Shown piece after piece: positions 1 to 64,000 of a stretch of DNA of 64,000 nucleotides. Both the position numbers and the translations under genes were made by a program. This DNA is from Pedosphaera parvula Ellin514. Its GTDB lineage: Bacteria; Verrucomicrobiota; Verrucomicrobiia; Limisphaerales; Pedosphaeraceae. The notes beneath the pieces are model-generated. The model was not told the origin of the DNA, did no database searches, and was given only the letters and a program-made list of their open reading frames with translations. Every line of letters begins with the position of its first letter. The first letter of the stretch is position 1. Location: the NCBI RefSeq assembly GCF_000172555.1, contig NZ_ABOX02000004.1, forward strand, positions 186,001 to 250,000, given 5' to 3'.

Positions 1-1
1 C

Positions 2-937
2 TGCGTCTGGACCAAGATTCTTCATGGGCGGGTTATTGGCCAGGATGAAGCCGTGCAAGCTGTGACCGATGCGGTAATTCGCGCCCGCTCCGGTTTGAAA
101 GATCCCAAACGTCCGATTGGTTCATTCATCTTCCTGGGCCCTACTGGCGTCGGAAAAACCGAGTTGGCCCGCGCCCTGGCAGAAACGATGTTCGACAGCG
201 AGGAGAACATGGTCCGCATCGACATGAGTGAATACATGGAGAAGCATGCGGTGGCCCGGCTGATTGGTGCGCCGCCCGGATATGTAGGTTATGAAGAAGG
301 CGGTCAACTGACTGAAGCCGTCCGGCGCAAGCCGTATAGCGTCATTCTCTTTGATGAAATTGAAAAGGCCCACCACGATGTCTTTAACATTTTATTGCAA
401 GTGTTGGATGAAGGCCGGTTGACTGACAGCCATGGTCGGACGGTGGATTTCAGGAACACCATCATCATCATGACGTCCAACATTGGCAGCCCGTACCTGA
501 CGCAACACGCGACGGAGACAGGAACCATTCCAGAGCGTGTTCGAAAGCAGGTGATGGCCGAAGTGCGGGATCATTTTCGTCCTGAATTCCTCAATCGCGT
601 GGATGAAATTGTCCTCTTCAAGCCACTGACGCTGGCAGAAATTGAAAGAGTGGTCGAGCTGCAACTGAAGCTGGTGCGTGAACGATTGGCTGAACGACAC
701 ATCGAGTTGGAATTGACCGACGCCGCCAAAGAGTTCATCGCACGATCAGGATTTGATCCGGTGTATGGTGCGCGTCCACTGAAAAGGTTTTTGCAACGAA
801 CGATCGAGACAGCCCTCGCACGCAAGTTACTAGCGGGAGAGGTTCACGAAAACAGTCATGTGCTGGTGGATCTTGAGAAGAACGAACTGGTCTTTACTTC
901 CCATCCGTTGCATGAACATATCAGGGAAGCTGCCTGA
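2..937 (+). CDS. clpB: ClpB disaggregase, C-terminal part (5' end outside window)
   Basis: This is the second AAA+ module and C-terminal domain of the ClpB/Hsp104 chaperone, the hexameric ATPase that threads aggregated proteins through its pore together with DnaK. The frame is open from base 2 and has no start inside the window, so about 311 residues of a protein usually near 860 are seen. Visible motifs in order are RVIGQDEAV, Walker [10 protein letters not shown], the pore-loop region [13 protein letters not shown], Walker [12 protein letters not shown], sensor-1 TSNIG, the arginine-finger region [11 protein letters not shown], and the sensor-2 stretch [10 protein letters not shown]. The gene ends in its usual place. 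The 155 bases before the next gene show no strong terminator. The D2 set is intact, so this should be a functional enzyme. ClpA/ClpC is less likely because the C-terminal extension is short and no ClpP-loop type sequence is seen. Confidence 0.96.
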
Positions 938-1092
938 ACTTTTCGGAAGGCGCATCTGGCGAAACGGTTGCCGGCCATATCCAACCCTCGTCTGTCAACC
1001 GATTCGCAACGTATGTCACCGACTGCATGAGGATCGAAAGAAATTAATGATCTCCTCATACGGCCCGGGAGAGGAGATAGAAACCGAACAGG

Positions 1093-2700
1093 ATGAGCAA
1101 AAATCGGATTATCATAGTTGGCGGTGGCTTCGGCGGAGTGAAGTGTGCCAAAACATTAAGCCGTGAACTGTCGCTCGACCATACAGAGGTGGTGCTTTTC
1201 AACCGTGAGAATCATCTCGTCTTCAGCCCGCTATTGGCGGAGGCTGTTGGTTCCTCCGTAAATCCGCTTGATGTTGTAGTGCCATTGCGCCAGTTGTTGC
1301 CGCGTGTCTTTTGCCGAACCGAGGAGGTGCAGAACATTGACCCACCAAGGAATGAAATCGAATACCTGGCGGAGGACTGCCAACCTGGTCGAATGCGTTA
1401 CGACCACCTGGTTGTTGCGTGTGGCAGCATGGCGAATCTTCATGTCGTGCCCGGCATGGCGGATCATGCCTTTCCCCTGAAGAACGTCGGTGACGCCATA
1501 ACACTGCGCTCGCACATCATGGAGGAAATGGAGAAGGCTGAAGTTTGCGCCGACCCGGAGCGGCGGCGGTGGCATCTCACCTTCATCGTGGTAGGCGGTG
1601 GATACAGCGGTGTGGAAGTTGCCGGTGAAATCAATGATCTTGTCCGCAGCAGCACGCGCTATTTTCAAAACGTCCGCGCGCAGGATGTGAAGGTCATTTT
1701 GATTCATTCCCGCCACCAGATTCTGCCGGAAATCGGTTCCCGTCTACGCGAGTTCACCCGCAGGAAAATGGAGCAAAGAGGTGTCAAAGTCATGCTTGAC
1801 ACATGTGTCAAGCTGGCATCGCCCGAAGGCGTGGTTCTAAAAGACGGCGAGTTCTTAAAAGGCGGCACCATCGTTTGCACGATAGGCAACTCGCCAACGT
1901 CAATCGTCGAAGCCCTCACGACGGCGAAGGAGAATGGCCGCCTGGCAACCAGGCCAGACATGCGCCTGCGCGACTGGTCCAATGTATGGGCCGTCGGCGA
2001 TTGCGCCCAGATCATCAATGGCCATGATGGCCGACCGTCACCGCCAACAGGCCAGTTTGCGGAACGCCAGGGCACGCAGTGTGCACACAATATCATCAGG
2101 GTGTTGAACAACCGGGAGACGAAACCGTTTTCCTTCAAGCCGCTCGGGGAACTCTGTTCCATTGGCGGCCATTCCGCCGTGGCGGAAATATTTGGCCATG
2201 ATTTGGCCGGGTTCGCCGCATGGTTTGTCTGGCGGGGCGTCTACCTGTTCAAGCTCCCGACGTGGGCCAGGCGCTTTCAGGTTGGGCTCGATTGGTTTCT
2301 GCTGCTCCTATTCCCGCGAGATCTCTCGCATCTGCGTGACCGTCAAACGGACCGCGTCACGCGAACGCGCTATCAGCCGGGAGATTTTATCTTTCAACAG
2401 GGTGAACCACGAACAGACTTCTATGTGGTCACGCACGGGGAAGTGGAAGTGCTCGATGGGGCAGCAAAGGATCCTGAGCATGCGGCGTTAGCGGTGCTTG
2501 GACCCGGCTCGTTCTTCGGAGAAAAATCGCTGCTTAATACCGAGCCGCGCATCACTTCCGTGAGGGCACGGACTTCCGTGGAAGTGCTGGTAATGGGAAA
2601 AAATGTGTTCACGCAAATCTCTCCAGCTCTTGGCCCCCTTCGAGATGCCCTGGCTCAAACCCTCAACTGCCGCACGCTTCAATGGGAGGCAAACACCTGA
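1093..2700 (+). CDS. Type II NADH:quinone oxidoreductase fused to a C-terminal cNMP-binding domain
   Basis: A single-subunit, non-proton-pumping NADH dehydrogenase (NDH-2), expected on the inner face of the membrane, passing electrons from NADH through FAD to quinone. The FAD Rossmann motif GGGFGG is at residues 10-15, the NAD motif GGGYSG at 168-173 and the late FAD motif WAVGDC at 299-304. An amphipathic/hydrophobic stretch at about 373-410 is the usual NDH-2 membrane anchor. Residues 420-535 form a CRP-type cyclic-nucleotide-binding fold, in which the cassette glutamate (FGE, E477) and arginine (PR, R486) are kept. Ordinary NDH-2 is about 400-430 residues, so the last 110 are an added regulatory module. 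A purine-rich stretch (gagaggagat) lies upstream of the ATG. It heads a redox cluster whose fourth member also carries a cNMP domain. The fusion is seen directly; ligand control is inferred. Confidence 0.93.
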   Translation: MSKNRIIIVGGGFGGVKCAKTLSRELSLDHTEVVLFNRENHLVFSPLLAEAVGSSVNPLDVVVPLRQLLPRVFCRTEEVQNIDPPRNEIEYLAEDCQPGRMRYDHLVVACGSMANLHVVPGMADHAFPLKNVGDAITLRSHIMEEMEKAEVCADPERRRWHLTFIVVGGGYSGVEVAGEINDLVRSSTRYFQNVRAQDVKVILIHSRHQILPEIGSRLREFTRRKMEQRGVKVMLDTCVKLASPEGVVLKDGEFLKGGTIVCTIGNSPTSIVEALTTAKENGRLATRPDMRLRDWSNVWAVGDCAQIINGHDGRPSPPTGQFAERQGTQCAHNIIRVLNNRETKPFSFKPLGELCSIGGHSAVAEIFGHDLAGFAAWFVWRGVYLFKLPTWARRFQVGLDWFLLLLFPRDLSHLRDRQTDRVTRTRYQPGDFIFQQGEPRTDFYVVTHGEVEVLDGAAKDPEHAALAVLGPGSFFGEKSLLNTEPRITSVRARTSVEVLVMGKNVFTQISPALGPLRDALAQTLNCRTLQWEANT

Positions 2701-2716
2701 TTGACTTTCTCGAACC

Positions 2717-2830
2717 ATGGTTGAGCCTGAAATTAAAGATTATGAAATTTATTTAGAGTTGGATGATCTTCGCCATGAAGTGTGGAGAAAATTGAAGCAT
2801 TGGTTCAGCCGTGTTTATCCGCTCGTGTGA
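2717..2830 (+). CDS. Possible 37-aa ORF between NDH-2 and MDR genes
   Basis: An ATG-started frame of 37 codons that opens 16 bases after the NDH-2 stop. The peptide is rich in charged and aromatic residues (starts MVEPEIKDYEIYLELDDL, ends HWFSRVYPLV). There is no Shine-Dalgarno sequence in front and no family is recognised. It could be a chance frame or a remnant of a longer gene. Confidence 0.2.
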   Translation: MVEPEIKDYEIYLELDDLRHEVWRKLKHWFSRVYPLV

Positions 2831-2867
2831 ATAAAGGATTCTGAAGCGACGAAGAGGAAGGAGAAAT

Positions 2868-3920
2868 ATGAACAAGGATGACATTTCAGCGGTGGGCGCT
2901 GTCAGACGGCTTTCGCAACCAAAAAAGCGCGCACGGCAAGCCGCCAAATCACGAATCGAGGAGAAGAAGACCACAATGAAGGCGGCCGCCATCGATAAGT
3001 TTGGTCCGCCATCGGTTTTAAAACTGCATATGCTGCCGATGCCCAAGCCCGGGCCGGGCGAAGTGCTCATTGCACTGCGTGCAGCCGGCATTGGCGTATG
3101 GGACGGGGACATACGGGGAGGATGGTGGCCGCAGGGACGTCCCAAGTTTCCACTGGTTCTTGGATCAGACGGCGCGGGAATTGTGGTTACGAAAGGAGTG
3201 CGTGTAAGACGTTTTCGCGAGGGCGACCGGGTATGGGCCTATGAATTCATCAATCCGAAAGGTGGATTCTATGCCGAGTATGCGGCAGTAGACGCTGAGC
3301 ATGTCGGACGCCTGCCGCGGCGATTGGATTTTTTGCATGCTGGTGCTTCAGCTGTGACCGGGCTAACTGCGCTTCAGGGGATCGACGACCATTTGCGGGT
3401 TCGAAAGGGCGAGACGGTGTTGATCTTTGGTGCATCCGGCGCGGTGGGCACGCTGGCAGTGCAATTTGCGAAGCGCCGGGGCGCTAAGGTATTGGGAACT
3501 GCATCAGGAAGTGAAGCAACAAAACTCGTTCGCCGCCTTGGCGCTACTGGCGTATTTGATCCGCGAAGTAAAAACGCCGTGGAACAGCTCAAGGCGCTGG
3601 CACCTGGCGGAATCAATGCGGTTCTTGCTCTCGCGGGTGGGAATATGCTTGAGCGATGCATCGATCTCGTGCGCCCGGGAGGAAGGGTGGCACATCCGAA
3701 CGGTGTTGAACCCGAACCAAAGCAAAGGAAAAACGTCCGGGTGCTCGCCTACGATGCAGCAGCAGGTCGGAGGGAGTCCGAACGTCTGGACCGCGCGGTG
3801 GAGGAAGCCCGGCTCCGCGTGCCCATTGCAGCGATTTACCCATTGGCACAGGCTGCGAAGGCTCACCAACGTCTCGAGAAGGGTCATGTCCTGGGCAGAA
3901 TCGTGCTCGAAATCAAGTAA
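2868..3920 (+). CDS. MDR-family NAD(P)-dependent oxidoreductase, quinone-oxidoreductase-like
   Basis: A medium-chain dehydrogenase/reductase of the zinc-free quinone-oxidoreductase type. The GroES-like half (LVLGSDGAGIVV, then FREGDRVWAY) is followed by the Rossmann half with VLIFGASGAVGTLAVQFAKRRGAKVLGTASG. The cysteines and histidines that bind catalytic or structural zinc in alcohol dehydrogenases are not seen, so hydride transfer to enones or quinones is more likely than alcohol oxidation. A good Shine-Dalgarno sequence (aaggagaa) stands before the ATG at 2868. That start gives a 36-residue basic extension ahead of the family's usual start, MKAAAIDKFG, whose ATG is at 2976 and also follows a purine-rich stretch. 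Either start is possible. The gene lies between the two cNMP-fused flavoproteins in the same orientation and is probably co-transcribed with them. Confidence 0.88.
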   Translation: MNKDDISAVGAVRRLSQPKKRARQAAKSRIEEKKTTMKAAAIDKFGPPSVLKLHMLPMPKPGPGEVLIALRAAGIGVWDGDIRGGWWPQGRPKFPLVLGSDGAGIVVTKGVRVRRFREGDRVWAYEFINPKGGFYAEYAAVDAEHVGRLPRRLDFLHAGASAVTGLTALQGIDDHLRVRKGETVLIFGASGAVGTLAVQFAKRRGAKVLGTASGSEATKLVRRLGATGVFDPRSKNAVEQLKALAPGGINAVLALAGGNMLERCIDLVRPGGRVAHPNGVEPEPKQRKNVRVLAYDAAAGRRESERLDRAVEEARLRVPIAAIYPLAQAAKAHQRLEKGHVLGRIVLEIK

Positions 3921-3939
3921 CTCAACGGCTGGCATTCCC

Positions 3940-5694
3940 ATGAAATCTCACCCAATAGCATTTTCCAACATCGAAGCTGCCTGTCCCAAGCTGGACGACG
4001 CACAAATCCAGGAATTGGCCAGGGTTGCCAAGTGCAAAGAGTTTCACGCAGGAGAGACCCTGCTGGCTGCAGGTGAACGCGAACTCAGATTCTTCGTGAT
4101 CAAAGAGGGTGAAGTCGCCATCGTTGATCCTGTTTCCGAGAAGAAAGAGCCAGTTACGGTGCTTGGGCCCGGACAATTCACCGGCGATGTTGAACTTCTG
4201 GCTGGCCGGCCATCAGCCGTGAGTGCCATTGCTCAATCTGATTGTGAAGTGTACGAAGTTTCCGCGGACGACCTGAAGCGTGTCCTGAGTGATCTGCCAC
4301 GCATAGGCGATACCCTGCTCCGGGCCTTTCTCATGCGCAGACAGTTGATTGAGGAGTTTGGTTTGGGGGCTTTACGCGTCATCGGCTCGCGCTATTCCAA
4401 GGACACACATCGGATTTGCGAGTTTCTGGCGAAAAACAAAATCCCGTTTAACTGGCTTGACCTGGAGAGCGATCCGCAAATGGAGGCGCTGCTGGCACGG
4501 TTCAAGATCACCGCCGATCAAACGCCGGTGGTTGTCTGCGGCAACGATAAGCTCCTGCGCAATCCTTCCAACGCCGAGTTGGCGGATTGCCTCGGAATTC
4601 GAAAACCAATTGAACAGACGACCTACGATCTCGTGATCATTGGGGCGGGGCCGGCGGGACTGGCGGCTGCCGTGTACGGGGCTTCGGAGGGTTTGAAGAC
4701 ATTGCTCCTCGACCGGGTGGGACCAGGAGGACAAGCGGGGACCAGTTCAAAAATCGAAAATTACATGGGCTTTCCAGAAGGTCTTTCAGGGATTGATCTG
4801 GCTGATAGAGCCGTGATTCAGGCCGAGAAGTTTGGCACGATATTATCGACTCCGGCGGAAGTAGCCGGGCTGGAGAGTGAGAGCGGATATCACAAATTGC
4901 GCATGGACAGCGGCGAGGAGGTATTAACAAAATGCGTGCTCATTGCCTCGGGGGCATACTATCGAAAGCTAAATCTTCCCAATTTTGACAAATTTGAAGG
5001 TGCCGGAGTGTACCATGCTGCCACCGCAGTGGAAGCTCCATTGTGTCGCCAGGCCCAAGTGGTGGTGGTTGGCGGGGGAAATTCTGCCGGTCAGGCGGCG
5101 GTTTTTCTTTCCGAACAGGCCAGCAAAGTGCTGTTGGTAATTCGTGGGGACAAGCTAGGAAAAAACATGTCGTATTATTTGGTGCGTCGCATCGAGCAAA
5201 CGCCCAACATAGAAGTGCATCGCAACACAGAGGTTACCGGATTGCATGGTGACAAGTCGCTTGCCGCTGTGGATTTGACGAATAATAAAACCCACGAAAC
5301 GGAAACGATTGGCTGTCCGGCTGTCTTTGTTTTCATCGGTGCGGTGCCGCACACGACCTGGGTGCCGCCCACGATCCGGCTGGATGACAAGGGATTTGTG
5401 GAAACGGGTCAACAGGTTGCAGAATCCGGAGCCTGGTCATTGCAGCGCCAGCCTTATATGCTGGAGACGACTGTGCCGGGAATATTTGCCGCGGGAGATG
5501 TGCGACTCGGCTCGATCAAACGCGTGGCTTCGGCAGTCGGAGAAGGGTCCATGGCGGTGCAGTTTGTTCACCAATTCCTCGCGGGCAGTCAAAAGCAGAT
5601 GACCAGCCAACAACCTTCAGCAAGCGAACGTAAAACTGAAATTTCTACCTATGAAGACCGCGAGCATCAACACCGTGAAGTTGCCATCAGGTAA
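3940..5694 (+). CDS. cNMP-binding / glutaredoxin-like / thioredoxin-reductase-like flavoprotein, lacking CxxC
   Basis: A 584-residue three-part protein. Residues 10-135 form a cyclic-nucleotide-binding fold, 145-222 a short glutaredoxin-like alpha/beta region, and 228-555 a thioredoxin-reductase-type FAD/NAD enzyme (GAGPAG at 235-240, GPGGQAG at 261-267, GGGNSAG at 378-384, final FAD motif FAAGDVR). Where thioredoxin reductase carries its redox CxxC, this protein reads YHAAT (358-362), so the usual dithiol chemistry cannot occur there. The cNMP cassette reads GDVELLAGRPSAVS, without the canonical 'PR-[ST]-A' arginine spacing, unlike the NDH-2 partner. The frame stays open upstream into the MDR gene, but the homologous part starts at this ATG, 20 bases after the MDR stop. 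The 3' end overlaps the aldo/keto reductase start by 44 bases. The electron acceptor is unknown. Confidence 0.9.
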   Translation: MKSHPIAFSNIEAACPKLDDAQIQELARVAKCKEFHAGETLLAAGERELRFFVIKEGEVAIVDPVSEKKEPVTVLGPGQFTGDVELLAGRPSAVSAIAQSDCEVYEVSADDLKRVLSDLPRIGDTLLRAFLMRRQLIEEFGLGALRVIGSRYSKDTHRICEFLAKNKIPFNWLDLESDPQMEALLARFKITADQTPVVVCGNDKLLRNPSNAELADCLGIRKPIEQTTYDLVIIGAGPAGLAAAVYGASEGLKTLLLDRVGPGGQAGTSSKIENYMGFPEGLSGIDLADRAVIQAEKFGTILSTPAEVAGLESESGYHKLRMDSGEEVLTKCVLIASGAYYRKLNLPNFDKFEGAGVYHAATAVEAPLCRQAQVVVVGGGNSAGQAAVFLSEQASKVLLVIRGDKLGKNMSYYLVRRIEQTPNIEVHRNTEVTGLHGDKSLAAVDLTNNKTHETETIGCPAVFVFIGAVPHTTWVPPTIRLDDKGFVETGQQVAESGAWSLQRQPYMLETTVPGIFAAGDVRLGSIKRVASAVGEGSMAVQFVHQFLAGSQKQMTSQQPSASERKTEISTYEDREHQHREVAIR

Positions 5695-6499
5695 ACGCGT
5701 GCCGGCATTTGGCCTGGGCACCTGGTATATGGGAGAAGACCCGGCAACACATGCCGAGGAACTGGCCACGCTTCGACTGGGACTGGACATGGGGGCCACC
5801 TTAATCGATACCGCCGAGATGTATGGCGAAGGCCGTTCCGAGAAACTGGTGGGTGAAGCCATCGAAGGGCGGCGTGACGAGGTATTCCTGGTGGACAAGG
5901 TTCTGCCACAAAATGCCTCGCGGAGACGGATGTCCAAGTTTTGCGACAGCAGTCTGCGGCGGCTGGGCACCGATCGGATTGATCTTTATCTGTTGCATTG
6001 GCGCGGAGAAGTGCCGCTGCTGGAAACCGTGGAGGCTTTCAAGGAATTGCGGCACGCTGGCAAAATTCTTGCCTACGGAGTGAGCAACTTTGACATCACG
6101 GACATGGAGGAGTTGTGGTCGATTCCCGTAGGTACGGATGTACAGACTGACCAGGTGCTCTACAATCTCACACGACGGGGCATTGAATGGGACCTGTTGC
6201 CGTGGCTGCGTGAACGTCGCGTTCCGATCATGGCCTATTCACCGATTGAGCGTTCGCAACTGGTGACCAATCAAAAACTCGTTCAATTCGCGGAGCGTTA
6301 CGAGATGACGCCGGCACAGGTAGCACTCGCTTGGCTGCTCGCCAAAACGGATGTCATTGTTATCCCCAAAGCGAGCCAGCGCGAGCATTTGATCGAGAAT
6401 CTGGGAGCACTGGAGCATCATCTCACCAAGGCACAGCTTGCCGAGCTGGACCGCTTATTTCCCCCACCCTCCAGGCCTGTTCCACTGGAGATGATTTGA
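5651..6499 (+). CDS. Aldo/keto reductase
   Basis: A 282-residue NADPH-dependent aldo/keto reductase, a single (alpha/beta)8 barrel reducing carbonyls to alcohols. The catalytic tetrad is visible as D53 and Y58 (IDTAEMYGEG), K83 (VDKVLP) and H116 (YLLHWRG). The cofactor-end motif VIPKASQREHLIENL is also present. The length is normal for the family. The ATG lies inside the 3' end of the preceding flavoprotein gene, a 44-base overlap in another frame, which suggests translational coupling, and no separate Shine-Dalgarno sequence is obvious. It closes the redox cluster. The substrate cannot be told from sequence. Confidence 0.92.
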   Translation: MKTASINTVKLPSGKRVPAFGLGTWYMGEDPATHAEELATLRLGLDMGATLIDTAEMYGEGRSEKLVGEAIEGRRDEVFLVDKVLPQNASRRRMSKFCDSSLRRLGTDRIDLYLLHWRGEVPLLETVEAFKELRHAGKILAYGVSNFDITDMEELWSIPVGTDVQTDQVLYNLTRRGIEWDLLPWLRERRVPIMAYSPIERSQLVTNQKLVQFAERYEMTPAQVALAWLLAKTDVIVIPKASQREHLIENLGALEHHLTKAQLAELDRLFPPPSRPVPLEMI

Positions 6500-6535
6500 T
6501 GGTGGAAACTGACGCTTCGATCAAGGCGAAGAGTT

Positions 6536-6859
6536 TCAGTGATCACGCTTAAAGATGCTTAGCACTACGACAGCGGTAATAACAACGACCACGGCAGCGG
6601 TGACCATGAGAATGGAGTTCGTGCGGTATTTGCGCCGGACGTCAGCGTGCAGTTGGTTGGTGGGAATGGGGCCGCACTTTTGACATTTCAGCGGACTGAA
6701 AGCGGACGCAATCAAAGCTCCAATGAGTCCAAAGAGCATGCCCGGACCTCGACTGGCCTCGCGCTTCAGCTTGCCGCCACAACGCGGGCACCAGTAACCG
6801 GTCGGGACAGACGGAGGTGTCTGAGGCATCGAAGACGTTGCATTCTGATGGTCGCTCAT
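6536..6859 (-). CDS. Small zinc-ribbon membrane protein
   Basis: A 107-residue protein with an N-terminal zinc ribbon made of the knuckles CPRCGGKL and CQKCG, separated by a hydrophobic Gly/Ala-rich stretch (GMLFGLIGALIASAF), then one C-terminal membrane helix (SILMVTAAVVVVITAVVVLSIF). The knuckles are likely cytoplasmic. It is convergent with the aldo/keto reductase and divergent from the next gene. Its layout (knuckle, hydrophobic, knuckle, TM) differs from the paralogous pair at 43.7-44.4 kb, where the membrane helices come first. Function unknown. The regular CxxC spacing argues that the frame is real. Confidence 0.7.
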   Translation of the reverse strand: MSDHQNATSSMPQTPPSVPTGYWCPRCGGKLKREASRGPGMLFGLIGALIASAFSPLKCQKCGPIPTNQLHADVRRKYRTNSILMVTAAVVVVITAVVVLSIFKRDH

Positions 6860-7006
6860 GGGTTATTGATGGCTGCGTTTGGGTCAGCTTTTGTCGTTAT
6901 GATGAATAAGAACTTCTGCTCTGCGGCGGAAAATCTACAAATGTGGCTTCTGCGAGTCGAGGAGGAAATGGTTGCCATTTATTGTATGGTCAGGTGAAAT
7001 GTGGGC

Positions 7007-8095
7007 ATGGATGAAATGCCACCATTAAATGAGAACACGCCGAAGCAGCCCCCGCCGCTGCCATCGCAAATTCAAGCTTCTCTCAATTCATTATTTGAAC
7101 AAAAGGCAGCCACATTGAGCGTGTGGGCACCGATGCTGGCTCTGATACTCACTGCATCCTTGTATGGCCTGGTGCCCTCCGCAAGCGAGTGGGCGCAGAA
7201 GGGCAAATTTCTGGTCTTGAGCTTTGGTGGTTTGCTGATTCTTACCGGATTGATATCGGCAATCGTGGCATTGAGGAATAACGAGCGCGGAGTTTTTGGC
7301 CGGGCTTTGGCGGGGTTGCTGATTAATGCGGCCCTCATCGCTCTTTTGGTATTGGGTCTCCCAGTTGTATATGCAATCAAGGAACGAGTGCATAAACAGA
7401 AGGTAATGGCAAACGTGCAGGAGTCAGAGAGGCAACTGCAGGCCGATACCAAAAAGGCATTTGAAGCCGGCACCGGAACCAGGTCTGCGTCCGACCGGCT
7501 GCAAAAATTCCAAAAGAGCATGGAGAATGCCGCACAAGATTTGAAGGGCGATGATGCACTCGTGTTAAATGCTTCCAGTGCATATTTGAAACAATTACAG
7601 ATTCTGACCAAGCAATATACCGACGCGGCAAACCCAATCCTGCACCCGTCAGTATTGAACATGAGTGAGGTGAAAGAGAAGGAGGATTTGGATGTGAAGC
7701 GGAAGGCGGTGGTCAAATTCCTGATCGCAAATGAAGAGTTCAAGTTATTTATAATGAAAGGTGAGGCTCCACTGAAGGAAGAATTGGAAAAGCTGCACGT
7801 GTCTGAACGAACGGCGGAATCCTGCCTCCGAGGATTTAGAGGTAAGCAGTATCTTCGGACCACCGTGGTCAAGATCCGGGAGCTGGATACGCGGATCGGC
7901 AACACAACCTTGAGCATGCTGGATATTCTCGATACCAACTGGGGAAAATGGAATTATAGGAGCGACAAAAAGAACGTGTTAATCGAAGACCACGATGCGT
8001 TGGAACGGTACAACGCATTTTGCAAGGAATTAATGGCGGCCGGCCGGAGTCAGGCAATGCTGCAAAAGCAACTGTTGAAAGAGCAGGCAGAGTAG
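7007..8095 (+). CDS. Hypothetical membrane protein with long cytoplasmic helical tail
   Basis: A 362-residue protein of no recognised family. A Pro-rich N-terminus (KQPPPLPSQ) is followed by three membrane segments (about 38-58, 68-88, 100-125) and then a 230-residue hydrophilic, mostly helical tail rich in Lys/Glu/Gln. The ATG at 7007 follows 'aggtga' at a workable distance. A GTG two codons upstream is in frame but less likely. It is divergent from the zinc-ribbon gene, so the 147 bases between them must hold both promoters. No enzymatic motif is seen. Confidence 0.65.
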   Translation: MDEMPPLNENTPKQPPPLPSQIQASLNSLFEQKAATLSVWAPMLALILTASLYGLVPSASEWAQKGKFLVLSFGGLLILTGLISAIVALRNNERGVFGRALAGLLINAALIALLVLGLPVVYAIKERVHKQKVMANVQESERQLQADTKKAFEAGTGTRSASDRLQKFQKSMENAAQDLKGDDALVLNASSAYLKQLQILTKQYTDAANPILHPSVLNMSEVKEKEDLDVKRKAVVKFLIANEEFKLFIMKGEAPLKEELEKLHVSERTAESCLRGFRGKQYLRTTVVKIRELDTRIGNTTLSMLDILDTNWGKWNYRSDKKNVLIEDHDALERYNAFCKELMAAGRSQAMLQKQLLKEQAE

Positions 8096-8097
8096 AG

Positions 8098-8708
8098 TCG
8101 CCTAACAAGGCATGGTTTCTCATTCAGGCCGTCGGCAGCAATACTCCGAAGCGTGGTTATATTGAATGCCAGGCGCCTGCGGGCATGGCTAAGGAAATGA
8201 TTGCGGTTTACTGAAGGGTTGGATGAAAAGTTGATGATGGATGACATGGGAAAAACGCGTTTCAGGGAGGTTTCAAGCCAGAGCGCGAGGTCGGAGCCTG
8301 ACTGGCCATCGAACTTGACCAGGAGGGAATTCCGGGAGTTTGTAGCGAGAGGAGCAGAAGCAAAGGGACAAAAGAGACAGGCAAGGAGAGTCGCCAGCGA
8401 CAAACGCAATGATGCCGTTAAAAAGGGTTTTATAATTTGAATGGAGTCCGGACAGAATTAGCGTAGCGGCTATTCATGCAGTAATGGTTTGTGATTTGAA
8501 ATGAAAGCAGTTTGGAACAGGAATTGAAAGTCAGTTGAAGGAATCTGATGCAGTTGACACACAGTCCCAATGCATCACTGGGGCTTGTTTGGAGAGCGCC
8601 CGGAAGGACAGTATTAAGTGATATTATACTTTCGTTTTGAAGACAATTTCTCCTAGTGCGAGTCTGAAAAGACTCTACTATCAACGGCGTAAACAAGGAG
8701 ATGAAAAT
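8098..8708. other. Gap with no supported gene
   Basis: About 610 bases between the membrane protein and a small ORF. Only short frames of atypical composition occur. A minus-strand frame at 8050-8409 begins with a signal-like stretch but continues with no family resemblance. The sequence TATACT at 8625-8630 resembles a -10 element, but no matching -35 sits at the right distance. A well-placed aggag precedes the ATG at 8709. Confidence 0.4.
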
Positions 8709-9011
8709 ATGTTGTTCAACTTGAAAGATTCGCAGTCAAACCACCCCGCGAGAAAGGGCAATAGCGCCCGAAGTGTCGCCTGGTTTGCAGGGGCGTTGCG
8801 CGGCATTCAGCTTGGGCGTTGCACGGCGAGGGAAATGGGTGATTACGTAGAGCGGAAAATCGTAACCTCGGAGGGTTGCGGTACGTCTGCTAAAAACAGG
8901 CCCGGCAGGCGCAAAAGCAGGGGTTTGATGAATGGTGTGGCAGCGCCAGGCGTCGGAAATAGTGATGGCATGAGTGAGCGGCTCGGTATTCAATCGAAGG
9001 AATGCGGATAG
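8709..9011 (+). CDS. Hypothetical 100-aa ORF upstream of DUF1501 gene
   Basis: A frame of 100 codons with a good Shine-Dalgarno sequence (aaggag, 8 bases before the ATG). The product is basic and rich in Gly/Ser/Arg, with no signal peptide, membrane segment or known motif. It overlaps the most upstream possible start of the DUF1501 gene by 10 bases. In planctomycetes and verrucomicrobia a DUF1549/DUF1553 gene often precedes DUF1501, but none of its motifs is visible here. It could be a small leader gene or a relic. Confidence 0.35.
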   Translation: MLFNLKDSQSNHPARKGNSARSVAWFAGALRGIQLGRCTAREMGDYVERKIVTSEGCGTSAKNRPGRRKSRGLMNGVAAPGVGNSDGMSERLGIQSKECG

Positions 9012-10452
9012 TGGAAGTAGACGGCAGTTATCGGCAGTTAATGGCAACAGTAAAAATGAATCAGTTGTTCAATCCAAACGAGTTTGGCATGACGCGGCGT
9101 CAGATGGTGCGGTCGCTGGTGAGTGGCTCGATTTTATTGCCGGGAATTTTGTCGCAATTGCTGGCCCAATCAGCAAGGGCTGATGAAGTGAACCCACTGG
9201 CGCCGCGGGCGCCGCATTTTCCGGGCAAGGCCAAGCGGGTTATTTTCCTCTACATGACGGGCGGGGCTTCGCATCTGGACACATTTGACCCGAAAGAAAA
9301 ACTGATCAGGCAACATGCGGAGAATTCCACCACAAATGACAAGGGACCGAAGTATCTGGCTCCGTTGTGGGATTTCAAGCCGGGCGGCAAATGCGGCACT
9401 GAGGTGAGCGACCTCTTTCCGTATTTGCGCGAGTGCATGGATGATATTTGCGTGATTCGCTCGATGCACGGGGATCATAACGATCATTTCCAGGCGACGC
9501 TTGGGGGTGCATACCGGGGTCGGCCTCAACCGCGGGGCCAAGTATTGGGTCATGGGTGAGTTACCCTTTGGGGACGGAGAATCAGAATTTGCCGTCGTTC
9601 GTGGTGTTGGCGCCGCAGTTGCCATACGCGGGAAGCCAGGTGTGGAGTTCGGATTTTCTGCCCGGATGTCATCAAGGAACGCGCGTTTTGGCAGGCGCAG
9701 AACCCATTCCAGATTTGAACCGGCGCGCCCCGAGCGAAAAAATCGAGCGGATGGAGCTAAGTTTATTGGAGCGCTTCAATAAGAAGCATCAGCAATCGCG
9801 TCAGAGCGATCCGGCATTGGCAGCGAGAATTAAATCGTTCGAGACCGCGTTCGGCATGCAGCAAGTAATGCCGGAGGTCCTGGACTTTTCAAAGGAGACA
9901 GACGCGACGCTGGAACTTTACGGCTTGGAACGGGGCAGCACGAAAGGTTTTGCGTGGCAATGCCTGGCGGCACGCCGAATGGCGGAGCGCGGGGTAAGAT
10001 TCATCGAGTTGATTGACGTCGGGTCGAGCGGGAATTGGGATGCCCATGCGGATATGAGATCGCATGAACCCCTGGCAAGGAATGTGGACCAGCCGATTGC
10101 GGGTTTGCTGAAGGATTTGAAGTCACGCGGCCTGTTGGAGGATACGCTCGTCGTCTGGACAACAGAATTTGGACGTTCGCCGGGTGCTGAGAGCAAAAAA
10201 GGGCGCGGGCACCATGCGTCGGCCTTCACAAGCTGGATGGCGGGTGGCGGGATCAAGGGAGGCATGGTTTACGGCAAAACGGATGAGATCGGTGGACGCG
10301 TTGTCGAGGACCCGGTGCATGTGCATGACCTCCATGCGACGATTTTACATTGTCTTGGATTCAACCACGAAAAATTGACTTTTAGACATGCAGGTCGTGA
10401 TTTTCGACTTACCGATGTGGCGGGTAATGTAGTTAAGGCAGTCCTTGCCTAG
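9002..10452 (+). pseudogene. DUF1501 family exported protein, interrupted by two 1-base frameshifts
   Basis: DUF1501 proteins are exported, sulfatase-like proteins of unknown function common in planctomycetes and verrucomicrobia. The N-terminus has a Tat-like signal (MTRRQMVRSLVSGSILLPG...AQSARA), followed by RVIFLYMTGGASHLDTFDPK and CVIRSMHGDHNDHFQATLG. Reading then leaves frame at the G5 run 9503-9507 and again at the G4 run 9516-9519. Removing one G from each restores a continuous family sequence (HTGSASTAGPSIGSW, then LGTENQNLPSFVVLAPQLPYAG), which runs to the normal end with VVWTTEFGRSPGAE and RGHHASAFTSWMAGGGIKGG. Translation as written stops after a short wrong-frame tail. Either two homopolymer sequencing errors or a very recent inactivation would explain this. 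Possible starts are the ATGs at 9002, 9041 and 9056. Confidence 0.88.
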
Positions 10453-10489
10453 GGAGTTCGGAAGTTTTTCAAAGAGGTATCAGCACGGA

Positions 10490-10720
10490 TTAGTGCGCCC
10501 CGGTCGAGGTAACACCCCCGCCGCCGCCAGTAGGAAAGGCACGGGTGATGGAATCACCTGGTGCCACATGAGGTGCCGGTATGTTTGGGCCCGATACGGT
10601 GGACACTCTCTCGGAACTACTTTCACTTGCTGCACCAGTGCCACCAGCACCTCCGGAACGAACGGTGTTGCATCCGGCCAGCAGTAGTGCCCCACCAACC
10701 AAAAGCAAAAAATGTTTCAT
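10490..10720 (-). CDS. Small lipoprotein, Gly/Ser-rich
   Basis: A 76-residue protein with a lipoprotein signal peptide (MKHFLLLVGGALLLAGC, lipobox LAGC) and a short Gly/Ser/Thr-rich mature part containing GGGGG. The signal closely resembles that of the larger upstream lipoprotein (MKRLLILLGSTALLAGC), so the two may be related by duplication. It lies downstream of the hairpin at 10757-10785 on the same strand, so it is probably transcribed from its own promoter. Function unknown. Confidence 0.6.
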   Translation of the reverse strand: MKHFLLLVGGALLLAGCNTVRSGGAGGTGAASESSSERVSTVSGPNIPAPHVAPGDSITRAFPTGGGGGVTSTGAH

Positions 10721-10740
10721 AATTTCATAAGAGGTTTGGA

Positions 10741-10785
10741 TTATAAAAAAACGAACAGTCGGCCCTGAAATTCTCAGGACCGACT
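10741..10785 (-). terminator. Intrinsic terminator after the large lipoprotein gene
   Basis: A 12-bp stem with one mismatch (10757-10768 pairing with 10774-10785, loop AATTC). Read on the minus strand it is followed within a few bases by a run of seven T. It lies about 55 bases past the stop of the minus-strand lipoprotein gene. Confidence 0.8.
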
Positions 10786-10841
10786 TTATTCAATTCAGCG
10801 GGTTGGGACCGCCGAATGCGCCTTGAACCTCGATTATGAGG

Positions 10842-12281
10842 TTAAGGATTGCTTTGACTGCTCGAGTTGCTGTTTAAGTTTGTGCTGCTATTCGCGCCGG
10901 AGTTGTTGCCGGAGTCACTGGTCCCCAGACCACCGCTGCTGGAGCTGTTGGTGCTTGAGTTGGAACTTGAGTTCGTGCTGGAACCGCTGGTACCTAGTCC
11001 ACCACTGGAGGAACTATCAGACGAGGAAGAGTTGGTGGAATCATTGTTCAAGCCGGTTTTTGGCGAATCTGTGGCCGTGCTCGTCGATCCCGATGAACTG
11101 GTGCCGGAGTTGTTGCCAGAACTCTTGTCAGTGCTGGATGAGCTGGAATTATCATCGAGTCTGGCCATTTGGATAACGCCTTTAAGCGGACGAAGAGAAG
11201 CACCGGGACCGCGTGGAATGGTTGGGTTGCTATTGGTAACAGAAAAGCCGCCGCCGATGTTGGAATTGATTCCCGAGCCGATGCCGCCCATGTTTGTGCC
11301 AATGCCGCCGATGTTTGTGCCAATGCCGCCGATGTTGGAGGTGCCGAGACTGCTTCCACCTACGCTGGGGGAAGGAGTCCCAATCTGGCCAACACCTGTG
11401 CCGGGTGAGGGAGTTCCAATCTGGCCAACACCTGTGCCGGGTGAGGGAGTTCCAATTTGGCCGGAACCCGTGCTTGGTGAGCCGACACCGATGCCTGTGC
11501 CACTACTGGTCGTTCCCGCTCCCGTTCCGCCAGCGCCAGATGAACCAGAAGCCCCCGCGCTCCCTGCTGCTCCAACGCCCACTTGAGCCAGCTCAAAGCC
11601 CGGTTTTAGGAAGCTGGATTTATTGGTGTTGTAACTCGGATTTGCGTTGCTGTTGGTATTGCTCAAGCTGGAACCGCCGCCAGTGTTGCTATCGGTGCCG
11701 CTGCCGGTTCCACCGGATGAAGGATTTAATGCATCAGGGTTTGAGTTCGTGCTGCTGGAACTCCCGGAATTGGTGCTGGAGCCGCTGGTGCCCAGGCCAC
11801 CGCTGTTGGTATCAGATGAGCCACTGGAACTGTTGGTGTAGCTCAAGCTGGAATTAGTTCCAGAGTTGTTGTAACTGCCAGTCCCAAGACCACCGCTGGT
11901 GTTTGTGGCTGCGCCGCCTTGCACGTTGTTGATACTAGCCGGACTACCGTAGAGGGTAGTGCCTGAGACGCTGCTGCCAGCGCCCACGGCACCCGCATTT
12001 TCGGTGCCTGCACTGCTGCTGGAACCGCTGACACCGCTTGAAGAAGTTCCGGGGTTATTGCCGGAGACACCCACGCCCGCTGCACCTGTGCCGCTATAAT
12101 TATAATTATAGTTCTGATTTTCGTTCATCGTACCGCTGGTACTTGAAGAACCGGCGCCCGCCGGGCCTTGGAGAACGGAGTCGCTGCCCGTACCGCCCGT
12201 GCCGCGGTCACTATGACATCCGGCGAGCAGTGCCGTGGATCCCAACAAAATAAGCAATCTTTTCATAATCGTGAATTTCAT
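10842..12281 (-). CDS. Large Ser/Gly/Asn/Thr-rich repeat lipoprotein
   Basis: A 479-residue lipoprotein. A basic start (MKFTIMKRLL) leads to lipobox LLAGC, and the mature chain is almost entirely Ser, Gly, Thr and Asn. It contains several repeat types: GLGTSGSSTN-like blocks at both ends, G-G-I-G-T-N triplicates, and three copies of a 12-residue PSPGTGVGQIGT unit. A slightly less biased central stretch (GPGASLRPLKGVIQMARLDD) interrupts the low complexity. A Shine-Dalgarno sequence (aggag) precedes the ATG by about 10 bases. A second in-frame ATG five codons later would give a more typical lipoprotein signal. The composition suggests a flexible surface or envelope-exposed protein. Enzymatic function is unlikely. 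Confidence 0.75.
   Translation of the reverse strand: MKFTIMKRLLILLGSTALLAGCHSDRGTGGTGSDSVLQGPAGAGSSSTSGTMNENQNYNYNYSGTGAAGVGVSGNNPGTSSSGVSGSSSSAGTENAGAVGAGSSVSGTTLYGSPASINNVQGGAATNTSGGLGTGSYNNSGTNSSLSYTNSSSGSSDTNSGGLGTSGSSTNSGSSSSTNSNPDALNPSSGGTGSGTDSNTGGGSSLSNTNSNANPSYNTNKSSFLKPGFELAQVGVGAAGSAGASGSSGAGGTGAGTTSSGTGIGVGSPSTGSGQIGTPSPGTGVGQIGTPSPGTGVGQIGTPSPSVGGSSLGTSNIGGIGTNIGGIGTNMGGIGSGINSNIGGGFSVTNSNPTIPRGPGASLRPLKGVIQMARLDDNSSSSSTDKSSGNNSGTSSSGSTSTATDSPKTGLNNDSTNSSSSDSSSSGGLGTSGSSTNSSSNSSTNSSSSGGLGTSDSGNNSGANSSTNLNSNSSSQSNP
11281..11340 (-). repeat. 21-bp tandem repeat in lipoprotein gene
   Basis: Nearly three consecutive copies of a 21-base unit (plus-strand atgccgccgatgtttgtgcc plus one base) encode the G-G-I-G-T-N/M repeats of the lipoprotein. 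Confidence 0.85.
11374..11481 (-). repeat. 36-bp tandem repeat, three copies, in lipoprotein gene
   Basis: Three adjacent 36-base units starting at 11374, 11410 and 11446. Units 1 and 2 are almost identical, unit 3 more diverged. The period is a multiple of three and encodes a 12-residue repeat, so copy-number change would keep the frame. Confidence 0.9.
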
Positions 12282-12459
12282 AAACTTTTCTCTCCTGACA
12301 ACCTCCTCCGTTGGCTATCGATCTCAATGGGGTGAAACCCGATTTACAGGTCAAAAGAAAAGCGCCGACTGAAAATTGCAGTGAATGGAAGATGCTTGCG
12401 GGCAAAGTTTTTTGCGACTGCAAGCAGATTAAAAATGTTGAGTTTGATGGCCTGGCCAC

Positions 12460-14262
12460 CTAATACCGCAAGCGGAAGTAACGCATGGGAGGAGAGGCAA
12501 AAGTGTTGGTAAACGGACTGGTGGCAGTGGGGATGTTGGTGTAGGGCCCAATCACACTCGTGGCGGATTGCAGGGTAAAAGTGCCGGTCCAAGTAAGCAC
12601 CAGGTTTGTTCGATTGTGAGCGTAAATGAGCGTTGGAGCTGGAGCGACATCCACACGAGCCCACCAGGTTCCCCAGGCATTCGCAGGACTGGCGGCGTAT
12701 TCCTGAAGAGTCCACATGGTAATATCGTTTAGAGGATCGACGCAGGTGGCACTGTAATCGCCCCAGCGATTAATCCGGGAAGGATCCGAGGAATCATAAA
12801 CGACATAAGTGGCCAGGCCCGTTTTATAAATCACATCGCCGCGAACGGTGTTGGCTGTGTCGGTGGAGTATCTCACGGAATAGCCGGCACTCGGGTGTTG
12901 ACTGGTGGCGAAGCGGGAGTAACCAATGAGGAGATCGTTGTGCGAATTGACCGCCAAAGTCGGATAGGCATAATAATTTGTGTTCCCAGTGTCCTGGATG
13001 CGGCCAAACTGTTGAACGGTACCGTTGGTGGAAACCTGCCACCATTGGGCGGCAGAGCGCGTGGGCGCGGCGATTGGCAGGAAGGCATTTTGAGCGAGCC
13101 AAAGAGAACCGTTGCGAAAAGCACAGGACAGGATGCGCGAGTCGCCAGCGTCAATCCGCATAGCGCCAAGTTGGGGAAGAAAATTCGTGCCAACAGAAAA
13201 GCCCCAGCGATTGGTAGTGGTTGGGAGGCTGGTCCCAAGCGTGAGTTTTTCAGAACCAATATTGCCGGTAATCGTGCTGATGCGCAGTTCACCCAGTGTA
13301 TTGTTATAATCCTCAATCATGTATTCGGTGGCCAGACTGGCATCAAAGGTGACGGCCGGGATGATGGAGAAACCGAGGCCGCTGGAATCAGTAAACAGTT
13401 TATGTGACTGAGCTCCATGAGCGTAGAGGTTGGTTTTGTTAAACACATAAATGTTCGCAGCGACATAGCCTTCTGTTATGAGGTCAAACATGTTCGCCGT
13501 TAACACAATCCAATTTTTGTTAAAGCCCAGATTCGGATAATCCGCCCAACTGGCATGGGTGGTGTCTCCCTGGATTTCATACAGAAACCAATTTCCAGTG
13601 GGGTCACTGTTTTGCGAAACGCCGACCAGAAGACTGGAAGAGGCCGTGTCGCCATTGGCCCCTGCGGAGGTGATCCAACGGCTGTTATAGGGATCGTAGA
13701 AGATGTGGGGATCAAAGGCGTCCGGCGACGTGCCCAGGGGAGACCAGAAGTTGTTCAAGGTGACCGTGCGAACAGTTCCACCATTGCGGTCCTGGATGCG
13801 AAATTCGCTGTTGAGAACAGTCGCCACGTGATTGGGGCCAACAGCACCATCCGTATCCGGAGGGAAAACTGTGTTGTTGTCCACCAAGCCCAAAAAATTG
13901 GTCGTAGGGCTGGGAGAAGGTGTCACCGGCGCAAGCGGTTGGCCAGGTTTGGTCCCAGTCGATGTCGCCTCCGCAGTGCCGACGGCATTCGTATCGACTG
14001 AATTGGTGGCAGGTGATACGACACGCTTGTTCGGGCTGAGTTTGTGACGCGGAATTTTTTTATTTGGTTTCGCCAGGTTCTTGTTAAGGGACTGCTGCCT
14101 GGCTAATTCCGAAAAATTCATCACGGCCTGGCTTTTCGTGACGCCAGGCTTCCCTTCGATCTCCTGTTGAGCATGAGCTCCAGGGCAGAAAAGCATGACA
14201 ACTGCGAAAATGAAGGAGTTGCGCCATACCGCGCGCCAGAAGTCATTGACACTTATGTTCAT
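12460..14262 (-). CDS. Large secreted protein of unknown function
   Basis: A 600-residue exported protein. The N-terminus has a signal peptide (IFAVVMLFCPGAHA, cleavage before QQE). A Lys/Pro/Thr-rich region (about 35-115) leads to a long beta-rich body with repeated 'D-x-x-N-x-W' type stretches (DTDGAVGPNHVATVLNS, FDPHIFYDPYNSRWITSA, HASWADYPNLGFNKNWIVLT), resembling beta-propeller or sialidase-like proteins. It ends in a short beta module (LQSATSVIGPYTNI ... MRYFRLRY) that recurs at the C-termini of verrucomicrobial exported proteins. No catalytic motif is identified. It is transcribed in the same direction as the lipoproteins, 178 bases upstream of the larger one. Confidence 0.72.
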   Translation of the reverse strand: MNISVNDFWRAVWRNSFIFAVVMLFCPGAHAQQEIEGKPGVTKSQAVMNFSELARQQSLNKNLAKPNKKIPRHKLSPNKRVVSPATNSVDTNAVGTAEATSTGTKPGQPLAPVTPSPSPTTNFLGLVDNNTVFPPDTDGAVGPNHVATVLNSEFRIQDRNGGTVRTVTLNNFWSPLGTSPDAFDPHIFYDPYNSRWITSAGANGDTASSSLLVGVSQNSDPTGNWFLYEIQGDTTHASWADYPNLGFNKNWIVLTANMFDLITEGYVAANIYVFNKTNLYAHGAQSHKLFTDSSGLGFSIIPAVTFDASLATEYMIEDYNNTLGELRISTITGNIGSEKLTLGTSLPTTTNRWGFSVGTNFLPQLGAMRIDAGDSRILSCAFRNGSLWLAQNAFLPIAAPTRSAAQWWQVSTNGTVQQFGRIQDTGNTNYYAYPTLAVNSHNDLLIGYSRFATSQHPSAGYSVRYSTDTANTVRGDVIYKTGLATYVVYDSSDPSRINRWGDYSATCVDPLNDITMWTLQEYAASPANAWGTWWARVDVAPAPTLIYAHNRTNLVLTWTGTFTLQSATSVIGPYTNIPTATSPFTNTFASPPMRYFRLRY

Positions 14263-14416
14263 TAGCTTCGAGTAAAAATCAGGGGCAGTTTACCATCCAT
14301 TCAACACAGGGCAAAACATCATTTAAGGAATTCCCACCTACTCCCCGCCTGACTTGGTAACACAAAGATGAGGTGAATATCAAGCACTTACATTTGCGAC
14401 ATGCCGTCTTAATTGT

Positions 14417-14797
14417 TCAAGGAACCACCATATATGGCTCCATTTTTGATTCCAATAAGGCAATCAACTCCGGGTCCATAAACTTGTAATCATCAGAGAT
14501 ATGGAGGCAGATGAGTTGTTTGCCGATGAGTGCTTCGGGAAATCGATCGCGCAGACGCTGTGCATGGCGCTTCTCCATGACAAAAATGAGATCCGCCCAG
14601 CCGATGTGACCTTCAGTGACACGAATCCTCGCGGACGCCTCCGTGCCAGCGGAACGGACAGCGTAGCCAGGAAAACCCTCGAAAGTTTTTTCAGCGGTCA
14701 GACTGCGCCAGCGGTTGCGGCTGCAGACGAAAAGAATTTTAACTGGTTCGTTCAGGCGGATGATTATCTTCGAAGACATTCGATTTGCCAATACCAA
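14417..14797 (-). CDS. Low-molecular-weight protein tyrosine phosphatase-like protein
   Basis: A 126-residue protein with the LMW-PTP/arsenate-reductase fold. The P-loop VCSRNRWRS fits C-x5-R-S (C25, R31, S32) and a C-terminal D-P pair (D108-P109) matches the general-acid loop. In these enzymes the cysteine attacks the phosphate and the aspartate protonates the leaving group. It is shorter than classical LMW-PTPs (about 150). The match is to the compact homologues beginning 'VKILFVCSRNRWRSLTAE'. ATGs at codons 1 and 7 are both possible. Its 5' side faces the divergent esterase gene. The substrate is unknown. Confidence 0.75.
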   Translation of the reverse strand: MVLANRMSSKIIIRLNEPVKILFVCSRNRWRSLTAEKTFEGFPGYAVRSAGTEASARIRVTEGHIGWADLIFVMEKRHAQRLRDRFPEALIGKQLICLHISDDYKFMDPELIALLESKMEPYMVVP

Positions 14798-14907
14798 GGT
14801 GCTTTTGGAATCGACGGGTCACGAGTGAGAGATTCGCACGAACACGGGAGGGCGCACGATTCAGCTTGAACCAGAGGCAGCGAAGGGGAAAATGTGACCT
14901 TAATCAT

Positions 14908-16038
14908 ATGAAGTTACCTTTACTCGCACTCGCCATAGGTTTGATGGCAGGAACTGCAATCGGAGCGGACTCCCCTGCTCCGCCTCGAGGCGATCAACAG
15001 CGACAAGCAGCTTATCCTGAAATTCATGAGGACAGGACTGTGACCTTCCGTGTGCGGGCGCCCGGGGCCACGAATGTATCAGTTGCGGGTGAGTGGCGAG
15101 GCGGCGGAACACCGATGACGAATGACCAGGGGAATTGGAGTGCGACTATTGGCCCGCTGGCACCGGACCTCTACAGTTACAGCATCGTGGTGGATGGATT
15201 GCATGTGATCGATCCATCAAACAGCCAACTGAAGCCGATGCGGTTTCCGAACAGCAGTGTTTTGGACATACACGGCGAGACACCATGCCTGCATGATTTT
15301 CAATCAGTGCCGCATGGCACGGTGCGTTTGCATGAATATAACTCCAAGGCGTTGGGAAGGATTCGCTCGTTGCGGGTTTATACGCCGCCGGGATATGACA
15401 AGAACACGCACACGAAATATCCGGTGCTTTATTTGTTTCATGGCTCGGGAGACAATGAAGCGACGTGGACGGAGTTTGGGCACGCGCATTTGATCACGGA
15501 TAATCTCCTGGCCCAAGGCAAAATCAAACCAATGATTATCGTAATGCCCGGAGGGCACGCGTACACAGGACAGTCAGCTGGAACAAACACTGAGGCGCGC
15601 ATGAAGAACATCAACCTGTTCGAGCAGGACTTGTTGGGCGATGTGCTGCCAATGATCGAGGAGAATTATCGGGTGAAAAGCGGGGCGGAGAATCGGGCGA
15701 TCATTGGATTGTCGATGGGCGGTTCGCAGTCGCTGAGCATTGGATTGAAGCATCCTGAATTGTTTGCCTGGGTGGGCGGGATGAGTTCGGGGATACGGAA
15801 TCCGATGGAACAGTTTGAGGGTTTATTCAAGGACCCGAAGGATACCAACAAGAAGTTGAAGTTGCTTTGGTTTGCGTGCGGGAGGTCGGACCAGTTGCTG
15901 GAGAGCAATCAGCAGTTTGATAAGTTGCTAACGGAGCATGGGATCAAACATCAGTTTCAGGAAGTGGAAGGAGCGCATCAGTGGCGGGTGTGGCGTAATA
16001 ATCTGGCGGAATTTGAGCCAATGATTTTCAGGCGATAA
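14908..16038 (+). CDS. Exported CE1-like esterase with N-terminal E-set (CBM48-like) domain
   Basis: A 376-residue secreted alpha/beta hydrolase of the esterase D / feruloyl esterase group. A signal peptide (MKLPLLALAIGLMAGTAIGA) is followed by an immunoglobulin-like E-set domain (about 40-125: VTFRVRAPGATNVSVAGEW ... GPLAPDLYSYSIVVDG) and a catalytic domain with the HG oxyanion motif (LFHGSG, 177-182), nucleophile S269 in GLSMGG, likely acid D328 (GRSDQ) and H357 (GAHQW). Homologues act on acetyl or feruloyl groups of plant xylan. The frame is open further upstream, but only this ATG is followed by a signal peptide. The gene is alone in its direction. Confidence 0.88.
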   Translation: MKLPLLALAIGLMAGTAIGADSPAPPRGDQQRQAAYPEIHEDRTVTFRVRAPGATNVSVAGEWRGGGTPMTNDQGNWSATIGPLAPDLYSYSIVVDGLHVIDPSNSQLKPMRFPNSSVLDIHGETPCLHDFQSVPHGTVRLHEYNSKALGRIRSLRVYTPPGYDKNTHTKYPVLYLFHGSGDNEATWTEFGHAHLITDNLLAQGKIKPMIIVMPGGHAYTGQSAGTNTEARMKNINLFEQDLLGDVLPMIEENYRVKSGAENRAIIGLSMGGSQSLSIGLKHPELFAWVGGMSSGIRNPMEQFEGLFKDPKDTNKKLKLLWFACGRSDQLLESNQQFDKLLTEHGIKHQFQEVEGAHQWRVWRNNLAEFEPMIFRR

Positions 16039-16495
16039 ACGGGGATGAGAGGCGAATTTCGGATCTGGACACGAGGCAGTTGCTTACCAACACATTGGCC
16101 GATATGAGAGTATGATGATTATTCCTCGGCCACATACCGCGACTCAAATCCGGTTTGAACCCAAATGAAACTGGTAAAAAAAAAGTGGTTGGCTTAGCCT
16201 AATAATGACTGACACTTTCCGTCGGTTTCTGACCACCACAGATTTGCAATCGGCAAGTCCTTGGCAAGCGGAAGCAGACCAGCATGGATTATAAAGATGA
16301 GAGGCAAACCACAACGGGCTCAACCCAACGCCGGCAGAGACGAGGCGGTTGAGAATTTTTTGTTTTTATTCATTAAAGAAAATCAGGAACTGTCGTCAAA
16401 AAGAGGGAATTTTCCCCAGCCGACCCGGCAGTTTCATGCTACGGAGCCATCAGGACGTTTCCTGGTAGAAATTCAAACCCAAGATTTTCACCACG
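16039..16495 (+). other. Gap upstream of the multi-PAS kinase
   Basis: 457 bases with no supported gene. A frame of 83 codons ending at 16512 has no family resemblance. A run of nine A at about 16177-16185 and a T-rich stretch at about 16357 are the only conspicuous features. It presumably holds the kinase promoter. Confidence 0.4.
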
Positions 16496-19400
16496 ATGCT
16501 AGAATTCCCTGAAAGTATCACCCGCGTATTAGAGAGCATTGCTGATTCATTTCTGGTGGTGGACGGAAATTGGCGGTTAACTTACATGAATCCGGCTGCC
16601 CGCCGCATCTTCACGGACCAGGGTTTAAAGGTGGAGGAACTTATCGGAAAGCACTTCTGGAACGAAGCCTTTCCCGAAACACGCGGCACCCTGATTGAGC
16701 AGGAATATCGGCGTTCCATGACTGAACGCGTTTCCGGGGAGTTCGATTACTATTTGAGGGCGTGGCAACGTTGGTTTGCGATTCGGGTTTATCCCGTCGA
16801 AGCAGGTGGCATCTCCATTTATTTTCACGACATCACCAAACGCAAGCTCACAGAGGAACGCGCGACATTTCTGGCCTCACTTTCCAAAAAATTGGCGTCG
16901 GTCACCGAGGAGGAGCAGATCATTAGAATCACCGTGGAGGCGGTGGGAAGACACCTCAATGCCGACCGTTGCTATTTCGTGGAATGCCTTGAACACGAGA
17001 ACCGGATTCTCATAGGCCACAATTGGCATCGATCCACATCTTCCAGCATCGAAGGAGCGATGAGCCTCTTCGACTTTGGCGGGATTGATTGGTGGCATCA
17101 ATACTCACAGGGCGATTTTGCCGTGGAGGATGTGGAAACCGAACCACTCACCCGGGAAAAAGCAGCCAACTATGTCACCGTCGGCGTCCGCTCTTACGCC
17201 GTGCAGCCTTGCCGGCGCGAGGGAGAATGGACAGTCGTACTTGGGGTTACAGAATCGTTCCCACGGAAGTGGACAGCCGATGAGTTGAGTTTAATGGATG
17301 ACGTCATAGCCCGCGTTTGGCCGCTCGTGGAGCGGGCGCGCGCTGATCAGGCGTTGCGCAAATCAGAAGCCCGCTTTCGCGCCATTGTCAGCCAGGCAAC
17401 GACGGGGGTGGTGCAGGCGGACGCTGAGGGACAAATGACGCTGGTGAACCGGCGCTGGTGTGAAATGCTGGGATATACTGAGGCAGAACTACTGACGATG
17501 AACATCGCAGAAGTGACTGAAGGCGAGAGCCTGCGTGCGACGCTCTCAGCGGTACATCGACTGGCGGAAGGGGGACCTTCGTTTGACATGGAGAAGCGCT
17601 ACAAGCGCAAGGATGGTTCGACGTTTTGGGCCAGCAGCAGTGTGAATGCAGTGCGCGGCCCGGCCGGCGAGTATCAGGGCCTGGTTGCCGTCGTGCTCGA
17701 CATCAGTGAGAGAAAGCGGGCGGAAGAACGGGAACGTCGTGCCGCTACGGATGCGCTGGAAGCTGCGAAAGTCAATGCCAATTTCCGCACACTTTTCGAA
17801 CAGGGAACCTATTTCGCCGGGGTCATGAGCCTTGACGGCACGGTCGTTGAAGCGAACCGCATCGCCCTCGTGGCCTGCGGTTTTAAAAAGGAGGAAGTCA
17901 TCGGGAAAAAGTTTTGGGATTGTGGTTGGTGGAATCGTTCACCGGCCCTCATGGAAATGGTACGCAAGGCCAGTCAGCAAGCGGCGGAAGGGAACATATT
18001 TCGGCAGGAATCGCCTTACTTCGTGGCGGATGGCAGTCAACGGTTTGTAGATTTGAGCATCGCCCCCGCCAAGGACGATTCGGGACAGGTGGTGTTCCTG
18101 ATTCCAACTGGCACTGATATCACCGAACGCAAGCGAGCGGAGGAAGCGTTGCGTGAAAGCGAAGAGCGTTATCGGACGCTTTTCGAATCAATGGACGAAG
18201 GTTTTTGCATTATTGAAGTTATTTTCGACGCCGGCCAAAGGCCCATGGATTATCGCTTTCTGGAGATCAATCCCGCGTTTGAAAAGCAAACCGGATTCAA
18301 AGACGCCAAAGGCAGACGGATGCGCGAAATGGCTCCAGAACACGAGCAGAACTGGTTTGAAACTTTTGGGAACGTCGCCTTGACGGGGCAACCCGCACGC
18401 TTCGAAAGCCAGGCCACCGCGCTGGGCCGATGGTTTGAGGTCCATGCATTCAGCGTGGAGATGCCGGAGAGGCACCGGGTCGGGGTTGTTTTCAGCGACA
18501 TCACCGAGCGACGGCGGGTGGTGGAAGCGGTGCGCGAAGTCGGGGAGCGTTATCAAACGCTATTCAATTCCATCGACGAAGGTTTTTGCGTTATTGAAGT
18601 GCATTTTGATGATAGAAACCGAGCGCAGGATTATCGGTTTTTGGAAACCAATCCGGCTTTCGCGAAGCAAACCGGGATCAAGGCCGCCGAGGGTAGATGG
18701 ATGCGCGAGATTGCCCCCGAGCACGAAGAGCATTGGTATGAAATTTACGGAAAGGTGTCTTCCTCGGGCGAATCAGTGCGATTCGAAAATCGGGCCGGGG
18801 CATTGAACCGCTGGTTCGATGTCTTTGCCTTCCGCATCGGTGAACCGGAACAGCGAAAAGTGGCAATTCTTTTCACAGATATCAGCGAACGCAAAAAAGC
18901 CGAAATTGCCTTGAAAGAAGCACAGATGGCCCTGGCGAGACAGAACGAGTTTTTAGATCAGACGGTGCAACAGCGGACGGCGAAGCTGCAGGAAACCATC
19001 ATGGAGCTGGAGGCGTTTTCGTATAGCATTTCCCATGATATGCGCTCACCACTTCGAGCCATGCAGGGATATGCCGAAGCACTCCTGCAGGATTATCAGA
19101 GCAACCTGGATGACCAGGCAAAGCATTATCTGGAAAGAATTCATCGGTCAGCCGCACGGTTGGATCTGCTGGTGCGGGATGTGCTGGCTTACAGCAAAGT
19201 TGCCAAAGGAGACATGCAGATGAAAACCATCAATCTGGAACATTTGATTGGTGATATTGTCCAGAATTATCCCAACCTCCACTCGTCCAGGATTCAGGTG
19301 ACCGCATCCCCATTCCCCCCGGTGATTGGACATGAAGGGCTGCTTACTCAAATTGTTTCCAATCTCCTGGGAAATGCGGTAAAATTTTCATATCCGGGAC

Positions 19401-19669
19401 AGTTGCCGGAGGTGGCGATTTCAGCCGAAACGATGGGCCCTGACGTACGAATCTGGTTTGCTGACAAAGGGATTGGGATCGCTCCGGAGCATCACGAGCA
19501 GATATTCCACATTTTTGGCCGGGTCTATCCGGATAAGAAATATGAGGGAACCGGCATCGGACTGGCTATTGTGAGAAAAGCTGCCGAGCGCATGGGCGGC
19601 TCCGCTGGTGTGGTCTCCGAGTTGGGAAAGGGAAGTCAATTTTGGATAACGCTTAAAAGATCTGCATGA
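16496..19669 (+). CDS. Multi-PAS/GAF sensor histidine kinase
   Basis: A soluble 1057-residue sensor kinase with no membrane helix. Domains in order: PAS (1-125), GAF (about 130-285), PAS (290-410, ends DISERKRAEE), PAS (428-545, ends DITERKRAEE), two near-identical PAS domains (554-675 and 682-800), a helical linker, HisKA with phospho-acceptor H847 (SYSISHDMRSPLRAM), and HATPase (N box LLGNAVKFSYPG, G1 FADKGIGIAP, G2 GTGIGLAIVRK). The HisKA-HATPase end is of the phytochrome-like type, and the next gene is an Rcp1-like regulator, the usual partner of such kinases. The GAF domain shows no obvious bilin-binding cysteine motif. The stop overlaps the regulator start (ATGA), so the two are translationally coupled. 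The signal is unknown. Confidence 0.93.
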   Translation: MLEFPESITRVLESIADSFLVVDGNWRLTYMNPAARRIFTDQGLKVEELIGKHFWNEAFPETRGTLIEQEYRRSMTERVSGEFDYYLRAWQRWFAIRVYPVEAGGISIYFHDITKRKLTEERATFLASLSKKLASVTEEEQIIRITVEAVGRHLNADRCYFVECLEHENRILIGHNWHRSTSSSIEGAMSLFDFGGIDWWHQYSQGDFAVEDVETEPLTREKAANYVTVGVRSYAVQPCRREGEWTVVLGVTESFPRKWTADELSLMDDVIARVWPLVERARADQALRKSEARFRAIVSQATTGVVQADAEGQMTLVNRRWCEMLGYTEAELLTMNIAEVTEGESLRATLSAVHRLAEGGPSFDMEKRYKRKDGSTFWASSSVNAVRGPAGEYQGLVAVVLDISERKRAEERERRAATDALEAAKVNANFRTLFEQGTYFAGVMSLDGTVVEANRIALVACGFKKEEVIGKKFWDCGWWNRSPALMEMVRKASQQAAEGNIFRQESPYFVADGSQRFVDLSIAPAKDDSGQVVFLIPTGTDITERKRAEEALRESEERYRTLFESMDEGFCIIEVIFDAGQRPMDYRFLEINPAFEKQTGFKDAKGRRMREMAPEHEQNWFETFGNVALTGQPARFESQATALGRWFEVHAFSVEMPERHRVGVVFSDITERRRVVEAVREVGERYQTLFNSIDEGFCVIEVHFDDRNRAQDYRFLETNPAFAKQTGIKAAEGRWMREIAPEHEEHWYEIYGKVSSSGESVRFENRAGALNRWFDVFAFRIGEPEQRKVAILFTDISERKKAEIALKEAQMALARQNEFLDQTVQQRTAKLQETIMELEAFSYSISHDMRSPLRAMQGYAEALLQDYQSNLDDQAKHYLERIHRSAARLDLLVRDVLAYSKVAKGDMQMKTINLEHLIGDIVQNYPNLHSSRIQVTASPFPPVIGHEGLLTQIVSNLLGNAVKFSYPGQLPEVAISAETMGPDVRIWFADKGIGIAPEHHEQIFHIFGRVYPDKKYEGTGIGLAIVRKAAERMGGSAGVVSELGKGSQFWITLKRSA

Positions 19670-20112
19670 CGACCAATGGAGCCGTCCTCCTCGTGGAGGA
19701 TAACGAAGATGATGTGTTTTTGATGAAACGCGCGCTTAAGGGCGCGGGAGTCACCAATCCTTTGAGTGTGGTGGAAGATGGTCAGGGGGCAATCGATTAC
19801 CTATCAGGCACCGGTAAATTCAGCGATCGCAAGCTCTATCCGATTCCGACCCTGATATTGCTCGATCTAAAGCTTCCGCTGGTGAGAGGGTTGGATGTCC
19901 TGGCGTGGATACGGAAGGAGCCAAAACGAAGCAGCATCATAGTAGTGGTGCTCACGTCATCGGATGAACCGTCGGATTTGGCGCAGGCCTACCGGCTGGG
20001 AGCAAACTCCTATCTGGTAAAACCGCCCACAGCTCCGCAACTGCTCGACATGGCGAAGGCATTCAAATGGTACTGGCTGGGGTTAAATAGAACTGAATCC
20101 CAGGATAGTTGA
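19666..20112 (+). CDS. Single-domain response regulator, Rcp1-like
   Basis: A 148-residue stand-alone receiver domain. The acidic cluster VEDNEDD (10-16), phospho-acceptor D67 (LILLDLKLP), the switch threonine in VLTSSD and the conserved lysine in YLVKPP are present. The pattern 'LLVEDNEDDVFLMKRALKGAG ... LPLVRGLDVLAWIR' is that of Rcp1, the regulator of cyanobacterial phytochrome kinase Cph1. It has no output domain and presumably works by protein-protein contact. It starts inside the kinase stop codon (ATGA overlap). Confidence 0.93.
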   Translation: MTTNGAVLLVEDNEDDVFLMKRALKGAGVTNPLSVVEDGQGAIDYLSGTGKFSDRKLYPIPTLILLDLKLPLVRGLDVLAWIRKEPKRSSIIVVVLTSSDEPSDLAQAYRLGANSYLVKPPTAPQLLDMAKAFKWYWLGLNRTESQDS

Positions 20113-20248
20113 GAATTGAGCCGATCGAAAACTGTGCGGAAAGCAAACTTCAGCCTTTGAAAGGGGGCTTCGATCGAGGATTGCTTCACCTCACCTATAT
20201 GAATGCTATTTGAGATGTTCTCATTGAGCACATGGATAGGTAAATTTT

Positions 20249-20332
20249 TTGAAACTTTGGCAAAGCGGCGGTGTATTAAAAATGGAGCCGTTTGGGTTTT
20301 CTGCTCCTTTTCATGGGTTGGGCCAGTCCTGA
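20249..20332 (+). CDS. Possible 27-codon small ORF ending APFHGLGQS (copy A)
   Basis: A TTG-started frame with 'ggatagg' upstream at a plausible Shine-Dalgarno distance. The last residues, S-A-P-F-H-G-L-G-Q-S, match the end of a 51-codon frame at 32873-33028 (P-A-P-L-H-G-Y-G-Q-S). In both, the TGA stop lies in the loop of a nearly identical terminator hairpin. The shared nucleotide block runs from about 20284 to 20349. Either this is a family of small proteins, or the conserved unit is an RNA element that happens to be open in this frame. The TTG start is a weak point. Confidence 0.4.
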   Translation: MKLWQSGGVLKMEPFGFSAPFHGLGQS

Positions 20333-20349
20333 GTTGGACTGGCCTTTTT
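20321..20349 (+). terminator. Terminator of conserved element, copy A
   Basis: A perfect 9-bp stem GGCCAGTCC / GGACTGGCC with loop TGAGTT, followed by five T. It is preceded by a second helix, GGAGC (20284-20288) with GCTCC (20303-20307). The near-copy at 33017-33046 keeps the stem with one G-C to G-U change. Confidence 0.85.
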
Positions 20350-20475
20350 ATTAATTCACATTCAGCTTGGCCTACTTATCCCTGTCAGGCGTTCTACAGG
20401 CTGACAGGAGAACACCTGAAGCCGTCAGCAATCGGGGCCAGGGTTGTGAGAAACTCATCGAATGGTTCCACTCTC

Positions 20476-21159
20476 CTACCCAAAAATATTATACCGCAAA
20501 ATTGTCATGAGCGCCGTCACCCCATCTTTCCAACCAATCTTCTTCCCCTCTTCGTAGGTGCGCCCCTGATAACTAATGGGCACCTCGTAAATCCGCCAGC
20601 GTTTCTTCGCCACCTTGGAGGTGAATTCCGGTTCAAAACCGAACCGGTTTGATTTAAGCGTAATGCCGTTGAGCACCTCACGGCGGAAAACTTTGTAGCA
20701 GGTCTCCATGTCCGTCAGGTTGATGTTACTGAATATATTCGACACCGTGGTAAGAAACTTGTTGCCTGCATAGTGCCAAAAATAGAGGACACGATGCGGC
20801 CCGCCCAAAAATCGGGACCCAAAAACCACATCCGCATTTCCGTCCAAAATCGGTTGCAGCAAGGTCTGATACTCCGCCGGGTTATACTCCAAGTCCGCAT
20901 CCTGGATGACAATGATATCTCCCGTCGCCGCCTTGAACCCGGTTCTCAGCGCTGCGCCCTTGCCCTGATTCCGTTCCTGATAGATCACCTTGATGTCGGG
21001 CAGCTTCGCCAGTTCGGCAAGTTGGTCGCGTGTCCCATCCGTTGAGCCGTCATCCACGATGATGATTTCCTTGTCGAACGGTGTCTTGCGCACGCGCGCC
21101 ACAATTTCTTTAATGGTCCCGACTTCGTTAAAAATCGGAATGACAACGGATAATCTCAT
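20476..21159 (-). CDS. GT2 glycosyltransferase, dolichol-phosphate-mannose-synthase-like
   Basis: A 227-residue single-domain GT-A glycosyltransferase of the DPM1 type, expected to move a sugar from a nucleotide donor to a polyprenyl phosphate on the cytoplasmic face. Motifs: [20 protein letters not shown], the metal-binding [11 protein letters not shown], and [10 protein letters not shown]. There are no C-terminal membrane helices. The frame is open 14 codons upstream, overlapping the neighbour, but the family's start [12 protein letters not shown] is at 21159, 13 bases after that neighbour's stop. It follows a multi-membrane protein gene on the same strand, which may use the lipid-linked sugar it makes. 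Confidence 0.9.
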
Positions 21160-21172
21160 AGATAACAAATAG

Positions 21173-22837
21173 TTACTTCCAGCGCGGATTATGATCCGCA
21201 AACGCCACGCGCTCCTGTCCGGCCGACCTCGGGCCGATGACGGGCAGCGTCAGTTCGCTCAACCTCGGAAAATTCTGCACGTTCCGTGCCAAGATTACAG
21301 CCGTTTCATCCATGTAGACTGTTTTCCAGCCTGGACGAAAAGAAAGTGCCTGAGTACCAGCCAAGTTTCTCGGTAAAAGCGCCAGGTCCGCGTCGTCGGG
21401 ATTGAAGACCCGGGTGTCATACGGCTCACTCTTGTAGAATTTCCATTGCGCGGCGATCTGCGCGCGCGAGTAACAGGTGTCCAGCCGGCCATCCAGCGAC
21501 GGCGGGCATTCGGGCAGGTGGAAAATCACCATTTCACCCCAATCAAAGAAGACCAGCGACTTGCCGCGCAGTTCATGCTCGTGCATGAAGGCAACCGCCT
21601 CATTTGGATATTGCGAACCCGGGATCTCCATCGTCAGTGGATGACTTTTATGCAAGGTGAAGGTGCCAACCCCAATCCCGATGGTAGCGCAGACGAGAAG
21701 AACCGTGGCAATTTTTTGAAAACCTGGTTGACGCAGGAGAGAGCGCAAATTTTCAAGCTGCCCGGAAAACCGCGCCAGCACATCAGCGAGGTGCGGCGTG
21801 GTGAGTGCCAGTGCGACAAGGCTGAAGAGAGGTGCATTGCGCAATGCCCGCCATCCCAAAAAAGCAAAGGCCGCACACGCAGCCATCGCCCACCATGCGC
21901 GGGGACGGCGCGTGAAAATCCAAGAGAACAGTGTTAACGCCATCAAAATGAAAAACACGGCATGATCCCAACCAAACGGCGTTGGGTTCCATTCCGTGAT
22001 TTCCGGCCGCAGCCAAAGAACGCTGCCAATAAGCCACCGGAGCAATTCCGCCTTCCACGGGTTGCAGAAGAGGGCGGCCGTAGCGCCAAACAACGCCAGC
22101 CAAAGCACTACCACGGTTTTAAGCGACACTGGCGGCACGAGGGCATCTGCGATGCCTGGCCGAATTTTGCGAGCCAAAAATTGGCAGGTGGTACTTCCTG
22201 CAGACAATCCCAGCAGGCCGAAGCCGGCCAATGCGCCACCGTGAGTATTGATCCAGACTCCAAAGAGCACCGGCATCCCCAAAGCCCAAAGATGCGCCCC
22301 GGCATGAATCCTGAGCAGCAACGCCAACTCCACCACCAGAAACAACGCAGTGAAAATTTGCGGGCGGGCGGCGAAGCCATATGAAATTTCCACCACGGCC
22401 AGCGCACCCATTGCCCAGGCGACGAAACGATCCGACCGCGACAGACCGGACATGCCGAGCCGCAAGCTGAGTCCAAACGCCAGTAAACCAACAGCGACCT
22501 TGAGCAGCAACACTCCGCTCCCGCCCAGCAGAGCATGTACGCCACCTAAAATAATTTCCGCAACGACCTCATGATTGACCCACGGTTTTCCCAGCGCGGT
22601 GTAGGAGTAAATGTCCGCCTTTGGAATGGACCGGCTATGCAGCATCTCCTGTCCATAAACGATGTGGCCCCATAAATCCGGGTCGGTTGTATTTTCCGAA
22701 AGCTGGTAGATGGCGAGCATGAGCACGAACGCGCAAAAGCAGATTCTCATGGCGCGGAGACGTGCGTTGCACCATTCTGCCGGGGCCGCAGGCGCGGAGG
22801 AATTCAGTTGATCAACAGGCAGATTGCCGGTACTCAT
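21173..22837 (-). CDS. Polytopic membrane protein, GT-C-like
   Basis: A 554-residue protein with about ten membrane helices, an early periplasmic loop with acidic and aromatic residues ([19 protein letters not shown]) and a soluble C-terminal domain (about 400-554). The D-x-D-L-W-x-H pattern after the first helix resembles the first loop of GT-C glycosyltransferases, where an acidic residue is catalytic. No exact family is recognised. It sits 13 bases upstream of the DPM1-like gene in the same orientation and is divergent from another polytopic protein, which suggests joint work in surface-glycan assembly. Confidence 0.7.
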
Positions 22838-22955
22838 GCGGGGTCATGTTTAATCAATCAGCTATTTAAAAACAACTTTATTAAATCCCCAAACCGGCGA
22901 CGTAAACGATTCCTGTCTGCCGTTGACGCCGCGAGAACCTAGCTTCATTTCGACG

Positions 22956-24776
22956 ATGAACTCCCCCTCAGACCACAAGACCCCCCGATGGCCCTGGTCT
23001 TCGTTGTGGTCGGGTTTGGGCCTTGTGGGGATTATCTTTGTTGTTGCGGCGGCCCTGACCTGGCGCAAATGGCCGGATGTGCTGATTGACTTTGGCATGC
23101 AGCTTTATTTGCCATGGAAAATTTCGACCGGCAGCGTGCTTTATCAGGATGTGAACTACCTGACGGGAGGTCCGTTGTCGCAATATTTTCACGCACTGCT
23201 GTTCAAGTGTTTCGGCGTTTCGCTACTGACGCTGGTCGTTTCCAATCTGGTGATTGCCGCGGGCCTGCTGGTTTTAATCTACCGCCGTTTCCTGGCTGCT
23301 TCGGACCGATGGACGGCAACGACCATTTGCCTGGGGATTGTGCTGGTGTTCGCGTTTGGCCGGTATAGCAACATTGGCAACTTCAACTACATCACTCCTT
23401 ATTGCCACGAAGTATGGCACGGTCTGGCGCTTTCGATCGTGGCAATCGCGTTATTATCGAGTTGGGTGGCGAAGCAGCGCATTTCGTTTGCGATGGGCGC
23501 GGGATTGTGCGCCGGCCTCGTGTTCATGACCAAACCGGATGTATTTATCGCGCTGCTGACCGGGACGGGTGCAGCGTTCATTTTGTGCGGTCTGACCAGC
23601 AGGCGCGCTGACTTCGTCCTGAAATCGCTGGCGATATTCGTGCTTGGAGCAGTGTTGCCTCTGCTTGGGTTCCTGTTTTATTTCCACCGGACGGAAGGGT
23701 GGCGGGACAGTTTGCGTTCGGTTTCTTTTGCCTGGGTGCCATTGCTGGGAACCTCGGTTTCGCAAGGCCCTTTTTATCAATGGTGCCTGGGCCTGGACGC
23801 ACCGGGATTAAACATTCGCGCAATGTTGATTCACTTCGCAGTCATTGGCGCGGCCATCGTTGTCACTGCTGTGTTAGCCCGGCGCAAGCTGGACGTTTCA
23901 GCGAACCGCATGCTCGTAGTGGGATGGATTGCACTGCTGTTAGCCTTGGCCAGCGGCTTTGATTGGGTGGATTGTGGACGGTCGCTGCCGTTGCTGGACG
24001 CCGCGTTGTGCCTCATCCTGTGCGTGAAATACCGGGAATTGTCGCCCGGAACGCGGCCAGTATTTCCGCTGCTGTGGGGTATTTTTGGGTTGGCGCTACT
24101 GACCAAGTTGGGCCTCTACAGCCGGATTTGGCATTATGGATTTGCGCTGGCAATGCCGGCATTTGCTGTTGCAATTTACCTGCTGCACTGGTTGTTGCCG
24201 CAGGTGTTGGAGAAATACGGGGTGAATCGCCGGGTTTTTCGAAGCGCGGTCTGGCTGGTGTTGATGGTTGGTTTCGTGCGGTTGTTCCTGCAGTCACAGT
24301 CTGCCTATCGCGACCAGACGGTCGCGGTGGGGCGAGGCGCAGACAGAATAATTGCTTCCAATGAGCAAGCCACCCCGGCGGGCGCGGCGATCCAATCCGC
24401 CCTCGTCTGGCTTGAAACGAACGCGCCGCCGGAGGCCACGTTGGCGGTGTTACCTGAAGGCATCATGGTCAACTACCTGGCCCGCCGGACCAATCCCGCG
24501 CGCTATTTTGTTTGGAACCCAAGCGAACTGGCGGCGTTCGGCCAGGACAAAATGACCACCGCCTTCCAAGCCGCCGCTCCTGATTACGTCATGCTGATTC
24601 ACCGGGATGCAGGCGAGTACGGAGTGAATTACTTTGGCCGGGAAGAAAGATTCGGTTTGGGACTCATGCAGTGGATTCAAAAGAATTACGAACCAGTTTG
24701 CCTGATCGGCGCTGAACCGCTTCGCAACTCATCCTTCGGCATCAAGATTCTGAAACGAAATTCCGTCGCGAAATAA
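22956..24776 (+). CDS. Polytopic membrane glycosyltransferase, GT39/ArnT-like
   Basis: A 606-residue membrane protein with about eleven helices and a soluble C-terminal part (about 470-606). The first loop contains LIDFGMQLYLPWKISTGSVLYQD, as in GT39-type lipid-linked sugar transferases of acidobacteria and verrucomicrobia, with the acidic residue where the catalytic base is expected. The chosen ATG begins MNSPSDHKTPRW. A TTG 11 codons upstream is in frame but less likely. It is divergent from the GT-C-like/DPM1-like pair. Substrate and acceptor are unknown. Confidence 0.72.
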   Translation: MNSPSDHKTPRWPWSSLWSGLGLVGIIFVVAAALTWRKWPDVLIDFGMQLYLPWKISTGSVLYQDVNYLTGGPLSQYFHALLFKCFGVSLLTLVVSNLVIAAGLLVLIYRRFLAASDRWTATTICLGIVLVFAFGRYSNIGNFNYITPYCHEVWHGLALSIVAIALLSSWVAKQRISFAMGAGLCAGLVFMTKPDVFIALLTGTGAAFILCGLTSRRADFVLKSLAIFVLGAVLPLLGFLFYFHRTEGWRDSLRSVSFAWVPLLGTSVSQGPFYQWCLGLDAPGLNIRAMLIHFAVIGAAIVVTAVLARRKLDVSANRMLVVGWIALLLALASGFDWVDCGRSLPLLDAALCLILCVKYRELSPGTRPVFPLLWGIFGLALLTKLGLYSRIWHYGFALAMPAFAVAIYLLHWLLPQVLEKYGVNRRVFRSAVWLVLMVGFVRLFLQSQSAYRDQTVAVGRGADRIIASNEQATPAGAAIQSALVWLETNAPPEATLAVLPEGIMVNYLARRTNPARYFVWNPSELAAFGQDKMTTAFQAAAPDYVMLIHRDAGEYGVNYFGREERFGLGLMQWIQKNYEPVCLIGAEPLRNSSFGIKILKRNSVAK

Positions 24777-25111
24777 ATGGGGAAGCAACCGAACTCTCTG
24801 TATTTTGGCGATTGCCTTGGAACGAACGGAATCCCCACCCGGTTTAATCTCACCCGTACTTTTGAATCCCATCTCATTTGCGATGCCCAGACAAAAGTTT
24901 CTCACTCCCATAAATTGAATGCGTCTGTCCTGATACTGCCTGCCAACAAGGTTGCCAGTTGAGCAATTCAACACTAAGCTGATTGCCCTGTCGGCGGTTG
25001 GAACAGAAGCCACCTCGCAAACGGCACAACGGCTGAAATAATTCAAACAAACAATGTCGACCCGGATACATTACTGCGTGACCGCGAAAACCCTGTCCCG
25101 CGCATAACAAA
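24777..25111 (+). other. Gap without a supported gene
   Basis: About 335 bases. A 61-codon frame begins directly after the preceding stop but has no recognisable features or Shine-Dalgarno sequence. No hairpin of note was seen. The kinase promoter should lie here. Confidence 0.35.
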
Positions 25112-26203
25112 ATGACCCGATGGATCAAAAAATTCGAGCAGTACCCCAAGCCACTCATCATGGCTGTCAGCCTGCTGCTGGTGGCCATCATTGGTCTGGT
25201 GGATTGGATGACCGGCTTTGAGATTTCATTTTTTGTATTCTACCTGATCCCAGTGGCCCTGGCGGTTTGGTTTGTGGGTGATATTTTTGGAATTGTAGTC
25301 TCGGTGCTCAGCGTGGCGGTCTGGGTGGCAGGCGACATGACCGCGGGTGCCCGATATTCACGCCCATTTGTTCCGGTCTGGAACGCCATGATCGCCGTCG
25401 CATTTCTAATTGTGGTGGTTGGCATTCTCACCAGTCTGCGCAGATTGCATAGGGAATTGGAGAACCGCGTGCGCCAGCGGACTGTTGCCCTGACCAACGA
25501 AATGCAGGAACGCACCCGCCTGGAGAAGGAACTCCTTGGAATCAGCGAGCGCGAGCAACGCCGGATCGGTCACGATCTGCATGACAGCTTATGCCAGCAT
25601 TTAACCGGCACGGCCCTTGCGGGACAGGTTCTGGGCGGGCGGCTTGCAGAAAAGTCATTGCCCGAGGCAGCAACCGCAAATCATTTGGTCGAGTTGGTTG
25701 AAGAGGCGATTGAACTTACCCGTACCTTGGCCCGCGGGCTTCATCCCACAGAGTTGGAGGGTGCAGGATTCCTGAACGGTTTTCAGGAATTGGCTGCCAC
25801 CATTTCCGAGCGATTCAAGATAAGTTGCAAGTTTGAGAATTCCCGGGCCTTGGAGATTCACGCCCCGGAAGGTGCCATTCATTTATATCGTATTGCCCAG
25901 GAGGCCATCACCAATGCCATCAAGCACGGCAAAGCCAGGGAGATAATCATTCGCCTGGACATGTGTGATAATGTAATCACTTTGGAAATCGTGGATAATG
26001 GCATCGGTCTGCCTGAAAACGCCCGCAGCAGCGGTCAGGGAATGGGGTTGCGTATCATGGCCTATCGGGCGAGCATAATTGGAGCCTCTTTTAATATTGA
26101 ACGACTCCCTACGAAGGGCACACGCGTTATCTGCATCCTGCCTGCCACCAGCAACCTTTCCTCAGACACCCATGGCACAAAAGCGCAAAGTTCTATTGGT
26201 TGA
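25112..26203 (+). CDS. NarX/DegS-type membrane histidine kinase
   Basis: A 363-residue sensor kinase of the HisKA_3 family. Four hydrophobic segments (about 14-32, 38-56, 58-76, 90-108) form the sensor, a coiled coil follows (110-145), then the phospho-acceptor helix REQRRIGHDLHDSL with H157, and an HATPase domain (IAQEAITNAIKHGKA, EIVDNGIGLPE, GQGMGLRIMAYRA). There is no large periplasmic domain, so it may sense membrane or intracellular state. The 3' end overlaps the response regulator gene by 32 bases. Confidence 0.92.
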   Translation: MTRWIKKFEQYPKPLIMAVSLLLVAIIGLVDWMTGFEISFFVFYLIPVALAVWFVGDIFGIVVSVLSVAVWVAGDMTAGARYSRPFVPVWNAMIAVAFLIVVVGILTSLRRLHRELENRVRQRTVALTNEMQERTRLEKELLGISEREQRRIGHDLHDSLCQHLTGTALAGQVLGGRLAEKSLPEAATANHLVELVEEAIELTRTLARGLHPTELEGAGFLNGFQELAATISERFKISCKFENSRALEIHAPEGAIHLYRIAQEAITNAIKHGKAREIIIRLDMCDNVITLEIVDNGIGLPENARSSGQGMGLRIMAYRASIIGASFNIERLPTKGTRVICILPATSNLSSDTHGTKAQSSIG

Positions 26204-26831
26204 CGATCATCCTTTGGTACGGGAGTGGCTCGCCAACCTGATCAATCAACAAATTGACATGTTGGTTTGCGGAGAGGCAGCCAATGCGCCCACGGCATTG
26301 GAATTGCTAGGGCAGACCAAACCGGACATAGCCATTGTGGATATCTCGCTGGAGGGTGGTTCAGGAATTGAGTTGATAAAAAACATCAAAGCCCTGTACT
26401 CCGGCGTAATAGTGATAGTGCTGTCGATGCACGACGAAATGCTTTACGCGGAACGGGCTCTGCGCGCGGGGGCGCGTGGTTATATCATGAAGCGCGAAGC
26501 CACCAAAAAAGTGCTTCAGGCCATTCGTTGCGTGTTGGAGGGAAAGCTTTACGTCAGCGAGAAGGTCAATGAAATGATGACCGAGAAATTTGTGGTTGGG
26601 CGGTCGCCTGCCACTGACTCTCCGATCGCACAGCTCAGTGACCGCGAGTTGGAAGTGTTTCAGTTGCTGGGGCGAGGACTTAGCACCCGCCAGATTGCCG
26701 ACGATCTGCACATCAGTTTTAAAACCGTTCAGGCCTTTTGCGCCCGTATCAAGGAAAAGCTTAAACTGGCCAATGCCACCGAACTTCTGCGCGAAGCCAT
26801 CCGGTGGCATGACAGCCAGCGGACGGAATAA
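26172..26831 (+). CDS. NarL/FixJ-family response regulator
   Basis: A 219-residue transcription regulator. The receiver domain has DDH at 11-13, phospho-acceptor D57 (IAIVDISLEGGSG) and lysine in YIMKREA. The C-terminal LuxR-type helix-turn-helix (about 152-210) reads LSDRELEVFQLLGRGLSTRQ, then IADDLHISFKTVQAFCARIKEKL. The usual residues 'TV' and the 'R' of the recognition helix are kept as KTVQAFCARIK. The ATG is inside the kinase 3' end, so the pair is coupled. It may control the metal-efflux operon immediately downstream, but no binding-site evidence supports this. Confidence 0.93.
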   Translation: MAQKRKVLLVDDHPLVREWLANLINQQIDMLVCGEAANAPTALELLGQTKPDIAIVDISLEGGSGIELIKNIKALYSGVIVIVLSMHDEMLYAERALRAGARGYIMKREATKKVLQAIRCVLEGKLYVSEKVNEMMTEKFVVGRSPATDSPIAQLSDRELEVFQLLGRGLSTRQIADDLHISFKTVQAFCARIKEKLKLANATELLREAIRWHDSQRTE

Positions 26832-27066
26832 TCCGGTCATCAGCTGTACGATTCCGCCCTACAAAAAGTTTAGGCCGCGCTCCACAGACATCTCCCCACG
26901 GATAAATTATCTTCCGGGGCAGTGAAACGGATTAATGCGATTTCAGTATTAACAAAGTTGCTGCCCTGGCGAAGCCTGTTTAGGGCGCCTCGACTGTTTT
27001 TTAAAGAGGCAGCCACTTTAGAAATCGCGGTCATAGCCTTCTGGAAGAGGATGGATTTACAAGGAT

Positions 27067-27141
27067 TTGGGTGCTGGGGACTCCCTGCTTGGACTAGTCG
27101 TTACTTCTGCTCGAACTGGTACAGCGCAGCCCAGCACCCAA
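27067..27141 (+). promoter_or_regulatory. Long inverted repeat upstream of the metal-efflux operon
   Basis: A perfect 12-base inverted repeat: TTGGGTGCTGGG at 27067-27078 and CCCAGCACCCAA at 27130-27141, with a 51-base spacer, ending 54 bases before the chosen start of the first efflux gene. The spacing is too long for a simple dimer operator, so an RNA stem in the 5' leader is the likelier reading. The rest of the gap 26832-27195 shows no gene. Confidence 0.5.
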
Positions 27142-27195
27142 TATTTTGACCGTTTAAGCAGCCGGAAGACTGCAACTGCGTATCGTCAATTAATC

Positions 27196-28527
27196 ATGTT
27201 AAGCGTTTTAAAACAATGTTTGAGGTGGTCGCTGGCTTTGTCCCTATCCGCATTTTCCACAATCACCGAAGCGCAAACGCCGGACAAACCGACACAAGAG
27301 AAGCGGATATTGGCCTTGGCAGAAGCCAGGCAAATCGCCTTTGAAAGGAATTGGGATCTGCTGGCTGCGAAAACCGGAATCGATACCGCCACCGCGCAGA
27401 CGATTGTCACGCGGGAATATCCTAATCCCATACTTGCTCTCTCGACCTCCAAAATTGGCACGCACGAAAGCAGCACTTGGCTGGGCAATGGTCTTTGGGA
27501 GCGCAGTTACGATTCCATCGCCGCCGTGAGCCAACTGGTTGAAATTGGCGGCAAACGCCGCGCTCGCCAGCTCTCCGCCAGGGAAGGCGTGTTGAACGCC
27601 CGCGCCCGCTTTTACGATGCGAAGAGATCTCTGGACCAGGGAGTAACCAAAGCTTACGTGTCGGTTTTGCTGGCTGAGGAAAACAGGCAAACGCTGACTG
27701 AGTCTGCGCGCGCACTGCGCCATGAGGCTGATATTGCAGCGGCACGATACAAGGCCGGCGATATTTCCGATTCAGACCGTCGCCAAATAGAAAACAATGC
27801 CGAAACCTTTGAACTCCAGGCCAGGATGGCCGAGGCCACCGCGGTTCATGCGCGACTCGCAGTTGAAGTCCTGTTGGGCGTGAACAAGCCGCAAGGCAAT
27901 TGGCTGCCTTCGGACACTCTCGAGAAGTTGGTTGCCTTGCACCAGGTTTTTTCGGAAGGCAACACAAATGGCGCACGTCCCGATGTTCTCGCTGCCGAGG
28001 CTGCGTTAAAGGGATCGGAAGCCGACTTGAAATTGCAAAAGGCCCTGCGTATCCCCGATCCAACATTTTCTGCTCTGGCGGAACATGAGCCTCCGGGCGG
28101 AGGACCTGCCGTCGACACTTTTGGTTTTGGTGTTTCCTTTCCCCTGCCACTGTGGAATCGCAACAAAGGCGGCATCAAAGCCGCTGAGTCTACCGTGAAG
28201 CAAAACGAAATCGCGCTCGACAAAGTGAAGGCGCAGGTGGTGATGGACATTGCCGATGCCCAGGTCAATTACAACGAAGCTTCCGCCCGTTTGCAACGTT
28301 TTCAAACAAAGATTCAACCCAATGCGGGCAAAGTGCGTGAGTCGATTGCTTATGCGTACGAAAAGGGAGGCGCATCCCTGGTTGATCTGCTTACGGCCGA
28401 GCGCGATGACAACTCCGTTCGCCTGGCCACCGCCCAAGCCATGGCGGATACGGCCAATGCCACTGCCGATCTTATGGCCGCAAACAATATTTTATCCCAA
28501 ACCGAATGGCACTCGGACAAAAAATGA
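27196..28527 (+). CDS. Outer-membrane efflux protein (TolC/CusC family)
   Basis: A 443-residue outer-membrane channel subunit with a signal peptide (SLALSLSAFSTITEAQ) and the two tandem coiled-coil/strand halves typical of the TolC family. Characteristic stretches are ILALAEARQIAFERN, SQLVEIGGKRRAR, GVSFPLPLWNRNKGG and YEKGGASLVDLLTAERD. It forms the exit duct of a tripartite metal pump with the two following genes. The frame is open 43 codons upstream, but only this ATG gives a signal peptide. No clear Shine-Dalgarno sequence. Its 3' end is 14 bases before the adaptor start. Confidence 0.92.
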   Translation: MLSVLKQCLRWSLALSLSAFSTITEAQTPDKPTQEKRILALAEARQIAFERNWDLLAAKTGIDTATAQTIVTREYPNPILALSTSKIGTHESSTWLGNGLWERSYDSIAAVSQLVEIGGKRRARQLSAREGVLNARARFYDAKRSLDQGVTKAYVSVLLAEENRQTLTESARALRHEADIAAARYKAGDISDSDRRQIENNAETFELQARMAEATAVHARLAVEVLLGVNKPQGNWLPSDTLEKLVALHQVFSEGNTNGARPDVLAAEAALKGSEADLKLQKALRIPDPTFSALAEHEPPGGGPAVDTFGFGVSFPLPLWNRNKGGIKAAESTVKQNEIALDKVKAQVVMDIADAQVNYNEASARLQRFQTKIQPNAGKVRESIAYAYEKGGASLVDLLTAERDDNSVRLATAQAMADTANATADLMAANNILSQTEWHSDKK

Positions 28528-28541
28528 AAGGAACCTTTTCC

Positions 28542-29771
28542 ATGAATTCGAGAAAGAGTGAAATACATGTCCAACCTTCCGATCGCATTTCAGCCGCGAC
28601 AACCGTGTTAAAGGCGCTCAGCCTTGTGGCCATCATCGGATTGTTCGGCTGCCACAAGGAAGAAGAGAAAAAAGCGGCCGCGCCCCCGGCGCCGAGGGTA
28701 GATGGAGGCAAAATAATCATCCCCTCCGGCGCTCCGCAGAACAATTACATTTCCGTCCAGGAGGCCAACGCCAGAAAAGCGACGATCAGTCATCTTTCGG
28801 GCCGGCTCGTATGGAACGATGAAACGACGGTTCGCATTTTCTCTCCCGTCGCCGGACGTGTGGAAAGTGTAGTCGCCCATCTTGGACAAACAGTTTCATC
28901 CGGCGACACCCTGGCCAAGATGGCCTCGCCCGACTTCGGGCAGGCTCAGGCGGACCTGAGGAAAGCCTCAGGCGATTTGCAACTTGCTGAGCGCGCTTTA
29001 AGCCGGGTTCGTGACTTAAATAATCATGGGGCAGCTCCCACCAAGGATGTGGAATCGGCGGAAGCGGACCATACCCGCGCCCTGTCGGAAAAAGATCGTT
29101 GCCAGGCCAGGATGACGTTGTACGGCGGCACGGACAAAGCCATCGATCAAATGTATCCGCTGGTGAGTCCGCTTCCCGGGGTAGTCGTCGAAAAAAACAT
29201 CAATCCCGGACAGGAAGTGAGGCCGGACCAGATGCTTGCCAATGCGCCGCAGCTTTTTGCTCCGCTGTTCGTGGTGAGCGATCCCGGCAAGCTTTGGGTG
29301 GTATTGGACGTGACAGAACTGGATGTGGCGTGTCTGAAACCTGGTGCGCCACTGAGGATCACCAGCCGTGCGTTTCCGGACAAGACTTTTGACGGTCGCA
29401 TCATCGGCATCGGCAATTCGCTGGACCCAACCACGCGCACCGTTAAGGTCCAGGCGGAAGTGGAAAATCCTGACAAACTTCTCCGGGCAGAAATGTACGT
29501 CACTGTTGATGCCGTGTCCGCGGTCGAGGTCGCTGAGAATCAGGATTCGGGAGCGGACATTTCCTCCAAGGCCGTTTTCTTGAAAGACAACCAGCACTAC
29601 GTTTTCGTGGAAGCTGCTCCCGGACAATACGAGCGGAAGGTCGTCCAGGTGGGCTCGGAAAGCGATGGCAAGGTTCTCATCATACAAGGCATTCACGTGG
29701 GGGAAAAAGTGGTCACTGAAGGTTGCCTGCTCCTCCAATCCTTAATCGAATCGTCAGATACCAAGTCATGA
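28542..29771 (+). CDS. Periplasmic adaptor (membrane fusion) lipoprotein, CusB/CzcB type
   Basis: A 409-residue RND adaptor. The signal ends in a lipobox (IIGLFGC, C37), so it is probably anchored to the inner membrane by lipid. The order is beta-barrel/lipoyl half (VRIFSPVAGRVESVVAHLGQTV, SGDTLAKM), alpha-hairpin (about 120-190), second lipoyl half (LVSPLPGVVVEKNINPGQEV), and barrel domain (FPDKTFDGRIIGIGNSLDPTTRTVKV). The start is set by 'aaagg' ten bases before the ATG. Earlier in-frame ATGs are inside the TolC gene. The N-terminal His/Met-rich metal-chaperone region of CusB is absent. The stop overlaps the pump ATG. Confidence 0.93.
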   Translation: MNSRKSEIHVQPSDRISAATTVLKALSLVAIIGLFGCHKEEEKKAAAPPAPRVDGGKIIIPSGAPQNNYISVQEANARKATISHLSGRLVWNDETTVRIFSPVAGRVESVVAHLGQTVSSGDTLAKMASPDFGQAQADLRKASGDLQLAERALSRVRDLNNHGAAPTKDVESAEADHTRALSEKDRCQARMTLYGGTDKAIDQMYPLVSPLPGVVVEKNINPGQEVRPDQMLANAPQLFAPLFVVSDPGKLWVVLDVTELDVACLKPGAPLRITSRAFPDKTFDGRIIGIGNSLDPTTRTVKVQAEVENPDKLLRAEMYVTVDAVSAVEVAENQDSGADISSKAVFLKDNQHYVFVEAAPGQYERKVVQVGSESDGKVLIIQGIHVGEKVVTEGCLLLQSLIESSDTKS

Positions 29772-32700
29772 TCGGCAAGCTCACCTCCTATGCCCTGCGT
29801 CACAGGGCCATTGTTTTCGCTTTGTTGGTGATTTTCACTCTCGCAGGCATCTCGGCGTTCCGACGATTGCCGGTGGAGGCCTACCCTGATGTCACGAACG
29901 TACAGGTACAAATCATCACGCTATTTCCCGGCCATGCAGCCGAAGAAGTGGAACGGCTGGTAACGATACCGGTCGAGAACGAAATGAACGGCATACCGAA
30001 GCGTGCCTCCATGCGTTCCATTTCACTCTTCGGACTTTCGGTGGTGACCATTGTTTTCCAAGATGATGCCAGCGGTGATTATGTTCGGAACCAGGCTTTT
30101 CAACACCTCTCAGCGGTGACCCTGCCATCGGGAGCGCTGGCAAGTCTTTCTCCCGACGCCACCCCGGTCGGTGAGATTTATCGCTACACACTGCATTGCA
30201 AGGACGGGAGCATGCCGCCGGTCGAACTAAAGGCGCTGGAGGATTGGGTGGTGGAGCGAAAGCTCAGGACCGTGGCGGGCGTTGTGGATGTGGTCGGCTT
30301 TGGTGGCCCGACCAAACAATATCAGGTGTTGATCGACCCGACGAAACTCAAGTCCTATAATATTTCCTTAAAGCAGGTTTTCGATGCGCTTTCCAACGGC
30401 AATAAGAACGCCGGCGGTTCCTATATCGAACATGGTCCGGAGATGTACGTTGTTCGCGGTCTGGGTTTCGTGCGGGACACGCAGGATATCGCCGCCATCG
30501 CCGTGGACACACGCAATGGCGTTCCGATCAGGATCAAGGACGTAGGCAGCGTGACCATTGGCGAGCAACTGCGGCTCGGGCGCGTGGGCAAGGGGATGCC
30601 AAAGGAAGATCAGGATGATGTGGTCCAGGGAATCGTGCTGCTTCGCAAAGGCGAAAATGCTCTCGAGGTGCTGCAACGAATTCGGGCGAAGGCGGATGAA
30701 ATTAATGAACATGACCTGCCGGCCGGCGTTCAGCTTATTCCCCATTATGATCGTACCGACCTGATCAACCGCACCCTCCACACGGTGCGGAAAAACATGA
30801 TGGAAGGCATCGGCCTCGTGCTGCTGGTGCTCATTCTTTTCCTCGGGCTGGGCAATTTCCGCTCGGCCCTGGTGGTGGCCCTGGTGGTGCCACTGTCGTT
30901 GCTGGGAGCTTTTCTGCTGCTGGATCTGCGCGGAATTCCCGCCAACCTTATTTCGATGGGGGCAATTGATTTTGGTATCATCGTGGATTCCGCGGTGGTG
31001 GTTATTGAAAATCTGCTCCGGCTGCTAGAGGAGAAAAAAGGAAAGGTTCGTTCGCTGCCTGACACCATTGTGGAAGCAGTTTCCCAGATGGGACGGCCCA
31101 TCCTCTTCTCCAAGGCGATTCTGTTAACCGCGTTCATACCACTTTACACCTTGCAACGCGTTGAGGGAAAAATTTTCAAGCCGATGGCGCTGACTCTCAC
31201 TTTCGCCTTGATCGCGGGAACCATTCTGGCTCTCACCGTCGTTCCCATGTTGGCCAGCTTGGCGGTGAAAAATAAAATCGCCGAGCACGAATCCTGGGTG
31301 GTGCGCGGTCTGCTCCGGATCTATCGTCCGATTCTCGACTGGGCGTTGGGAGCACGTTATTGGGTGATCGGTGGAGCGGTGGCCTGCCTCGTTTTGGCTG
31401 GACTTACCCTGCCATTCATTGGCTCGGAATTTCTTCCCAAGCTCGATGAAGGCTCTCTCTGGGTTCGCGGCTTCATGCCGGAAACCATTGCCCCAACCGA
31501 TGCCTCGAAACTGGTGCAGAAGGTGCGAACCATTCTGGCGTCTTTTCCGGAAGTTAAAACCGTCGTCAGCCAGTTGGGACGCCCGGATGACGGCACTGAC
31601 GTCAACGGCTTTGATATCGTGGAATGCGCGGTGGATCTGAAACCGCGATCGGAGTGGACAACGGCCAAAACCAGGGAAGACCTTGCCGAAGCGATGAACC
31701 GGAAGCTTTCGGAGATTCCCGGGATGCAATTCCAATTCAGCCAGATGATTGAAGATAATGTTAATGAGGCAATTTCGGGAATTAAGAGCGAATTGAGCGT
31801 CAAAATATTTGGTGAAAACCCGGATCAACTCCAAGCTCTTGCCAATAAGATTGCTGACGTCATCCGCAAGGTTCCGGGAGCAACGGATGTAGGCACGGAT
31901 GAATTGCTTGGCCAGCCACAGGTTCAGATCAGCATCGATCGTGGAGCCATTGCTCGCGCCGGACTTTCCATCTCAGACGTTCAATCCGTCGTCGAGACAT
32001 CCCTGGGCGGCACTGTGGCCACTCAAATTCTGGAAGGCGAACGGGCTTTCGATCTGGTTGTGAAACTGGCACCGAAGGCGGTTTCGGATTTAAATGCCAT
32101 CCGGCACATCCCCGTGTTTGGTTCCAATGGTGAACGGTTGACTCTGGGTGCGCTCACCTCGGTGGATGTGCGCCCCGGTTTTGCCCGCATCTTCCGCGAG
32201 GAAAATGCGCGCCGGATAGCCGTGAAACTGTCGGTGCGTGGCCGTGATCTTGGTTCCCTGGTTGCCGAAGCGCAGAAAAAGGTTTCGGAAGCCGTCCTCA
32301 TGCCCAAAGGATACCGGATGGAGTGGACGGGTTCGTTTGAAAATCAGCAACGCGCTGTGAAGCGGCTTGAAATCATCGTGCCGATCACCCTCGTCGCTAT
32401 TTTCTTTCTGCTCTTCACTGCCTTCGATTCCAGCAAACTGGCGATCTTGATTCTATTGAATGTTCCATTTGCGGCAGTGGGGGGAATTCTGGCTTTGCCG
32501 CTGGCCGGGCTTTCGCTTTCGGTGTCTGCGCTCGTTGGATTCATTGCCCTGTTTGGGGTCTCGGTTCAGAACGGAGTTCTGCTCGTGGAACGGATTCGGG
32601 AGCTTCGTTGGGAAGGCAGGCCCATGATGGATGCCGTCCGGGAAGGCGCTATTTCACGCGTGCGACCGGTGGTAATGACGGCTGCAATGGCCGCGCTGGG

Positions 32701-32863
32701 CCTATTACCGGCGGCACTGTCTCATGCCGTGGGGGCCGAAACATCCCGTCCGTTTGCAGTGGTCATTATCGGCGGCCTGATTACGGCAACTCTGCTCACA
32801 CTGCTGCTTTTACCCATTCTTTATCCGCTTTTTGAAACCGAGAAAGTCAAAGAAGGGGCTTGA
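29768..32863 (+). CDS. czcA: Heavy-metal RND efflux pump (CzcA/CusA family)
   Basis: The inner-membrane proton-driven pump of the HME-RND family, 1031 residues, twelve membrane helices with two large periplasmic loops. The proton-relay motif of helix 4 reads DFGIIVDSAVVVIEN, giving D401, D407 and E414. Two aspartates plus glutamate is the pattern of the divalent-cation pump CzcA (Co/Zn/Cd). The copper/silver pump CusA lacks the first aspartate. Other family stretches are LRTVAGVVDVVGFGG, PRSEWTTAKTREDL and GLLPAALSHAVGAETSRP. The start overlaps the adaptor stop (ATGA). Zinc, cobalt or cadmium export is therefore favoured, but the final metal is inferred. Confidence 0.95.
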   Translation: MIGKLTSYALRHRAIVFALLVIFTLAGISAFRRLPVEAYPDVTNVQVQIITLFPGHAAEEVERLVTIPVENEMNGIPKRASMRSISLFGLSVVTIVFQDDASGDYVRNQAFQHLSAVTLPSGALASLSPDATPVGEIYRYTLHCKDGSMPPVELKALEDWVVERKLRTVAGVVDVVGFGGPTKQYQVLIDPTKLKSYNISLKQVFDALSNGNKNAGGSYIEHGPEMYVVRGLGFVRDTQDIAAIAVDTRNGVPIRIKDVGSVTIGEQLRLGRVGKGMPKEDQDDVVQGIVLLRKGENALEVLQRIRAKADEINEHDLPAGVQLIPHYDRTDLINRTLHTVRKNMMEGIGLVLLVLILFLGLGNFRSALVVALVVPLSLLGAFLLLDLRGIPANLISMGAIDFGIIVDSAVVVIENLLRLLEEKKGKVRSLPDTIVEAVSQMGRPILFSKAILLTAFIPLYTLQRVEGKIFKPMALTLTFALIAGTILALTVVPMLASLAVKNKIAEHESWVVRGLLRIYRPILDWALGARYWVIGGAVACLVLAGLTLPFIGSEFLPKLDEGSLWVRGFMPETIAPTDASKLVQKVRTILASFPEVKTVVSQLGRPDDGTDVNGFDIVECAVDLKPRSEWTTAKTREDLAEAMNRKLSEIPGMQFQFSQMIEDNVNEAISGIKSELSVKIFGENPDQLQALANKIADVIRKVPGATDVGTDELLGQPQVQISIDRGAIARAGLSISDVQSVVETSLGGTVATQILEGERAFDLVVKLAPKAVSDLNAIRHIPVFGSNGERLTLGALTSVDVRPGFARIFREENARRIAVKLSVRGRDLGSLVAEAQKKVSEAVLMPKGYRMEWTGSFENQQRAVKRLEIIVPITLVAIFFLLFTAFDSSKLAILILLNVPFAAVGGILALPLAGLSLSVSALVGFIALFGVSVQNGVLLVERIRELRWEGRPMMDAVREGAISRVRPVVMTAAMAALGLLPAALSHAVGAETSRPFAVVIIGGLITATLLTLLLLPILYPLFETEKVKEGA

Positions 32864-32872
32864 GATTGTTCC

Positions 32873-33028
32873 ATGATTGAAAAATATGAGTTCTGCGGCG
32901 GGCAAGAGATGGAGAAAGTCGCAATCAATCTGAGAAGTCTGATTTCCGAAAAGGGAGATCTCCCTGTCCGTAAGGATGGGGTTGGAAAGGAGCCTCCTGC
33001 TCCTTTGCATGGGTACGGCCAGTCCTGA
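32873..33028 (+). CDS. 51-aa small protein gene at the end of the efflux operon (copy B)
   Basis: An ATG frame of 51 codons starting 9 bases after the pump stop, hence within the same transcript. The peptide is hydrophilic (starts MIEKYEFCGGQEMEKVAINL), has one Cys, and ends P-P-A-P-L-H-G-Y-G-Q-S. The ending and the surrounding DNA match copy A at 20249-20332. The TGA lies in the loop of the terminator at 33017-33046. Composition looks coding (balanced, no long hydrophobic or Ser/Arg bias). No clear Shine-Dalgarno sequence, though coupling to the pump gene could serve. No family recognised. Confidence 0.55.
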   Translation: MIEKYEFCGGQEMEKVAINLRSLISEKGDLPVRKDGVGKEPPAPLHGYGQS

Positions 33029-33046
33029 GTGGGATTGGCCTTTTTT
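33017..33046 (+). terminator. Terminator of conserved element, copy B
   Basis: Stem GGCCAGTCC / GGATTGGCC (one G-U pair), loop TGAGTG, followed by six T. A helix GGAGC (32989-32993) with GCTCC (32999-33003) precedes it. It ends the efflux operon, 111 bases before the glycosyltransferase start. Confidence 0.87.
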
Positions 33047-33156
33047 CGCCGGGCAAACACGTCGAGTATGGGGTGTGTGTTGGCGAGAAGTAAATGGGGT
33101 GAATATGCGCTGGTTGTGGGTTGGAAGTTGTGCTAAATCTTGAGTTGCTTCAAAAG

Positions 33157-34365
33157 ATGAAACTCTTATTTGTCCATGAACGATTCGGCGCAATGGCAGG
33201 GGCCGAGGTGAATGCGTTCCTCACGGCTTCGGAGTTAAAGAGCCGAGGGCATACGGTGGGTATTATTCATGGCGCAGGGACGGGGAAGAACGAGGCCGGT
33301 TGGCGGGAAACTTTTTCGGCCTGTTTTCCACTCCAGAACGGAGACAGCGCCAGGATCGTCGGGGGAGCCCTGAAGGAGTTTCAGCCGGATGCGGTTTACG
33401 TGCATAAGATGGCGGACCTGGGGGTGATTGAGGCCCTGGTGAAATCGAGGTATCCACTGGTGAGAATGGTGCATGATCATGATATTTACTGCATGCGGAG
33501 TTATAAGTACAACCCGCTTAATCGCAACATCTGCACGCGCCCGACGTCGCCTTTTTGTATTTTTCCTTGCGGTGCAGCGGTGTCGCGAAACCGTGATGGT
33601 GGTCTGCCGGTCAAGTGGGTGAGCTACCTGGATAAGCGCAAGGAGATCCGACTGAACCGGAGGTTCCATCGGATGGTGGTGGCGACGCATTACATGAAAG
33701 AGGAGCTGGTGCGAAACCGTTTTGACCAGCGATTGATTGAAATCCATGCGCCGGTGCCAAAGACGATTGAGAGCGGGTTGCGGGCATCGTTTAGTGATCG
33801 CAATTTGATACTGTATTCGGGACAACTCATTCGCGGGAAAGGGGTGGATGTGTTGCTGGAGGCTTTGGCGGAATTAAAGATGCCTTTTCAATGCATTATC
33901 CTCGGTGAAGGGAGCCACCGGCCGTTTTGTGAAGACTTAAGCCGTCGTCTTGGATTGAGCGATCGGGTGCAATTCAAAGGTTTTGTGCCGCAAGATGAAC
34001 TGAAGAGTTTTTATGTCGATGCGAGTCTGACGGTGATGAGCTCAGTGTGGCCGGAACCGTTCGGCGCGGCGGGGCTTGAAGGGATGAGATATGGATTGCC
34101 AGTGGTGGCATTCGATGCGGGTGGGATCAAGGAATGGCTGTTGGATGGTTACAATGGTTATTTGGTGCCGTGGATGGATCGGCCGCAATTCACCGCACGG
34201 GTTAAACAGCTTTTGCAGGACAAGGATTTGGCACGGCACCAGGGCGAACGTGGCCGCATGATGGTGCGCGATAAATTTAATTTTGCCCAATATATACAGA
34301 ATTTGGAAACGATGTTTGCAAAGGTGGTTTCAGAAACACAATCGAGACCAGCACATGAAACCTAA
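33157..34365 (+). CDS. GT4 family glycosyltransferase
   Basis: A 402-residue retaining GT-B glycosyltransferase of family 4. The N-terminal half has LLFVHERFGAMAGAEVNAF and YPLVRMVHDHDIYCMRSYKY. The C-terminal donor-binding half has LILYSGQLIRGKGVDVLLEAL, DRVQFKGFVP and the E-x7-E motif (PEPFGAAGLEGMRYGLPVVA). It is cytoplasmic, probably acting on a lipid-linked or sugar acceptor for exopolysaccharide or lipopolysaccharide. The start is the ATG giving MKLLFVHERFG; an upstream in-frame start adds 12 unlikely residues. It overlaps the next gene by 11 bases. Confidence 0.9.
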   Translation: MKLLFVHERFGAMAGAEVNAFLTASELKSRGHTVGIIHGAGTGKNEAGWRETFSACFPLQNGDSARIVGGALKEFQPDAVYVHKMADLGVIEALVKSRYPLVRMVHDHDIYCMRSYKYNPLNRNICTRPTSPFCIFPCGAAVSRNRDGGLPVKWVSYLDKRKEIRLNRRFHRMVVATHYMKEELVRNRFDQRLIEIHAPVPKTIESGLRASFSDRNLILYSGQLIRGKGVDVLLEALAELKMPFQCIILGEGSHRPFCEDLSRRLGLSDRVQFKGFVPQDELKSFYVDASLTVMSSVWPEPFGAAGLEGMRYGLPVVAFDAGGIKEWLLDGYNGYLVPWMDRPQFTARVKQLLQDKDLARHQGERGRMMVRDKFNFAQYIQNLETMFAKVVSETQSRPAHET

Positions 34366-34981
34366 ACACGTCTCCCCCCTGCTGGTTGCCATTGTCGGGG
34401 GCAGCGGCGCTGGCAAAAGCTGGCTGGCTGACCAATTACAAAAGCTGCTTGGAGACAAAGCAGGCAGAATCAGCCAGGATGACTTTTATCGTGACCGGTC
34501 CCATTTGCCACCGGGACGACGCGCATTGGTTAATTTCGATCACCCGCGTGCAATTGATTGGGCAGCTCTGGAAGCAGCGTTGAAGGATTGTCTGGCAGGA
34601 AAACCAACCTGGCTGCCTCAATACGATTTCGCAACGCATTCGCGGCTGCCAAAATGTATTCTGTTTAAACCCAAGCCGGTCATAATCCTGGACGGCCTGT
34701 GGTTGCTGCGGCGCCCCTCGTTGCGACGGTTATTTCAGGTCAGGATTTTCATTGATTGCCCGACGAAGCTTCGTTTGCACCGGCGCTTGGGTCGGGATTT
34801 GCTAATACGTGGGCGCGATCAATCGTCGGTTCAGAATCAGTTTTGGAAGATGGTGGAACCGATGAATGCGCTATACGTAGCACCGCAGTCGAAATGGGCC
34901 CACATTCTGCTGGATACGCCTTTCAGCAAGTCTGAGGTGCGTCGTTTAGCTGGCGAGTTGCTGGCGCAAGTAAAAAGCTAA
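34355..34981 (+). CDS. Uridine-kinase-like P-loop kinase
   Basis: A 208-residue NTPase of the uridine kinase / phosphoribulokinase superfamily. Walker A is VGGSGAGKS (14-22). There is a QDDFYRDRSHLPPGRR substrate-loop stretch, and a Walker-B-like strand VIILDGLWLL. The fold phosphorylates nucleosides or small metabolites with ATP. True Udk proteins end differently, so the substrate may not be uridine. It overlaps the GT4 gene by 11 bases and is followed by debris of two sugar-pathway genes. Confidence 0.82.
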   Translation: MKPKHVSPLLVAIVGGSGAGKSWLADQLQKLLGDKAGRISQDDFYRDRSHLPPGRRALVNFDHPRAIDWAALEAALKDCLAGKPTWLPQYDFATHSRLPKCILFKPKPVIILDGLWLLRRPSLRRLFQVRIFIDCPTKLRLHRRLGRDLLIRGRDQSSVQNQFWKMVEPMNALYVAPQSKWAHILLDTPFSKSEVRRLAGELLAQVKS

Positions 34982-34992
34982 CCGGGCAGTAG

Positions 34993-35130
34993 ATGACAGA
35001 GGATATTGATTTTTCGGGACAAGTTCAGTTGGACGTCCAATACATTGAAAGCCGCAGCTTAGGTTGTGACTTAAAGATATTGGTCACGACCGTGCCAGCA
35101 GTTTTGTTCAGGAAGGAAGCTTACTCATGA
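34993..35130 (+). pseudogene. 3' fragment of a bacterial sugar transferase gene (WcaJ/WbaP type)
   Basis: A 45-codon frame directly after an in-frame TAG. From about residue 4 the peptide (DIDFSGQVQLDVQYIESRS, then LKILVTTVPAVLF) matches the extreme C-terminus of polyprenyl-phosphate sugar-1-phosphate transferases, whose family end reads like 'D-x-D-Y-I-E-x-W-S-L-x-x-D-L-K-I-L'. The catalytic region and membrane helix are missing. Its stop overlaps the ATG of the next fragment (ATGA), as in an intact operon. This is a truncated remnant. Confidence 0.65.
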
Positions 35131-35270
35131 AGGCATTACTCATTTGCCCGGCTGAACGGGAGTCAGTCCGATCGCTTGCTGAAACAGCGCCATTGGCGCA
35201 CCCTTTTGGCAGCCACCCAGAGTTCTCTGGCTACTCTCTTACAAGTAAGTCCCGCAACAGCTTCCGATAA
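35127..35270 (+). pseudogene. 5' fragment of a sugar nucleotidyltransferase-like gene
   Basis: A 47-codon frame with a strong Shine-Dalgarno sequence (aggaagg). The first 24 residues (MKALLICPAERESVRSLAET then APLA) look like the start of verrucomicrobial NDP-sugar pyrophosphorylase-like proteins. The remaining 23 residues match nothing and end early. With the preceding fragment it forms a piece of about 200 bases preserving an original gene junction. Confidence 0.5.
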
Positions 35271-35411
35271 GACCCGATGCATGTAACATTTGTAATTGGG
35301 ACAGCTTTGTGCTTTAAGTTAATGGGTAATTCAATCTAAAAGAATGCAGGTCTCAGTACAGAAGGTTTAACTGATGGTTTCGGGCCTCTCTCACAAAGCA
35401 AATGAGTTCTA

Positions 35412-35720
35412 ATGACTATGAAGATGCAAATCCAGGGCGAGACATTACGGATCACGGATATCAAAGAACTAGGCGCAGCCAATTCCAACGATTTTCGTGA
35501 TAAGGCGCGTGCCGCCTTGACCGAAGCTCAACGCAATATTGATATAGACCTTTCCCAGACCATGTTCCTGGATAGTTGCGGTCTGGGCACCCTGGTTTCT
35601 CTTCATAAAACAACCTGCAGCCGCAAAGGCATGATGCGCCTGCTCAATCCGACTCCTGGAGTTCAACAAATACTCGAACTTACGCGCATGCATCGCCTTT
35701 TCGAGATCGTGAAGAACTAA
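35412..35720 (+). CDS. STAS-domain anti-sigma factor antagonist
   Basis: A 102-residue STAS protein, the phosphorylatable switch of a partner-switching pathway. The conserved motif reads FLDSCGLGTLVSLHK, with S55 as the likely phospho-acceptor (D-S-x-G-L). In such systems the unphosphorylated STAS protein binds the anti-sigma kinase, and a PP2C phosphatase resets it. Here the next gene, 4 bases downstream, encodes kinase-like and PP2C domains in one chain, so substrate and enzymes are adjacent. It is preceded by a gene-free stretch of about 140 bases. Confidence 0.92.
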   Translation: MTMKMQIQGETLRITDIKELGAANSNDFRDKARAALTEAQRNIDIDLSQTMFLDSCGLGTLVSLHKTTCSRKGMMRLLNPTPGVQQILELTRMHRLFEIVKN

Positions 35721-35724
35721 TTCC

Positions 35725-37530
35725 ATGTCCGTGGTTTCCCCTGCCACATCCCGGCCTGTCACCCTGAGAATTACGCTGGCCTGCAACCTGGCCGAGGTTT
35801 GGCCAGCGGTACAGAATGTTCGTTCCTTCCTCAGTGAACAAGGTTGGGATGACAATTCCTTGATCGCCTTTGACCTCGCTCTTGTGGAAGGTTGCAACAA
35901 CGCAGTCAAATACGCAGATGACCGCGGGCGTGATCAGGCGATAATTATTGAAGCAATCTCCGAGGCGATGCAGGTCGAATTCCGGATTCACGATAATACC
36001 GCCGGTTTCGAGTGGCCTAAAAAGGCCGTGTTGCCTGATCCCGAAAGCGAAAGTGGGCGAGGGATTTATTTAATAACTTCACTCATGGATTACGTCGGAT
36101 ACTTCCGCGGCGTGGGTGAAAACATTCTCGTAATGAGGAAAGAACGAGCCCTCCAGGAACCCTCCTTCGCAACATCAAATCTGGAGACACTCGATCAGTT
36201 TACCAAAAAGATCGCGGAGAACGAACGGATGATTGCTGAAATGGTGGAGGAACTAAGCTCCTGCTACGAGAGTCTTTCGGCGATTTTTCGCTATAGCACA
36301 GAACAGGGCAAGACGGGCAACTTACGAGAATTCGCCCGCCAACTCCTGACTGATCTGCTGCAGATTGCGTCGGCAGAGTGGTTTATTCTGCGCCTGGTTC
36401 CCAAAGGAGAATCACGTCTTGCAGTATTTGCGGCTTCTGAACCGCTGCTTGAATTGGAACCACTTTTAATCCCTGCAACCGGGAATCCCCCCTATTCCAT
36501 GGAGGTGGATGCCGCCATGACGTGTCAGAGAGTATGGTTCAACTCAACGAATCCCGTGCCAGCGGATGGCCTGCTCCATAAATATAAGCCCGGCTCTGCT
36601 GGCCTGGTGCAGCCAATTCTGTTTGGGGGACAACTCATGGGTACGCTCACATTGGGCAGGACGCTTGCGCCAGTTTCCTGGCCTAATCAAAGCAGATTAA
36701 TATTCACTGCAGGGCAGACAAATGTGGTGAGCACGTTTGCAGATTTTCTGGCTATTCAGGTTGCCAATGCCCGCTTTCAAGAGGAGCAGTTCCACCGCCG
36801 GCTTGTTACTCACGAATTGGAGATTGCCAATAACATCCAAAGATCGCTTCTACCGACGACCTTACCGCAACTGCCAAGTTTTACTCTCGCGGCCTTCTGC
36901 CGGAGCGCGCATGAAGTTGGCGGTGATTTTTACGATGTTTTGAGGGTAAGCGATCATTCGGTGTTGCTGGTCATTGCTGACGTCATGGGCAAGGGAATAC
37001 CCGCAGCGATGTTTGCCGCCATCCTGCGTACGTTATTACGGGCAGTCCCTGAGTATAACAACCAGCCCGGAGCGCTGCTCACGCGTGTGAACCGCCTGCT
37101 CTACCCTGAGCTTTCAGCAGTGGATATGTTCATCACAGCGCAACTCGCCTTCGTTGATGCGCACGAGAGAAAAATGATAACAGCGAGCGCGGGTCATTGT
37201 CCTTTAGTTGTGGCCACGACGAAGGGAGTAACGACTTTTTCTCCGGAAGGAATGCCACTGGGGATTTTACCGGACACAATTTTTCAGGATGAGACCGTGG
37301 AACTGAGCGAGAAATGCCGCGTATTGCTTTACACAGACGGTTTGACCGAAGCTTTGAGTGCAAAAGGCGAATACTTCGGTCAACAACCTTTGCTGGACTG
37401 GTTGGAAGGGAGCACGAAAAACTTAAGTACAGCCGATCAGCTCAAGGAGGAATTGGCCCGGGAGTTGGAAAAATACCAGGCAAATACAACCTCGAACGAT
37501 GATCAAACTTTCATAATCATGGCGGGATAG
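35725..37530 (+). CDS. RsbW-like kinase / GAF / SpoIIE PP2C phosphatase fusion
   Basis: A 601-residue cytoplasmic signalling protein. Residues 12-140 are an anti-sigma-factor-type HATPase (N box ALVEGCNNAVKYA with N59, G1 IHDNTAGFEWP, G2 GRGIYLITSLMD). A helical linker (160-200) leads to a GAF-type domain (about 200-350). Residues 370-600 are a SpoIIE/RsbU PP2C phosphatase with metal-binding GGDFYDV, IADVMGKGIPAAMFAA, TASAGHCPL, LYTDGLTEA and NDDQTFIIM. Kinase and phosphatase of a partner-switch are normally separate. Here both are in one chain beside their likely STAS substrate. The GAF domain may sense the signal. Which activity dominates cannot be told. Confidence 0.93.
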   Translation: MSVVSPATSRPVTLRITLACNLAEVWPAVQNVRSFLSEQGWDDNSLIAFDLALVEGCNNAVKYADDRGRDQAIIIEAISEAMQVEFRIHDNTAGFEWPKKAVLPDPESESGRGIYLITSLMDYVGYFRGVGENILVMRKERALQEPSFATSNLETLDQFTKKIAENERMIAEMVEELSSCYESLSAIFRYSTEQGKTGNLREFARQLLTDLLQIASAEWFILRLVPKGESRLAVFAASEPLLELEPLLIPATGNPPYSMEVDAAMTCQRVWFNSTNPVPADGLLHKYKPGSAGLVQPILFGGQLMGTLTLGRTLAPVSWPNQSRLIFTAGQTNVVSTFADFLAIQVANARFQEEQFHRRLVTHELEIANNIQRSLLPTTLPQLPSFTLAAFCRSAHEVGGDFYDVLRVSDHSVLLVIADVMGKGIPAAMFAAILRTLLRAVPEYNNQPGALLTRVNRLLYPELSAVDMFITAQLAFVDAHERKMITASAGHCPLVVATTKGVTTFSPEGMPLGILPDTIFQDETVELSEKCRVLLYTDGLTEALSAKGEYFGQQPLLDWLEGSTKNLSTADQLKEELARELEKYQANTTSNDDQTFIIMAG

Positions 37531-37544
37531 TATCAGAAGTCCCC

Positions 37545-37643
37545 ATGGCAAAAAGGCTACCAGTAGTAGATAATTCCTATTACATGCAGCGGTTGATGCA
37601 ACATTATCTTTTATGGGAGGGTTATCAAATCGTAATAACCTGA
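37545..37643 (+). pseudogene. N-terminal stub of a response regulator gene
   Basis: A 32-codon frame 14 bases after the phosphatase stop. The peptide (MAKRLPVVDNSYYMQRLMQH, then YLLWEGYQIVIT) aligns by eye with receiver-domain starts of the type 'MAKRILVVDDSPYMRRLIQ ... EGYQV'. The second acidic residue of the pocket is changed (VDN instead of VDD), and the frame stops before the phospho-acceptor strand. No continuation in another frame was recognised in the 45 bases before the next gene. It is a decayed remnant of a gene that probably belonged to the partner-switch operon. Confidence 0.55.
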
Positions 37644-37688
37644 CCAGACATCATTTACCTGCGACATTACTAAACCTGGAAATAATAA

Positions 37689-38879
37689 ATGAAGCCCGTT
37701 CTTCCCCTCTTTGTTTTTATTGACGCCTGCGGATGGGAAATTATCAAAAACGATCCTTTCGGAAAGAACTTCGCCCCGAATCGCAAAAAGCTCGATTCTG
37801 TTTTTGGTTATAGCTCGACCTGCGTTCCGTCCATTCTTTCTGGTCGTTGGCCGGTGGAGCATCGGAACTGGTGCTATTTCGTTTATGATCCAAAGAACTC
37901 CCCTTTCAAATCATTAAGACCGTTTCGCTGGTTGCCAACAGCCATTACCAGCCGTCGCATTTTTCGACGCTGGCTAACCAAATTCGTGAAGGTCCATCTC
38001 AAATTCCGCGGCTACTTTGACCTTTACAATATTCCTTTTAAATTCATCACGCTGTTTGACTTTACAGAAAAGAAAAGCCCATTGAAGCCAGGCGGGATGA
38101 ATCGCGGTCCGAATATTTTTGATTTTCTCGGAGAACGCAAAATCAATTATCACGTCAGTGCCCCCGAAAAACCCGAGATCGAAAACCTGGAGGCCGTGAT
38201 CAAGGACATTGAAAGCGAGTCCATCGATTTTGCATTTCTTTACTGGGCGGGGCTGGATGGCCTCCTGCACATGGTGGGAAATCAATCGCCCGAAATTCCA
38301 GCCAAACTGCGACTTTACGAACAGTGGATTGACCGAATGATGGCCGCCGCGCAAAAGCACTATTCCGAAGTCCGTTTGTATGTGTTCAGCGATCATGGCA
38401 TGGCCAATTGCGACGAATTGCTCGACCTCAAGGCAAAGATTGAAGCTTTGGATATCAAAATGGAACAGGACTATGCCGTCGTCTATGATTCCACCATGGC
38501 GCGTTTCTGGTTCTTCAACGATCGTGCGCGCAAGGTAGTTACTGAAGCCCTTCAGAAAGTGCCACAAGGCCGCATCATACCTGATTTGGAGCTGAAGGAG
38601 ATGCGAACGCTTTTCGAAGATCGATATTTTGGCGAACTCATTTTTCTGGTGAAGGAAGGCGTGCTCATTGTCCCCAGCCATATGGGCGAACGTCCCATCC
38701 GCGGAATGCACGGCTATCATCCAAAAGACAAACACACCTACGCCTCCCTGTTGACAAACCAAACCGAGATTCCGGAAGAGATTGTAGCAATTCCTGACGT
38801 TTTCAAATTGATGACCCGCGACGCGGAATTGGCCAAGGAACGTAATGCGGCCGATCAAGCGCCTGCAACTTACGCTTGA
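37689..38879 (+). CDS. Alkaline-phosphatase-superfamily phosphodiesterase / nucleotide pyrophosphatase-like protein
   Basis: A 396-residue member of the type I phosphodiesterase/nucleotide pyrophosphatase family. The first metal aspartate is D12 (FVFIDACGW), the nucleophile is probably T44 (YSSTCVPSILSG), followed by GLDGLLHMVG, VFSDHGMANCDE, and the late histidine in IRGMHGYHPKDK. No signal peptide is seen, so it is likely cytoplasmic, which is unusual for the family but common in related glycan-cluster proteins. Substrate unknown. The start is supported by a purine-rich stretch (ctggaaa). Confidence 0.83.
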   Translation: MKPVLPLFVFIDACGWEIIKNDPFGKNFAPNRKKLDSVFGYSSTCVPSILSGRWPVEHRNWCYFVYDPKNSPFKSLRPFRWLPTAITSRRIFRRWLTKFVKVHLKFRGYFDLYNIPFKFITLFDFTEKKSPLKPGGMNRGPNIFDFLGERKINYHVSAPEKPEIENLEAVIKDIESESIDFAFLYWAGLDGLLHMVGNQSPEIPAKLRLYEQWIDRMMAAAQKHYSEVRLYVFSDHGMANCDELLDLKAKIEALDIKMEQDYAVVYDSTMARFWFFNDRARKVVTEALQKVPQGRIIPDLELKEMRTLFEDRYFGELIFLVKEGVLIVPSHMGERPIRGMHGYHPKDKHTYASLLTNQTEIPEEIVAIPDVFKLMTRDAELAKERNAADQAPATYA

Positions 38880-39057
38880 AGTGACACCATTAAGGTAGTA
38901 GGCCAGACCAGCAATTCCTTTCTTTTTCACCTGTCAACAAATACGCGACAGTGGCGAACAAGTTCACTTTCAACCAGATCAGTTTGCAATAGAATGGAGA
39001 TTTAACTAAACCTTTCATGGTAAACGGGGCCAAGTTTTGCTTTCCATTCCCTGTCCT

Positions 39058-39131
39058 GTTGCCTCAAGGATAAATGACACCGGGGATTGGACCGGATTTG
39101 GGTATTCGTTGCCTCACATTAAATGACACCG
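39058..39131 (+). repeat. Left IS end: two direct copies of the 25-bp motif
   Basis: The copies at 39058-39082 and 39108-39131 are offset by 50 bases. They share GTTGCCTCA and AAATGACACCG. These are likely transposase-binding sites. Confidence 0.8.
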
Positions 39132-39167
39132 ACGTGTTTATTGTTTTTCCCTCCGTCAGGAGGGTCC

Positions 39168-39201
39168 TTTTGCCCCTGCTGCTGCAGCAGCAGGGGCAAA
39201 A
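39168..39201. repeat. Perfect 34-bp palindrome inside the IS
   Basis: Two 17-base halves with no spacer (centre between 39184 and 39185), each TTTTGCCCC followed by a CTG-repeat core. It lies between the left IS end and the transposase stop. It lacks a T-run on either strand outside the stem, so a classical terminator is not certain. It may block read-through into or out of the element. Confidence 0.85.
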
Positions 39202-39227
39202 AAATTTCTCATTCTTCCATCCCGTCC

Positions 39228-40367
39228 TCATTTTAAGATCGGTCTGAGTTGTTTATCCGTTTGCCTGGCCAGTTCAAAGGGATCGACGGCGTAATACCAG
39301 TCGCGCAACCGTTGCGCCTGTTTCCTACCCAGTTGTCCGCTGCTCACCAGCCGCTGGTAGGCCGTCTGCGGACGGTCGTGACGGCGAACCCAGCGGCTGC
39401 CTTCCCGATGCTTGGCCACCAGCTTGGCTGAGGGCAGAAAAAAGTTCTGCAATGGCCCCCAGGTTTCCTTGTAAAGCTGGTTGATCAAGGGCACCGCTGC
39501 CGGAGATTCCAACCGGGCATAGCCCAGAACCTGCCGCGGCCACATCCAGTTCTTCTGCTCCACATGCGCATTGTCATCTTTATGATAAGGGCGTGAGCGG
39601 GTGAGTTTTACGGGCACCACGCGCTCCTGCAGGTAACGCACCAGATGCCAGTTCAGCCATTCGCTCCCATTGTCAAAATCCATCCCCAGCAAAGGAAATG
39701 GCAGGTTTTTTTCCACGTCCCGGGTTTGCTCCAACACCCCTTGGGCACCCTTGTTCCACACGGCCCGACCTTCCGTCCACCCACTCCCCAAACACGTGTA
39801 GGTCAGGCTCCAAATGAAATCACCCGCCAGGCTGGAACCGCAATGCGCCACGCTGTCCGCCTCCAAAAATCCCGGACGTTGCTCATCCCACACTTCCCCC
39901 TGAATGGGAATCTGGGTCCGCAACAGCGTGCCGGGCCGGGTGCCACATAACCGGCGAGGGACTTCCGCTTTGAGCGGCGCCAGCAGCCGGTCCAGGGTCG
40001 CGGCACTGACCTTTCCCAAGAGCTTCTTCTGTGCTGGCAAAAGACTGCCGTAGTGCTTGCCATAATGCGGCAACCACAGGGCCAGCGCCGGTTCCAGCCG
40101 CTTGCCACAAAGCTGTTCACTGGCTTTCCAGATCCGCTCGACCACCTCACGCACCGGCTCATAGACCGGTTCGGCCCCGGGGCGCACTCCGCCCTTGGGC
40201 TTGGGCAATTGATCCCCCAACAACTTGATCGCATGCTTGCGATCATAGCCATGATGTTCACAAAACTCATCGAGCATCCGCGTTTTTCCTTCCCGCCCTC
40301 GACCGGCATACCGCCTCCGCAAACGTTCCAACTCTTCCGTCCGACAACTGCTCTTTGGCATCTTCAT
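39228..40367 (-). CDS. DDE (rve-type) transposase
   Basis: A 379-residue transposase. The N-terminal part (about 10-60) has a helix-turn-helix-like sequence (RMLDEFCEHHGYDRKHAIKL). The catalytic integrase-like domain has D171 (FLEADSVAH), D232 (MDFDNGSEW) and E270 (NAHVEQKNW), a D-N-G...E signature with 37 residues between D and E. The start is supported by 'ggaga' before the ATG. It appears complete, so the element may be active. The exact IS family was not assigned. Codon use and GC content are a little higher than the neighbours. Confidence 0.9.
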   Translation of the reverse strand: MKMPKSSCRTEELERLRRRYAGRGREGKTRMLDEFCEHHGYDRKHAIKLLGDQLPKPKGGVRPGAEPVYEPVREVVERIWKASEQLCGKRLEPALALWLPHYGKHYGSLLPAQKKLLGKVSAATLDRLLAPLKAEVPRRLCGTRPGTLLRTQIPIQGEVWDEQRPGFLEADSVAHCGSSLAGDFIWSLTYTCLGSGWTEGRAVWNKGAQGVLEQTRDVEKNLPFPLLGMDFDNGSEWLNWHLVRYLQERVVPVKLTRSRPYHKDDNAHVEQKNWMWPRQVLGYARLESPAAVPLINQLYKETWGPLQNFFLPSAKLVAKHREGSRWVRRHDRPQTAYQRLVSSGQLGRKQAQRLRDWYYAVDPFELARQTDKQLRPILK

Positions 40368-40380
40368 TCTCCAAGTTTGT

Positions 40381-40463
40381 CGGTGTCATTTTCCCGTGAG
40401 GCAACGTATTCCTTCAGTCCGGCTTCCCAACCTCTCTCCGGTGTCATTAATTATGAGTCAACT
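40381..40463 (-). repeat. Right IS end: two copies of the 25-bp motif, inverted relative to the left
   Basis: CGGTGTCATT...TGAGGCAAC at 40381-40405 and CGGTGTCATT...TGAGTCAAC at 40440-40463 are the reverse complement of the left-end motif. The inner copy also overlaps the region just upstream of the transposase start, so transposase binding there could repress its own promoter. Confidence 0.8.
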
Positions 40464-40532
40464 CGCTGTAGATAAGACCTCATAAAATTGACGTGCCTTT
40501 CTTTCTCTCTCCTTTTATGTTCTCCACGCTTT

Positions 40533-41747
40533 ATGGCTAAATTAAAACCTTTTGCTGCGTTGCGACCACGGCCCGATCTCGCCGCCCAAATTTGCGAATT
40601 GCCCTACGATGTCATGTCTTCCGCGGAAGCCCGCGACATGGCGGCTGGCAATCCCCTCAGTTTCCTCCACGTCTCCAAACCGGAAATCGACCTCCCGCCC
40701 TCCATCGATATCTACGCTCCCGAAGTTTACGCAAAGGGTAAGGAGAATTTTCAAAAGCTCATCAAGGACGGCGCTCTCAAACAAGATGCCCAACCGGCCT
40801 TCTATCTCTATCGCCAGATCATGGGCAAGCACGGCCAGATCGGCCTCGTTGCCGCCGCGAGCTGTGAGGATTATCTCAATAACATCATCAAGAAGCACGA
40901 GTTCACCCGACCCGACAAGGAAGACGACCGCGTCCGCCACATTGAAACGCTCAATTCCCAAACCGGCCCGGTCTTCCTCACTTACCGAGCCAACGCCGTC
41001 ATCGATGACCTGACTAAAAAGAAAACCGCCGAAAAGCCGGACATCGATTTCACCGCCAAGGACGGCGTGCGCCACACCGCCTGGGTTATCAATGATCCGC
41101 AAACCATTCAACTCATCGAGAACGAGTTCGCCCGCATTCCGTTCCTTTACATCGCCGATGGACACCATCGCAGCGCCGCCGCCGGTCGCGTCTATCAAAG
41201 CCGCAAAGGTGCCGGTCACAGCGGTTATTTCCTGAGCGTCATTTTCCCGCATAACCAAATGCAGATTCTTCCCTACAACCGCGTGTTGAAGGATCTCAAC
41301 GGTCTCTCCCCTGCCCAACTGCTCGAGAAGCTTGACGCTGTGTTCACCATCAAATCAAATGGCAACGCTCAACCGACTCGCAAACACGAGCTCGGCCTCT
41401 TCCTGAATGGCCAGTGGTACACGCTACATTTCCGTCCGCAATTCGCAGCCACCACCGACCCCATCGAAAAACTCGATGTGACCTTGCTGCAAAAATACGT
41501 GCTCGCCCCTCTCTTCGGCATCGATGACCCGCGCACGAGCAAAAAGATCAATTTCGTCGGCGGCATTCGCGGCACAGGAGAATTGGAGAAACTCGTCAAC
41601 GCCGGCGAATACGCCTGCGCTTTCTCGATGTTCCCCACGAGCATCGAAGACCTCATGACCATCGCCGACGCCGGCGGCATCATGCCTCCTAAGAGCACCT
41701 GGTTTGAACCCAAGCTCCGCGACGCCATGTTCTCGCACATGATTTAA
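40533..41747 (+). CDS. DUF1015 family protein
   Basis: A 404-residue soluble protein of the DUF1015 family, broadly conserved but poorly characterised. It has the expected N-terminus (LKPFAALRPRPDLAAQICELPYDV), the central IADGHHRSAAAGR motif around residue 210, and a C-terminal GIRGTGELEKLVNAGEYACAF region. The ADGHHR segment resembles the active-site loop of ParB-fold kinases; that link is from general knowledge and not testable here. The ATG at 40533 starts the homologous region; the frame is open 15 codons upstream. It often lies near serine/phosphoglycerate genes in other genomes, which is not the case here. A terminator follows at 41781. Confidence 0.92.
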   Translation: MAKLKPFAALRPRPDLAAQICELPYDVMSSAEARDMAAGNPLSFLHVSKPEIDLPPSIDIYAPEVYAKGKENFQKLIKDGALKQDAQPAFYLYRQIMGKHGQIGLVAAASCEDYLNNIIKKHEFTRPDKEDDRVRHIETLNSQTGPVFLTYRANAVIDDLTKKKTAEKPDIDFTAKDGVRHTAWVINDPQTIQLIENEFARIPFLYIADGHHRSAAAGRVYQSRKGAGHSGYFLSVIFPHNQMQILPYNRVLKDLNGLSPAQLLEKLDAVFTIKSNGNAQPTRKHELGLFLNGQWYTLHFRPQFAATTDPIEKLDVTLLQKYVLAPLFGIDDPRTSKKINFVGGIRGTGELEKLVNAGEYACAFSMFPTSIEDLMTIADAGGIMPPKSTWFEPKLRDAMFSHMI

Positions 41748-41780
41748 CAGGTCATTTTGCACAAATTCGTCTCCGGTTTA

Positions 41781-41814
41781 AGCTGGTGCTGATTCTCGGC
41801 ACCAGCTATTTTTT
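41781..41814 (+). terminator. Intrinsic terminator after DUF1015 gene
   Basis: A perfect 9-bp stem AGCTGGTGC (41781-41789) / GCACCAGCT (41799-41807), then ATTTTTT. The next gene starts 5 bases after the T-run, so that gene's transcript must begin elsewhere or read through. Confidence 0.88.
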
Positions 41815-41818
41815 CAAT

Positions 41819-42448
41819 ATGAGTTCAAGGAAGCAGCAGCACGGCATGACCCTGGTTGAAGTGCTTATGGTCATTATTGGTGTTGCGCTTATTATAGTTG
41901 CACTCATTTTTCCATTTTATGTTCATAGCCGCCCTACCACGGGGCTTTTATGCATGAACAATTTGAAGCAAGTGAATGAAGCGCTGGAGCTATATTCAAA
42001 GGATCACAAAAACAAGTTTCCAGATCTGGATCAACAGTCGGGAAACAATGGGCCAGACGCAATGTTTCTTCTCTATTCCCTGAATTATATTCGACAAAGC
42101 AACCTTTTTGTCTGCCCAGAAGTGGCCCGGCAACGAGAAAAGCAGAGACACTTCTACCAGAAGAAATTCGTCCCGCAAATAAGCCGGGCATTCTTTGTTT
42201 CCAATGGCAACGACTATGCATATTACGACGGTATTTCTACTGAATCCGCCACCATCCCTATTCTCGCTGACCGGTTCGCTTGGACTAACAGGCAAGCAAT
42301 GGAGAGCAAATTACTAAACCATCCTGAAGGCAAAATAATCGCCGCCTTCACAGACGGACACGTCGAATCGGTCAGACCAAACATCATCATCGGCACCACC
42401 CTCACCCCGCCCTGGTCAAAAGTTCTCGATCCCATCCGCGTCCCATAA
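41819..42448 (+). CDS. Type II secretion / type IV pilus pseudopilin, H-X9-DG type
   Basis: A 209-residue prepilin-like protein. The N-terminus has a class III signal (SSRKQQHG / MTLVEVLMVIIGVALIIVAL), cut by prepilin peptidase after the glycine, with the conserved glutamate at mature position 5. The C-terminus holds AAFTDGHVESV, matching the H-X9-DG ending shared by planctomycete and verrucomicrobial pseudopilins (DUF1559 relatives). It stands alone with no secretion machinery nearby, as is usual in these phyla. The ATG follows the preceding terminator almost directly; no Shine-Dalgarno sequence. Confidence 0.87.
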   Translation: MSSRKQQHGMTLVEVLMVIIGVALIIVALIFPFYVHSRPTTGLLCMNNLKQVNEALELYSKDHKNKFPDLDQQSGNNGPDAMFLLYSLNYIRQSNLFVCPEVARQREKQRHFYQKKFVPQISRAFFVSNGNDYAYYDGISTESATIPILADRFAWTNRQAMESKLLNHPEGKIIAAFTDGHVESVRPNIIIGTTLTPPWSKVLDPIRVP

Positions 42449-42632
42449 CCTTGTCGCAACCGGATTCGCAAAGTTTTCTGAGTGACTCACTTGGCCGGAC
42501 GCAAAAGTTTAGGAGTCCAAAACATTGTTAAGCGACACAACATTTTTTCCACGGACAACGGACCACTGACAAAGAACCTCCCATGAACTTCTAAGCTTTT
42601 GTTTTCATTCACATTCATGCTTACATTTCCCC

Positions 42633-43520
42633 GTGGCATCTGAACGCCTCAATCGCAGTCTCCGCGCAACCTGGCTCGGCATGGTTCTCAATACCCTGCT
42701 CGCTGCCGGGAAATTGTTTGCCGGAATCATCGGCCATTCCCACGCGTTGATCGCCGATGCCATCGAATCCCTCGCCGATGTTTTCAGCTCCATCGTTGTC
42801 TGGCGCGCAATGGTGGTTGCCGAGGAACCTGCCGATGAAGACCATCCCTACGGTCACGGTAAAGCCGAACCCATCGCCTCGGCCATTGTCTCCACCATGC
42901 TGTTGCTCGCCGCTGCCGGCATCGCCTTCAATTCCGCCCACGAATTTTTTTCCGGTGAACGCCACACTCCTAAAGCCTTCACCCTCGCGGTATTGATCTT
43001 CGTAATCATCATCAAGGAAGCCCTCTACCGCTTCGTTTCCAAGGAAGCCAAATCCGTCGATAGTTCCGCCGTGCGTACCGATGCCTGGCATCATCGCAGC
43101 GATGCCATCACCTCCCTCTGCGCCGCCATCGGCATCACCATCTCCCTGATCGGCGGCAAAGGTTATGAAACCGCCGACGATATCGCCGCCATTGTCGCTG
43201 CCGGCATCATCGCCTGGAACGGCTGGCACTTGCTGCGCCCCGCCTTGAGCGAACTGATGGACCGTTCGCCCGGCCAGGACGTCATCGATAAAATTCGGCG
43301 GACCGCGGCCGACGTGCCGGGTGTGCAATGCATCGAAAAATGCATGGTCCGCAAAGTCGGTCATCGTTACTACGCCGACATGCATGTGCAGGTCGATCCC
43401 CTCATGACCGTGCAACGCGGCCATGCCATCGCCCACGACGTCAAAGACCAGATCCGCGCCGCCATCCCCGCCGTCCGCGACGTCCTCATCCACATCGAAC
43501 CCAGCCCTCAGAAACGCTGA
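42633..43520 (+). CDS. Cation diffusion facilitator transporter
   Basis: A 295-residue CDF-family divalent-metal/proton antiporter with six membrane helices and a cytoplasmic C-terminal domain. Metal-site residues are seen in helix 2 (HALIADAIESLAD) and helix 5 (DAWHHRSDAITS), with the conserved DHPYGHGKAE loop between. The C-terminal ferredoxin-like domain (about 210-295) has HYYADMHVQVDP-like sequence (RYYADMHVQVDP). It starts with GTG, as no in-frame ATG lies upstream. Manganese, iron or zinc export is typical; the metal cannot be told. Confidence 0.93.
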   Translation: MASERLNRSLRATWLGMVLNTLLAAGKLFAGIIGHSHALIADAIESLADVFSSIVVWRAMVVAEEPADEDHPYGHGKAEPIASAIVSTMLLLAAAGIAFNSAHEFFSGERHTPKAFTLAVLIFVIIIKEALYRFVSKEAKSVDSSAVRTDAWHHRSDAITSLCAAIGITISLIGGKGYETADDIAAIVAAGIIAWNGWHLLRPALSELMDRSPGQDVIDKIRRTAADVPGVQCIEKCMVRKVGHRYYADMHVQVDPLMTVQRGHAIAHDVKDQIRAAIPAVRDVLIHIEPSPQKR

Positions 43521-43654
43521 CTCTCCCGTTCCGCTGCTTCCCGGCATTTGCCATCGAGCTTTCATATTCCGTTCCACACTCACGCTCTACCGCCAAACTT
43601 GACAGTCATTACTGATGGAGTCTAATTGGGCATTCTGAGAATCTAAGAAGCATT

Positions 43655-44008
43655 ATGACCAAGCAGGAGTTCACCTCCAGGAATCAGGCCAGAGCCCGTG
43701 CGGTAACAAGGGACATGGTACTAAGCCTTTCCCTGTTCATCATTCCATTTTTTGCCTGCTTAGCTGCGTTCAATTTTGTCGAACGCCACGAAGAATACGC
43801 CTGGATGAATCTGGTGCTCGCGGCTATCATGCTGGCTCTATTCCCGGCGCTTCTTTGGCTGGCAACAATGCTTGGAAAACGCCGAAACAAGAGATTTGGA
43901 CTACATTGTTGTCCCGAATGCAAAAAGCCGCTGACTGGCATCAACGTTCAACTAGCAATTGCTTCAGGCAACTGTGGACATTGCGATAAAAGCATATTCA
44001 ATAAGTAA
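43655..44008 (+). CDS. Small membrane protein with C-terminal zinc ribbon (paralogue 1)
   Basis: A 117-residue protein with a basic N-terminus (MTKQEFTSRNQARARA), two membrane helices (about 22-40 and 51-70), then a cytoplasmic zinc ribbon, CPECKKPLTG ... CGHCDKS. It is 20 bases upstream of a clear paralogue with the same layout. Function unknown. Confidence 0.8.
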   Translation: MTKQEFTSRNQARARAVTRDMVLSLSLFIIPFFACLAAFNFVERHEEYAWMNLVLAAIMLALFPALLWLATMLGKRRNKRFGLHCCPECKKPLTGINVQLAIASGNCGHCDKSIFNK

Positions 44009-44027
44009 AAGCTTTTCTCAAGAGCAT

Positions 44028-44378
44028 ATGAACAAAAAGGAATTCATCTCCCAACAACAAGCCATGATTCGCGAAGGGAAGAAACCCGTGATGATATTGC
44101 TCATAGGGTCACTTTCCGTTTTTTTTGGCTTATTGTTTGCAGGAACCCTTGTTGATGACCACAAGGAATACGCCTGGCTGGGCGGTATGGTTATTTTCGG
44201 TCTCATTATTTTCGTTATTGGAGCGGGCGTGCTGACGATTCGATTTACCAAAGCCCAGCAGAAAAAGTTTGGCATGAACTGCCCAGCATGTAACAAGCCG
44301 GTTTCAGGGGTCGGCGTTCAAATAGCCATCGCCACCGGAAGCTGTGGCCATTGCGGTGAAAGCATTTTTGAGGAGTAA
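44028..44378 (+). CDS. Small membrane protein with C-terminal zinc ribbon (paralogue 2)
   Basis: A 116-residue tandem duplicate of the preceding gene. It shares an N-terminal 'M-x-K-x-E-F-x-S', the HEEYAW/HKEYAW loop between the two helices, a [16 protein letters not shown] knuckle, a [18 protein letters not shown] knuckle and the same length. The frame is open upstream into paralogue 1, but this ATG aligns with its start. The pair arose by duplication and diverged mainly in the membrane helices. Confidence 0.82.
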
Positions 44379-44556
44379 GAAGCCTTCGAACCCTGAACAC
44401 CTTCGCTGCCTTTTAATTTTCACGACCTTCTGTTTCGTCCTTCCACTTTTCTACGTCATTCTGCATGTTCTGCGGGCAAAAATCTTTTTCCTGGTCTTTT
44501 CTTCCTCTCATTTTCCGCTTGGCGTTTTGTCGTCCTTAGCCGTTAATCTCCTCCGC

Positions 44557-45795
44557 ATGAAAATTGTTTTAGCTTATTCGGGCGGCCTGGATACCTCCGT
44601 GCTGCTCTCGTGGATTAAGGAAAAGTATAACGCCGAAATGATCGCCTTCTGCGCCGACATCGGCCAGGAAGAGGAACTGAAGGGCCTCGATAAAAAGGCC
44701 ATGAAGACCGGCGCTTCCAAGCTTTACATCGACAATCTCCAGGAAGAATTCGCGCGCGACTTCATCTTCCCCATGATGCAGGCAGGCGCCATTTACGAAA
44801 ATCAATACTTCCTCGGCACCAGCATCGCCCGCCCGCTCATCGCCAAGCGCATGGTGGAAATTGCCCGCAAGGAAAAGGCGCAGTTCATCGCCCACGGTGC
44901 CACCGGCAAAGGCAACGACCAGGTCCGTTTCGAACTGACCGCCGCCGCCCTCGCACCCGACCTCGAAGTCATCGCTCCCTGGCGCGATGCTTCGTTCCGC
45001 AGCCAATTCCCCGGCCGTGCGGAAATGATTCAATATTGCGCCGACAAGAAAATCCCCGTCGAAGCCAGCGCCAAGAAGCCCTACTCGATGGACCGCAATC
45101 TCCTCCACATCTCCTTCGAAGCCGGCATTCTCGAAGATCCCTGGCTGGATGCCTTCGCCCCGGAAAACAAGGCGATGTTCAAGCTCAGCGTTTCGCCTGA
45201 AGATGCTCCGAACAAGCCGGAATACGTCACGCTTGATTTCGTGAAAGGTGACTGCGTCGCCGTGAATGGCCAGAAGCTCAACCCGCTTGGCGTCATGAAG
45301 GCGCTGAACAAGCTTGGCGGCAAACACGGCGTCGGACGCGTTGACCTCGTCGAAAACCGTTTCGTCGGCATGAAGTCCCGCGGTGTCTATGAAACTCCCG
45401 GCGGCGCGATTCTTCACTTCGCTCATCGCCAGATGGAAAGCATCACCATGGATCGCGAAGTCATGCACATCCGCGATTCCCTGATTCCGAAGTACGCCGA
45501 ACTCGTTTACTACGGTTTCTGGTTCGCCCCGGAACGCCTCGCCTTGCAAGCCCTCGTCACGGAGAGCCAGAAGGACGTCACCGGCACGATTCGCGTGAAG
45601 CTCTACAAAGGCAACATCATGACCGCCGGCCGCAAATCTCCAGTCAGCCTCTACAACCCGCACATCGCGACCATGGAAGCCGACCCGACCAAGGCCTACA
45701 ACCAGGACGACGCCACCGGCTTCATCCGCCTGAACGGCCTCCGCCTCCGCGTCGCCTCCCAGGTCCACAACGCCGCGAAGAAGAAAAAGAAATAA
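44557..45795 (+). CDS. argG: Argininosuccinate synthase
   Basis: The 412-residue cytoplasmic enzyme that joins citrulline and aspartate with ATP in arginine biosynthesis. The PP-loop SGGLDTS is at residues 8-14. Family stretches include [37 protein letters not shown] and [10 protein letters not shown]. Length is normal. The frame is open far upstream, but the enzyme starts at [14 protein letters not shown]. It is alone; no other arg gene is in the window. A Lys-rich tail (AKKKKK) ends the protein. Confidence 0.97.
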
Positions 45796-45802
45796 TCGCT
45801 GC

Positions 45803-46573
45803 ATGGGTTTCTTCGATAGATTCCGTAAGACACCTCAATCTCGAGAGGTTGGCAAACCATCTTCAGAGGCTGGCGAACAAATCGCCAGCCTCTCTTTTGT
45901 TAGTGCGGGAGATTTCGAAATAGCACCCTGCCCCGGAAAGCACGCGCTTCAGCTATGGGAGAAAACTCGCGATGAGGGGCGTAGCGAAGGTTTCAACGCA
46001 ATTATCCTCGGTGACTCCAAAGACGTTGAGTCGCTGGCGGAGAATCGAGAATTTTCCACCTTGTCTGTGACAGAAATTTTGTCGGTCGCCGCTGATATCG
46101 ACACCGAAGAGTGGCTAAAGGAGCGTTTGGAGTCGGATCCCGAATGCTATGGCGCCGAAGTTGGGGATTGGCCGTACCAGGTTCCCGATGCGGGCAGCAT
46201 CAGCGCTCATTTGGAAGTCCTTTCAAAAAAGCCAAAGAGCACTGTTTACATTGCAAAAGTTCCCGCATCTCGGAATTGGGAAGTTCCCGCCTACATCGGT
46301 ATGGGTAACTGGAACGCATGTCCAGAGCCGGCCGAGCACGTCGCCATGGCGAAACGCTGGCACGAGCGCTACGGAGCAGAAATTGTATCAATCACCCGCG
46401 ATGTCATTGAGTTCGTGGTTGCAAAGCCTCCCAACACCAAAGAATCCGCAATAGATTTGGCAAAAGAGCAACACCTATATTGTTCCGATATTGTCGATCA
46501 GGGCTGCGGTTCTATTTCCAATCTCGCAGCAACTCTGCTCAATTCAAAGTATTGGTATTTTTGGTGGGATTGA
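45803..46573 (+). CDS. DUF4253 domain protein
   Basis: A 256-residue soluble protein ending in a DUF4253 domain (about 145-256), recognised by YIGMGNWNACPEPAEHVAMA, KRWHERYGAEIVSIT and the final KYWYFWWD. DUF4253 proteins are of unknown function and often lie near toxin/immunity genes; no toxin is seen here. The gene starts 7 bases after argG, without a strong Shine-Dalgarno sequence, so it could be co-transcribed. Confidence 0.82.
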   Translation: MGFFDRFRKTPQSREVGKPSSEAGEQIASLSFVSAGDFEIAPCPGKHALQLWEKTRDEGRSEGFNAIILGDSKDVESLAENREFSTLSVTEILSVAADIDTEEWLKERLESDPECYGAEVGDWPYQVPDAGSISAHLEVLSKKPKSTVYIAKVPASRNWEVPAYIGMGNWNACPEPAEHVAMAKRWHERYGAEIVSITRDVIEFVVAKPPNTKESAIDLAKEQHLYCSDIVDQGCGSISNLAATLLNSKYWYFWWD

Positions 46574-46623
46574 TTCTTATTGGCTCAGGCATTTCGGCAG
46601 TAAGTAATTGAAAGAATTGTCGC

Positions 46624-47097
46624 GTGCCCGTCATCCAAACATCCCTCCAAATCCACGCTCCCATCGAAAGAATCTTCGATTTGTCCCGCAGCATTGATCT
46701 CCACATCGCCTCAACCGCCCACACCGGGGAACGCGCCGTCGCCGGAGTGACCTCAGGTCTGATTTCTTTGGGAGAAGAAGTGACCTGGCGCGCTAGACAT
46801 TTTGGCATCTGGCAGGAACTGACAAGTCGCATCTCTCAATACAACCGTCCACATCACTTTCGCGATTCCCTCGTCCGCGGCGCCTTCCGACATTTCGACC
46901 ACGATCACTACTTCGAAACCGATGGCGCCATAACCACCATGAAGGATGTCTTCGATTTCGAAAGCCCTTTCGGAATCTTGGGCCTCGTGGTCAACCACCT
47001 CGTGTTGGAAAGATACATGCGTCGCCTTCTTGAGAAGCGAAACGAAGTCATTAAAGAAGTTGCCGAATCGGAGAAGTGGAGAACCTACCTGCTTTAA
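46624..47097 (+). CDS. SRPBCC (START-like) protein
   Basis: A 157-residue protein of the SRPBCC/polyketide-cyclase-like fold: starts MPVIQTSLQIHAPIERIFDL, then EEVTWRARHFGIWQELTSRI, FRDSLVRGAFRHFDHDHYFE, and a C-terminal long helix (VNHLVLERYMRRLLEKRNEV). The fold binds hydrophobic ligands in a deep pocket. The start is a GTG. Ligand unknown. Confidence 0.85.
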   Translation: MPVIQTSLQIHAPIERIFDLSRSIDLHIASTAHTGERAVAGVTSGLISLGEEVTWRARHFGIWQELTSRISQYNRPHHFRDSLVRGAFRHFDHDHYFETDGAITTMKDVFDFESPFGILGLVVNHLVLERYMRRLLEKRNEVIKEVAESEKWRTYLL

Positions 47098-47179
47098 ATC
47101 TACGCCCATGAAAGTTTCAACCTTTGTCCAGGAACAAGCTCGCCGAGACCGCCCCCAAGCATGCCTCCCGTAAAAGCGA

Positions 47180-47201
47180 ACGCCCCTCTTCCGAGGGGCG
47201 T
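47180..47201 (-). terminator. Terminator of the MglA/MglB arm
   Basis: A perfect 9-bp stem ACGCCCCTC / GAGGGGCGT, loop TTCC. On the minus strand it is followed by TCGCTTTTA. It lies about 30 bases past the roadblock gene stop. The SRPBCC gene converges on it from the other side. Confidence 0.75.
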
Positions 47202-47231
47202 CGTTGACAATCTTGTTGCAGGCTGGGCAGC

Positions 47232-47711
47232 TTAAGCTTGCTTCCGAAAAAACTGGCTCGGATCAGCGATGTTGAGCACCGAGAGATCCAGTCCGCCTCC
47301 AGGGGTCCGTTCCTGGGCGCGCACCAATTGTTGCGCAATGCGCATGCTGGAGCTCATCGCGTAATACTTCACCGCGCCGACACCAACCGCCGCCCGGAAA
47401 ATGGTGGTCAGGAGGACATGTTCATCCACGTTCATTACCAGCATGCTAAACTTTTCACCCTGCTGGTACACACTGTCAAAGTTATTTTCATGCACCAGGT
47501 TGGCGATGGTTTGATTCGCCAGGTAGGCACCTGAAGCCAGGGCCGCTATCGTGGTCAGGTCGAACTGTTCGCCTTCACCGCGATAGGTGATGAGGAAGCC
47601 GCCCTTATCAATGATGAGGGCCGAAGTGGCTTCACTACTAACCAGCAACTCCTGTAAAATCCGATCCAGTTGCTGGACATCTTCTTCGATGAGTTGGGGC
47701 AGCGTTGGCAT
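47232..47711 (-). CDS. mglB: Roadblock/LC7 protein, MglB-like
   Basis: A 159-residue single-domain roadblock protein. The pattern LDRILQELLVSSEATSALII, LASGAYLANQTIANLV, VLLTTIFRAAVGVGAVKYYA is of the MglB type, the homodimeric GTPase-activating partner of MglA. The gene lies 3 bases after mglA in the same operon. In Myxococcus and Thermus, MglB stimulates GTP hydrolysis by MglA and helps set the cell pole. The symbol is given by analogy. Confidence 0.85.
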   Translation of the reverse strand: MPTLPQLIEEDVQQLDRILQELLVSSEATSALIIDKGGFLITYRGEGEQFDLTTIAALASGAYLANQTIANLVHENNFDSVYQQGEKFSMLVMNVDEHVLLTTIFRAAVGVGAVKYYAMSSSMRIAQQLVRAQERTPGGGLDLSVLNIADPSQFFRKQA

Positions 47712-47714
47712 TCC

Positions 47715-48341
47715 TTAAGCGGGTTGATGTACTCCGACATTCTGCTGCTGACTGATAAACTTGTTAAGCAGCATCCGGGTGATCATATTCAGGGATTCAA
47801 ATACTCCCTCGCACTTGTGAGCCACTGAAGTAAAGGACGGGACCTGAACTTCGCGATTGTTCAGCAAATATTCCATGTATTCCACTGGCGCCACGTTTGG
47901 CAAATCCTGCTTGTTATATTGCAGCACATATGGAATGTCCGTGAGATTCAACTTCAATGACTTGAGATTCTCTTCCAGGTTCTGAAAACTCTCCACGTTC
48001 TCCGCCATTTTCTCGTATTGCGAATCCGCGACGAACACAATGCCGTCGACTCCGCGCAACACCAATTGCCTGGTGGTATTATAAATCACCTGCCCCGGGA
48101 CGGTGTAGAGTTGAAACTTGGTTTTAAAACCTTTGATCGACATCGCCTCGATGGGCAGGAAGTCGAAGAACAGGGTTCGATCCGAACTGGTTGCGAGTGA
48201 AACAAGCTTGCCCTTGTTTCCAGCCGCAGTTTGCACATGGTCGTGCACCTGGACCAGATTGGTTGTTTTACCGCCCATGGCCGGACCGTAATATACGATC
48301 TTGACCTGCAGTTCTTTTGTTGCCTGGTTTATTATGGCCAT
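47715..48341 (-). CDS. mglA: MglA-like small Ras-superfamily GTPase
   Basis: A 208-residue GTPase. The P-loop is GPAMGGKTT (19-27), the switch-II region reads TVPGQVIYNTTRQLVLRGVDG with the MglA-type TxPGQ in place of DxxG, and the base-specificity motif is NKQD. MglA switches polarity of motility or secretion machines in its GTP form. It is longer than many MglA (about 195) by a short Gln/His C-terminal tail. It sits between a large roadblock adaptor and the MglB-like gene, spaced by 5 and 3 bases, so the three are one operon. Confidence 0.92.
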   Translation of the reverse strand: MAIINQATKELQVKIVYYGPAMGGKTTNLVQVHDHVQTAAGNKGKLVSLATSSDRTLFFDFLPIEAMSIKGFKTKFQLYTVPGQVIYNTTRQLVLRGVDGIVFVADSQYEKMAENVESFQNLEENLKSLKLNLTDIPYVLQYNKQDLPNVAPVEYMEYLLNNREVQVPSFTSVAHKCEGVFESLNMITRMLLNKFISQQQNVGVHQPA

Positions 48342-48346
48342 AAGTT

Positions 48347-50455
48347 TTATTGCTTGGGTTTACGATCCAGTTCTGCTGCGAGCCCTGCCAGTTGTGCCGT
48401 GGGCATCGGTTGTCCGGCTACGCCGAACGCCGCGAAATAAATGGCGCCGACCCGGAAAATCTTCCACGGAATATTTCCAACTGTGAAATTCAAGTTATTC
48501 AGATCGCCCATGCGAAGTTCCTTCGTAGTCTGGCTTACCTTGGTGAAAATTGCCGGGAGGAATCCAGCCATTGTATCTGCGTTGACATCGGCGGAAACTT
48601 TGCTGGCGACCAGTAATCCGTCTGGAAGCGCGATCAGCGCGCCACCAATTCCCGGCAGGGAGGCAGCCTTGCCCACGATATCGTTTGGCGTGGCATAGCG
48701 TTGCAGGAAACTGGTGCCGATCTTGGCGCCTTTCTTGATCTGCAGTGCGGGATCGTTCGGGTTGTCTGAACCTTCTTTCTGGAAGTAATTCGTTTCCATC
48801 GACTTTGATTCCTGCGTGACATCCACCATTGCCGGAACTGTGCTCTGAGCGGGTGGAGTGCTGGTCGGCGTGAGGGCCTGAGGCTTTGATCCATTGGCAA
48901 ACAGATCCGGAATTTCTTCCGAAATTGAGATCTTTTTGGCCGCCCTTGGTGTTCTGAGTTCCGCGAGGAACAGCGGAGTCACAATTTTCAAAGGCAATTC
49001 GAGGAGAACCGCGTCATGCTCTGAAACTCCATTTGCCACCGGTGGCCGAATCCAGGATCGAACGACTGCCCAGGAGAAAGCCAGTTTGCCTGCTTTCATG
49101 GCTGCTTCCACGGTTACATATGGCAGGCCGACCAGCGCTCCCGGCTTGTTCATCAAATCTATCTCACGTTTCACCGGATCAGGCCACCCTTGTGACAAGT
49201 CCTTCAATGGTGCAGCAATACATTTGGTTTCTTCGGTTATCGCAGGAACCACGGGCGCAGCGAGCGTTGGAGCCGGGGCTGTTGACGTAAAGGTTATGGG
49301 TGTGCTTGGCGCAAGTTGCGGTGCAGCCGGGGTCGCCACTCCGATCGGATTAAACCGAATGGGCGCCGGTTGCTCAATTGGTGTAACCGGAGCGGGTTGA
49401 GGCTGCGCCACAGCGGGCCGGGAAGGTGCCAGATCCCGTAAAGCGGCAGAAATCGGTATGGCGTCCGGGTCCCCGGAAGGAACGGCGCCTGCCGCGGGCG
49501 GTGCCGTTGGCACAATGGGTGAAAATATCGGGCGCGCAGGTTGAACCGGTTGGGCGGGCTGCACGGACTGGGTCGGTGCTGGAGTGGTGCGGCGGAAAAT
49601 CGGCTGTTCGCCAGCGGGCTCAGTAGCGAGCGGCGGAGCACCGATAGGACGAACGGGCACCGCAGGGGTTACCCGGACCGCTGGAGGTGTGGGCGCGAGC
49701 GGAGAGATTGGTGTCACCGGCGCTGCACGCATTGCGGGGATAGGAACAGCTGGAGCGATCGGAGCAGCAGGCGCTGCCGGCCGGGGAGCCTGAGTGGATT
49801 CAGGCGAAGTGGAAAAGCCATTCCGTTTGTGCGAAGCATCCTGCGGCACAGCTGCCGGCTTCGCAGACTCGTTCTGTTTGAGCGAAGGAGTTTTGGAAAT
49901 TGTGACACGGGTTTGACCGCTGAAAGGCCCGGTGACTTCAGGGGGAACTTCGATAACCTTCTGCGAGGGACGCCGTGCGATCAACCCGGGATTGACCCGC
50001 GACAGGATTTCGGCAAGCGGAAGGTCCACCATCGTGCGGTCCCGGTCATTTTCAGGAGAAAACGTTCCAGGAGGTGAAGTCTGGCGTAATTCGCCAAACG
50101 AAATTCTTACGGCTCCGGTGGCCAATTGAGTATGTACCTTTTGCACCGGCACGAAAAGCTCGGCTTCGCCGACGTCATTTTGTCGCACACGGCCTGCAAG
50201 CTCCGGAGGCAATTTGGCAATTACCGCCCGAAGTGAAACAGCGAAGCGTGAACCGGCGACCGGGGGTGGCGTCGGCCGGGAGGCATCCACTGTTGGCGTC
50301 GGCCGGGCATGAGCCTCGGGACGCGCACTGGCCGCTCTGGCACCTGGAGCACGGGAGGCAGGCTTGGGTGCAGACGAAGCCGGGCGATAATCCGCAGTCG
50401 CCACACTGGCTTCTTCAACACGCTTGCCGAAAAGTTTCTTAAGGGTATTGAACAT
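48347..50455 (-). CDS. Pro-rich adaptor with duplicated unnamed domain and C-terminal roadblock domain
   Basis: A 702-residue cytoplasmic protein, first gene of the mglA arm. A basic Ala/Pro-rich N-terminus (1-70) precedes a compact domain at about 71-160 (VSLRAVIAKLPPELAG ... VRISFGELRQTSPPG ... DLPLAEILSRVNP). A proline/alanine-rich linker (190-405) with a short echo of the domain start (PISAALRDLAPS, 334-345) leads to a second copy of the domain at about 411-500 (IAAPLKDLSQGWPDPV ... LAFSWAVVRSWIRPP ... LELPLKIVTPLFLAEL). A roadblock/LC7 domain closes it (583-695: IGGALIALPDGLLVASKV). The repeated domain matches no family I know. It looks like a scaffold linking MglA to other parts. Confidence 0.85.
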   Translation of the reverse strand: MFNTLKKLFGKRVEEASVATADYRPASSAPKPASRAPGARAASARPEAHARPTPTVDASRPTPPPVAGSRFAVSLRAVIAKLPPELAGRVRQNDVGEAELFVPVQKVHTQLATGAVRISFGELRQTSPPGTFSPENDRDRTMVDLPLAEILSRVNPGLIARRPSQKVIEVPPEVTGPFSGQTRVTISKTPSLKQNESAKPAAVPQDASHKRNGFSTSPESTQAPRPAAPAAPIAPAVPIPAMRAAPVTPISPLAPTPPAVRVTPAVPVRPIGAPPLATEPAGEQPIFRRTTPAPTQSVQPAQPVQPARPIFSPIVPTAPPAAGAVPSGDPDAIPISAALRDLAPSRPAVAQPQPAPVTPIEQPAPIRFNPIGVATPAAPQLAPSTPITFTSTAPAPTLAAPVVPAITEETKCIAAPLKDLSQGWPDPVKREIDLMNKPGALVGLPYVTVEAAMKAGKLAFSWAVVRSWIRPPVANGVSEHDAVLLELPLKIVTPLFLAELRTPRAAKKISISEEIPDLFANGSKPQALTPTSTPPAQSTVPAMVDVTQESKSMETNYFQKEGSDNPNDPALQIKKGAKIGTSFLQRYATPNDIVGKAASLPGIGGALIALPDGLLVASKVSADVNADTMAGFLPAIFTKVSQTTKELRMGDLNNLNFTVGNIPWKIFRVGAIYFAAFGVAGQPMPTAQLAGLAAELDRKPKQ

Positions 50456-50951
50456 TTGACCTGGTTATATTTTTGACACTGCTGTCACATTTCATCGACA
50501 TCGGTAACCCGGCATTACGACGACTGGGATCCACGCTATTCATTATCATCCGCCAGTTTCTGTTTCGTTCGCGACTTGCGCGCAAGGGCTCAAACCCTTC
50601 GTTCCGGTCGCTGCTGCCATGGTTACTGTGCGACATTTGTTTACTTGATCCTCTGCCCATTCGTTCGTGATAATTGAACAGGCAAGAAGCGTGCCACCAA
50701 TACACTCCCCATCGTTATCCCTTATCTGGAAGGCAGGCTTTGAAGAAGTTGGGCTGGCACCCCCCCAACTTTAACCATGCCTCGCCAACGAAGGTGTCCC
50801 ATGGCTGGACTGGGTGTCTATAATGGATGGAAATGAGAGCAGCATCCAACCCACCTCACTTCTGGACAAAACCAGCAGATAATGCTTTCAAAATGAAAAA
50901 TGAAAAAGATTCACTTTTTTCGGAACGCGGAATGCTACTTGCTTAAGTGTC
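50456..50951. promoter_or_regulatory. Divergent intergenic region of the roadblock cluster
   Basis: 496 bases with no supported gene. It must hold the promoters of both arms. A short dyad TGACA-N4-TGTCA (50474-50487) lies 19 bases upstream of the adaptor start. An 8-bp stem AAGTTGGG (50746-50753) / CCCAACTT (50764-50771) lies nearer the regulator arm. Neither is a known operator. Confidence 0.45.
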
Positions 50952-52070
50952 ATGACAGATGCGGACAACCAGTTAACAAAACCGGCATCATCGGTCCCTA
51001 AAGATCTGAACAACATTATGTCTACGCAACCAAAAATCCTGCTCGTGGATGATGACCAGGATTTGCTGGATTTGTATAAGGAGATGCTCTCCGAATTACC
51101 AAGCCAGCCGGAAATCTTCACCTCGTCCACAGGTGCGCGCGCGATGACCATGATGGATGCCGAGCCCTTCACACTATTAATCTGCGATTTAAACATGCCG
51201 AAGATGGATGGCTTGCAAGTGCTCTCCATTGTGCGTCGCAAATATCCGGACCTCCGAACGGTCGTCCTCACCTCGGTGATGGATGAACAATTTCGCTCCC
51301 GCGTTTACAGCCTGGGCGTTGATTTGTTTTGGCAGAAGCCTGGTTCGAGCGAGGAGATCAAACAATTTCTGGAATGTCTGGAATCTCTCCTCGGTCGGGA
51401 TACGCAAACCGGCTTCCGCGGTGTTCAGAGCAAGAGCCTGGTCGATATCATCCAGTTGGAATGCATATCTCAAAGTTCGACCGTGCTCAAAATCAAGAAC
51501 GGCTCTCTCTGTGGCAAAATTTGGATCAATAATGGCGAAATTTTTGATGCGACCGTGGACGGCTTGGAAGGGGAAGCGGCGTTCCACAAAGTTCTTTCCT
51601 GGAAATCGGGAAACTTCGAGGTCCTGTCGGCCGAACCCAACCACCCGAGAGTAATCACCAACTCCTACCATGCCTTGTTGCTTGAAACAGTTCAGGCTCA
51701 AGATGAAGCCCAGGATTCTTCCAAACCTAATGTCAAAAGTGTTTCCATTCTTTCCACGCTCGCAAAAATTCCAGGAGTGGAATTCATTTTGTCATTGAAC
51801 ACGAAGAACGAAAAAGGCATTGAGTCGCGGGGACTGGAAAATCCGGATCAAGTTGCCAAATGGTCAAAGCAGGCGATCAAACAGTCTCGCGGACTTGGTG
51901 AATTGCTTGGCGCGGGCCAGTTACAACAGGTTGAAGGACTCGGGCCGCAACGGCACGTCACACTCGCATCCAACGACGATGCAGACATCTGCGTTGGCTG
52001 GCAACAGAACCAATCACTGCCACAAATCCGTGAATCGATGAAAACCCTGCTTGCCTTATGGGTCTCTTAA
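50952..52070 (+). CDS. Response regulator with PATAN (DUF4388) and roadblock-like domains
   Basis: A 372-residue three-domain regulator. The receiver domain (28-150) has VDDDQD, phospho-acceptor D79 (LLICDLNMPKMDG) and lysine K129 (WQKPG). Residues 154-250 are a DUF4388/PATAN domain (GVQSKSLVDIIQLECISQSS, GKIWINNGEIFDA, FHKVLSWKSGNFEV). Residues 262-370 look like a roadblock/LC7 fold (SILSTLAKIPGVEFILSLN ... ESRGLENPDQVAKWSKQAI). PATAN is known from the cyanobacterial regulator PatA and from regulators near MglA/MglB. It has no DNA-binding domain and probably acts by binding other roadblock or GTPase partners. ATGs at codons 1 and 23 are both possible starts. Confidence 0.9.
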   Translation: MTDADNQLTKPASSVPKDLNNIMSTQPKILLVDDDQDLLDLYKEMLSELPSQPEIFTSSTGARAMTMMDAEPFTLLICDLNMPKMDGLQVLSIVRRKYPDLRTVVLTSVMDEQFRSRVYSLGVDLFWQKPGSSEEIKQFLECLESLLGRDTQTGFRGVQSKSLVDIIQLECISQSSTVLKIKNGSLCGKIWINNGEIFDATVDGLEGEAAFHKVLSWKSGNFEVLSAEPNHPRVITNSYHALLLETVQAQDEAQDSSKPNVKSVSILSTLAKIPGVEFILSLNTKNEKGIESRGLENPDQVAKWSKQAIKQSRGLGELLGAGQLQQVEGLGPQRHVTLASNDDADICVGWQQNQSLPQIRESMKTLLALWVS

Positions 52071-52360
52071 ACCTTTTCGCCAAACCGGCTGCCAAGCTCA
52101 CCCCCCTGCCCTCGGGCAGCTTCACGGTGGATCGGGAAGGGCGTCTTCTCATCTCAACCCTCGGCCAGGCCTTTCCAGAGGAATTGGTGAGTGAAATTGC
52201 AAGTGTTGTCCTATCCACCTTTCAAAACGCACAGGCGGCGAGACTGCCCCTCTCCCAGATTATCCTGCGTTACAATAGCTTAAAAATTACCGCTCGTGAG
52301 TTGCGTGGCGGCGCCATAGTGTTTTTAGCCCCACAAGTTTTATCCAGCAAGCGAAATTAA
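52058..52360 (+). CDS. Small protein of the roadblock cluster
   Basis: A 100-residue protein starting inside the regulator's 3' end (13-base overlap). Sequence GSFTVDREGRLLISTLGQAF and LPLSQIILRYNSLKITARE suggests a compact alpha/beta fold of the roadblock/LC7 size, but the match is weak. No signal peptide or membrane segment. Its position, translationally coupled to the regulator, points to a role in the same system. Confidence 0.75.
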   Translation: MGLLNLFAKPAAKLTPLPSGSFTVDREGRLLISTLGQAFPEELVSEIASVVLSTFQNAQAARLPLSQIILRYNSLKITARELRGGAIVFLAPQVLSSKRN

Positions 52361-52384
52361 CCTTAACCTCCAACCGCAACGCTT

Positions 52385-52789
52385 ATGCAAGAAAAGAAAA
52401 TGGACCAACTCATTCAGCAGTTGGAGACCTATACCGAGTGCTGGAAACAGTTTAATTATTTCGTAAATCTTGCCCGGACCAAAAAGTTCGGCAGCGAGGA
52501 CGAAGGCCAGTTTCTGGAAACCAAGACCGTGATCGTACAGCAATTGGAATCGATCCTGGCCTCCATCGAAGCCGGCACTCCCGCGAAGGACGAGGTCCTG
52601 GGCCTCATCGGCAATGCCCCTTCCCTGCGCTTCCTTGGTGAAATGAATGATTCCGCCTTGCGCAATCTCGAAAGCCAGTGGCACAAGCTGTACATCGGCT
52701 GGCACTCTGTGCTTGGCCAGTTAAAGGTTCAGCGACAACATTTGGAATCCAAAACGATCTTTGGTTCCATGTTCGAGAAAAAGAAGTAG
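52385..52789 (+). CDS. Helical small protein of the roadblock cluster
   Basis: A 134-residue, mainly helical hydrophilic protein (MDQLIQQLETYTECWKQFNY ... LESQWHKLYIGWHSVLGQLK) with a short Lys tail. Coiled-coil tendency is seen at the start and end. No family recognised. It begins 24 bases after the previous gene and is likely the last of the arm. A start at MDQL (codon 6) is also possible. Confidence 0.72.
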   Translation: MQEKKMDQLIQQLETYTECWKQFNYFVNLARTKKFGSEDEGQFLETKTVIVQQLESILASIEAGTPAKDEVLGLIGNAPSLRFLGEMNDSALRNLESQWHKLYIGWHSVLGQLKVQRQHLESKTIFGSMFEKKK

Positions 52790-52818
52790 ATATAATCCTC
52801 CGAGTTCAGTCTCAGATA

Positions 52819-52882
52819 CAGGGTTGGGAGACAACCCTGCTCTCCACAGTATCTCAGGAATGCGGAAAACCCGCATTTCCTG
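52819..52882 (+). promoter_or_regulatory. Two adjacent hairpins upstream of uppP
   Basis: CAGGGTTG (52819-52826) pairs with CAACCCTG (52832-52839). CAGGAATGCGG (52855-52865) pairs with CCGCA-TTCCTG (52871-52882, one bulged T). No T-run follows either. They could end the previous operon in a factor-assisted way or shape the uppP leader, whose ATG is 36 bases further on. Confidence 0.45.
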
Positions 52883-52918
52883 CTTGTCAGGCGCGGCATT
52901 TTCCCTTCTAACCAACGC

Positions 52919-53707
52919 ATGCCTGATTGGATTAGCATACTCATTCTTGGGATCATCGAAGGAATCACGGAATTCCTACCGGTATCCTCCACCGGCCATC
53001 TCCTCATCGCCGAACATTGGCTGCCCAAACAATCCGACCTTTTCAATATCGTCATCCAGTCTGGCGCAGTAATCGCCGTCATTCCCATTTTCTGGGGCCG
53101 AATCACCCAGTTTTTCACGCGCTGGACGGAGCCAAAGACACGAGATTACCTCCTAAAGATCATTGTCGCCTTTGTTATCACCGGTGCCGGAGGGTTCATC
53201 CTTGAAAAAAAAGGATTCAAACTACCCGAGAAAGCATTCCCCATTGGCCTGGCCCTGCTCATCGGCGGCGTGCTCTTTCTTTTGGTTGAATTTCTGATTC
53301 GTGGTAAAAAATTAAGCAACGAAGTCACCTGGTCGGTGGCCTTTGCAGTAGGCATTGGCCAATTGATCGCCGCCGTATTCCCCGGTTCTTCCCGCTCCGG
53401 AACCACGATCATTCTCGCATTGCTTTTAGGTCTCAGCCGCCCTGCGGCAACCGAGTTTACCTTCCTCGTGGGTATTCCGACCATGCTCGCGGCTGGTGGA
53501 CTGAAGATTTTTAAGGCCTGCTTCCATCACGGCGTCAATGCCCCACACGAAAATTGGAGCATGGTCGCCTTGGGAACCATTGTCTCGGCAATTGTCTCAT
53601 TTATTGCCGTCAAATGGCTCCTGCGCTACGTGCAAACGCACACTTTCAACGCTTTCGGCTGGTACCGAATCGCAGTGGGAATTCTAGTCCTGCTTTTTCT
53701 GCGCTAA
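52919..53707 (+). CDS. uppP: Undecaprenyl-diphosphatase
   Basis: A 262-residue BacA/UppP membrane phosphatase that recycles undecaprenyl diphosphate to the monophosphate carrier used in peptidoglycan and glycan synthesis. The two catalytic motifs are present: EGITEFLPVSSTGHL (14-28) and PGSSRSGT (155-162). About eight membrane helices. High-level expression of the enzyme gives bacitracin resistance in other bacteria. The 3' end overlaps the convergent sugar dehydrogenase gene by 24 bases. Confidence 0.96.
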   Translation: MPDWISILILGIIEGITEFLPVSSTGHLLIAEHWLPKQSDLFNIVIQSGAVIAVIPIFWGRITQFFTRWTEPKTRDYLLKIIVAFVITGAGGFILEKKGFKLPEKAFPIGLALLIGGVLFLLVEFLIRGKKLSNEVTWSVAFAVGIGQLIAAVFPGSSRSGTTIILALLLGLSRPAATEFTFLVGIPTMLAAGGLKIFKACFHHGVNAPHENWSMVALGTIVSAIVSFIAVKWLLRYVQTHTFNAFGWYRIAVGILVLLFLR

Positions 53708-55192
53708 GGGCTCCTTCGGTTCGCCTGTGTATTCGATCCGGACGATCTGGGAGTCCAGATTGTTTTCCCAGGCAGTCCCATATTCTATCAGATAGAGGCA
53801 GCCATCAGGCCCCAATTCCATGTCCATGGGACGTTTGAATGTCATGTGCGGACAGAATTGTTCCATTTTGGCTATGTTATCCTTTTCATCGAGGTGAACC
53901 GCCAAGATCCAGTTGCGCGACCACTCGTACAGGAAGAGCGTATGATCAAATTCGCGCGGCAATTTATGTTCCGACTTTAACTTCGGGTCATAATAATAAA
54001 CCGGCCCGGCCATCGCCGTCCGTCCGCCACTGCCTAAAGCAGGAAATTTGGCTGAAGGCCCGTAGGTATAGGAGATGAAAGCCGGTTGAGCCGGGGGTAA
54101 TTCCTTGATCCCGGTATTATTGGGTGAGTTGTTAACCGGTTTGGCAACATCGAACCGTTCTCCCGAAGTCTGCTTTTCAAAATCATGCTTCCAGTAGGCT
54201 TTATTTTCGCCGAGGAAGTAAGGCCAGCCAAAGAATCCGGCAGAACGGGCCTGGTTAAATTCATCCATTCCAGCCGGTCCACGACCTTCCTTGAAGGTTT
54301 GAGCATCCGGACCCACATCACCCCAATAGAGAAAGCCGGTCTTTTGATCAATGGAGATGCGGAAAGGATTGCGGCAGCCCATCGCGAAAATTTCCGGACG
54401 AGTGCCCATGGTGCCGGGCTTGAAAAGATTACCTTTGGGAATCTTCACTGAGCCATCTGGCTGAGGGGTTATACGCAGCACCTTGCCTCGCAAATCATTG
54501 GCATTGGCCGCTGATTTTTGCGCATCCCAAGGGCTGCGTCCTGGACGCTCGTCGCTCGGAGAGAAGCCATCGGAAGCAAAGGGATTAGTATTGTCGCCGG
54601 TGGAGAGATAGAGATTTCCCTTGGAATCGAATGCCAGCGAACCACCCGAATGACAGCATTGCTCACGCTGGGTGGCGACCCGCAGCATCACCTTCTCCGA
54701 CGCCATATCCAGCTTGTTATCCTTTAAAGTAAACCGCGACAGGATATTTTCGCCTGCCTTCTCTCCATTCTTGTCGGTCTTGGTTTCGGGTGGAGAGTAG
54801 TAGAGATAAATCCAGTTATTCTTCAAAAAATTGGGATCCAAAGTCACACCAAGCAATCCGTCTTCCAAGTGGAGTTTGATATAATCCTCCACTTCGAGTT
54901 TTCCGATAACAATGGTTGCCTTAGTTTCGGGTTGGTACATTTTAACTGTCCCATCGCGTTGGGCATAGAACACCCGGCCATCACCCGCGACCGCCAGTTC
55001 CATCGGATCTTTCACTGAGTCGATGATTTTGCCGTTGCCTTCGACATCCTTATCCGCATCGAGAATCACCTTTTTAAATGCCCCGTCCGATTGTGGACCG
55101 GAAGGAAGTGGTGCATCACCGGCCTGCGAACTGGCCAGGAATGCGCTGGTGCAGAAAGTGAGGCTTAATAGCTTAAGAACGGGGTTTTTCAT
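53684..55192 (-). CDS. Exported PQQ-dependent sugar dehydrogenase-like protein (GSDH family)
   Basis: A 502-residue exported beta-propeller of the soluble glucose-dehydrogenase/HHIP-like family. The signal peptide is LLSLTFCTSAFLASSQAG. Family stretches: DGRVFYAQRDGTVKMY, EDGLLGVTLDPNF, GGSLAFDSKGNLYLSTGDNT, RGKVLRITPQPDGS, AMGCRNPFRISID. The EDGLLGV/GCRNPFR regions form the PQQ/substrate site in characterised members. Verrucomicrobial and planctomycete homologues often join with cytochrome or ThuA domains, which are absent here. It is followed on the same strand by no other gene, and its end overlaps uppP. Confidence 0.88.
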   Translation of the reverse strand: MKNPVLKLLSLTFCTSAFLASSQAGDAPLPSGPQSDGAFKKVILDADKDVEGNGKIIDSVKDPMELAVAGDGRVFYAQRDGTVKMYQPETKATIVIGKLEVEDYIKLHLEDGLLGVTLDPNFLKNNWIYLYYSPPETKTDKNGEKAGENILSRFTLKDNKLDMASEKVMLRVATQREQCCHSGGSLAFDSKGNLYLSTGDNTNPFASDGFSPSDERPGRSPWDAQKSAANANDLRGKVLRITPQPDGSVKIPKGNLFKPGTMGTRPEIFAMGCRNPFRISIDQKTGFLYWGDVGPDAQTFKEGRGPAGMDEFNQARSAGFFGWPYFLGENKAYWKHDFEKQTSGERFDVAKPVNNSPNNTGIKELPPAQPAFISYTYGPSAKFPALGSGGRTAMAGPVYYYDPKLKSEHKLPREFDHTLFLYEWSRNWILAVHLDEKDNIAKMEQFCPHMTFKRPMDMELGPDGCLYLIEYGTAWENNLDSQIVRIEYTGEPKEPLAQKKQD

Positions 55193-55274
55193 CTGTTTAT
55201 CAGACTGATTGGTTGCAATTAAAATTCATCCTGGTGATTGATCGCCAGGAGTATAGAACCGAATGCAAAACGGT

Positions 55275-55655
55275 TCAATGAGGATGTCCCAGCCAGAGCA
55301 GGAGCACCGGCACCAGCAGGCCCAAAACGAGTGCCGCACAAACCGGCCAGGGATTGCGGATGGAACGGAAGGCAAGCACAATGCCCAAAAGCACTGTGAC
55401 GACTAAAGCAATAGCCATGGTGACTACCAAAACCTGAAAGGACGTTCGCGAGGAAGGACGTTTAACCTCGTGTTCGCTGGGATAAATCTGGTCCACGTGA
55501 ACGGTCCGAAGTTTCTGCAGAAGCGTTTCTGCTTCAGCTGGCGATTTAAGCCGGTCGTGATTTACAGTCTGATACCAACCGGTGAGGACGAAAAATAGCA
55601 GCAGCGGCGCAAAAAAGACACCCAGATAGGTATGGACGCGACGCAATGTTCTCAT
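55275..55655 (-). CDS. PepSY-associated transmembrane protein
   Basis: A 126-residue protein with three membrane helices. It begins MRTLRRVHTYLGVFFAPLLL, the family signature of the PepSY-TM proteins whose first helix carries an 'R-x-x-H-x-x-x-G' pattern (possible haem or flavin electron-transfer relatives). A short periplasmic loop (about 30-70) follows. It lies upstream of the sugar dehydrogenase in the same direction, so the two may be co-transcribed. Confidence 0.8.
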   Translation of the reverse strand: MRTLRRVHTYLGVFFAPLLLFFVLTGWYQTVNHDRLKSPAEAETLLQKLRTVHVDQIYPSEHEVKRPSSRTSFQVLVVTMAIALVVTVLLGIVLAFRSIRNPWPVCAALVLGLLVPVLLLWLGHPH

Positions 55656-55689
55656 ATCATTCCCATCAGCTCACCTGGACAAGCGAGGC

Positions 55690-56316
55690 TTACTTGCTGG
55701 CTTTTGGTTCAGGAATCCAGAGCTTCTGACCGACCCGCAGCTTGCCGGGATTTACTTTGGGATTCGCCTTGGCGATCTGGTCGGGGCTCACTTTCACCCC
55801 CTTCTCACGGTAGGCTTGAGCAATGAGGGAAAATGTATCCCCGGACTTAACAACATATTCGTAACCCGTTTCATCACCATGGCCGCCACTGGAGGTGGCC
55901 GTATCAGTGGATTCCGGCGGTGGCGTTTTCTGAGGCTTCTCCTTAATATGAGTCGGCGGGAGCGGGGTAGCGGTCAAGGTTTTGCCAAGGTCGGAAATCT
56001 TTTTGAGAATGAGCTCCTTATCCGCCTCACGCTTTTTATTGATTTCCTCCACGGCATCGGCAAGGCGCTTTAAATCTTCCTGCGAGGCATAGTTGCCTGT
56101 GGGCTTGGAAACCTGTTCGCGGAGGTCTGAGAGTTCCTTCCGCAGGGCGGAGATGGTTTTGGTTTGTGCGTCCTGCGCATCGTGAAGGTCGTCAACCACC
56201 GCCTTCAACCGTTTCAAATCCTCTTCAACTTCCGGCGAGGTCGCAGGAGTCTGAGCGCGCATCGTCGCAGTTGCGCACAGCATGCAAATGATGGCCAACC
56301 AGGAAATTCTTTTCAT
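55690..56316 (-). CDS. Exported coiled-coil protein with C-terminal LysM domain
   Basis: A 208-residue exported protein. The signal peptide is MKRISWLAIICMLCATATMRA. A long coiled coil (about 28-120, heptads in EEDLKRLKAVVDDLHDAQDA), a Pro/Thr linker and one LysM domain at the end (YVVKSGDTFSLIAQAY ... GKLRVGQKLWIP) follow. LysM binds peptidoglycan, so it likely sits on the cell wall. The frame is open 23 codons upstream, but this ATG gives the signal peptide. It is divergent from prmC. Confidence 0.87.
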   Translation of the reverse strand: MKRISWLAIICMLCATATMRAQTPATSPEVEEDLKRLKAVVDDLHDAQDAQTKTISALRKELSDLREQVSKPTGNYASQEDLKRLADAVEEINKKREADKELILKKISDLGKTLTATPLPPTHIKEKPQKTPPPESTDTATSSGGHGDETGYEYVVKSGDTFSLIAQAYREKGVKVSPDQIAKANPKVNPGKLRVGQKLWIPEPKASK

Positions 56317-56421
56317 GATGCGAAAATAGAAGCCTGCGCCCCAGAGTTCAAGATTCAAAAGTGAATCTCTCTTTAAAATAAGCAACTTTCGACTTTGAAC
56401 TTTGCGCTTTGCACCTATTTT

Positions 56422-57291
56422 ATGCCGATGACCGTTTTAGAAGTCATTCAGCGCAGCACGGAATTCCTGACCAAAAAGGAGGTGGATTCGCCGCGCCTGC
56501 AGGTCGAATTGATGTTGGCCCACGTGCTCAAAATGAAACGCATGGCGCTGTATCTCAACTTTGAAAAACCGCTTGGCTCCAAGGAACTGGATGAAGTGCG
56601 GGAAATGGTCCGCCGTCGTGGCGGACGCGAACCATTGCAGCATATTTTGGGCTCCACCTGCTTCTGCGGCCTGGAGTTTGAAGTAAACCCGAAGGTCCTG
56701 ATCCCTCGTCCGGAAACGGAGCTATTGGCGGAACTGGGCTGGCAATTCCTTAACTCGCTCCCGTCCTCCCCCACCCCGCCGGTTGCCTTGGATTATGGGA
56801 CGGGCAGTGGTTGCCTGGCGGTCACCGTGGCCGCCAAATCTCCGACCGCCCAGCTCCATGCCCTGGACATCTCGCCGGATGCCCTGGCTACGGCTCAGAA
56901 GAACGCCGCCACCCACCAGATGGGTTCCAGAATTCAATTTCATCTGGGCGATGGTTTTGCCGCGGTTCCCCCAGGCTTGCAGTTTAACCTGATTATTAGC
57001 AACCCGCCTTATATCGCCAGTGATGAAATTGCCACGCTCCAACCAGAGGTGCGCGACCATGATCCGCGCCTGGCTTTGGACGGCGGAAGGGATGGCCTGG
57101 ATTTTTATCGGCGACTGGCGAAGGAGGCCGCCCCTCGACTACTTCCAAATGGGAAGATCATGCTCGAATTCGGAGAAGGTCAGGCGGAGGCGATTCAAAA
57201 GTTGTTTGAGGATGAAAAGTGGGTTGTAGAAGGCGTAAAAGCTGATTACAGTGGGCGCTTGAGAATCTTGATTGCGCGCCAGACTGGTTAG
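56422..57291 (+). CDS. prmC: Peptide chain release factor N5-glutamine methyltransferase
   Basis: A 289-residue enzyme that methylates the GGQ glutamine of release factors RF1/RF2 using S-adenosylmethionine. An N-terminal helical domain (1-75) precedes the SAM-binding fold with YGTGSGCLAV, the catalytic NPPYIAS motif, and DYGTGSG before it. The family stretch HDPRLALDGGRDGLDFYRRL is intact. ATGs at 56422 and 56428 are both possible. murA follows 37 bases later in the same direction. Confidence 0.95.
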   Translation: MPMTVLEVIQRSTEFLTKKEVDSPRLQVELMLAHVLKMKRMALYLNFEKPLGSKELDEVREMVRRRGGREPLQHILGSTCFCGLEFEVNPKVLIPRPETELLAELGWQFLNSLPSSPTPPVALDYGTGSGCLAVTVAAKSPTAQLHALDISPDALATAQKNAATHQMGSRIQFHLGDGFAAVPPGLQFNLIISNPPYIASDEIATLQPEVRDHDPRLALDGGRDGLDFYRRLAKEAAPRLLPNGKIMLEFGEGQAEAIQKLFEDEKWVVEGVKADYSGRLRILIARQTG

Positions 57292-57328
57292 CCTGGCTCA
57301 AGATTCGGAATAATTACAAAAAAACTTC

Positions 57329-58591
57329 ATGGATAGCTTGTTGATCAAAGGTGGAGTGCCATTGCACGGTGATGTCACCGTCAGCGGAGCCAAAAACGCC
57401 GTGCTGCCCATCATGGCAGCCACCCTGCTCACTGCGGAACCTTGCGTCATTCGCCGCGTTCCCGACCTGAGTGACGTCAAGTTCATGTGCCAGATCCTGA
57501 CCTCGCTTGGCGCTGAAGTCAGCCTCAAGGGCGATACGCTCACCGTCCGCGCGGCAAAAATCAAGGGTGTCGGTGATTACGACCTGATTCGCAAGATGCG
57601 CGGTTCGATCTGCATCATGGGGCCATTGCTGGGCCGGCTCAGGAAAGCCACGGTTTCGTTGCCCGGCGGTTGCATCATTGGTGCGCGTCCGATCAATCTT
57701 CACTTGAAAGGATTTCAAGCGCTCGGAGCCAAAATCACCGTCGAAGGCGGTTACATCCACGCTCAGGCAAAAAAATTAGTCGGCACGGAAATGTTTCTCG
57801 GGGGACGCTCCGGGTCCACGGTTTTGGGCACGGCCAATGTCATGATGGCAGCCGCCCTGGCGGACGGCGTTACCATCATTGAAAGCGCGGCTTGCGAGCC
57901 TGAAGTGGTGGACCTCGCCAACTTCTTAAACGCCATGGGCGCCAAAATCATTGGCGCCGGCAGCCCCTCAATTACCATTACTGGTGTCAAAGCCTTGCAC
58001 GGCGCGGAACATGATGTCATCCCGGACCGCATCGAAGCGGCCACATTTGCCCTCGCCGCAGCGGCCACCGATGGCGAAGTCACCATTCACGGCGCCCGCG
58101 CTGACCACATGACCGCCATCCTTGATAAGATGCGTGATGCTGGCGTAAAGGTGGAGCGTCGCGGTGCTGCCATTACCGTTAAACGTGGCAATCGATTGAA
58201 GCCGGTGGATATCACCACCCTGCCCTATTCTGGTTTTCCCACGGATGCCCAGGCTCAAATGATGGTCCTGATGGCCCTCACTCCGGGAATCAGCATTATT
58301 ACCGAACGCATTTTTGAATCGCGCTTCATGCATGTCAGCGAACTGGCGCGCCTGGGGGCCGATATTGAAATTGAAGGACCGAGCGCCATCGTCAAAGGCG
58401 GCAAGCCATTGAGCGGCGCTCCGGTCATGGCCAGCGATTTGCGCGCCTCGGCGGCACTGGTTATCGCCGGCTTGGCGGCACGCGGAAGCACACAAGTGAA
58501 CCGTGTGTACCATCTGGATCGTGGTTATGAAAACATTGACGTCAAGCTGCGCAAGCTTGGCGCCCGGATTGAACGTGTGGAGGAAACATGA
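57329..58591 (+). CDS. murA: UDP-N-acetylglucosamine 1-carboxyvinyltransferase
   Basis: The 420-residue enzyme of the first committed step of peptidoglycan synthesis, adding enolpyruvate to UDP-GlcNAc. Lysine K22 (SGAKNAVL) and the catalytic cysteine C115 (LPGGCIIGARP) are at the canonical positions. As C115 is present, fosfomycin sensitivity would be expected. Other stretches: GRSGSTVLGTANVMMAA, GFPTDAQAQMM, DLRASAALVIAGL. The stop overlaps the start of the next gene (ATGA). Confidence 0.97.
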   Translation: MDSLLIKGGVPLHGDVTVSGAKNAVLPIMAATLLTAEPCVIRRVPDLSDVKFMCQILTSLGAEVSLKGDTLTVRAAKIKGVGDYDLIRKMRGSICIMGPLLGRLRKATVSLPGGCIIGARPINLHLKGFQALGAKITVEGGYIHAQAKKLVGTEMFLGGRSGSTVLGTANVMMAAALADGVTIIESAACEPEVVDLANFLNAMGAKIIGAGSPSITITGVKALHGAEHDVIPDRIEAATFALAAAATDGEVTIHGARADHMTAILDKMRDAGVKVERRGAAITVKRGNRLKPVDITTLPYSGFPTDAQAQMMVLMALTPGISIITERIFESRFMHVSELARLGADIEIEGPSAIVKGGKPLSGAPVMASDLRASAALVIAGLAARGSTQVNRVYHLDRGYENIDVKLRKLGARIERVEET

Positions 58592-58992
58592 AATTAGCAA
58601 TCGCAGCACTTATTGTCATCGCCGTCCTGTTCGGCGGCTACCAAGTCTGGGAATACTGGGACAAGGTCAGTCATGACCGCGACGTCGCAGAAAAGGACGC
58701 GGCAGCGCACAAGATAGTTCCGGAACAGTTGGCAGGCATGCCAACCGGCCTTCAGCCAACTTATCAGGCCGCACAAAAAGGCGGTGCTGCGGGCATTCGC
58801 AGCTGGTTAAGGATTTATGGCGCCAAGGTGCAGGACCCGCGCAAGGCCTGGATTGAGCTCGACTATGCCGTGGCCATTTCCCGGGAAGATCCCGTGGAAG
58901 CCAAAAAGGTCTATGCCGAAGTCAAAAATCGAATTCCCGAGAACTCTGAAGTCTCTGGCCGGGTGAAGGAACTGGAAAAAGCGTTCCAATAA
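58588..58992 (+). CDS. Small membrane-anchored protein coupled to murA
   Basis: A 134-residue protein with one N-terminal membrane helix (LAIAALIVIAVLFGGYQVW) and a hydrophilic, helical remainder with a TPR-like feel (AWIELDYAVAISREDPVEAK). It overlaps murA by four bases (ATGA), so it is translated with it. No family recognised. The coupling suggests an envelope function. Confidence 0.75.
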   Translation: MKLAIAALIVIAVLFGGYQVWEYWDKVSHDRDVAEKDAAAHKIVPEQLAGMPTGLQPTYQAAQKGGAAGIRSWLRIYGAKVQDPRKAWIELDYAVAISREDPVEAKKVYAEVKNRIPENSEVSGRVKELEKAFQ

Positions 58993-59076
58993 GCTGGCTG
59001 CCGCAAAATGTTTTTGCTGGCTTCAGTCCGCAGACCAATTTAAATTCATTTTCACAAACCAGTCACCATACACCAT

Positions 59077-59610
59077 ATGGACCTTATTTTTAATTGTCCC
59101 AAGTGCGCGCAGGAGTTGGCCGTCGATAGTTCGGGAGCTGGTGAAGAGATTGAATGTCCCAATTGCAATGAGACCATCCGGATTCCGATGCCAGATTCAC
59201 CGGAGGTCAAGACGAGCACCGGCCCCGTCCCTGCCATTTCGGCTGAAGCTCTGTCGGCCAGTCAGGAGCAGATGTCCAGTACCGTGGCTGCCTCTGCAGC
59301 CGCTAAAATTAAAAAGAACCTGCGCGTGCCGGTAACCGCCAAACCGGGCGAGAAGCTCATTGCCAAATCCGCCGTTCCGCTGGAAGTCGCCGCCAAGGCG
59401 AGCGACCGCAAACTGCGCATTAAATGCATCCGCCACATTGATTGCGTGGAAGTCGGCCATGATCGTTTTGATGAAGTGGTGACAGACTTTCTGGGAAAGA
59501 TTGGCGAAGTGAATATCGTGAGCATCCACCCGATCAACTACAGTTATTTGGAACTGGGCAGCCAAAAAGAGCTGACAGATTTTGGGGTCATGATTGTTTT
59601 TAAAGCCTGA
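59077..59610 (+). CDS. Zinc-ribbon protein with C-terminal conserved domain
   Basis: A 177-residue soluble protein. An N-terminal zinc ribbon (FNCPKCAQELAVD ... IECPNCNETIRIP, four cysteines in two CxxC) is joined by a flexible linker to a C-terminal alpha/beta domain (about 105-177: IKCIRHIDCVEVGHDRFDEV ... LGSQKELTDFGVMIVFK). The ribbon type is frequent in verrucomicrobial proteins. The C-terminal domain is not recognised. Confidence 0.75.
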   Translation: MDLIFNCPKCAQELAVDSSGAGEEIECPNCNETIRIPMPDSPEVKTSTGPVPAISAEALSASQEQMSSTVAASAAAKIKKNLRVPVTAKPGEKLIAKSAVPLEVAAKASDRKLRIKCIRHIDCVEVGHDRFDEVVTDFLGKIGEVNIVSIHPINYSYLELGSQKELTDFGVMIVFKA

Positions 59611-59640
59611 CGTCTGGTAGGGCTCGAAACGGCCTCGCAG

Positions 59641-60564
59641 TTAAAGTCTTTCCCAGGCTTTTCCCCGATGGCCAAAATTAAACCGGTCGGGATGCAATAT
59701 TTCGGCCATTATTTCAAGGGACTCCACAATCCTGGGTCCAGGACGGTTGAAGTATTGATTCCCATCCGTCAGAAACACCTGATTTTTGCGAACTGCCGGG
59801 AGCTTTGACCATTCTGGCTTTTGCGTGAGAACTGCCATTTCTGCGCGTGTCCGCTGAAGATTGAAACCACAGGGCAGCACCACGATTACGTCCGGGTTTG
59901 CATCCGCCAACTCCTGCAGTTGCAGCCAGGGAGAATGTTTCCCGGCCTCGCCGAAAAGATTTTTGCCGCCGGCCAACTCCACCAATTCAGGAACCCAGTT
60001 GCCCGCAGCCATGAGCGGTTCAATCCATTCAATGCAGGCGACGCCCGGCGGTTGCTTCATCACACAGGATTTTTCAATGACGCTTACCACCCGGTTTTTT
60101 AATCCCCGCAAGATTTCCTTCGCATCCTGAATCTGCAACACATCGGCAACCTCCCGGATGTTCTCCCATACATCCGCGACGCGTTTGGGTGAGAGTGAGA
60201 CAATCTCTGGACGCGCTCCCGTCCATTCCGCGACCGCTTTTTGGACGTCCGGCAGGCTGATTGCACAAACTTCACACTGGGCCTGCGTCAGAATCACGTC
60301 CGGCCTGAGCTGTATCAACCGGTCTCTATCAACGCTATAAATGGAAAGGGCCTGCTGCAACAGATCCTTCACTTGTGTATCAATCTCCTTGCTGGAGGCG
60401 TTCGCATCCAACCTTGCCGTTGTGCAAACAGGCAGTGCGCGCACAGACTCCGGATAATCACATTCATGGGAACGTCCCACCAGTTGATCCCCGGCGCCAA
60501 GTGCACAGACAATTTCAGTGGCGCCCGGCAGAAGTGAGATGACTCGTTTCTTCATCAGCAACAT
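59641..60564 (-). CDS. BtuF-like cobalamin/iron-complex binding protein without signal peptide
   Basis: A 307-residue protein with the class III periplasmic-binding fold of BtuF/FecB. It starts MKKRVISLLPGATEIVCALG, then VGRSHECDYPESV, QLRPDVILTQAQCEVCAISL, and AELAGGKNLFG-type sequence (ELAGGKNLFGEAGKHSPWL). There is no signal peptide or lipobox, as in the cytoplasmic 'cobalamin-binding' members of the family; its role is then not classical uptake. No ABC permease or ATPase is nearby. A start three codons downstream (60555) is as likely. Confidence 0.85.
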   Translation of the reverse strand: MLLMKKRVISLLPGATEIVCALGAGDQLVGRSHECDYPESVRALPVCTTARLDANASSKEIDTQVKDLLQQALSIYSVDRDRLIQLRPDVILTQAQCEVCAISLPDVQKAVAEWTGARPEIVSLSPKRVADVWENIREVADVLQIQDAKEILRGLKNRVVSVIEKSCVMKQPPGVACIEWIEPLMAAGNWVPELVELAGGKNLFGEAGKHSPWLQLQELADANPDVIVVLPCGFNLQRTRAEMAVLTQKPEWSKLPAVRKNQVFLTDGNQYFNRPGPRIVESLEIMAEILHPDRFNFGHRGKAWERL

Positions 60565-60587
60565 TATAGGGGAGATTGGAAAAATAA

Positions 60588-60625
60588 AAAGGCGGAGCAG
60601 ATTTAAATTTGTCTGCTCCGCCTTT
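60588..60625 (-). terminator. Terminator of hppA
   Basis: A perfect 14-bp stem AAAGGCGGAGCAGA (60588-60601) / TCTGCTCCGCCTTT (60612-60625). Read on the minus strand it ends in a T-rich run. It lies just past the hppA stop. Confidence 0.9.
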
Positions 60626-60638
60626 GATTAAAATAAAT

Positions 60639-63233
60639 CTATCTATGCGGAGGGTGAGGCAATATCAGGTGATCTTCCGATCCGGTATTCTCATCCGGAA
60701 TTCTCATGGAATAGAAGGAACGATAGACGAAGATCAATGCCACCAGGAAGAAGAAGCAGCCGATGCCCAACTTCACATTGTTATTGGTCATGGTCACTGC
60801 AATTTCCACCGCCAGAAGACCGAACAAGGTGGTGAATTTAATCACCGGGTTCAACGCGACGGACGAGGTATCCTTGAATGGATCACCGACGGTATCACCC
60901 ACGACAGTGGCGGCGTGCAATTCAGTCCCCTTCTGCCGCAGGTCCACTTCAACAATCTTTTTGGCATTGTCCCAGGCACCACCAGCGTTCGCCATAAAGA
61001 TGGCTTGGAACAAACCAAAGAACGCGATGCCGATCAGATATCCAATGAAGAAATAGGCGTTGAAGAATGGCAAGGCCAGAGCAAAGCAAAATACCACAAT
61101 GAAGATGTTCCACATGCCTTTCTGCGCATACTCGGTGCATATGCGAACGACCTCCTTGCTGTCCTTGTCTGAAGCCGTGGCGGCGTCCAACTTCATATTA
61201 TCTTTGATATAGACCACGGCACGATACGCACCGGTCACAACCGCCTGCGTGGAAGCACCCGTGAACCAATAAACCACCGAACCGCCCATGATCAGGCCTA
61301 GAATTACTTTGGGTTCGACGATGCTCAGCTTGGCAACCGCGCCTCCAAACAGATTCTCCAGCAGGATGATGATGCCGAAAACCATCGTGGTGGCGCCAAC
61401 AACTGCTGTGCCAATGAGCACTGGTTTGGCGGTGGCTTTAAAGGTGTTGCCCGCACCATCGCCCTTCTCGAGCAGATACTTGGCATTCTCAAAATCCGGG
61501 TCGAAACCGAAGTTTACTTGAATGTCCTCCTTGATGCCTTTGCGAGCCTCGATCTGACTCAGCTCATAAACAGACTGTGCATTGTCGGTTACCGGCCCAT
61601 AGCTATCCACGGCGATAGTCACCGGACCCATGCCGAGAAAGCCGAAAGCCACCAACCCGAACGCAAAGATTGGCGCGGCAAAAAGGAATTTCTGAGGCAT
61701 TAGTGAAAGCAGCGCTGAGTTTTGAGAGAAATAATAGGAGGTCGCCATCAGAACCATGATGACCAGGCCCATCCAGAAGGCGGAAAAATTGCCGGCCACA
61801 AAGCCGGATAGAATATTCAGCGACGCCCCGCCATGCTTGGAGCAGTTGGTCACTTCACGCACATGTCGCGAGTTGGTGCTGACGAATACCTTTGTGAATT
61901 CCGGGATCAGTGCGCCGGCAACCGTGCCGCAACTGATGATAACCGACAATACCCACCAGAGCGCGGGCTGGGCGGCACCGGCCGCATCCGTGAAATCACC
62001 CAGCAGCAGCTTGCTCGCGAGGAAGGTGACACCAATCGACACCGCCGAAGTGAGCCAGACGAGATGAGTCAGAGGCGCCTCGAAGTCGAAATCTTTCTTG
62101 CCCGCAAACATCGCCTTGCTGATGCCTTCATTCACGAAATACGAGACAAGTGAGGTGACAATCATCAACGCGCGCATGGCGAACAGCCAGATAATCAGCG
62201 TGGCGCAAATTTTTGGATTGGCGGCCAGGGCAAGCGCAAGAAACGCGATCAAGGCCACGCCGGTTACCCCGTAGGTTTCAAAACCATCAGCGGTCGGCCC
62301 GACAGAGTCACCCGCATTGTCACCTGTGCAATCAGCAATGACACCGGGATTTTTCGGATCATCTTCAGGAAGTTTGAAGACAATTTTCATCAGGTCAGAA
62401 CCGATGTCCGCGATCTTGGTAAAGATACCGCCACAGATACGAAGCACGCTGGCCCCGAGGGATTCCCCCACGGCAAACCCAATGAAGCACGGGCCAACAA
62501 GTTCCCTGGGCAGAAACATCAAAATGCAAATCATGAAGAAGAGTTCCACCGCCACGAGCAACAAACCGACACTCATCCCGGATCGGAGCGGGATACCGAG
62601 CGTTGCCAGTGGATTGCCTTTCAACGCGGAAAATGCGGTGCGGGAGTTGGACACAGTATTGATGCGGATGCCGAACCATGCCACGCCATAGGAACCAAGC
62701 ACACCCAGGATGGAAGCCAGCAAAATGACAATACCATTGCGGATCAGTTCACCATGCGAAAGATGGTTATTAGGATCATTCCAAGGTAATCCTATAAAAT
62801 AATAGACCATACAGACCGCAATCAATACCCAGAGAATGGCCAGAAATCTGCCTTGAGTGAAAAGGTAAGTCTTACAAGTTTCCCAAATGGTGTTCGAGAC
62901 ATTGCCCATGCTCTCATGAACCGGCAGCGCCTTGGTTTGCACATATTGGACGAGGCCGAAAATTGCGCCGATAGCGCAGACAAGAATACCCAAATACATC
63001 AACGTTGAACCACTGACCCCACCCAGGCCCGCAAAGCTTACCTGTGTCAAATCAGGCACATGAATGTCCGCCTCGCTGGCATGGGCACCAGTCGCATTAC
63101 CAAGCAGGGTTAACAGCAGTACGACCTGGAACCAGAGTTTTTTATTTAGCATAAGAGTTGATCCGGAGTGACCATTGTATTCTTCTGTTTGTCCGCCAAT
63201 TTTCACCGTTTTCACATCGTAAGTTGATTTCAT
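60639..63233 (-). CDS. hppA: Membrane-bound ion-pumping pyrophosphatase
   Basis: An 864-residue V-type (M-type) pyrophosphatase with about 16 membrane helices, using PPi hydrolysis to pump H+ (or Na+). Catalytic stretches: DCTGDNAGDSVGPTADGFE, DSYGPVTDNAQ, and DTVGDPFKDTSSVALNP. The K+-dependence motif reads GNTFKA; a lysine at this position marks K+-independent enzymes (typically H+ pumps), whereas K+-dependent ones have alanine. An extra N-terminal hydrophobic segment looks like a signal peptide (VVLLLTLLGNATGAHA). Two starts are possible: 63233 (aaagg upstream) and 63152 (directly before the signal). Confidence 0.95.
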   Translation of the reverse strand: MKSTYDVKTVKIGGQTEEYNGHSGSTLMLNKKLWFQVVLLLTLLGNATGAHASEADIHVPDLTQVSFAGLGGVSGSTLMYLGILVCAIGAIFGLVQYVQTKALPVHESMGNVSNTIWETCKTYLFTQGRFLAILWVLIAVCMVYYFIGLPWNDPNNHLSHGELIRNGIVILLASILGVLGSYGVAWFGIRINTVSNSRTAFSALKGNPLATLGIPLRSGMSVGLLLVAVELFFMICILMFLPRELVGPCFIGFAVGESLGASVLRICGGIFTKIADIGSDLMKIVFKLPEDDPKNPGVIADCTGDNAGDSVGPTADGFETYGVTGVALIAFLALALAANPKICATLIIWLFAMRALMIVTSLVSYFVNEGISKAMFAGKKDFDFEAPLTHLVWLTSAVSIGVTFLASKLLLGDFTDAAGAAQPALWWVLSVIISCGTVAGALIPEFTKVFVSTNSRHVREVTNCSKHGGASLNILSGFVAGNFSAFWMGLVIMVLMATSYYFSQNSALLSLMPQKFLFAAPIFAFGLVAFGFLGMGPVTIAVDSYGPVTDNAQSVYELSQIEARKGIKEDIQVNFGFDPDFENAKYLLEKGDGAGNTFKATAKPVLIGTAVVGATTMVFGIIILLENLFGGAVAKLSIVEPKVILGLIMGGSVVYWFTGASTQAVVTGAYRAVVYIKDNMKLDAATASDKDSKEVVRICTEYAQKGMWNIFIVVFCFALALPFFNAYFFIGYLIGIAFFGLFQAIFMANAGGAWDNAKKIVEVDLRQKGTELHAATVVGDTVGDPFKDTSSVALNPVIKFTTLFGLLAVEIAVTMTNNNVKLGIGCFFFLVALIFVYRSFYSMRIPDENTGSEDHLILPHPPHR

Positions 63234-63645
63234 TATTAACCTTTATTCGGAGAATCAGAAACTTCGTTGCCGCTTCTTCAGCCGGCAATTTTACAGCTGC
63301 GCGATTCTCCATACGATTTCGTCGGGACGGCTAATTCCTGGACTGCCTTTCAGGTATAAGGGATGGGCGGGTCTCTCGCTGTCGGTTCAAGGCTTTGGTG
63401 AAACAGCCTGACTCCAAGAACTTACAGAGTCCGCTTCGTCCGACAGAAACGCTTGCCTGTGTCCTTCCCATAGAGCATTTCAGCAACGCTGGCGGAGAGA
63501 CAGCCAGTCGTAAATTTTCTTGTGGAACGCGTGCACTTTATCCAAATCTCGTTTATAATGCAACCGTGCATTTATTTGCGGCATAGGGAAATACGGCTAA
63601 GAATTTGCCTTGTTCCTCACGCCCGCTTTTCGCATTGTTTGTTCC
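63234..63645. other. Divergent hppA/ruvB intergenic region with possible structured RNA
   Basis: 412 bases without a supported gene. At 63379-63446 a three-way junction can be drawn: outer stem CTGTCGG/CCGACAG, inner hairpins AGGCT/AGCCT (63390-63409) and GACTC/GAGTC (63410-63431). No known riboswitch was recognised. Confidence 0.4.
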
Positions 63646-64000
63646 ATGGCTGAGAGAATAATTTCGGATGTTTTGACCAAGCCGGACGCCGCGTTGGAAA
63701 TGACGCTGCGCCCCTCGCTTTTTTCCGATTTTACCGGCCAGCCGAAGGTCAAGGAACGTCTCGAAATCACGGTGGCCGCAGCGAAGCAGCGGAATGAAGC
63801 CTTGGATCACATCCTTTTGAGCGGTCCGCCGGGATTGGGAAAAACCACCCTCGCCAGCATCCTCGCCAAAGCCATGGGTGCCAGTTTCAAAAGCACCAGC
63901 GGTCCGACCATCGAAAAGGCGGCCGATCTCGCCGGGCTCCTCACCAATCTGGAGGCAGGAGATGTGCTGTTCATTGACGAAATCCACCGGATGCAACCAG
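63646..64000 (+). CDS. ruvB: Holliday junction branch-migration helicase RuvB, N-terminal part (runs off the window)
   Basis: The first 118 residues of RuvB, the hexameric AAA+ motor that drives branch migration with RuvA. They show [19 protein letters not shown], Walker [32 protein letters not shown] and Walker [11 protein letters not shown]. The start is the ATG giving [18 protein letters not shown]. The rest lies beyond base 64000. It is divergent from hppA. Confidence 0.95.

Follow-up and report, generated by a model that had tools for sequence, protein, structure and literature searches.

The window, a stretch of 64,000 nucleotides from Pedosphaera parvula Ellin514 (order Limisphaerales; genome of 7.4 Mb in 102 contigs), holds a cluster of six genes in two divergent arms with an intergenic gap of 562 bp between them. 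All six reading frames claimed by the first-pass annotation are present where it had placed them, and the arm on the minus strand consists, as it had said, of a 702-aa adaptor, MglA and MglB, the latter two being clear by sequence. The content given for the plus arm also stands, with a Rec-PATAN-roadblock regulator, a 100-aa protein and a helical protein, but the start of the regulator is probably 51018 and not 50952, because Met23 of the open reading frame is nearly invariant among relatives and a sigma54-like element lies just upstream.

47232..47711, minus strand: mglB, 159-aa roadblock/LC7 protein, predicted MglA GAP (Pfam Robl_LC7; MglB structures)
47715..48341, minus strand: mglA, 208-aa small Ras-like GTPase (MglA structures; motifs)
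48347..50455, minus strand: adaptor, 702 aa, with two alpha/beta modules, Pro-rich linkers and a C-terminal roadblock (Pfam in relatives; AlphaFold)
48350..48703, minus strand: C-terminal roadblock domain of the adaptor, residues 585-702 (fold match; Robl_LC7 in relatives)
48890..49234, minus strand: alpha/beta module 2 of the adaptor, residues 408-522 (confident AlphaFold core about 411-501)
49910..50254, minus strand: alpha/beta module 1 of the adaptor, residues 68-182 (confident AlphaFold core about 70-160)
50682..50696, minus strand: predicted sigma54-type -24/-12 promoter of the adaptor-mglA-mglB arm, TGGCACGCTTCTTGC (11/11 consensus positions)
50795..50813, plus strand: imperfect dyad between the two promoters, TGTCCCATGGCTGGACTGG (conserved among relatives)
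50928..50942, plus strand: predicted sigma54-like promoter of the Rec-PATAN arm, CGGAATGCTACTTGC (8/11 consensus positions)
51018..52070 (reading frame opens at 50952), plus strand: Rec-PATAN-roadblock response regulator (Response_reg, DUF4388)
51720..52067, plus strand: C-terminal roadblock-like domain of the regulator (top PDB match of the profile 7f8f Robl_LC7, E 0.0014)
52058..52360, plus strand: minimal roadblock protein, 100 aa, core without terminal helices (AlphaFold, fold search)
52385..52789, plus strand: helical protein, 134 aa, outside known families (conservation in relatives; fusions)

An Rfam search over positions 47000-53000 gave no match. The cluster is followed by a likely undecaprenyl-diphosphatase (UppP) gene at 52919-53707, which adjoins the module in several relatives too, and then by a sugar-dehydrogenase-like gene at 53684-55192.

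The six proteins and their roadblock domains

The GTPase matches the MglA structures of M. xanthus and T. thermophilus over its full length (E 2.4e-62) and is the single MglA found in the genome (one match). Group 1 MglA proteins are recognised by a P-loop GxxxxGK[T/S], an Arg beside the Thr of G2, TVPGQ in G3 and a coupled mglB (PMC4316618). All three motifs are present in the structure alignment of the window protein and mglB lies directly downstream of mglA, as expected of a Group 1 MglA. The Arg, which is the Arg-finger, and TVPGQ are found in 70/71 MglA members of the order, and mglB was detected by BLAST at 48 of the 61 loci in the class. In an earlier survey, MglA of Verrucomicrobia appears under Group 5 only (PMC4316618). 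MglB, the only match to Pfam Robl_LC7 in the genome (36.3 bits, cut-off 23), also matches MglB structures (E 4.6e-13) and is predicted to be the GAP of MglA; its best-scoring NCBIfam model is still the Thermus-type equivalog NF052242, with 66.6 bits, below the cut-off of 200.

In its AlphaFold model most of the adaptor is disordered, and the three parts modelled with confidence are the two alpha/beta modules, homologous to each other (hhalign probability 98.7), and the C-terminal roadblock. Taken alone, the C-terminus reaches E 0.0056 with Pfam Robl_LC7, which is below cut-off, and in the relatives the match is found in 42/43. When the full-length adaptor was used for the fold search the match list was filled by the roadblock domain, and the C-terminal model gives a VIA Z of 18.1 over 114 residues to Roadblock3 and of 16.8 to M. 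xanthus MglB. As modelled, the C-terminus is a complete roadblock fold, alpha-beta2-alpha-beta3-alpha. Amphipathic N-termini that would target the adaptor and the minimal roadblock to the membrane looked plausible by eye, and were dropped because their hydrophobic moment is no higher than that of MglB.

In the regulator both the receiver (Response_reg, E 4.7e-20) and PATAN (DUF4388, E 1.9e-13, 51 bits against a Pfam cut-off of 25) are clear, as they are in 54/54 relatives when DUF4388 is counted at E 0.05 or better. The receiver should be phosphorylatable, judging from the conserved acidic pair (D33 in 54/54, D34 in 53/54), the acceptor Asp79 (54/54) and Lys129 (54/54); Thr/Ser107 is kept in 54/54 as well. 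The C-terminus of the regulator has no Pfam match and its best PDB profile match is E 0.0014, and it is for these reasons the least certain of the roadblocks, roadblock-like by sequence profile only. The first-pass count of at least three roadblock domains, possibly four, is thus borne out for three by fold or curated profile, and we consider it likely that the module has four.

No Pfam family matches the 100-aa protein, but according to its AlphaFold model (pLDDT 86.6 overall, 92-97 in the core) it is a roadblock core, beta2-alpha-beta3, that lacks the terminal helices. The top Foldseek matches listed are roadblock-family chains, with a best aligned Z of 9.1 to MglB, while profile-profile comparison among the roadblock-like families gave probabilities of 0.1-18 and was not sensitive enough. 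Its start overlaps the stop of the Rec-PATAN gene by an identical 13 nt in 70/77 cases. The helical protein has 25 invariant columns across 13 relatives and gave only weak matches in the PDB (E 0.15 or worse). Two relatives, G118 and G128, encode it and the minimal roadblock as a single fused protein, which suggests joint action of the two. At a further locus (L127:4453-6177) Rec-PATAN and the helical protein share a single frame that runs through the overlapping gene of the minimal roadblock, possibly through a frameshift or an assembly error.

Conservation of the layout, co-occurrence and predicted promoters

In 84,980 species genomes scanned for the helical protein, 142 stretches encode it, from which 80 loci were kept. 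The relatives are Verrucomicrobiota, for the most part under the names Pedosphaera, Limisphaerales or subdivision 3, and a search of 241 genomes of the phylum gave three matches, all in members of the class. A survey of gene neighbourhoods had been proposed as the check on the linkage of the two arms, and it came out in favour of it: in 47 of the 52 relatives whose flank on the mgl side spans 6 kb or more, the complete set of six is found in this divergent arrangement, and the orientation is the same in 55/55 complete loci. A layout as conserved as this excludes chance. The PATAN arm stands alone at 5/52 loci, and three of these five genomes have mglA elsewhere (one of the three matches is split and another ends at a contig end). 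The arms are apart and yet both present in four genomes, G013, G125, G158 and G128, and where they are separated both are usually still in the genome.

In a sample of about 190 genomes of the class (188), MglA is present in 58 and the helical protein in 37. Within the order, and including genomes with unlinked arms, the helical protein is found in 15/15 genomes with MglA and in 2/18 without it, counts that are confounded by shared ancestry (Fisher 1.3e-7; 6e-4 with one vote per family, 9/9 vs 2/10). One of the two exceptions has an interrupted fragment. The other, G153, keeps the helical gene (L193, 9257-9787) directly after argG, a gene that also adjoins the window cluster, and this looks like a remnant after loss of the module. 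More distant relatives of the helical protein have other surroundings. In family f27 (L200-L202) the genes lie directly after a PATAN gene, unlinked to mglA, with a hybrid kinase gene and an HU/IHF-like gene as neighbours; in families f24 and f22 (L195, L197, L203, L205) the proteins are longer (about 174-187 aa), with what looks like a membrane segment at the C-terminus of at least one, and are encoded near hisZ/aspS-type genes without PATAN, in f22 also without mglA.

Both arms are preceded by matches to the well-established -24/-12 consensus of sigma54 promoters, which we regard as predicted promoters, and rpoN is present in the genome. Matches of at least 9/11 face the mgl arm in 46/66 relatives and the PATAN arm in 28/66, each against about 5% of shuffles; the site of the latter arm reaches up to 9/11 in relatives and usually lies 80-97 nt before the ATG. 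The dyad between the promoters is a candidate for a shared activator site, being found with at least 12/15 positions in 47/58 regions and in less than 1% of shuffles, and the window copy is the only exact one in the genome.

A probable pilus motor and the rival readings

In other families of the class a PilB-type ATPase gene lies directly upstream of adaptor-mglA-mglB on the same strand, at 17 loci in 8 families, where not every adaptor-like ORF was matched to the adaptor by sequence. These PilB genes are nearly always preceded by a TPR-MshEN gene, and the PATAN arm is absent from this operon. At three examined loci of other families (L070, L072 and L073, family f41 included), all without Rec-PATAN-roadblock, the PATAN protein that faces the adaptor has an FHA domain in place of a receiver, and the PATAN theme therefore persists with a different phosphate-linked input domain. 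The genome of P. parvula has a TPR-MshEN and PilB pair on contig C68 (G000:C68:7769-10379; L219:7766-10379), apart from mglA, and this PilB is 58% identical to the PilB of the mgl gene runs; a separate PilB-PilT-PilB cluster lies on contig C31. A sigma54-like site precedes the TPR-MshEN-PilB pair in 8/16 genomes (2.7% of shuffles), and the shared dyad upstream of it reaches at best 9/15, which is chance level. Within the order, C68-type PilB is found in 14/15 genomes with MglA and 3/18 without, again confounded by ancestry (Fisher 1.1e-5; one vote per family 4e-3). We count against the link that this PilB stands without MglA in six genomes and that G101 has MglA but not this PilB. PilT-family presence was rejected as a discriminator, since these ATPases occur in 186/188 genomes and are uninformative.

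The PilB operon of other families and the co-occurrence thus lend independent support to the type IV pilus, which had earlier been guessed as the target. We consider it reasonably probable that the six genes form a conserved Limisphaerales MglA control module, and that extension of type IV pili by a dedicated PilB-type motor is most likely the step it licenses. The gene comparison indicates a link of the switch to a motor that extends pili, and the switch therefore probably controls how and where the cell extends them for surface movement. We infer polarity, effects on the GTPase and binding within the module as follows. An upstream kinase would phosphorylate the receiver; no kinase gene lies in the six-gene cluster, which we count against this reading. 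Through its roadblock the Rec-PATAN-roadblock regulator would form a complex with the minimal roadblock and the helical protein, and this complex could alter the nucleotide state or the localisation of MglA, alongside the GAP MglB. MglA-GTP would then act through the adaptor, PATAN may contact PilB, as has been reported for cyanobacterial PATAN regulators, and the output would be pilus assembly where MglA-GTP sits. The simplest reading would be that a signal from the receiver is passed to MglA via the roadblock proteins and to PilB via PATAN. A more specific design, in which adaptor, regulator and minimal roadblock form a Ragulator-like heteromeric scaffold that is switched by phosphorylation, controls which nucleotide state MglA is in and passes the GTPase on to a single dedicated PilB, is tentative, and we would not expect it to hold in full. 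The eukaryotic Ragulator (LAMTOR) likewise has several roadblock proteins, some of them short, serving a Ras-like GTPase, but this is an analogy only.

The same module could instead act on type II secretion or on a competence-type pilus, with the ATPase working as GspE or ComGA. This we find unlikely. The C68 protein scores 652.2 bits with the type IVa PilB model TIGR02538, below its cut-off of 675.65, and GspE comes close as second with 597; pilin or pilus core genes are absent at the locus, and PilT-family ATPases are nearly universal in the class. Both proteins scanned, however, score best with the PilB model, and where MglA is known to act on a process that involves this ATPase family, that process is the type IV pilus (PMC11580455); the genome also has the separate cluster on C31. 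There is a smaller chance that the arms are two systems which share only the promoter region, with MglA, MglB and adaptor serving PilB and the Rec-PATAN arm regulating something else. The five loci with the PATAN arm alone, the distant helical relatives without MglA in f22 and the PilB operon lacking this arm would all fit, but the co-occurrence of 15/15 vs 2/18, which includes genomes with unlinked arms, the roadblock domains encoded in both arms and the PATAN-FHA proteins in an analogous place argue for one system.

Least probable to us is that the MglA module controls another polar or envelope process, such as cell shape, polysaccharide or gene expression, as in the conservons of Streptomyces. 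MglA-family systems do vary in output (PMC4316618), and we know of no motility phenotype in these bacteria, most of which are uncultured; against it stand the PilB operon, the co-occurrence and the finding that a DNA-binding domain was detected in none of the six proteins.

Comparison with known systems

The first-pass suggestion of an undescribed module holds in part. Wuichet and Sogaard-Andersen 2014 (PMC4316618), with reference to Makarova 2006, had already noted PATAN proteins beside mglA/mglB, while the open-access papers searched gave no description of the six-gene set, the composition of four roadblocks or the PilB-mgl operon. Those neighbourhoods likewise have PATAN close to mglA/mglB, but in what these sources offer here it is an occasional proximity, whereas in our case the six-gene layout is fixed in dozens of species and supported by co-occurrence. 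The polarity module of M. xanthus, where MglA and MglB work with RomR/RomX, MglC, RomY and SgmX/FrzS/SopA to PilB, is similar in its Group 1-type MglA with MglB, its receiver-domain regulator and its roadblock accessory, and also in an output through a TPR protein and PilB (PMC11580455, PMC9481161); in that species PilB reaches the pole by way of the TPR protein SgmX, itself recruited by MglA (PMC11580455). Here, in contrast, receiver, PATAN and a roadblock-like domain are joined in one protein, an extra minimal roadblock and a helical protein are present, and a roadblock-bearing adaptor lies beside mglA. In sister families mglA has PilB and TPR-MshEN as neighbours, whereas the response-regulator partners of M. 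xanthus are unlinked (PMC4316618).

In cyanobacteria, the PATAN regulators PixG, PilG and TaxP2 bind PilB and likewise tie PATAN and a receiver to type IV pili, the binding in Synechocystis being credited to Han 2022 as cited in PMC10519157; in that account these systems are described without MglA, and the C-terminal roadblock-like domain is a feature of the PATAN protein in our module. The actinobacterial conservons share an MglA-like GTPase, a roadblock protein and two-component input, but the histidine kinase CvnA and CvnC are absent from the window neighbourhood, and the GTPase motifs are those of Group 1, not Group 2.

The experimental work that we found on MglA-controlled type IV pili is mostly from Myxococcus and Bdellovibrio, and a second compact module, in which gene order and co-occurrence link a receiver, a GTPase, four roadblocks and PilB, would reveal what is general in the pathway. 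It would also be a small, genetically defined set in which the action of roadblock proteins on bacterial Ras-like GTPases could be tested, and it offers a function for unannotated genes that are conserved across many species of Verrucomicrobiota.
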